Of a DNA stretch of 23,801 bases, positions 1 to 23,801 are shown one piece after another. The notes under the pieces were generated by a model. The model did no database searches. It saw only the letters and a program-made list of their open reading frames with translations, and was not told the DNA's origin. This DNA comes from a virus: IMG/VR virus record IMGVR_UViG_3300049484_000300, positions 1 through 23,801 of that record; one strand, given 5' to 3'. A program made the position numbers and the translations under genes. Every line of letters starts with the position of its first letter. Within the stretch, counting starts at the first letter, position 1.

Positions 1-91
1 GAGTATCGATATCCATCAGGATAAGAAAGACATCGAAGGCATTTTCGCGCTGCGAGTCGCGAATAGCCGGGATGGTGAGGGAACGAGGCAT
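1..91 (-). CDS. Minor tail protein N-terminus, DUF1833/lambda gpL-like (partial)
   Basis: Only the first 30 codons lie in the window; the rest runs off the left edge. The visible residues begin MPRSLTIPAIRDSQ and continue to VFLILMDIDT. This resembles the opening of small phage minor tail proteins (DUF1833 type), where a short helix is followed by a hydrophobic strand of the form VFLILLTI. Its ATG overlaps the stop of the preceding minor tail gene in an ATGA arrangement, which implies translational coupling. Position after tape measure and the gpM-like gene fits a tail-tip component. The family call rests on a short fragment and is tentative; that it is a tail gene is more secure. Confidence 0.55.
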   Translation of the reverse strand, partial: MPRSLTIPAIRDSQRENAFDVFLILMDIDT

Positions 92-447
92 CAGGAAAAC
101 ATCTCTTCGAGAACACCCGTGACCTCGATCACAGGCTTCGTGTCCGCGCTACCGCTCATCGTGGGGGGCTCCTTCCAGCGCACCAGAACCAGAGCCTCGG
201 TGTACGGATTCTCCACGTAGAACGGCTGCGCCCCGGCCTGACAATCCATGTCAAAGAACTGCAAGAGCGCGGCCTCATCAGTCCAGTCAATGAACCACGC
301 CACCTGAATCTCCGTCCAGGTCTTGGTGAATCGGCGACGTACCTTCGGGTATCCATCATCCACGCTGCTGCGAACCAGCGAAGGAACAGGCTGCCGAGAC
401 CACGATCGAGGACAGGAGAACGGCCACGTTGGATATGAAAGCGACAT
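91..447 (-). CDS. Minor tail protein (gpM-like tail tip component)
   Basis: A 118-residue protein directly after the tape measure gene, the usual site of the first tail-tip protein. It starts at an ATG that overlaps the tape measure stop (TGATG) and has a strong GGGGAGGG ribosome site upstream. The layout resembles small phage tail proteins of about 110-120 residues: a proline-rich start (YPTWPFSCP), a basic R-rich strand (KVRRRFTKTW near residues 36-45), an aromatic middle (VAWFIDWTDEAALLQFF) and a late GAQPFYVENP segment. No catalytic motif is visible. Function as a tail-tip or baseplate hub adaptor is inferred from position and general pattern. Confidence 0.6.
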   Translation of the reverse strand: MSLSYPTWPFSCPRSWSRQPVPSLVRSSVDDGYPKVRRRFTKTWTEIQVAWFIDWTDEAALLQFFDMDCQAGAQPFYVENPYTEALVLVRWKEPPTMSGSADTKPVIEVTGVLEEMFS

Positions 448-2809
448 CAGACCCTCCCCACTCGCGAGGCGCCAAAGGACGTTCCGAGAGCGTTGTCAAA
501 CTTCCCGTTGGTCATGCCGCGCTGGACCACTTGCTCGATGTAGATATCGATTTCCTTGCCGCCGAGACCATTCGTCCGCTCCTGCTGACGTGTGGTCGTG
601 CCAGTGGCCTGATTGTAGACGTTGACGGTCGTTCCTCCGCTCCCCCCTGGCACGTTCGGGAAGATATGACCGGCGCCAGTAGACGTGAACAGCTCCGGGC
701 CATTCTCACCGACGAGATAAGTCTGTCCAGGGGAGATCGGGCCACCTGCCGCTCTACGTCCTGCCGGGCGAAGATTGATCCCTGTCGACGCCTGAATTCC
801 CTGGAAGATCGCTTCCATGATCAAGAACTCAAGGATCATCTTGGCGATGTTCTTCAGAATGCTGAGAGTCATCTCGGCAAACGCCATCTCGCCAGTAGCG
901 GCGAATTCGACTATGGACTCCGCTGCGCTCTTGGAGAAATCCTGGATACCTTTCTGCGCTACGCTGAGCGCGAAACTGGTCTTCGCAGAAGCCTGAGCAG
1001 TCTGCGTCGCGGCTCTTTCTCGTGCTGCCGCGAGAATAGCCTCGATCTGTGCAACGTCAACCCCTGCGGCCTCAAGGATCTTTTGCCAATCGCCAAACGA
1101 CCGAGTCAGTGCGTCTCCAGCCTCGGCCCCATTCCTTCCGACTCGGGAGAGTTGCTCGGCCAGATTGGCTGTCTGTTCTCCGAGGAACTCGACGACCCGA
1201 CCACGATTCTCGGGAGTGTTTCCTCCGCCACTCTGGGCGAACAGCGCCTGAGCGCCGGCGAGCTGATCCCGTAGACGCTTCTCGAAATCTTCGACGGGAG
1301 GAAGGCCTCGCGGGCAGCCTGCGCTCGACGATCGGCGGCTAGTTTCTGAGCGTCATCTTCTCGTTGAGTACGCCGGGCCAGGGAGGCTGCGGCTGCCCCT
1401 TCGCGAGTAGCGATAGCAGCCAGATCCTTCTGCTCCTCAGCCGTGATCATGGCGATAGCACGCTCAGCGCGCGTCCGCTCACTATCCGACATATCGCTAT
1501 TCATGCGGGCACGAACAGCCGCCCGATCTTCATCGGCCTTACCGGAAATGCGTAGTCGTTCGTTGTTCCGGCGTTCGATGGTCGTGAGTATCTGATCAGT
1601 CTGGCGCGAAGACTCCCGTATTCCGTTCAGACGACGTTCAAGAGCATCATTATCAGCATTGACAATCACCCCCACATTCTGCAGGACTCGGTCAACGGCT
1701 CCGCTGCTCGCCTCCTCGAACTGCTGCTGAGCAGTGAGGACGTTCTGGGTGACTTGACGATAACGTTCCTGGTTGATCGACCGATTGGCCTGATCAGCAG
1801 GCATATTCGCCCGACGCTGAAGTTCAGCGTCCCTAATCTGCTCCTGAAGACGAAGGTTCTCACGAAGCCTTGCGATCTCCGATTCGGCTACTTGCTGAGC
1901 CTCGATGCCGGGAGCGCCGCCGCCTATGCGACGGGCCGCAGCCTGACCCCCCTGGCCAATCCACTGAAACACCCGAGAAAGAAATTCGGTCGCTCCGATT
2001 GCCTTGTCCGCTTCCTGCGCCGCCCGAGTCATGCCATCCATGGCCACCTGGAACGACTGACGCAGAGTCAGGGGAAGTCCAGCCAACTGACGAGTGAGAC
2101 CCTCCCCCGCGCGAAGCAATGCAGGGAACACGACGTCGGCCGTGAGTTTCCCTTCCTCGCCCATCTTCCGGAGTTCGCCGACACCCACGCCAAGAGCCGT
2201 CGCCAGGGCTTGCGCGAGTTGAGGCATGTTCTCGAGGACGGACTTCAGTTCGTCGCCGTTCAGTCGTCCAGACGCCAAGCCCTGCGACAACTGAGTGATA
2301 GCGGCTGCCGCCTCCTGAGGGCCTCCGCTGCTGAGCCGACCGAACTGAGCCAGCACCGTGACCAACTGCTGAACCTGAGAAGAGGACGCCCCGATCGCGG
2401 TAGTCGCCACATAGAACCGCTGAAACTGATCAGTCAGCGACTGAACAGAAGCGCCAGTCTGCGCGCCTATCTGGTTAAGATTAGCGAACAGGCTCTGTAT
2501 GGATCCCGCGCTTTGACCGGTAAGAATCTGCAGCCGACGCAATGACGAGTTCAGATCGTCGACCGATACAGCGACTTCTCCCAGCGCCCGGACACCGGCG
2601 AATCCAGCGTAGGCGAGAACCGCTCCCTTGATGGAATTCCCCAGGCTACTGAACGCCCGGCTCAGACCACTGACGTTGCTCTCGATCGCATTGCCAGCCG
2701 TGACCGCGTTCGCGCGCAACTCCTCCAGCGAGGAATTCACACGCTTGAGAGAAGTAGTGAGTCCCTCTACCTGCGCGCTGAATGCGACAATGAGTTCCGT
2801 GCTGGCCAT
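447..2809 (-). CDS. Tape measure protein (interrupted by a one-base frame change)
   Basis: The tape measure sets tail length and is ejected into the cell envelope during infection. Residues 75-250 match the conserved tape measure core, with a GRLNGDELKSVLENMPQLAQ segment at 181-200. A hydrophobic stretch (AVLAYAGFAGV) lies near 63-73. The reading frame opened at 2809 closes at 1106, but its last 70 or so residues are serine/proline-rich and do not look tape-measure-like. From about 1296 the -1 frame continues with a convincing sequence: EDFEKRLRDQL, then FSKSAAESIVEF, then GPISPGQTYLVGENGPELF, typical of tape measure C-termini, stopping at 447. Joined, the protein is about 787 residues. Read literally, the frame of 2809 gives a 567-residue truncated product. 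The gene lies between the gp10-like and gpM-like genes, as expected for the module. Confidence 0.85.
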
Positions 2810-2813
2810 GATC

Positions 2814-3395
2814 TTATCCCGTCAGTCGCGGAGCAAGCCGCGCGCTACCATACCGCCGGACAACCCGGTTGACTTCACGCTGCATCTCTTGATCGTAGGC
2901 CCTCTTCAGCCCCCCGTAGACATCTGCCTGGGCGCGAGCCACGACCGCCTTCACGGCATTGGACCACCAGGGATTGACCGGCATCACACCCGTCCGTCTA
3001 CCGGTGGATTTCTGCACGCGCTCCTTCGTTCCCTGGACATTCCACATGAAGTGCTTCGCGTAGATATTCTGGTTGGTGGCCCGAGTTCCCCGCTTCCCAG
3101 CGCCGTAGGAAAGAGAGCGAGACACTGTTTCCTTGCCGAACTTCCGGAGACCCTTCGTGACCCGGCTTGCCTTGATGGCACGCTTCAGGCTGATACGCTG
3201 AGCGATCGTGTGACCGCGCCGACGACGCCGCCGACGATAGTGGTTGACCGGAGCCCCGGCACGCCCGAGTTGCCTCAACTGACGGGCCTGATCGAGGGTC
3301 CAGGCGTTCATGATCTTCAGCACGACCTTACCGGGAAGATCGTTGATGAAGGACTTGAGTCCTTCCAGCCCGAGGATCTGAACAGTGTCGGTCAA
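2814..3395 (-). CDS. HK97 gp10-like head-tail/tail completion protein
   Basis: A 193-residue basic protein starting at TTG. The TTG overlaps the upstream stop (TTGA) and follows a strong GGGAGGGAAGG ribosome site, so the rare start is well supported. The pattern GLEGLKSFINDLPGKV at the start, then IYAKHFMWNVQGT near residue 110, then PVNPWWSNAVKAVVARAQ fits the HK97 gp10 family: GLxxL helix, Y-A-x-x-x-x-x-x-G-T strand, then a P-W/F helix. An unusual run of seven arginines (RRRRRRR, near residues 54-60) sits in the middle. In most phages this gene precedes the tail tube gene; here it lies after the chaperones, just before the tape measure. The family call is moderately firm. Confidence 0.6.
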   Translation of the reverse strand: MTDTVQILGLEGLKSFINDLPGKVVLKIMNAWTLDQARQLRQLGRAGAPVNHYRRRRRRRGHTIAQRISLKRAIKASRVTKGLRKFGKETVSRSLSYGAGKRGTRATNQNIYAKHFMWNVQGTKERVQKSTGRRTGVMPVNPWWSNAVKAVVARAQADVYGGLKRAYDQEMQREVNRVVRRYGSARLAPRLTG

Positions 3396-3975
3396 TGTAC
3401 CTTCCCTCCCATAGACGCGATGAACAACTTCATGTGAACTTCTTCCCGATCTAGGCTTTCCTTCTCATCCCTGGCCCGCTTCAGCATGTTTCGCACGACC
3501 ATGAAGTCCGTGATCTCGTACGCCTTCGCCCCTTTTGCCCGATTGGCGTTGGCGATTACAGAACTCACCAGCGCACCGGACATATCCACTCGCTCACTCG
3601 GCAGAGGTTCCAGAGACACAAACTTCTGCCACTGGAGGAATTCCTCTACCGATAGAGTTTCGCTCAGTTCGGCAACGGTTCGCCCGAGGGAGAGGGCAAG
3701 TCGGAAGACGAACCGTTCTTCTGTTCCAAAGGGGGCTTCTCACCCTCCACGGCGTCGTTGACCATCATGGACAACTGATTGAAGTGCGCCAGGGGGATGT
3801 CGAGAATTCGTTCCCTGCCGATCTCCTTGTCGTGTTCGTCCAAGATCATCCCCGCGAGGAACACGATAATCAGATCCTCGGGGGGATGCTTCTTGCTTTC
3901 GAGATACTCCCTGAGCCGGGGCTGCCGCACCCGGTACTGGACGCCGTCAATAACGATCTCCTGGACCTTCGTCAT
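3392..3975 (-). CDS. Tail assembly chaperone GT fusion (-1 programmed frameshift)
   Basis: The long chaperone form, equivalent to lambda gpGT. Ribosomes reading the short chaperone from 3975 would slip -1 on CCCTTTG at 3727-3733 and continue to the stop at 3392. This gives 83 shared residues plus 111 new ones, 194 in total. The extension reads RFVFRLALSLGRTVAELSE, then LSVEEFLQWQKF, then ERVDMSGALVSSVIANANRA. That is the usual T-domain pattern (DUF4035-like: a basic helix with LG-R-T, an E-F-L-x-W motif, then an alanine-rich helix). The T segment has no good start of its own; the GTG at 3619 lies inside its conserved domain. The fusion recruits tail tube protein to the tape measure before assembly. 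Its role is known from the family; slippage here is inferred. Confidence 0.8.
3664..3975 (-). CDS. Tail assembly chaperone, short form (gpG-like)
   Basis: A 103-residue protein starting MTKVQEIVIDG at 3975, with a GAGGGTAGG ribosome site just upstream. A longer reading from 4062 would add an arginine/serine-rich, unlikely N-terminus overlapping the tail tube gene and is not preferred. The sequence shows a beta-strand start, a helical YLESKKHPPEDLIIVFLAGMI segment split by no motif, and a disordered acidic/serine-proline tail ending GEPLPN. Position between tail tube and tape measure, the size and the overlapping -1 frame extension identify it as the G-type chaperone. The slippery codons CCT TTG are its residues 82-83. 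Confidence 0.8.
   Translation of the reverse strand: MTKVQEIVIDGVQYRVRQPRLREYLESKKHPPEDLIIVFLAGMILDEHDKEIGRERILDIPLAHFNQLSMMVNDAVEGEKPPLEQKNGSSSDLPSPSGEPLPN
3727..3733 (-). promoter_or_regulatory. -1 ribosomal slippery site CCCTTTG
   Basis: On the minus strand the heptamer C CCT TTG fits X XXY YYZ exactly in the frame of the short chaperone. Slipping -1 re-pairs on CCC TTT and opens a 111-codon extension with a T-domain pattern. It lies 21 codons before the end of the short form, as is common in tail chaperone genes. Confidence 0.75.
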
Positions 3976-3985
3976 TGACCTACCC

Positions 3986-4630
3986 TCACGCCTGCTTGTC
4001 GAGGTAGACAGGCGCTTCCTTGATCTGGAACGAGCCGCTGAACTGGACGGCCTGCTCCACACCCGGCGGCGAGGCAGCGAACGCGGAAACGACCCCGGCC
4101 ATGATGCCGGTCTGCCCCCCGCGCGTGACCCAGATGAGGTTCCGCGTCAGGCCGTCCTTCTGGGCCTTGATCAGTTCCTTCTGGCCAGCGTCGCTGAGAT
4201 CCAGCGGGCCGCTGAATGTCGCGCTGCCGGGGCTGCTGAGGCCGGCGACATTGCGACGCTCGAGGTCGCACATCGTGGTGACATCCACCTCACCCGGCGT
4301 CGTCGGTTCGTTGCCGAACTCGGCGAAACAGGATTCGATCTGTGTCACCTTCCGCATGGTGCCCGCGGTCGCGGTCGCCGTTTCCAGCGTGGTATCGGTT
4401 TCCACCGTGATGGACGTGGCCGTGGCCAAGAACACCCGGTGAGCCGCAAGACGATCGAGCGTCTTGAAGCCGGTCCCGGCGATGACGATGAAGTCGCCCT
4501 TCACCAGGGTCGCGCCGACCGTGGTGATAACAGCCATCGCCGCCTTGGTCGCAGCCGTGGCCGGAGTCGTGGCGGTGACCGGCATGGTCTCGATCTTGAA
4601 GATCGAACCAATCGTGCTTTCGCGAGCCAT
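3986..4630 (-). CDS. Major tail tube protein
   Basis: A 214-residue protein rich in Ala, Thr and Val that should form the stacked rings of the tail tube. It sits between the tail terminator gene and the chaperone pair, the standard place for the tube protein, and its length fits. Residues 85-130 have alternating beta-strand character (VETDTTLETATATAGTM, then VTQIESCFAEFGN). They are followed by a DVTTMCDLERR segment and a LSSPGSATFSGPLDL turn region typical of tube proteins, in which an N-terminal beta-sandwich carries the long hairpin loop. An alanine/threonine-rich insertion near residues 18-35 (TATTPATAATKAA) is low-complexity. No signal peptide. The call is from position and fold pattern. 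Confidence 0.75.
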   Translation of the reverse strand: MARESTIGSIFKIETMPVTATTPATAATKAAMAVITTVGATLVKGDFIVIAGTGFKTLDRLAAHRVFLATATSITVETDTTLETATATAGTMRKVTQIESCFAEFGNEPTTPGEVDVTTMCDLERRNVAGLSSPGSATFSGPLDLSDAGQKELIKAQKDGLTRNLIWVTRGGQTGIMAGVVSAFAASPPGVEQAVQFSGSFQIKEAPVYLDKQA

Positions 4631-4633
4631 TTA

Positions 4634-5056
4634 TCAAGACCCTCCTCTGGTCTGATAGTGATAGTTGAAGATAACCGCCAGACGAAAGATATCGCCGACG
4701 GCCTCCGGGTCCGGAGGACGAGGTCCGTCAATGGACTGGACCCATAGATCCTTGGAGGCAGATATCCACGCCCCCCAGGCATCTATGACTGTCTGGGCAG
4801 CCTGAGCCACCGCATCATCTCCGACTCCGGACTCGCCCATGAGAGCGACCGTAGCGGTTCCAACTTCCTCCACCCAGGGATTGCTCCCCATGGTGATTGG
4901 TCCACGATTGACCACATCGAACACGAACGTGGCCCAGATCGGGATCTCAACTTCAAGGTTGGACGGCACCTCATTGATGGTGTCGAACAGCGGGATGGTC
5001 GGGACCAATCCCGGCCATGCATTCTTGAGCCCGGTGCGGACAGCGATACTGCTCAT
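4634..5056 (-). CDS. Tail terminator / tail completion protein
   Basis: A 140-residue protein between the head-closure and tail tube genes. It starts MSSIAVRTGLKNAWPGLVPTI, a helix followed by a short proline-containing loop as in minor tail terminator proteins (SPP1 gp17/lambda gpU class). Beta strands follow (IPIWATFVFDVVN, then TATVALMGESG), then a helix (AAQTVIDAWGAW) and a C-terminal strand ending FNYHYQTRGGS. Its ATG overlaps the upstream stop by four bases, showing coupling with the closure gene. These proteins cap the tube and join it to the head. The assignment is by order, size and secondary-structure pattern; no diagnostic residues exist. Confidence 0.6.
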   Translation of the reverse strand: MSSIAVRTGLKNAWPGLVPTIPLFDTINEVPSNLEVEIPIWATFVFDVVNRGPITMGSNPWVEEVGTATVALMGESGVGDDAVAQAAQTVIDAWGAWISASKDLWVQSIDGPRPPDPEAVGDIFRLAVIFNYHYQTRGGS

Positions 5057-5352
5057 CCGCGCACCGACAAGATCCAGCAGATGTTCTCGCCCTTCGCCTG
5101 CTCCACATTGACCTCCTCAACGCTACGAAGTTCCCCGCGCAGACGAACGCGATCGAACTTGGCCGGTGCATCGGCGAGATCATCGTACGCAATGTAGATG
5201 ACGTAGCCGAAAGTGTCGAAGTCGTTGATCAACGCATCCGAGAACGGCCGTTGAACCGATGCTGAGACGGTGCGCGTGGGCGATCCACTCTTGTAGATCA
5301 CATCCACTGGCTCGCCGAAGCGATGGATCGTACGGGCAATCTGCGGCTTCAT
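5053..5352 (-). CDS. Head closure / stopper protein
   Basis: A 99-residue mostly beta protein, coupled by four-base overlaps to both neighbours. The start [20 protein letters not shown] is the usual opening of SPP1 gp16/HK97 gp7-type head closure proteins: a short N-terminal segment followed by a strand pattern G-x-x-V-x-V-x-Y. The C-terminal ICWILSVRG strand also fits. Family members bind under the connector ring and stop DNA leaking from the filled capsid. The call rests on size, fold pattern and position after the gp6-like connector. Confidence 0.6.
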   Translation of the reverse strand: MKPQIARTIHRFGEPVDVIYKSGSPTRTVSASVQRPFSDALINDFDTFGYVIYIAYDDLADAPAKFDRVRLRGELRSVEEVNVEQAKGENICWILSVRG

Positions 5353-6011
5353 GTCGCCATCACCACGCGATAGGACTTGTACGAGTCCAGCACTCCGGAG
5401 TACGGCTCCAGAGCCGCGTCAGCATATGCGCCAGCGCCCGCCGCCTTAGCCGCCTCGCTATTGGCCCCGATGGCGTACTCGACCTTCAACGTGCCGACCC
5501 AGACCGCCCGCTCGGCTGGCGTCACCACCGGGGAGTTCGTGCCGAGTTCGGTCACACCGAATGCGGCCATCTGTTGACGGATCAACTCCATCGCCACCCC
5601 GACAATATCGGAAGGCAGCGGATCGTACCCGCCCTCATACTCGATGGAGAGCGAAGGCCCCCCGGTCATCAAGATGCGGCCGGTCTTGCGGTTCAGCAGA
5701 GACGCGATATTCGTGTCCGCAATTGAGATAATAGGGATCTCGATCAGGTATCGTTCCGGCTTGATCTCCATCACGTCCTGGAAGACCTCGGTGTAGTTCG
5801 CCTTCGAGAAGGTCCGGCCGCAATAGCGACGGATCACTCCGCTGACGATATCGATGGCCACCGTCAACTGCTGATCCAGCGTGCTGTCAGTCACCCCGAA
5901 CCAGGTCTTGACCTTGTCCAGGGTGACAAGCGGGGGAAGTGGATCGGGAAGATCACTCGTGATCTCCGAGAATCGCACCTGAGACAGAGCGGTCTGTTCA
6001 CTCCGCAGCAT
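5349..6011 (-). CDS. Head-tail connector, HK97 gp6-like
   Basis: A 220-residue protein. Residues 28-75 read [12 protein letters not shown], then [23 protein letters not shown]. This is the recognisable connector (gp6-like) core: a helix with L-x-x-x-K-x-W/Y-L, a loop, then a long helix ending in R-x-Y-x-G-R-x-F. A beta region ([15 protein letters not shown]) and a C-terminal helical, alanine-rich part follow. These proteins form a ring beneath the portal. It overlaps the collagen-like gene by 14 bases and the closure gene by four, so the group is one translational block. At 220 residues it is longer than typical 100-residue gp6 proteins but within the range of fused or extended forms. Confidence 0.7.
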
Positions 6012-7593
6012 CGTCGCTCACTCCGCTCACAGGAATGGCGATCACTTCGCCATCATCCATGGTGATGATCAGCCCGCGCGGATCAATACCGAGATCCGCT
6101 ACTCCACGTCCCTTCGGACCCGGCGGACCGGCAGGACCTTTGAGGCCAACGGATCCTGGATCTCCCTTCGGTCCGGCCTTGCCGCGCTGCGATACGAGCC
6201 TCCACTTGTCGTCCTTGCCCGGCTCTGTGCTTGTCGTCCCACGAGCCCTCCAGGTCCCGCCATTGTAGGCGACTTCCTGGTTGAGGGTGTAGACCTCGCC
6301 GGCCGTCCAGGGACCAAGATGCTCAACGGGAGAAAGCGGGATAGCGAATTCCTTGCGCGCCCCATCAGAAAGGATGAGAGCCAGAACTCCCTCAGCACCA
6401 TCCTTCGTGACAATGAATTCTGCCCCGGCGAATCCGTTGGCCATGAGGATCCAAGAGGCGTCTCGATCGGGGGCAGCCTCGGTGTTCGCGCGAGCATACC
6501 ATAGTCCTCCCTTCCACACCCCCCAGGTCCCGGCGGGCGCTCCCTGATCGTCCTGCAAGAACAGGGGAGGAGGAATCTGGCCCGGCTCGCCCCTCGGACC
6601 CGGAGAGCCAGGAGGACCCTCCTTTCCTGGTTCGCCCGGTGGGCCGGGATCACCTTGGGGTCCGGGGGGTCCGTCCTCCCCTGGAAGGCCGGGAGATCCA
6701 TCCTTCAGGGAAGCCAATCGCTCACTGATGTGAGCATCCGCCGCGCCCATGTACTCACCGAGACGGGCGGACATTTCTTCGGTGATCCGGGCGGTGTTCG
6801 CGGACATTTCAGCGATACGCTCGTTGATCGTGCGCTCGCTGCTGGTCAATACCTCGGCCGCGGTCGTCTCCAGCACCCGGACACGCTCGCTTGCATCCTG
6901 GACGGCAGCCTGCGCGGCCATGGTAAGGCGCGGCAGGTCTGCCGCCTCCAGGGAGCCCTTCAGTTCCTGGCTGATGAGGGTCACCGCTTCACGAAGGTTG
7001 TCCGCCTTGGTGTTGTTCTCCTCGACGAGATCCACGGCCTTTTCGGCCAGGGCAGCCGCCGCTACCGATCGCTCGTTGGCCGACCCAATCATACCGGTCA
7101 GGGCTTCCAGATCAAACTTCGGCTGCGTGGCCTCGGACAACTCGTTGAGGCTGTCCTGGGTCTTGCCGATATCCGTGGCCAGGGCCGTCGTCCCCCTGAC
7201 GATCTCGGATACTTCCTTCTCCAAATTCCAGAACGAGGAATTCTTGTCGGGAAGATAGCCGAAGTTCTCCCGCAGCATGACCGAGAAAGCCTCGGATATA
7301 TTCGTCCGCAGAACCCCGAGGCTGTTCTCCAGTTTCGCTGCGACTTCGTCAAGACGGATCTGAACGACCGTACTGGTGATCCCTGCCTCGTCGATCTCCT
7401 TGACATGATCCTGAAGTTCGGCCAGCATCTTCTGGATCTCGGCATTCTCCCCACGCAGGTCGGAGTTCTCCTTCGCCAGCGTATCATTGTCGAAGGCGAG
7501 CCGAGCCATCTGCTCCTTCAACTCTTCGATCTGCGGCTTGACGACAGCCTTGATCGCGAGCGTCACGTTCGTGATGATTTCGTTCGCGTTCAC
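5998..7593 (-). CDS. Coiled-coil collagen-like fibre protein with carbohydrate-binding-like modules
   Basis: A 531-residue modular protein. Residues 15-65 are a charged coiled coil ([10 protein letters not shown], then [13 protein letters not shown]). Residues 80-295 continue as long helical segments rich in Ala, Glu and Leu. Residues 299-337 hold thirteen Gly-X-Y triplets (such as [16 protein letters not shown]). A tryptophan-rich module with a [20 protein letters not shown] segment follows at about 355-388. A second module ([20 protein letters not shown]) lies at 429-467 and resembles CBM5/12-like chitin or carbohydrate-binding repeats. Nine more triplets lie at 471-497 before a beta tail. 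This is the design of a trimeric fibre. It follows the portal gene with a four-base overlap, so it may be a head, neck or tail-side appendage rather than a classic tail-tip fibre; location is inference. Confidence 0.8.
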
Positions 7594-8960
7594 GCCCAGA
7601 TCTCCTCGACATGGGCCAGGGTCTCTTCGGGAGACATGGCATTCTGTTTATCGTTGGTCGGTGGATCCTCCGGTGGATCCTCCGGTGGATCTGTCGGATC
7701 GCCTTCAGGGGGCGGGGTCGTGGACGGAGCAGCCGGGGCGGAAGGCGCAGCCGAATCTCCCGGGCGAACTGCTGCGAATGACAGCGGCACGACCTGAGCC
7801 TGAACACGAGGCTCATCGCCGAATGCCGTGCTCGGCAGACCCTCGCGCGCACGAGCCTCATTGGGGGCGAACAATCCCCCCTGGATGCCGCGAACCAGGG
7901 CTTCGATACGGGCCGCGAAGTCTGCGCGCTGCAGATAATCAGTGTCGAAGGCGATCCACTCTCCCTGGGGGAGCTCAAACAGCGCATCCAACGCGAGTTC
8001 CACGTGCTCCAGCAAGAAGCCCAGGCCGGTGGACAGCCAGAACTTCATGAGAACTTCGGTGTTATTGTACGTCTGCGTATTGTCCCCGATGATGGCCAGC
8101 GGAGTACGGAACACGCGGGCGATATCCGCGACCGTCAACTTATAGGACTCGATGACCGCGGCATCGACAGCAGTCATCGAGAGGGTCTGCCACTCCACCC
8201 CGCCCTGCAAGACAGCGACACGCCCGGCGCTCACCCCCTGATAGGCTGCGGTCCACTCAGAGCGAAGGATCTCGGCCAGCGGACCGTCGAGTTTTCCAGG
8301 CACCTTGAGATAGCCGCTCGGGCGAGCCATGTTCTTGTGGAACGCGGCCATCGCTGTGCTGATCGCATTGCCGGAGTCCACAGCCAGAGCAGCCGCCGTG
8401 AGCGGAGTCTCCCCCACCAGCGGGTGAAGCGGAGTGTGCATCCGGATATGAAGAACATCGCGAGACGGATACAGATCCGCAGCGACAGGAGTGAACTCCG
8501 TGCCGGGGGGAACCTGCGAGAACTGATAGTAGACGCTGCCGTCCTCGGTGCTCACATACGGATACAGCGAATCCGGCTGAACCAGATGCAGGCTGTCGAT
8601 CTCTTGCCGCCCGTTGCGCGTGGCCAGGGCGTATCCGTTGCCTCGCATGAGCTCCGAACGCACCAGATTCAGGAAGAAGTCCGCCTTGGTCTGGTAGCCA
8701 TTCGGCTTCCGCAGAACTCTGGCAGCAGCGGAGGTCTTGATGATCTCCGATCCTCCCTTGCCGTTCTCCCTCCAGTGAGCGACCGGAAGCATGGCAAGCG
8801 TCTGGGACAGCGCGCCGACGCACGCCTCCACAGCCGCGTTCTGATCCTTGCGCGGCTCCCGGTAGCCAGACTGCCACCAGGAAATCGGCCAGAACGATGG
8901 CGGCGTCCAGAACGAATTGCTCTGGGCCAGCCTCCCGAACCAGTTTGAGATCAGGCCCAT
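7590..8960 (-). CDS. Portal protein, HK97 gp3-like
   Basis: A 456-residue portal, the twelve-subunit ring through which DNA enters and leaves the head. Diagnostic regions: [20 protein letters not shown] at about 41-60, the [19 protein letters not shown]-type segment near 100-117 (here [13 protein letters not shown]), [18 protein letters not shown] near 172-189, and [17 protein letters not shown] near 298-314. The last 60 residues are a proline/alanine/aspartate-rich tail including repeated PPED units, encoded by an imperfect 12-bp tandem repeat. The gene is not next to the large terminase as usual. It lies after eight small structural genes downstream of the capsid gene and is coupled to the collagen-like gene. 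Confidence 0.92.
7659..7691 (-). repeat. 12-bp tandem repeat in the portal C-terminal coding region
   Basis: About 2.75 copies of the unit cggtggatcctc (plus-strand reading) stand head to tail. In the portal frame they encode repeated PPED/PPTD units in the disordered tail. Replication slippage would change copy number in frame. Confidence 0.8.
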
Positions 8961-8972
8961 GATGATGCGTCC

Positions 8973-9194
8973 TTATCCACCGGTCACTACTCCCGTTCTG
9001 GTCCTGCGCGGGGGAGTGGCCGGGGCGAGTGCTGTACTCCGTAGAACCATGATCGCCTGCTGGAACACGCGAACTCGAGGACTCGTATTCTGCGTGGCGA
9101 CCATGAGAGCGGTTTGATTGACACGAACCCTCGGAGAGTCACTCTGCGTGACCACCATGATCCCAGTCTGATAGACGCGGGTGGTTCCGCTCAT
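8973..9194 (-). CDS. Small protein made of three 18-residue repeats
   Basis: A 73-residue basic protein. Residues 4-57 are three tandem copies of an 18-residue unit with consensus RVRVxQxxIMVxTQxxSP: TTRVYQTGIMVVTQSDSP, RVRVNQTALMVATQNTSP and RVRVFQQAIMVLRSTALA. A short proline/arginine-rich tail follows. Alternating hydrophobic residues suggest each unit forms a beta-hairpin, stacking into a small sheet or helix. Its ATG overlaps the lectin-like gene stop in an ATGA arrangement and it is 12 bases before the portal. Similar short RVxQ-type repeat proteins occur beside lectin-like phage genes in my general knowledge, but function is unknown. A structural or adhesive role is inferred from neighbours. 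Confidence 0.7.
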   Translation of the reverse strand: MSGTTRVYQTGIMVVTQSDSPRVRVNQTALMVATQNTSPRVRVFQQAIMVLRSTALAPATPPRRTRTGVVTGG

Positions 9195-10252
9195 GGCGTC
9201 AACTCATAGCCAGCGAGCAGAGCGTTGACTTTCGCCGCTGCCGTAGCCCCAGACATCGCCGACCAAGCCGTCCCCCCGTTGGGATCGTTGATGAACATGT
9301 CCGTCCTGAACATTGGAGTATTCAGGACTGGCGTCGCCGTTCCGCCGTTCGCGACAACCCCTCCGCTATCCAGAACCGAACGAATGGTCTTTATGCCGGA
9401 GTCGATCTTCGCCATGTTGATGACCGTGGCCACCGCATAGATCTTCGACGGCACATTCGGCAGGTCCAGCATCCCGAACTTGTCAACATGGCCCGTGGTC
9501 AGACTCTCATTGTAGTCCGTGGTGGACAGGATCATGTCGTCAACGGTCTGCCAGTTCGCCCCCGTGGACGGGGTAAACTGGACCGCGCTGTTCGATCCAG
9601 GCATCAGGGTCGAGACGGTGATGTCCCCAAGGAATGTGTTGAACGGGGCCGGACCGGTCGAATCGCAGCAGTAGTAATCGTCGAACGCCGACGAATTCTG
9701 CGTGGACGTGAATCCCCACCCGTTCGCGAAGTTGTTCGCAGTCTGAGCGGTATCGATGCCAGTGGCTGACAGCCCTGGAACCGGAACCGTGTTGAACCTG
9801 ACTTCATACGATCCGGCGGTGTTGTCCACTACTACGTCGAGCTCGATGTAACTCCAGGATCCAAGAATCAGAGTAGGCAGCAGAGCGGAGACCGCCAACT
9901 GAGTCGTTCCACGGTAGACGGCCAGACCATATCCAGAGGCGACCGCAACAATTCGAACACCGAACTGGACAGTCGTTCCATCGTACACGCTCAGCACGAC
10001 AGGAGCGTTCGCGGAAGGCGCGCTGATGAACTCGTGCGCCACGCCCTGGAACAGACGGATATAGTTCGGCCCGGGATTGTCCTTCATCGTCCAATCGCCA
10101 CCGGGAGAGCGGTGAGCGCAGTATCCAAGCCCCCCGCGACCAACCCGCGGCAGGAGCGCAGAAGCGGTTCCCCCCGATAGCGTCCAGCCGTTGATGATAC
10201 CCGGCACGAGTCCGGGATACAGGTCGAAGCCGTCGAGTCTTAGCAGAGCCAT
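9191..10252 (-). CDS. LamG/concanavalin-like beta-sandwich structural protein
   Basis: A 353-residue protein starting MALLRLDGFDLYPG, followed by a domain that resembles concanavalin A/LamG-type lectin folds: PNYIRLFQGVAHEFIS, then VVLSVYDGTTVQFGVRIVAV, then SWSYIELDVVVDNTAGSYEVRF at about 155-176, and FDDYYCCDSTG near 210-220. The W-x-Y-I-E-L-x-V then G-x-Y-E-V-R-x-N pair is the usual core strand pattern. The C-terminal third (MILSTTDYNESLTTGHVDKFG, then AVATVINMAKID) is common in phage proteins of this type, seen beside tail or decoration genes. It likely contributes to binding a host surface or to decorating the virion. It is one base from the fibre gene and coupled to the repeat protein gene. 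Confidence 0.65.
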   Translation of the reverse strand: MALLRLDGFDLYPGLVPGIINGWTLSGGTASALLPRVGRGGLGYCAHRSPGGDWTMKDNPGPNYIRLFQGVAHEFISAPSANAPVVLSVYDGTTVQFGVRIVAVASGYGLAVYRGTTQLAVSALLPTLILGSWSYIELDVVVDNTAGSYEVRFNTVPVPGLSATGIDTAQTANNFANGWGFTSTQNSSAFDDYYCCDSTGPAPFNTFLGDITVSTLMPGSNSAVQFTPSTGANWQTVDDMILSTTDYNESLTTGHVDKFGMLDLPNVPSKIYAVATVINMAKIDSGIKTIRSVLDSGGVVANGGTATPVLNTPMFRTDMFINDPNGGTAWSAMSGATAAAKVNALLAGYELTP

Positions 10253-10253
10253 G

Positions 10254-11165
10254 TCACGGCACCCACGTCGTTGCGATGGTCAACACCAGACCAGCCAGAG
10301 TGGCGTTCGCTGGAGTGGGACCCGTTATGGACAATCTTGACCCTGCCGCAACGGGCAGGGGGGCACCAGGGGCGGAGAAAGCCCACGCGATTGCTCCAGC
10401 CGTGCTGACCGTTGCCGTCCCGATAACAGTTGAATTCACCTTGACAGTGAACACCGCTGCGCTCACCGTTCCATTGGTCAGTGGCGGGACGTTGCTGGAT
10501 CCAGCAAAGTTGTTCGGAATGATGATATTGCGTGTGATCGCCACCGAAGCGACATCACCTGCCGGGATGACATTCGTCCCATAGTCGAAAGTCAGATCGT
10601 AGGGGCGTACCGCCACCAGTGAATCGGCATACGATTTGTTGATAAGATGACCCGGATCAGTTACCGAGCTCGCCTGCGTGGAATAGGTTAGAGGAAGATT
10701 CACAAACTCTGCGCGAACATCCCCGATACTATCCGCATAGGCGAAGTTGAGCACCACCGAACGGCTGAGATCGTTCGTGTTCAACCCCATCTCGGCTCGT
10801 GCAAACGTGGGAGAAGCCCCGTCTACAATACGAAAAAATATCTGGGAAAGGCTGTCGTTCGATACGACGGCCAGCGCATCCGCAGGGAATAGTCCTCCCG
10901 GCGGAGACTGAATAACCAGCGCACCGGACATAGTGTCGCCGTCGCGATTCACATAGCGATCGTCGCTTTCAGTACGGCTCCATACATCGTTGACACCAGG
11001 AATTCCCTCGGGTCCCTGCGGACCTTCTGGGCCAGCAGGACCAGGGACACCCGGCAGGATACCAGTGATGACGTCCACAAAGATCATGGATCCGTCAACG
11101 GCTACACCCCCCGTGACGATCTCAACAGTAATCTTCGGATTGGAGACGTCGATGGTCGAGCTCAT
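10254..11165 (-). CDS. Tail-fibre-like protein with short collagen-like linker
   Basis: A 303-residue protein. Residues 1-38 are a beta-rich head (ITVEIVTGGVAVDG). Residues 39-57 are a short Gly-X-Y segment (GPAGPEGPQGPEG). Residues 65-85 hold the classic fibre repeat SDDRYVNRDGDTMSGAL, common to many phage tail fibres. A LINKSYADSLV segment near 190 is like the later K-x-Y-V/A-D fibre motif. The C-terminal 100 residues are a valine/threonine-rich beta domain. It likely trimerises. The ATG overlaps the upstream stop by four bases. It is far from the tail-tip genes, so it may be a head or neck fibre instead of a tail fibre; this is inference from gene order. Confidence 0.7.
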   Translation of the reverse strand: MSSTIDVSNPKITVEIVTGGVAVDGSMIFVDVITGILPGVPGPAGPEGPQGPEGIPGVNDVWSRTESDDRYVNRDGDTMSGALVIQSPPGGLFPADALAVVSNDSLSQIFFRIVDGASPTFARAEMGLNTNDLSRSVVLNFAYADSIGDVRAEFVNLPLTYSTQASSVTDPGHLINKSYADSLVAVRPYDLTFDYGTNVIPAGDVASVAITRNIIIPNNFAGSSNVPPLTNGTVSAAVFTVKVNSTVIGTATVSTAGAIAWAFSAPGAPLPVAAGSRLSITGPTPANATLAGLVLTIATTWVP

Positions 11166-11506
11166 GGCCCGGATCCCACCACGTCAGGAGTGGTGGTGAC
11201 CGGACCCGCCAGCAGAGTATGGATATTGCCATCGGGCATGGTCAACTGCAGATCCCAGACCCCACGAGCAATCACGGTCCTGGAGTCAGGGATATCGAAC
11301 GTCATATCGATCGTGTTCGGTGGGCTGACCAAGATCCCAGCGACGGTAACGTCCGATCCGCCGGGGATATTACGGATCTCAGCAGACACAGTCACTCCCG
11401 TAAGATCCACCGGAATGGTCTTTTCCTTGTCCTGCCACAGCACGAAGCGCCACCGATTGGTGTCACCGCGATACAGCGCAAGAGCGAGTTTACCGGGAGT
11501 GGACAT
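11162..11506 (-). CDS. BppU-like beta-sandwich domain protein
   Basis: A 114-residue protein with the pattern LALYRGDTNRWRFVLWQD, then PVDLTGVTVSAEIRN, then GVWDLQLTMPDGNIHTLLAG. This is a single immunoglobulin-like sandwich resembling the N-terminal domain of phage baseplate upper proteins (BppU, DUF2479-like) and the many stand-alone relatives found beside fibre genes. The usual features are R-G-D-T/D, then D-L-T-G followed by beta strands, then a strand W-D-L-Q. It probably anchors a neighbouring fibre to the particle. It is coupled by four bases to the fibre gene 10254-11165, which supports a shared complex. Confidence 0.6.
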   Translation of the reverse strand: MSTPGKLALALYRGDTNRWRFVLWQDKEKTIPVDLTGVTVSAEIRNIPGGSDVTVAGILVSPPNTIDMTFDIPDSRTVIARGVWDLQLTMPDGNIHTLLAGPVTTTPDVVGSGP

Positions 11507-11514
11507 GTGCGATC

Positions 11515-11703
11515 TCAGACTGGAACGGTGCTGACCGGAAGCATGACATCGCCAGCGGCGACAGCAGCCGCCAGATTGACATCGTTGAGCGCGACGACCG
11601 CGATCTTGCCCTGGTCAACCCCCCGGACAAAATAGCAGTCGGTCATCGTGCCCTTCTCAGCACCGGCCACCTGGGCGACGGTCAGAGGAGTCGGGAAGGC
11701 CAT
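11515..11703 (-). CDS. Small structural-cassette protein, paralogous to the TIG protein N-terminus
   Basis: A 62-residue protein of no recognised family. Its ends resemble the first 58 residues of the IPT/TIG protein at 12275-12703: both begin MAxPxPxT, and NLAAAVAAGDVMLPVS lines up with DLVAAVGSGEMVLPMG. This suggests it is a stand-alone copy of a small anchor domain. It lies eight bases upstream of the BppU-like gene and three bases downstream of another TIG gene, inside the decoration cassette. Function is unknown; binding to the capsid or assembling with its TIG paralogue is inference. Confidence 0.65.
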   Translation of the reverse strand: MAFPTPLTVAQVAGAEKGTMTDCYFVRGVDQGKIAVVALNDVNLAAAVAAGDVMLPVSTVPV

Positions 11704-11706
11704 GGC

Positions 11707-12264
11707 TCATTCGCCTCCCGCAACGGTATCGGTGTAGGCGAACGGGAGCGCATTGCTCTCGTTTCCGTCGATGGTCATCACGGTGATGTCCACGCTGCGC
11801 GGCGTGCTGACCGAGATCAGCGAGAAGTGCGCCGTGAGGTTGCCCGCATCGACGACCGTCACCGTTGAGGCTTCCAGCGTATCGGCGTAGACCACGTCCC
11901 CGTCCTCGAAGTCGGAACCCGTGATCTGGATCGTGAGTTCCGTCACCGTGAACTCGGCCGATGCCGGGGACAGCCCGGCCAGGACAGGCACCCGATCAAC
12001 CGGCGGCTCCGGCGGCGACTCGGGCACCGGCACGACCGGGACGATCAGTCCCATTTCGACGCCTTCATTGATGCCCGGATCCCCAGGATTGTTCGCCAGT
12101 AGCATCCCAGCATACGGGCCAACGAGCCGAACTCCGAGAAAGGTGTCCTCGTTGATCTGGCCGCCGATGGCCTCGGAGGTCGCAGGCGGAGCACCTGAGA
12201 CCGTGTCACCGTGCGGCATCGCCGTAGATGGCGGATTGGGATCGCTGATCTGTTCGTCGGGCAT
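11707..12264 (-). CDS. IPT/TIG-domain structural protein, 185 aa
   Basis: The first 35 residues are a proline-, serine- and threonine-rich flexible leader. A middle portion (LGVRLVGPYAGMLLANNPG) is followed by a proline linker (PVVPVPESPPEPPVDRVP, about 75-92) and one immunoglobulin-like IPT/TIG domain at about 93-180. Its signature is LxxLSPASAEFTVTELTIQITGSDF shortened: a P-x-S-x... loop, strand LTIQITG, then DGDVVYADT, then LTAHFSL and VDITVMT strands. TIG domains occur in phage head decoration and tail proteins. It sits in a cassette with a second TIG protein and fibre genes, so a surface-decoration role is likely but inferred. Confidence 0.65.
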   Translation of the reverse strand: MPDEQISDPNPPSTAMPHGDTVSGAPPATSEAIGGQINEDTFLGVRLVGPYAGMLLANNPGDPGINEGVEMGLIVPVVPVPESPPEPPVDRVPVLAGLSPASAEFTVTELTIQITGSDFEDGDVVYADTLEASTVTVVDAGNLTAHFSLISVSTPRSVDITVMTIDGNESNALPFAYTDTVAGGE

Positions 12265-12274
12265 TTCGCGCTCC

Positions 12275-12703
12275 TCAGGTCACGGTGAAGGTGGTGGTCG
12301 GGTGGACGATCGCCCCGGTTCGCACACCGACAGCCTTCGCCCCGGCGGACGCTCGCGGAACAGCCGTTGTGATCGATGTCGCGCTGACGAAGGTCGATGG
12401 AACGACCACCCCATCGACGGTCACCACCGATGCCGGAGTGAACCCGGTTCCCGTGATCGTGGCGGCCACGGGCGAGGCGTTCGCCGTCGCCGTATTCGGC
12501 GCGATCGAGATGGAACCCCCCGCGATCGTGCGGCCCATCGGGAGAACCATCTCACCGGAGCCAACGGCGGCGACCAGATCGGCGTTGTTCGTGTACGCCT
12601 GGAGCAGACCCCGGAAGGTCCCCATGTGGGCGTAGGCGATCATGATCGCTGAGGTCAAAGCACCGCCCATCGTGGCGGCGGTGACGGGAACGGGATCGGC
12701 CAT
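12275..12703 (-). CDS. IPT/TIG-domain decoration-like protein, 142 aa
   Basis: Residues 1-60 form a helical N-terminal domain (TSAIMIAYAHMGTF, then DLVAAVGSGEMVLPMG) shared with the 62-residue protein at 11515-11703. Residues 64-142 form a single IPT/TIG immunoglobulin-like domain: SISIAPNTATANASPVA, then ITGTGFTPASVVTVDG, then SITTAVP and GAKAVGVRTG. The N-I-T-G-x-G-F turn is the usual TIG hallmark. Its second position after the capsid gene suggests a head decoration protein, the N-terminal part anchoring to the shell and the TIG domain facing out. This is inference; no diagnostic residue marks decoration proteins. Confidence 0.65.
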   Translation of the reverse strand: MADPVPVTAATMGGALTSAIMIAYAHMGTFRGLLQAYTNNADLVAAVGSGEMVLPMGRTIAGGSISIAPNTATANASPVAATITGTGFTPASVVTVDGVVVPSTFVSATSITTAVPRASAGAKAVGVRTGAIVHPTTTFTVT

Positions 12704-12714
12704 CGATATTCTCC

Positions 12715-13176
12715 TCAGGATCCAACGACAATATCGTCGAATGTGTTCGGGGGGATACTCATCATGACGCCACGCTTGGTGTTCACGAACGACATGAACG
12801 AGATCGGGTGTCCGTAGCAGAGATAGAGAAATCCCATCTCATCCATTTCCACCGGGAGAACCCACCATGCCGGATCCAGAGGGCTTTCAGCACCGGAACC
12901 TTCGATCCATCGTGTGACCTGCGGACGATCCATGACGGCAAAGTCGTTCAGCCACATGTCGATGTCCGCGACTTCCGCTCCCACGGTAACAGTCACGAAT
13001 GCTGAACCTCCAGCCTCAGAACCGTAGTCGTGAGAAACGACCCCACCAGGGGCCGCGACCACCGTGTCCGGCGGCTCGAGTGGATCGTTCCAGTAAACCG
13101 TGGCCGGACCAGTCGCTCCCCAGATCTCGAGTTGGAGAACTTTTCCAAGAAATGTGGGTTTGACTGAAAAGGTCAT
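12715..13176 (-). CDS. Hypothetical beta-sandwich protein following the capsid gene
   Basis: A 153-residue acidic protein with no family I recognise. The first 85 residues alternate in beta fashion (LQLEIWGATGPATVYWND, then GVVSHDYGS, then FVTVTVGAEVADID), like a single immunoglobulin/PKD-type domain. The second half (RWIEGSG, then WWVLPVEMDEMGFLYLCYG) is more aromatic. It is the first gene after the capsid terminator and heads the decoration cassette, so it could be a capsid decoration or head-stabilising protein. That function is from position only. Confidence 0.5.
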   Translation of the reverse strand: MTFSVKPTFLGKVLQLEIWGATGPATVYWNDPLEPPDTVVAAPGGVVSHDYGSEAGGSAFVTVTVGAEVADIDMWLNDFAVMDRPQVTRWIEGSGAESPLDPAWWVLPVEMDEMGFLYLCYGHPISFMSFVNTKRGVMMSIPPNTFDDIVVGS

Positions 13177-13189
13177 GGAGACCTCCGGC

Positions 13190-13225
13190 TAGAAGGAAAG
13201 AGGAGGGGAGCCGAAGCCCCCCTCC
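13190..13225 (-). terminator. Hairpin terminator with UUCG tetraloop after the capsid gene
   Basis: On the minus strand, bases 13225-13202 form a 10-bp stem (one G-U pair, otherwise Watson-Crick) closed by C(UUCG)G, an especially stable tetraloop. It is followed by TCTTTCCTTCT, a pyrimidine/U-rich run. It lies just after the capsid stop at 13230. This would end or attenuate transcription, giving more capsid mRNA than downstream structural mRNA. Confidence 0.75.
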
Positions 13226-13229
13226 AGGC

Positions 13230-15080
13230 TCACCACGCCACGCCGGTCTTGAACTGGATCGCACCCGCGCGGCGGATGGCCCAGGAGATATCCCAGATCA
13301 GGCGCAGCGCGAGGCTGTCGGTCTGGAACAGGGAGCGGGTCGGCGTCGCCAGCACGCCGGAACCCTGCGCGCCGGTCGCGATCGGCAGCGGGGTCGTGTC
13401 CTCCATGTGCAGCGTCGCCTGATTGCTCATGTCGATCGCCGGGCTGTCGCCATAGCCCTGCACGAATTCGCCCTGATCGATCAGGAAGACGATGGCGGAG
13501 GGCACGTTGATGGACGCGATGATCGGGTAGCCGAACAGGCGTCCCTGAGCCACCTCGTTGGCGAACGGGCGGGAGTCCTCGGTGGTCGAGAGCTTCGCCA
13601 GCAGGCCGATACGACGCGACTCGTTCATGACCCACACCGGGCGCCGACCGGCACCGGCGGTGATCATGTCGTCCACCATGTCCCGCAGATCGGCGACGAT
13701 CTGGGCGACGCTCGGACCCGCGGATGCCGAGCCGGAGCCCATGATCTGCAGACCGGCCGGGCGCAGAGCCGACGCGGCGGTGTTGTCCATCAGCGCATTG
13801 TCGATGTTGACCGCGGTGTCCTCGAGCATCATGTCGCGGAACAGCGGCTCGGCCGCCGGGGCCGAACGCTGCGCGAGTTCCCGCGTCATGGTGGTGATCA
13901 CGCCGAGCTTGAACGGCGTCACCAGGATGCTGGTCAACGCCGCCTGCTTGACGGGGATCGGCGCACCTTCGCCGACGAAGGCGCCGCCGAGCGCCCGTGC
14001 CGTCCGGCCCGGCAGTCGCACCGCGCCCATGCGATCGAACGTCACGCGCATACCGGTCAGCGCGGCCCAGACGGACAGCGGCGACAGCAGGTCGAGGAAC
14101 TCGCCGATCTGCGTCTCGATCAGTTCCGCGGCCCATCCGGCGACGTTCGTCATGGCGGGGTTGGATGCCGCCAGGGTGATGATGTCGAGTTCACGATCGC
14201 CGCCGAAATCGTTCAGCACGATCTCGTTGATGGCCCGATTGGTGACATGCGCCTTGGCGATGACGAAGGCCGAACGGAAGATGAGTTCCGCCTTGTCACG
14301 CCCCTTCTTCGGCTGCGCGTGGACGGTGCCGCCCCCCGGCTTCGTGGACTTGGCGCCGAGCGCCAGGGCCGCTTCGGCCTTGCGGAGGGAGGCGAGTCGG
14401 CTCTGCGCGGTCTCGAGTTCGCCGGAGAGGGTCTCCAGCGTGCCGGTGTCGTCGTCGGTGAGATCTTCCTTCGCCGAAAGTTCGGCGATCGTATCCTGCA
14501 AGGTCACCGTCGTTTCCGTCAGTGCCTTGATCCGGTCTGCCAGGGTGGCCATTCCGTTGTTCCTCTTGGGTGGTTGACTTCCGGCAGACCCGCCGGGCTT
14601 GATCTTCAGGTGCGCCATGCTGTCTCGCATCTGCGCGTCCGAAAGGGTCTCCATCATCCGCAACGCCCCGGCATCACCGGGAACCGTCACGAGACTGATC
14701 TCGCGAAGTTCGGCCTTCGTGATCGTCAACTTGTCCTTCTTCTCGTCGTAGAACGAGTCGATGGCACGGAAGCCGACGCTGGCCGCCTTCAGGATGCCCT
14801 GCTCCATGAAGGACCAGAGCTGATCGATGAACTGGCTGGTCCCGCGCGCTGCGAGTTTCAGGGTCGCCGAGAAGGCGCCGCCCTCGATCTTCAGATCGGT
14901 CCAGGTGCCGATGGGGATATCGGCATTGTGCATCCACAGAGCGATGGGATTCTTGCGGAAATCCGCGAGGCTCCAGCCGCTTTGGTCGATGGAGAACCCC
15001 TTGCGGTTCACGCCCTCGCGCGAGACCACAAACCGAAAGGGGACGTTGGAGTCTGCGGTGGCGAGGAGTTGGTGTTCCAT
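13230..15080 (-). CDS. Fused HK97-type prohead protease and major capsid protein
   Basis: A 616-residue fusion. Residues 1-145 are an HK97 gp4-like (peptidase U35/S78) protease: a catalytic His at 51 (ALWMHNADIPIGTW), Ser at 101 (GILKAASVGF) and the ELREISLVTVPGD strand at about 124-136. Residues 177-235 are a coiled-coil delta-like scaffold (TLADRIKALTETTVTLQDT). Residues about 255-616 are an HK97-fold capsid: DRAINEIVL-type segments, AAWAELIETQIGEFLDLLSP near 320-335, and LFGYPIIASINVPSAIVFLIDQ near 520-545. The protease normally cuts off the delta segment after assembly. A second ATG at codon 177 has its own ribosome site, so a capsid-only product is possible. Fusions of these two genes are known in some phages. 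Confidence 0.9.
   Translation of the reverse strand: MEHQLLATADSNVPFRFVVSREGVNRKGFSIDQSGWSLADFRKNPIALWMHNADIPIGTWTDLKIEGGAFSATLKLAARGTSQFIDQLWSFMEQGILKAASVGFRAIDSFYDEKKDKLTITKAELREISLVTVPGDAGALRMMETLSDAQMRDSMAHLKIKPGGSAGSQPPKRNNGMATLADRIKALTETTVTLQDTIAELSAKEDLTDDDTGTLETLSGELETAQSRLASLRKAEAALALGAKSTKPGGGTVHAQPKKGRDKAELIFRSAFVIAKAHVTNRAINEIVLNDFGGDRELDIITLAASNPAMTNVAGWAAELIETQIGEFLDLLSPLSVWAALTGMRVTFDRMGAVRLPGRTARALGGAFVGEGAPIPVKQAALTSILVTPFKLGVITTMTRELAQRSAPAAEPLFRDMMLEDTAVNIDNALMDNTAASALRPAGLQIMGSGSASAGPSVAQIVADLRDMVDDMITAGAGRRPVWVMNESRRIGLLAKLSTTEDSRPFANEVAQGRLFGYPIIASINVPSAIVFLIDQGEFVQGYGDSPAIDMSNQATLHMEDTTPLPIATGAQGSGVLATPTRSLFQTDSLALRLIWDISWAIRRAGAIQFKTGVAW
14550..14568 (-). promoter_or_regulatory. 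Internal ribosome site and ATG inside the protease-capsid fusion
   Basis: On the minus strand an AAGAGGAA ribosome-binding sequence lies eight bases before an in-frame ATG at 14552 (codon 177). The ATG falls exactly at the start of the scaffold coiled coil, after the protease and a glycine/proline linker. Use of it would give a 440-residue capsid precursor free of protease. Confidence 0.5.
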
Positions 15081-15088
15081 GATTTCGA

Positions 15089-15117
15089 CCTATACCATAT
15101 TCTCGCGTTTTCGACAA
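15089..15117 (-). promoter_or_regulatory. Possible sigma70-like promoter before the protease-capsid gene
   Basis: In the 40-base gap after the large terminase, the minus strand reads TTGTCG (-35, preceded by C), 17 bases, then TATAGG (-10). Each hexamer matches four of six consensus bases. The predicted start would be nearly leaderless at the ATG at 15080, which lowers confidence. Confidence 0.25.
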
Positions 15118-15120
15118 GCC

Positions 15121-16869
15121 CTAAAATACAAGAATGGGGCTCTCACGCATCACATCGTCGACCAAAAGTTCCTTGACCCTCAAGCCCATGGCGAGGGCCA
15201 CAAATCCGTCGATGCGCTGAGTCCTCGATGTCTTGTCAAATTTCCGGTTCCCAGCCGGATCACGGATAACCTGGACGCTCTTCGCATTCCAGGATAGGAC
15301 AGGATGATTGTCGTGCTTGATCCCCACATTGAGCAGAGCATTCTCCACAGTCTCGACCATCAGCGTGCCATCCTTGAAACCCTGACCGATCGGGATCATG
15401 TTGATGTCCACACCGAACTCGTCCATCCAGGTTCGTAGCACGTCGATGCGCCAGCGATCGAAGCCGATAGCCCGGATATTGAAGATCGCCGATAGTTCCG
15501 CAAGACGCTGCGTCACGAACCGGAAGTCAATAGCGTTTCCAGGAACGGCCTCTATATAGCCCCCCTCGGCCCATTTCTCGTAAGGGACTCGATCGCGCTT
15601 CGTGCGCTCACTGAGGGTGTTCTTCGGCGTCCAGAAAAACGGGACAATCTCGTAGGGAGGATCGTCGAAAACGAGAACCAATGCGGTCAAATCCACCTTC
15701 GAGGACAGATCAAGTCCAGCGGTGCAGGTCCGGCCTTCCAGCGCATTGAAGTCTATTTCTCCCGCGCATCGCGCCCAGGTCACTTCGTCCACGAACGTGG
15801 AACTCATGGCAACCCGCTGATTCAGGTACAGATTGCGAAACGAATTCATCATAGTCGGAAGCATCCGCGCTCTCGCGGCGTACTGCCTCATCTCGTCCAG
15901 GCTACGAAAGTCTCCCAGCGCCGGGTTAGCCAGATGCCACTTGGATTCATCAAACGGATCCATTTCCGCCGGCATCGCGTACTTCGTCAGATGGAAGGTC
16001 TCGTCCTTGATCTCTCCCTTGTTCACAGCCTCGCCGTAGTCTACGAGTTCGCTCAGGACCGCGGCATCCTCTGCCGCCTGGGTGCTGATCACCAGAGCCA
16101 GCGGCTCCTTCTGCGCGCCCATAGACGTGGTCATGACGTCGAACAGCGCACGATCCGTACCGAACTGCGAGAACTCATCGAAAAGCACGAAATTCGGGTT
16201 CAGTCCATGCTTGGAGCGGGATTCGGAGGAGAGCGCCCGGAACACGCTGTTGGACTGAAGGCAGAGCGCTCGCTTGGACGACTCCGTGGGGATCACCCGA
16301 CGGGACAGATCTTCATCCTGGAGCACCATAGACTGGACCACACGGAAAGCGAGCGCCGCCTGCCCGACCTCGAAGGCGACGCTGAACAACTGACCGTTCC
16401 AGATCGCGCAGGGACCCGTCAGATGCGCCAGGATCAACCCCCCGGCCATCGAGGTCTTCCCGTTCTTGCGGGCGAGAGTCCAGATCGCTTGGCGGATGGC
16501 GCGAACGTCGTCTCCCTTGTCGTTGACACGCCGAGGTCCATAGACCTGACGGATCATCACTTTCTGCCAGTCGCGGAGAACGATCAACTTCCCGACGTCA
16601 GGTCCATCCGGAACCTTGAGCGTCTCGATGAAGGCTATCACCTTCTCCTCGATAGGCATGTCCATGATGATCCGAGGACGCCTCGGCTCAGCAGGGACGC
16701 CATCCATCTTCTCGATAGCCCGGCGGGCCGTCACCAAACTATCTGAAGCGCGAGCGAGAACATCCGCAAGGCCAGAAGGTCTCACGATGCCGTTCGCATT
16801 ATCCCCAGGTAAGAAAGCGATCTTCGGCTTCTTACTTCGCTTGATGACGGTGCGCTCAGTGACCGACAT
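15121..16869 (-). CDS. terL: Terminase large subunit (Terminase_1, HK97 type)
   Basis: A 582-residue packaging motor. Residues 133-140 (ARKNGKTS) are the Walker A loop. Residues 227-236 (FVLFDEFSQF) are Walker B with D231-E232 catalytic. Residues 258-265 (ALVISTQA) are the coupling motif III. The nuclease begins with D387 in TAGLDLSSKVDLTA, and continues with AIGFDRWRIDVL and the late RIDGFVALAMGL acidic motif. The length and motif spacing match HK97/phiC31-type large subunits. It overlaps the small subunit gene by 14 bases. ATPase and nuclease domains look intact. It pumps phage DNA into the prohead through the portal and cuts it at the end. Confidence 0.95.
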   Translation of the reverse strand: MSVTERTVIKRSKKPKIAFLPGDNANGIVRPSGLADVLARASDSLVTARRAIEKMDGVPAEPRRPRIIMDMPIEEKVIAFIETLKVPDGPDVGKLIVLRDWQKVMIRQVYGPRRVNDKGDDVRAIRQAIWTLARKNGKTSMAGGLILAHLTGPCAIWNGQLFSVAFEVGQAALAFRVVQSMVLQDEDLSRRVIPTESSKRALCLQSNSVFRALSSESRSKHGLNPNFVLFDEFSQFGTDRALFDVMTTSMGAQKEPLALVISTQAAEDAAVLSELVDYGEAVNKGEIKDETFHLTKYAMPAEMDPFDESKWHLANPALGDFRSLDEMRQYAARARMLPTMMNSFRNLYLNQRVAMSSTFVDEVTWARCAGEIDFNALEGRTCTAGLDLSSKVDLTALVLVFDDPPYEIVPFFWTPKNTLSERTKRDRVPYEKWAEGGYIEAVPGNAIDFRFVTQRLAELSAIFNIRAIGFDRWRIDVLRTWMDEFGVDINMIPIGQGFKDGTLMVETVENALLNVGIKHDNHPVLSWNAKSVQVIRDPAGNRKFDKTSRTQRIDGFVALAMGLRVKELLVDDVMRESPILVF

Positions 16870-17338
16870 AGGTCAGCCCTGCTCGCATCTGCGCCGGAGA
16901 ATCGGCGGCTTCGTCGTTGTTCCGCTGCTGATTGGCGAGCTTCAGTTCGGTGCGCGCCCGAACCACGAGCATCATCAGATCAGCCGTGCCGAACGACAGA
17001 TGCTTCTCCAACCTCATGGACAGGTTCAGCGCCCCGTTCCACTTCGTGTAGGCGATCGCATCGTCAGGATCAGCCTCGACCTGATCGCTGAGTATCATCA
17101 TCCGCTCGATGCAGCGGACATACTGAATCATGATGGGGATATGCCGAGGCCGAAAGAAGTCCAGCGGTACGTCCGAGAGGCAGGCGATCCAGAGATTCCG
17201 CTGCATGTCGGTGAGCGTCTCCGGAGGAGGGAACCGCTCCAGCGCGGGGACCATATAGTTCGCCGCTCCGTAGCGCGACTGCCTGATCATTGATCCTTTG
17301 TTCGGGGCGTTGGCACCGACCTGATCACTGCGCGACAT
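16856..17338 (-). CDS. terS: Terminase small subunit (P27 family-like)
   Basis: A 160-residue helical protein starting at ATG with a GGGAG ribosome site inside the end of the HNH gene. It begins MSRSDQVG and contains RFPPPETLTDMQRNLWIACL, DVPLDFFRPRHIPIMIQYVRCIERM, then YTKWNGALNLSMRLEKHLSFG near 95-117. This matches P27-type small subunits: helix with L-T-x-x-x-x-x-W, then F-x-x-x-D/H... helix, and a late A-x-R-L-x-x-x-L-x-L. It recognises the packaging site and stimulates the large subunit. The HNH gene just upstream and the large subunit just downstream support the call. Confidence 0.85.
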   Translation of the reverse strand: MSRSDQVGANAPNKGSMIRQSRYGAANYMVPALERFPPPETLTDMQRNLWIACLSDVPLDFFRPRHIPIMIQYVRCIERMMILSDQVEADPDDAIAYTKWNGALNLSMRLEKHLSFGTADLMMLVVRARTELKLANQQRNNDEAADSPAQMRAGLTYVGH

Positions 17339-17704
17339 CTACTTTCTCCCGAATAGAAACTTGGTTCGGGCGGAATTGCCCATCTGTCTAGGCTCCAAAG
17401 TGACCGCGACTCCTGACCGCTCCCCCCGGAGATTTATAGTTGGACGATCGTCGATCATCCCGTGCTTCTCGCGACCGCTCTTGGCATCGTGACAGGGCTT
17501 GCACAGACCTTGCAGATTAGAACGCGCAGATGACCCGCCTCTTGCTCGGGGCATGATGTGGTCCACGGTCACGGAGGGCGTTCGTATCCCCAGAAGAGAG
17601 CAATTCCGGCAGAACGGTTCTTCCCCCAAGACCTGCCTTCGCAGAGCGGGCCAGTTTGGTTCGCTTTTCAGGAGGTGTAGGATTCGCTGATTGTAGGTTG
17701 ACAT
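17339..17704 (-). CDS. HNH endonuclease
   Basis: A 121-residue protein with a full HNH/ββα-metal site: CRNC (C32, C35), a VDHIMPRARGG core with D48-H49, N63, and CKPCHDAKSGRE with C68, C71 and H72. The four cysteines bind a structural zinc. In HK97-type phages an HNH nuclease beside the terminase genes is required for DNA packaging or end processing, so this is probably a packaging nuclease rather than a homing enzyme. Its first half overlaps out of frame with the end of the upstream nuclease gene by 188 bases. Its stop is one base before the small terminase ATG. A GGATGGGA ribosome site precedes the ATG. Confidence 0.9.
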   Translation of the reverse strand: MSTYNQRILHLLKSEPNWPALRRQVLGEEPFCRNCSLLGIRTPSVTVDHIMPRARGGSSARSNLQGLCKPCHDAKSGREKHGMIDDRPTINLRGERSGVAVTLEPRQMGNSARTKFLFGRK

Positions 17705-18098
17705 ATATTCCCATCCACCCCATGAATATCATCGGCCAGAACCGACGATCATAGCATTCGCACGACAGACACCCATTCTCGGCAACACTCCTGAGCTCTG
17801 TCGGCTCGACAATCCAGAGTTGATCAAGGTCATACCGATTCTGCGCCAGAAGGAAAACGCGCCCCCCGTGGGCGTGATGCTCCTCCGCCCAATTGATCTG
17901 CTCAGGACGGACCTTGATCCTGGCATTCGGGCCGGTAGTCACCTTCAACTCAACCCACAGATGAAGGCCGTAGTCGGTGCGGAACAGCACGTCGGGCCAG
18001 CCTGACTCGATCTCATTCTCCACCCGATTGACCAAAAGCCCTAGATCAAGGGCCGGTCGACGTAACCGATTGTAGAACTTGCTCTCATCAGTATCCAT
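17517..18098 (-). CDS. PD-(D/E)XK-type nuclease (VRR-NUC/resolvase-like)
   Basis: A 193-residue open frame whose first 105 residues look like a PD-(D/E)XK nuclease: an acidic residue near 27-31 (VENEIES), then GWPDVLFRT with P35-D36, then LWVELKVTT with E50 and K52, and VRPEQINWAEEHH with Q67. This is the usual E...PD...ExK...Q arrangement of VRR-NUC, endonuclease I or resolvase-like enzymes. It could resolve recombination intermediates before packaging. Residues 131-193 overlap the HNH gene in another frame and have no recognisable pattern. They may be spurious tail, or a base may be missing near 17730 in the read. It is the first gene of the minus-strand operon, right at the divergent promoter region. 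Confidence 0.65.
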   Translation of the reverse strand: MDTDESKFYNRLRRPALDLGLLVNRVENEIESGWPDVLFRTDYGLHLWVELKVTTGPNARIKVRPEQINWAEEHHAHGGRVFLLAQNRYDLDQLWIVEPTELRSVAENGCLSCECYDRRFWPMIFMGWMGIYVNLQSANPTPPEKRTKLARSAKAGLGGRTVLPELLSSGDTNALRDRGPHHAPSKRRVICAF

Positions 18099-18106
18099 CT
18101 AGGTGA

Positions 18107-18136
18107 ATGATCCCACAAAAACGGGCTCTGAGACAA
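18107..18136 (-). promoter_or_regulatory. Possible promoter for the leftward late operon
   Basis: The minus strand has TTGTCT (preceded by GGC), an 18-base spacer, then GATCAT, ending nine bases before the nuclease ATG. Each hexamer matches four of six sigma70 consensus bases. The -35 with preceding bases, GGCTTGTC, recurs before the capsid gene. It lies in the only divergent intergenic region of the window, where a leftward start is required, but the match is weak. Confidence 0.3.
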
Positions 18137-18158
18137 GCCTAACCTGTAAAGCCTTGGT

Positions 18159-18238
18159 TATGCTAGGCTTGCAGGGCTGGGATGCAAATCTTGCATGGCT
18201 CCCTGAGCGGGCGCGCGGTAGTATGGGCCTAGGCAATT
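18159..18238 (+). promoter_or_regulatory. Repeated promoter element, copy A
   Basis: The first of three copies. Two tandem 15-bp dyads, ATGC-N7-GCAG (18160-18174) and ATGC-N7-GCAT (18182-18196), lie 22 bp apart. Forty bases after the GGGATGC start comes TAGTATGGGC with a -10-like TAGTAT at 18219-18224. No consensus -35 sits 17 bp upstream. If transcription starts near 18231, the second dyad is centred close to -42, the classical place for an activator. It drives the genes from 18257. Confidence 0.7.
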
Positions 18239-18244
18239 TTGCCT
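18231..18244 (+). promoter_or_regulatory. Dyad at the predicted transcription start, copy A
   Basis: AGGCAATTTTGCCT has perfect 6-base arms around TT and ends immediately before the GGAG ribosome site of the first gene. Copy B has a related AGGCAATTAAGCCT. It could be an operator or a short 5' hairpin affecting translation. Confidence 0.45.
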
Positions 18245-18256
18245 GGAGCGCAGACC

Positions 18257-18424
18257 GTGTCTAGTGAACCCCGCAAGATCACCCGAGAGGAGTATGTGGC
18301 CATGCTCCAGGAGGGATACGAATTCAAGCCCGGATACCTGTATGAGTCCGGGAAGTTCGTCCTGGTCAACCTGGGGCCGTCGGCACCGGCGGTCTACAAG
18401 CGCATCACGAAGGAACCGAATTGA
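18257..18424 (+). CDS. Hypothetical protein, 55 aa, first gene of unit A
   Basis: I do not recognise this protein. A GTG at 18257 with GGAG eight bases upstream is the preferred start; a TTG at 18239 is in frame but lies inside the promoter dyad. The product begins MSSEPRKITREEYVAMLQEG, a helix, then shows YEFKPGYLYESGKFVLVNLG, two likely beta strands. It is small, near neutral and soluble, with no membrane segment. Its stop overlaps the next ATG by one base (TGATG). Position right after the divergent promoter suggests early expression. Confidence 0.65.
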   Translation: MSSEPRKITREEYVAMLQEGYEFKPGYLYESGKFVLVNLGPSAPAVYKRITKEPN

Positions 18425-18669
18425 TGGAAGACGACAACGAATTTCCGGACGTCACCCCTGAGGCGTTACGGATCCACAAGCCCGCCGGAGCCAAGCGCGC
18501 AGTCGCAAGGTTTCTGGATGAAAAAGGGGAGGTCTGGTGCTCCGAGGAACTCCCCTCCTACATGACCCGATACTGGCAGGTCGCCATGCACTCGCGGATC
18601 CTGATGCTCGGATACGCCGAACGGAACATGGGATTCCTGGCGGTGTCCTACCGAGTTGAGTGGGTGTGA
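18424..18669 (+). CDS. Hypothetical protein, 81 aa
   Basis: Not recognised. The ATG at 18424 shares its A with the preceding stop (TGATG), and AAGGA lies about ten bases upstream; the in-frame TTG just before is not preferred. The protein is acidic at the start (MEDDNEFPDVTPEAL), then has a possible beta segment (RAVARFLDEKGEVWCSEELP) and ends MGFLAVSYRVEWV. Conserved tryptophans and the short size suggest a single small domain. It is coupled to genes on both sides. Confidence 0.65.
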   Translation: MEDDNEFPDVTPEALRIHKPAGAKRAVARFLDEKGEVWCSEELPSYMTRYWQVAMHSRILMLGYAERNMGFLAVSYRVEWV

Positions 18670-18896
18670 TGCGATATTTGGTGCGCGAATACGGAGGGCG
18701 GGAGTTCGACTCCCCCTCCGTCAAGGCCGTCGTGGCTCTGTATCAGCAGGGCCGGTCGGGCGTTGTGCGATCTGTTCGCACGACGAATGGTCGCGGGTGG
18801 CGGATCGAGGAGAACGGCAATCTCTTCATCGCCCAGGTGATTGACACGACGGTGCAGGACCCGCGGGTCCTATATGGGCAGGAGCAGAAGCGGTGA
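18669..18896 (+). CDS. Hypothetical protein, 75 aa
   Basis: Not recognised. The ATG at 18669 overlaps the previous stop (TGATG); the GTG at 18660 would extend it by three residues with no better ribosome site. The sequence MRYLVREYGGREFDSPSVKAV is followed by two strand-like parts (SGVVRSVRTTNGRGWRIEENG and LFIAQVIDTT). It is basic and probably a small beta-rich protein. Its end is overlapped by the next gene. Confidence 0.6.
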   Translation: MRYLVREYGGREFDSPSVKAVVALYQQGRSGVVRSVRTTNGRGWRIEENGNLFIAQVIDTTVQDPRVLYGQEQKR

Positions 18897-19063
18897 GCCA
18901 GACGTTCGAACAGTGGATGGCGAAGGTGGATAAGATCCTCCTCGCCAAAGTCCACATGGATAGCGAGATGCTGCCGGACTGGCGATATCGTCGCGCCTGG
19001 GAAGAGGGATACACCCCCAGCGAAGCAGCCCGCGAGGCAATCAAGTACGCCCGGGAGTCGTAG
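18893..19063 (+). CDS. Small conserved protein, 56 aa (DUF5419-like)
   Basis: A 56-residue helical protein starting at GTG (GTGA overlap with the upstream stop) with a strong AGGAG eight bases before. It reads FEQWMAKVDKILLAKVHM, then LPDWRYRRAWEEGYTPSEAA and REAIKYARES. The order F-x-x-W-M-x-x-V-D, then L-P-D-x-x-Y-R-x-x-x-E-x-G-x-x-P-x-x-A-A-x-x-A is a pattern I recall for a small family (DUF5419 type) common in phages and proteobacterial genomes. Its role is unknown. It is the last gene of unit A. Confidence 0.65.
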   Translation: MSQTFEQWMAKVDKILLAKVHMDSEMLPDWRYRRAWEEGYTPSEAAREAIKYARES

Positions 19064-19070
19064 GCGGCGC

Positions 19071-19150
19071 TATGCCGGGCACGCATGGCAGGGATGCAAA
19101 TCGTGCAGCCCTGCCAGACGGCCGTTGTGGCAGTATGGGCATAGGCAATT
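19071..19150 (+). promoter_or_regulatory. Repeated promoter element, copy B
   Basis: It aligns with copy A without gaps over 80 bases. Dyads are ATGC-N7-GCAT (19072-19086) and ATGC-N7-GCAG (19094-19108), again 22 bp apart. CAGTATGGGC starts at 19131, 40 bases after GGGATGC as in copy A. A 7-bp inverted repeat, GGCAGGG and CCCTGCC, encloses the second dyad. It sits in the 112-base gap before the gene at 19176. Confidence 0.7.
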
Positions 19151-19156
19151 AAGCCT
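19143..19156 (+). promoter_or_regulatory. Dyad at the predicted transcription start, copy B
   Basis: AGGCAATTAAGCCT has perfect 4-base outer arms and shares AGGCAATT with copy A at the same distance from the -10-like box. It lies a few bases before the GGAG ribosome site. Confidence 0.4.
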
Positions 19157-19175
19157 CTAGTGGAGTTCGGTCACA

Positions 19176-19499
19176 ATGACCCAGACCAACAATCTTCAGG
19201 AGGTGACCGGCGGTATGTCTGGTCACGACTATCACGCGCAGTTTGCGGGCGCCCCCACGGTGGACTGGACGGAGAAGGGCCTCTACATCACCCGACTCCG
19301 TCTGATCGGCGACGCCGGGGTGCTGGACGTGTCCTACTGCCACGGTCGCCTGAAGGACGGCACCCTGGTCAACGTGCAGGTCCCCTTCGATCAGATCCCG
19401 CTGCGGGGGCACAAGCGGGTGATCGTGTGGTGGGCGAAGAAGGAAAAGGTCTTCGCTCAGGGCCTCGGCATCTTCGACAACATTTCCATCCTGCACTGA
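19176..19499 (+). CDS. Hypothetical protein, 107 aa, first gene of unit B
   Basis: Not recognised. ATG at 19176 follows GGAG by ten bases. A second in-frame ATG at 19215 (M14) is preceded by AGGAGGTGACC, nearly the full anti-Shine-Dalgarno complement though spaced 11 bases, so either start could be used. The body is beta-rich: VDWTEKGLYITRLRLIGDAG, VLDVSYCHGRLKDGTLVNVQ, then KRVIVWWAKKEKVF. It may be a small beta-barrel; that is a guess from alternation only. Confidence 0.7.
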   Translation: MTQTNNLQEVTGGMSGHDYHAQFAGAPTVDWTEKGLYITRLRLIGDAGVLDVSYCHGRLKDGTLVNVQVPFDQIPLRGHKRVIVWWAKKEKVFAQGLGIFDNISILH

Positions 19500-19511
19500 G
19501 GGGAACGACCA

Positions 19512-19778
19512 ATGACCGGAAAAACGACTGGCGCCCTGGCGCGGCGCCTAGCCCGGCTGGAGCGCCGGGCAGGCAAGGTTTCCTGGGGATACGAGGCCTT
19601 CAAGGTCGCGGTTCCCAAGATCGGCGAAGAGCGCATCTCGTTTCTCGAAATGCTGACGGACGAGGACCTGACGCGTATCATGTTCACGCGCCGCAGCGAG
19701 GTGACTCTATCGGCCCAGGAAACCGAAGTCACCGACGAGCTCACCATCAACCTGCTAGATCATGGGGGAGTGGCCTGA
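19512..19778 (+). CDS. Hypothetical protein, 88 aa, LSDEDL-motif type
   Basis: Not recognised as a family. GAGGGG lies ten bases before the ATG. The first 25 residues are arginine-rich (ALARRLARLERRAGK). Residues 43-54 (SFLEMLTDEDLT) share a short pattern, hydrophobic-x-x-L-S/T-D-E-x-L, with two other proteins in this block (20249-20530 and 21340-21609), and the helical tail after it looks similar in layout. It is one of three possible diverged paralogues. Its stop overlaps the next start (TGATG). Confidence 0.65.
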   Translation: MTGKTTGALARRLARLERRAGKVSWGYEAFKVAVPKIGEERISFLEMLTDEDLTRIMFTRRSEVTLSAQETEVTDELTINLLDHGGVA

Positions 19779-20059
19779 TGCCATCCAATCGCAATCTCGG
19801 CCGCAGCCGCGCGCAGCGCGCCTATCGCATCGTGGGCGGCGAGCTCACCATGCTCTACAACAAGGGATACTCGGCCTTCCAGATCATGGAGGAAACGCAT
19901 CGTCTCCTGGACGACTTCGGCATCCCCCGTGCGAGCAACGTTCGCAGCCGACTCTGCGTCGCGCTCTGGAACTTAGCCCCCCGCATGTCGCGGGTGTCCA
20001 TCGAGAACATGCTCGCGAACACCGAGCAGTTCGCTGGTTGGGATCACGACGATGGCTGA
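19778..20059 (+). CDS. Hypothetical helical protein, 93 aa
   Basis: Not recognised. Start at ATG 19778 in a TGATG overlap with GGGGGAG just upstream; a longer reading extending into the preceding genes is only an open shadow frame. The protein starts very basic (SNRNLGRSRAQRAYRI) and then becomes helical, with YNKGYSAFQIMEETHRLLDDF and VRSRLCVALWNLAP. It is basic and might bind nucleic acid, but no HTH is clear. It overlaps the next gene by eight bases. Confidence 0.65.
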   Translation: MPSNRNLGRSRAQRAYRIVGGELTMLYNKGYSAFQIMEETHRLLDDFGIPRASNVRSRLCVALWNLAPRMSRVSIENMLANTEQFAGWDHDDG

Positions 20060-20252
20060 GCCGCTGCGTCGGCACTTCCCCACGCGGGAAGAAGCGATCC
20101 AGCACCTGCGGGATCGGGGCTTTGTCCTCGATCTGCGGCGTGGATGGGAGAAGGAGGGGCTGGCGGGCGCTCGTTGGTCGGCCCTGGTGGAGTTCATCAA
20201 CAATCATCCCGATGGTGAGTGGCACATCGCCACCTGGAGGAGCGACGAATGA
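20052..20252 (+). CDS. Hypothetical protein, 66 aa
   Basis: Not recognised. It begins inside the end of the preceding gene and reads PTREEAIQHLRDRGFVLDL, then WSALVEFINNHPDGEWHIATW. The pattern of a helix, a strand, and a closing W-H-I-A-T-W strand suggests a small alpha/beta fold. It contains several Trp residues. Its stop overlaps the next ATG (ATGA). Expression is probably coupled to neighbours. Confidence 0.6.
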   Translation: MAEPLRRHFPTREEAIQHLRDRGFVLDLRRGWEKEGLAGARWSALVEFINNHPDGEWHIATWRSDE

Positions 20253-20530
20253 GCGCGACGATGCAGCGGATCTACGAGGCCTACTTCGCAGATCAGCGGA
20301 CAATCTACCCCGAGGAGACCAAGAAGCAGATCCTCGTCAAGTTCCGGGAACTTTCGCTCGAATCCTGGCGTTTCCTGGACGAACTTTCTGATGAAGATCT
20401 GTTTCACGTCTGCTGCGGCGAGCAGATTGATGAGGGGACGAAGGTTCGTCTGGCGAACGACACAATTCTCTCCGTCCCCAAGGAAGTTTCGGACTTCCTC
20501 AACCTCGTGTTCGAATGGAGCACCGACTGA
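20249..20530 (+). CDS. Hypothetical protein, 93 aa, LSDEDL-motif type
   Basis: Not recognised. ATG at 20249 with GGAGGAG upstream is preferred to an upstream GTG at 20219. It reads MQRIYEAYFADQRTIYPEET, then SLESWRFLDELSDEDLFHVC near residues 37-56, which lines up without gaps with the motif in the proteins at 19512-19778 and 21340-21609. A C-C pair (HVCCGEQ) follows. The C-terminal half ends in VPKEVSDFLNLVFEW, a helix. It is acidic overall. Confidence 0.65.
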   Translation: MSATMQRIYEAYFADQRTIYPEETKKQILVKFRELSLESWRFLDELSDEDLFHVCCGEQIDEGTKVRLANDTILSVPKEVSDFLNLVFEWSTD

Positions 20531-20814
20531 TGACCTCCTACCTGATGTCCCTGCAGAATCGCCGCAAGAAGCGGAACATTTATCTACGGGCGACCAGACT
20601 TCTGGGCGATCTCAAGGATACCCTGCGTGAGATCGGCGAATTCTCCGGCGATCTGACCAGCGACTACTCGGATCTGTCCGAGATCAAGAGCCAGCGGCTC
20701 GCCGGCGAAGTCCGCGATGCCATGCGCGAGGTTGACATCAAGGTCGGCCCCCGACGCGAGAGGCTGGATGACGTCCTGTCCAAGTTCAACAACCTTCCCG
20801 AGGAGATATCGTGA
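20530..20814 (+). CDS. Hypothetical coiled-coil-like protein, 94 aa
   Basis: Not recognised. ATG at 20530 overlaps the previous stop (TGATG), with GGAG nine bases upstream; the ATG at 20515 has no ribosome site. It starts with a basic stretch (SLQNRRKKRNIYLRATR) then a long charged helix (LGDLKDTLREIGEFSGDLTS; LSEIKSQRLAGEVRDAM). Heptad-like spacing of leucines suggests it forms a coiled coil. A structural or binding role cannot be told from sequence. Confidence 0.65.
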   Translation: MTSYLMSLQNRRKKRNIYLRATRLLGDLKDTLREIGEFSGDLTSDYSDLSEIKSQRLAGEVRDAMREVDIKVGPRRERLDDVLSKFNNLPEEIS

Positions 20815-21089
20815 TGCGATGGCTGCTGCTGATCCTGGCTCTGGGGGCGTGCGCCGACGTGCGACCCTGGAGTTACGACGAAGTCTGCCGGGCACGGGAG
20901 GGCAACTATCAGGCGTGCATCGATCAGCACGTCCGCGCCGCCCAAAGGCAGAACGCCGATCGCTTCATCGCCGCCGCTCCGTTTACGAACGCTGTTCTCG
21001 CCGGAGTCAACGACGGACTGGCGATCACGAACTGGCGCAACGATGTCCGAGCGGAAGTCCGCTACTGGCAAAGGAACCCGATCCGATGA
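20814..21089 (+). CDS. Probable small lipoprotein, 91 aa
   Basis: Residues 2-12 are one basic residue and a hydrophobic run (RWLLLILALGA), then a lipobox-like LGAC with Cys at 13. Cleavage there would give a lipid-anchored protein on the inner face of the outer membrane or in the periplasm. Two further cysteines (25 and 35) could form a disulphide. The rest is charged and soluble (AAQRQNADRFIAAAPFTNA). Phage lipoproteins made outside the lysis cassette often act in superinfection exclusion; this is inference. ATG at 20814 is preferred to the GTG at 20811, as GAGGAG is eight bases upstream. Confidence 0.6.
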   Translation: MRWLLLILALGACADVRPWSYDEVCRAREGNYQACIDQHVRAAQRQNADRFIAAAPFTNAVLAGVNDGLAITNWRNDVRAEVRYWQRNPIR

Positions 21090-21298
21090 GCAAGACCCGC
21101 GAACTGATCGCCATGGATGTCCGCCAGGAGGGGCCGAGCTCCCCCCTCAGCGTGCCTGAGATCCAGGGCATGATCCACAGGCTGCGCCGAGCGCACATCG
21201 CAGCGAGCATCAACGATGATCCCAGATGGCCACTGATCGCAGATGCCATCGCCGCGATGCAGGCTCTGCATCGGCACGAGACCAATGGTCAGTATTAG
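21086..21298 (+). CDS. Hypothetical helical protein, 70 aa
   Basis: Not recognised. ATG overlaps the lipoprotein stop (ATGA) and AAGGAA lies upstream. The sequence shows VPEIQGMIHRLRRAHIAAS and a second helix LIADAIAAMQALHRHET, consistent with a small all-helical bundle. It is near neutral. It ends 41 bases before the next gene; that gap has a TACACT hexamer but no convincing promoter and no copy of the repeated element. Confidence 0.6.
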   Translation: MSKTRELIAMDVRQEGPSSPLSVPEIQGMIHRLRRAHIAASINDDPRWPLIADAIAAMQALHRHETNGQY

Positions 21299-21339
21299 CC
21301 GGACGCGCTACACTGGCGGGGCTGCAACAGGAGGAACCC

Positions 21340-21609
21340 ATGAATTTCATCTCGCTTGCCGACCGCGTCGCCCGCGGCACTCATCCAGATCACAATGCCG
21401 CTGAGTGGAAGTGGATCTTCAACAATCTCGGACTCACCGAGACTCAGTATCTGACCCTCTATGCCCTGTCCGATGTCGAACTCGCCGATTTCTGTATGGG
21501 AAGGATGATCGCGCCGATCCCTCCCGTGCTGGTGGACGTGGGCGATCGGATTCTCGATCTCATGATCCGATACGAATCGGAAGTCCTGCTTCCGGGGGAC
21601 AAGGCGTGA
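21340..21609 (+). CDS. Hypothetical protein, 89 aa, LSDEDL-motif type
   Basis: Not recognised. The ATG at 21340 has a very strong AGGAGGAA ribosome site. Residues 34-49 (ETQYLTLYALSDVELA) line up with the motif of the two other proteins, although D replaces E in the pattern. The protein is acidic and helical, and ends in RILDLMIRYESEVL. Third member of a possible diverged group. Confidence 0.65.
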   Translation: MNFISLADRVARGTHPDHNAAEWKWIFNNLGLTETQYLTLYALSDVELADFCMGRMIAPIPPVLVDVGDRILDLMIRYESEVLLPGDKA

Positions 21610-21839
21610 GCAGGATTCACCACGCCAGATCTGGAGACTACATTGTTCTCAAGCATCCTAAGCCCCTCGACGAACATTGGGATCGGGCTTGGAGCGTGCT
21701 GATAGGAAGTGTGGACATCCATTCTTTCTCACAGGCTCATCAGTCTGGTATCACCTACGGCCACACCCCGGAGGCGATGACCGCCCGTCATGTTCTCGGC
21801 CGGTGGGCCTTGGACGGGTGCATCATGGTGGTGCCCTAG
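21606..21839 (+). CDS. Hypothetical protein, 77 aa
   Basis: Not recognised. GTG start overlaps the previous stop (GTGA), with GGGGGA upstream. The longer frame from 21405 is a shadow of the upstream gene. The protein has HHARSGDYIVLKHP at the start, then WSVLIGSVDIHSFSQAH and TARHVLGRWALDGCIMVVP. It is histidine-rich (seven or so His), which could reflect metal binding, but no spacing fits a known site. It is the last gene of unit B. Confidence 0.6.
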   Translation: MSRIHHARSGDYIVLKHPKPLDEHWDRAWSVLIGSVDIHSFSQAHQSGITYGHTPEAMTARHVLGRWALDGCIMVVP

Positions 21840-21841
21840 AG

Positions 21842-21931
21842 TATGCTAGGCGCGCATAGCCGGGATGCAGGAAACGCATGGCTCCAAGTGTGGTCTGCGA
21901 CCGCCCTGGTGCTACTATGCGTTGTGGCAAT
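21842..21931 (+). promoter_or_regulatory. Repeated promoter element, copy C
   Basis: Third copy. Dyads ATGC-N7-GCAT (21843-21857 and 21865-21879) are both perfect and again 22 bp apart. The -10-like TACTAT starts at 21913. Its distance from the dyads is 11 bp longer than in copies A and B, one turn of DNA, while the 13-base step from -10 to GGCAAT is unchanged. This keeps the binding face in phase. It lies before the gene at 21961. Confidence 0.7.
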
Positions 21932-21960
21932 ACCGTCACGACTAGAAAGGCTCCGCCATC

Positions 21961-22557
21961 ATGGCAATCGACAATCAGGCTTCGCGCTTCGCGGCTGCCG
22001 CCGCCCACTACCACCGGGACGACCCGGACATCATCAACCTCCCGCTCCTCCAGGACACGTGGGAATTCGTGTTCCGGTCGCTGGAGCAGCCTCACCTCCA
22101 CACGCTCATCATCATGAAGGAAGCCGACATCCAGCCCTGGATGAATCACTTCATGGACGACTTGGTGGACGCTGAGCGCATGGACGATGTCCCTGCGGGC
22201 GGCGATCTGTACGACGCGGTCGACCGGTTGATCGCCAAGTTCCAGGATGTCCTCATCCCGGCAGCCGAGAAGTTGGCGGAGAACAGCGACAAGAACCTGG
22301 ACAATACCGAGTCCTGGCGCTTCATGCTGGCGCGGCTCCCCCTGACGGATGGGCTGGCCAACGCGATCGAGGCAATGACGGAGCAGCAGACGCTGGACTT
22401 CTCGGTCGGCGGCGACTTCGAGGGGCTGGATCCCGACGGTGGCATCTACTGGCTCGGCGAACTCTACCCGGACGCCGACATCGGCAACGTCACCATTCGG
22501 CTCAACCATCTGTACATGGACCTCGAGCGGACGTGGTTCCAGGGGGTGCAGTCGTGA
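21961..22557 (+). CDS. Hypothetical acidic protein, 198 aa, first gene of unit C
   Basis: Not recognised. The largest plus-strand gene, acidic, lacking cysteine. It starts MAIDNQASRFAAAAAHYHRDD and is mostly helical, with DTWEFVFRSLEQPHLHTLII, DDLVDAERMDDV and DAVDRLIAKFQDVLIPAAEK. It ends in aromatic/negative segments (DGGIYWLGELYPDAD). A GAAAGG sits ten bases before the ATG. Acidic helical phage proteins can mimic DNA, but nothing here shows that. The stop overlaps the next GTG (GTGA). Confidence 0.7.
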   Translation: MAIDNQASRFAAAAAHYHRDDPDIINLPLLQDTWEFVFRSLEQPHLHTLIIMKEADIQPWMNHFMDDLVDAERMDDVPAGGDLYDAVDRLIAKFQDVLIPAAEKLAENSDKNLDNTESWRFMLARLPLTDGLANAIEAMTEQQTLDFSVGGDFEGLDPDGGIYWLGELYPDADIGNVTIRLNHLYMDLERTWFQGVQS

Positions 22558-22829
22558 GCCGCCTCAACGCCTTGCAGTCTGGCCTCCAGGCGCAGATGCT
22601 CAAGCACGAAGTCCTGAACCGGCTGATCCGGGACACCGTCCAGGAGTGCGGAGAGCAATACGAGCCGGGAGACGGACGTCTGGCTCCCATGGCGTCCATG
22701 CTGCTGCGCGGCGCCAACCTTCTCGCCCTTGCCCAGAAGCCGAACGGTGATCTGGACATCAACACCCAGGTTGCCATTGAAATCGTGGCAGACGGTGGAT
22801 TTGAAGCCCTCGAGGAGGTCGTGCTGTGA
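22554..22829 (+). CDS. Hypothetical helical protein, 91 aa
   Basis: Not recognised. GTG start in a GTGA overlap with GGGGG upstream; a longer frame from 22533 is the shadow of the preceding gene. It has a leucine-rich helical start (LNALQSGLQAQMLKHEVLNRL) and continues with LAPMASMLLRGANLLALAQ, a hydrophobic helix too short and mixed for a firm membrane call. It is coupled to both neighbours. Confidence 0.65.
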   Translation: MSRLNALQSGLQAQMLKHEVLNRLIRDTVQECGEQYEPGDGRLAPMASMLLRGANLLALAQKPNGDLDINTQVAIEIVADGGFEALEEVVL

Positions 22830-23206
22830 CCGAGCAATCCCCCCTGGTCGCGCTGGAGCAGACGCGTAATCAGTTCATCTCCGTCGGTGTCAAGTGCGCC
22901 GAAATCATCCGGGAACTCCGGGAGATCCAGACCAACCCGGTGATCCTTGTCAAGCAAGGAGGCGGACTGGCGATCATCTGGGACCAGGACAACGGCAAGT
23001 ATCGTTTCTCGCACCCAAGCGATCGGCGGGTCGTGTCGTTCCCCGAACCCCTGGACGTGGTCAGGCGCCGCTGGAATCGTGCGGCCCCGGACATGGCCGT
23101 GGACGAGGTCTCCTGGATCCAGGCGCTGGAGTTCGAGTGCTACTCGGTCTTCGCGTCCCTGTCCTTCGTGGAAAAGCACCGTCTCAAGTTGGAGGCACAG
23201 TCGTGA
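22826..23206 (+). CDS. Hypothetical protein, 126 aa
   Basis: Not recognised. GTG start overlaps the upstream stop (GTGA), with GAGGAGG upstream. It opens with a helix (PLVALEQTRNQFISVGVKCAE), then a beta-like part PVILVKQGGGLAIIWDQ and KYRFSHPSDRRVVSFPEP, and ends in a helix. Two cysteines are present. Its mixed alpha/beta pattern suggests a single compact domain. The stop is coupled to the GNAT-like gene. Confidence 0.65.
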   Translation: MTEQSPLVALEQTRNQFISVGVKCAEIIRELREIQTNPVILVKQGGGLAIIWDQDNGKYRFSHPSDRRVVSFPEPLDVVRRRWNRAAPDMAVDEVSWIQALEFECYSVFASLSFVEKHRLKLEAQS

Positions 23207-23652
23207 AGCGGTATCGGCATCCACCTCTCACGCAGCCGGAGTGGAAGGATCACATGTCGGATCTCCTGGACTCCTGGCTCAAGAACAGCCCGCTCCGCGG
23301 CCAGTGGATCAGCAAGACCCCTGTCCAGGTCTATGTCCGCAAGACGCCACGGGTGATCAACGGGCTGCGCTACGACCACACTATCACGCTGGCCAGTATC
23401 GGCGTCATCGATCGCCACCAGCGAAAAGGATACGCCGCCTTCGTGATGAAGTGGATTGAGCGGCAACTGGAGGTCCCCCCGGACCACTTCCCGGTTGAGG
23501 CGATCTACCTGGAAAACGTGATCACCCCGCGCATGATGTCCATCGTCGGTCGTCATGGGTGGATCCGGGATGATATCCCATCCCTGGTTCCCGGGGCGAT
23601 CGAGTGCTTTTACAAGGCGCGACCGGGGGCCGGGGTGCCGCCCCCCGCCTGA
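23203..23652 (+). CDS. GNAT-like N-acetyltransferase
   Basis: A 149-residue protein with a GNAT-like layout. The core strand (YDHTITLASIGVID, 57-70) is followed by RHQRKGYAAFVMKWIERQ (71-88). QRKGYA at 73-78 fits the Q/R-x-x-G-x-G/A acetyl-CoA pyrophosphate loop, with an alpha helix after it. Later, YLENVITPRMMSIVGRHGWI (102-121) matches the usual N-x-x-x-x-x-x-x-x-x-x-G-W/F motif B region. The substrate is unknown; phage acetyltransferases can modify host proteins or other small molecules. GTG overlaps the upstream stop (GTGA). The fit is partial, so the fold is likely and the activity unproven. Confidence 0.55.
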   Translation: MKRYRHPPLTQPEWKDHMSDLLDSWLKNSPLRGQWISKTPVQVYVRKTPRVINGLRYDHTITLASIGVIDRHQRKGYAAFVMKWIERQLEVPPDHFPVEAIYLENVITPRMMSIVGRHGWIRDDIPSLVPGAIECFYKARPGAGVPPPA

Positions 23653-23801
23653 GCACTATTTGCGACCCTAAACGGAGGCCGTGGGAGGCTGCGGGCGCCC
23701 TGGCGGGCAGTAGGGTAGCGGGCCGGGGCTTCCCTGGCTCCTACAGCCTCCGTTTAGGCGCCTTGGTTTTGCCCTCTGGGCTAGGCCCGATCATCTAACG
23801 G
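23653..23801. other. Noncoding right edge
   Basis: No supported gene lies from 23653 to the end. It holds the inverted repeat, then a short dyad GGGCTAGGCCC at 23778-23788, preceded by GCCC that can also pair with GGGC. Beyond that nothing is evident. Confidence 0.6.
23667..23758. repeat. Long inverted repeat/hairpin with 13-bp perfect ends
   Basis: CCTAAACGGAGGC at 23667-23679 is the exact reverse complement of 23746-23758. After one C/A mismatch, seven more positions pair (one G-U), so a 21-position stem with a single mismatch is possible. The 50-base loop contains GGGCGCCC. Nothing coding is visible here. It could be a terminator (TTTT occurs eight bases after the stem on the plus strand), a structured RNA, a packaging or attachment signal, or a small repeat-derived insertion with terminal repeats. 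No other copy is seen in the window. Confidence 0.7.

Follow-up and report, generated by a model that had tools for sequence, protein, structure and literature searches.

Candidate operators of the host regulator VtlR/LsrB at three promoters of a phage genome fragment

LysR-type regulators (LTTRs) bind two T-N11-A boxes as a tetramer. VtlR/LsrB is a class-wide regulator that has been tied to oxidative stress, to small RNAs and to host colonisation in symbionts and pathogens, and to our knowledge few of its direct targets are known. The LysR regulator adjoining the AbcR small RNAs is called VtlR in Brucella and Agrobacterium and LsrB in Sinorhizobium, and the box GCAT-N3-TG-N3-T has been proposed for it (PMC7486931). 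In S. meliloti the LsrB site, a tandem T-N11-A, lies at -61 to -49 of PabcR1 and its removal causes a >22-fold drop in activity; the redox state is sensed by LsrB (PMC8844928). The Brucella VtlR box has been reported as CAATGCAGCCATGCA, with AbcR2 and DUF1127 proteins as the main targets (PMC12595884). The open literature searched yielded no account of phage promoters under VtlR/LsrB control and no occurrence of the motif strings; apparent VtlR-phage papers turned out to be accession-number coincidences.

The window analysed here, a stretch of 23,801 nucleotides of viral DNA (IMG/VR record IMGVR_UViG_3300049484_000300), contains three copies of a 37-bp element that resembles the VtlR/LsrB promoters of Alphaproteobacteria (those of the abcR1/abcR2 small RNAs, vrsA and DUF1127 genes) in having a central box, a tandem T-N11-A, a position at about -60, a -10 of the sigma-70 type and a copy beside vtlR. 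It differs from them in that the sites sit on phage genomes and have four strong half-sites, whereas in most host promoters a strong box is paired with a weak one, in that some phage arrays exceed four half-sites and in that the window copies are without a -35. Two further systems invite comparison. The OxyR operator, ATAG-N7-CTAT-N7-ATAG-N7-CTAT, is bound by an LTTR tetramer and, like the phage element, has four 4-base half-sites at 11-bp steps, but the phage half-site is ATGC rather than ATAG and the footprint of the phage element lies with vtlR, not oxyR. The stoperators and ESAS elements of mycobacteriophages are likewise short inverted repeats found repeatedly in front of phage transcription units; they belong to one phage cluster and to a phage repressor or an unknown factor, whereas the motif of the window is common to host promoters and many phage types.

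The three elements and their promoters

In the left side of the window the minus strand encodes head, packaging and tail proteins, including an HK97-type terminase (15121-16869), and the right side has small genes on the plus strand; copy A sits in the divergent region separating the two blocks. One of the ten right-side small genes scanned matched a known family (18893-19063, phrog_519, of unknown function). A nucleotide comparison of the window with known phages gave no match, nor did an Rfam search of the window and host loci return any RNA family. The features of the three units are as follows.

18160-18196, plus strand: candidate operator A, four half-sites forming two LTTR boxes (pattern scan; syntenic in relatives)
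18160-18174 and 18182-18196, plus strand: dyads 1 and 2 of operator A (pattern scan)
18171-18185, plus strand: central VtlR-box-like stretch of operator A (from sequence)
18219-18224, plus strand: promoter A, -10-like box (TAGTAT) at offset 22, with the start predicted near 18231
18257-18424, plus strand: 55-aa small gene opening unit A, with a GTG start (placed from an upstream GGAG)
19072-19108, plus strand: candidate operator B (pattern scan)
19131-19136, plus strand: promoter B, -10-like box (CAGTAT) at offset 22, with the start predicted near 19143
19176-19499, plus strand: first gene of unit B, 107 aa, without a PHROG match
21843-21879, plus strand: candidate operator C (pattern scan), perfect on both strands
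21913-21918, plus strand: promoter C, -10-like box (TACTAT) at offset 33, 11 more than in A and B, with the start predicted near 21925
21961-22557, plus strand: first gene of unit C, 198 aa, without a match

A pattern scan of the window recovered the three copies of ATGC-N7-GCAK-N7-ATGC-N7-GCAK (K is T or G) where the preliminary description had placed them, each with 0 mismatches, compared with about 5e-5 perfect copies expected from base composition in 23,801 bases. When up to three mismatches were allowed there were eight matches as against 0.85 expected in dinucleotide shuffles (largest shuffle 3), and six of the eight were copies A, B and C read on both strands; besides these copies no position in the window matches the element at two mismatches or fewer. 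The proposed phasing of the half-sites at one helical turn, in 11-bp steps, is supported by the sequence, and the gapless alignment of copies A and B, put at 80 bases, extends over 95 bases at 71% identity. The half-site itself had been given as ATGC, which is indeed present, but the family consensus, AGCCATGC-N7-GCATRGCNGSYATGC-N7-GCATGGCT, consists of the half-site GCATGGCT repeated at 11-bp steps, its orientation switching each time, and the true half-site is longer than ATGC.

The -10-like boxes start 22 (A), 22 (B) and 33 (C) bases after the element, so that the extra turn claimed for copy C is exactly 11 bases. No good -35 had been seen, and none is recognisable in A to C. The second dyad had been placed near -42, and the dyads of copy A centre on 18167 and 18189, at about -64 and -42 from the predicted start; this is the geometry of an LTTR operator, with two T-N11-A dyads (ATGC-N7-GCAK) about two turns apart. 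If TAGTAT is taken as -12 to -7, the central box of copy A (18171-18183) falls at about -60 to -48 of the predicted start, matching the published position of about -61 to -49 upstream of a sigma-70 -10. The consensus of the viral sites, GCATAGC(A/T)G-N-TATGC, fits the published box GCAT-N3-TG-N3-T; of the window copies A has GCAG for GCAT, C has CG for TG and B fits on the minus strand only. All three elements stand, as described, at the heads of transcription units, their coordinates preceding runs of small genes which continue after the first gene up to 19063 in unit A and to about 21.8 kb in unit B.

The element in phages and beside vtlR

The element recurs in relatives of the window. Contigs whose terminase is 69-78% identical to that of the window have it about 1.3 kb from the terminase start, which is the position of copy A, and this position is kept in L004, L006, L010, L137, L138, L140, L141, L142 and L143; L006 and L010 have extra copies ahead of other units. 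The preliminary description made its reading depend on the motif being enriched ahead of other genes, and the motif is indeed found before genes in hosts as well as in relatives and unrelated phage contigs. An exact match to ATGC-N7-GCATNGCNGNNATGC-N7-GCA was found in 39 IMG/VR contigs with a GC content of 33-63%, compared with none for a backward-read control pattern, the CpG content of which differs from that of the element, and a second VtlR-like pattern was found in 56 viral contigs. Arrays extending beyond four half-sites occur in contigs L022, L023, L039 and L046. The idea of an operator specific to one phage lineage was ruled out by the occurrence of the motif in unrelated contigs of very different GC. 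One match, with three mismatches, was found among 16 isolated alphaproteobacterial phages; it is intergenic in Rhizobium phage RHEph01 and near the chance level.

The spacing to the -10 also recurs. Among 67 distinct oriented viral sites TANNNT was counted 8, 13, 3 and 8 times at offsets 22 to 25 after the element (32 in total), as against 1.25 per offset, and there was a smaller rise at offsets 33 to 35 (3, 2 and 3 counts). In the same sites weak -35-like TTGA/CTTG sequences are over-represented at offsets -1 to 0 and again at 9 to 11. With a spacer of about 17 these are -35 positions, giving two offset classes one helical turn apart, like A and B versus C.

On the host side, a scan of GTDB for the element gave 21 matches, the well-placed ones being alphaproteobacterial; some matches fall outside the Alphaproteobacteria and are probably due to chance or to other LTTRs. 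The element lies upstream of a DUF1127 gene, confirmed by Pfam, in locus L063 and upstream of probable DUF1127 genes, judged by eye, in L058 and L064, whilst in L054 it directly follows a LysR gene and precedes a short terminator-ended transcript. A match in Geobacter (L059) adjoins a different LysR gene. The L054-type LysR protein, which we take, from shared genomic context and the general character of its sequence, to be VtlR/LsrB, has an ortholog in 11 of the 12 genomes with such alphaproteobacterial matches and in 106 of 190 sampled members of the class; second LysR matches in the ortholog search are VtlR paralogs in some genomes. ATGC-N7-GCAT was found no more than 320 bp after vtlR in 23 of 40 alphaproteobacterial loci, with 25 copies per 12.8 kb after vtlR as against 4 per 136.7 kb elsewhere. 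This holds for a spacing of 7 only, each of fifteen other spacings (0 to 15) being present in 0-2 of the 40. In only 18 of the 40 loci is the top-ranking place a match to all four half-sites, and most host sites consist of one strong box and one weaker box.

The regulator and its alternatives

Read from sequence, each 37-bp element is a candidate operator of the host LysR-type regulator VtlR/LsrB, an assignment that we consider probable. A search for the LysR helix-turn-helix (PF00126) found it in 0 of 24 and 0 of 20 viral records (44 in total, many of them fragments), with control genomes positive, and a phage-borne LysR gene was discarded as a candidate after none was seen in the 44 records. 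As the element is common to phages and to host vtlR neighbourhoods and no LysR helix-turn-helix appears in these records, a host regulator is the best reading. The preliminary description had proposed a cooperative dimeric regulator, likely an activator. The geometry is that of an activator site, but the dimer gives way to a host LTTR tetramer; because such a tetramer binds two T-N11-A boxes, the arrangement becomes one tetramer on four half-sites.

A regulator of phage origin, activator or repressor, would come from a different family of DNA-binding proteins and have its gene in the part of the genome that the window does not cover; it would bind the elements and control the small-gene units. 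The window is a partial genome (a 23.8-kb fragment), phages frequently have multi-site operators of their own and the elements are far commoner in viral contigs than in bacterial genomes, but a phage-specific protein would not explain an element shared by unrelated contigs (33-63% GC) and found beside host vtlR and DUF1127 genes, and a 44-kb relative is without a LysR gene in a search that covered the LysR family only; we regard such a protein as unlikely. It is decidedly unlikely that the partner is another host LTTR (a VtlR paralog) or a different host factor preferring ATGC-N7-GCAT, since the footprint adjoins vtlR itself across the class and the element matches the published VtlR box, even though paralogs exist in some genomes, T-N11-A boxes are common to LTTRs and the Geobacter match stands by a different LysR gene. 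The palindromic and repeated nature of the elements, and the location of copy A in a divergent region near terminase genes, would also suit replication, packaging or immunity sites rather than promoter operators, but a -10 box and the start of a gene run follow each element at a set distance, the spacing to the -10 is repeated in independent contigs and the host copies are located in promoters, which makes such a role highly improbable.

With VtlR/LsrB as the regulator, a tetramer would contact the two T-N11-A boxes (ATGC-N7-GCAT) from one side of the helix, where they lie 22 bp from each other: at about -71 to -57 and -49 to -35 for A and B, and a helical turn farther upstream for C. The downstream box would abut the -35 region and the tetramer would activate the phage units by recruiting sigma-70 RNA polymerase to promoters that have a -10 box and are without a good -35; in consequence the three short small-gene units would be switched by a host sensor of redox and metabolic state. 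Copy A may also influence the divergent late promoter, as the leftward region in relatives keeps a CTTG...-10-like sequence, judged by eye.

The presence of this operator-like site in dozens of unrelated contigs of phage origin suggests that phages drive genes of their own through a regulator supplied by the host. We lean, with some reserve, towards the view that many unrelated alphaproteobacterial phages have independently placed promoters under VtlR/LsrB, with expression tracking the redox or metabolic state of the cell, and that one family adds a shared 5'-terminal stem-loop. The occurrence of phage promoters bearing the probable operator of a conserved host redox-responsive regulator is real and unusual, and is best regarded as a variation on an already familiar promoter type, not as a separate kind of system. 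If phages do use VtlR/LsrB, infection would be coupled to a host stress sensor and the phage operators would form a rich natural set of binding sites defining the full four-half-site operator. The element is also a sequence mark that may help in assigning hosts to uncultured viral contigs. As to the host of the window's own phage, 13 of 22 records matching a tail-region protein are in phages of Brevundimonas (mainly), Sphingomonas and Mesorhizobium (single matches). The window terminase is at best 44% identical to alphaproteobacterial prophages and 42% to HK97-type enterobacterial phages, no closer to the former, and host assignment by similarity of terminase, capsid or tape-measure protein was dropped because the matches were uninformative.

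A covarying stem-loop at the start of the predicted transcripts

Just after the -10 box there is an inverted repeat, absent from the preliminary description, that corresponds to a covarying stem-loop across the phage family. At all 12 unit heads found in the window, L004, L006 and L010 its first base coincides with the predicted +1 or is only a few bases away from it. The three in the window, placed at predicted transcript 5' ends from fold and covariation, are as follows.

18229-18246, plus strand: stem-loop of transcript A, CUAGGC-AAUUUU-GCCUGG
19143-19156, plus strand: stem-loop of transcript B, AGGC-AAUUAA-GCCU
21922-21941, plus strand: stem-loop of transcript C, UUGUGGC-AAUACC-GUCACGA, with G-U pairs

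In the six unit heads that were folded the stem is 4-7 bp long and the loop is AAUNNN except in L004, with a slightly smaller loop as an option in A. Across 13 distinct sequences, further relatives included, 97% of stem cells pair and both sides change in four of the six pairs. The stem covariation score of these sequences is 0.59, whereas shuffles score 0.17 and slid controls do not exceed 0.15; the alignment was hand-set around the repeat, so that absolute figures lean towards a stem and the slid controls share this bias only partly. The G-U pairs in the stem favour an RNA structure over a DNA site. The stem-loop has been lost in L138.

A stem-loop as a general part of VtlR-type phage promoters was rejected, as the mean stem at viral sites chosen regardless of the stem-loop was 4.08 at the predicted start versus 4.0 at 35 nt downstream. 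Stems at the sites of other phages being no longer at the predicted start, the stem-loop belongs to the phage family of the window. The mRNA of ompA has a 5'-terminal stem-loop, and the leaders of the window's family are like it in that the RNA is predicted to fold into a hairpin from its first nucleotides, but the phage leaders have the conserved loop AAUNNN and a stabilising role here is only predicted. The transcript would open with the stem-loop just before the ribosome-binding site, probably slowing 5'-end-dependent decay, and we infer that the 5'-terminal hairpin either lends stability to the mRNA or keeps its ribosome site accessible.

Divergent side of operator A and the right end of the window

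Leftward of operator A, the copy of the element lying between the minus-strand head, packaging and tail block and the plus-strand small genes, the stretch up to the HNH gene is probably a divergent promoter:

18099-18160, minus strand: sequence between operator A and the HNH gene, with blocks conserved in relatives

Several viral contigs with a related terminase keep CTTGTCTC and GTGGGATCAT-like blocks in this stretch. At the right end, 3' of the last small gene, lies an inverted repeat (23667-23758) with 21-nt arms that are 90% complementary and 50 nt apart.

The element in other viral contigs

The element is common to the low-GC contigs L016, L025, L026, L033, L035, L041 and L042, and a conserved leader containing GTGCTAACAG...GTGACAG comes after it in L025, L026, L033, L035 and L042. 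Since the next small ORF begins about 275-300 nt downstream of the element in L016 and L026, the intervening stretch may represent a small RNA or a long leader. The arrays of L022, L023, L039 and L046 contain more than four half-sites, with 11-bp steps kept throughout, and look as if the regulator were able to spread along the DNA.

Sequences downstream of host vtlR

In two Rhodobacteraceae loci, L054 (about 4161-4330) and L060, a short transcript is predicted 3' of vtlR. It contains CCTCCCTGTTGGACTT, ends in a terminator and is likely to be an AbcR-type small RNA; Rfam recognised no family for it. An inverted repeat, GATGTTGC...GCAACATC/GCAGCATC, recurs downstream of vtlR in host loci L080, L087, L088, L091, L092, L095, L105, L107 and L108. 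It is possibly the 5' hairpin of host AbcR-like RNAs, and lies close to where the transcript next to vtlR is expected to begin.
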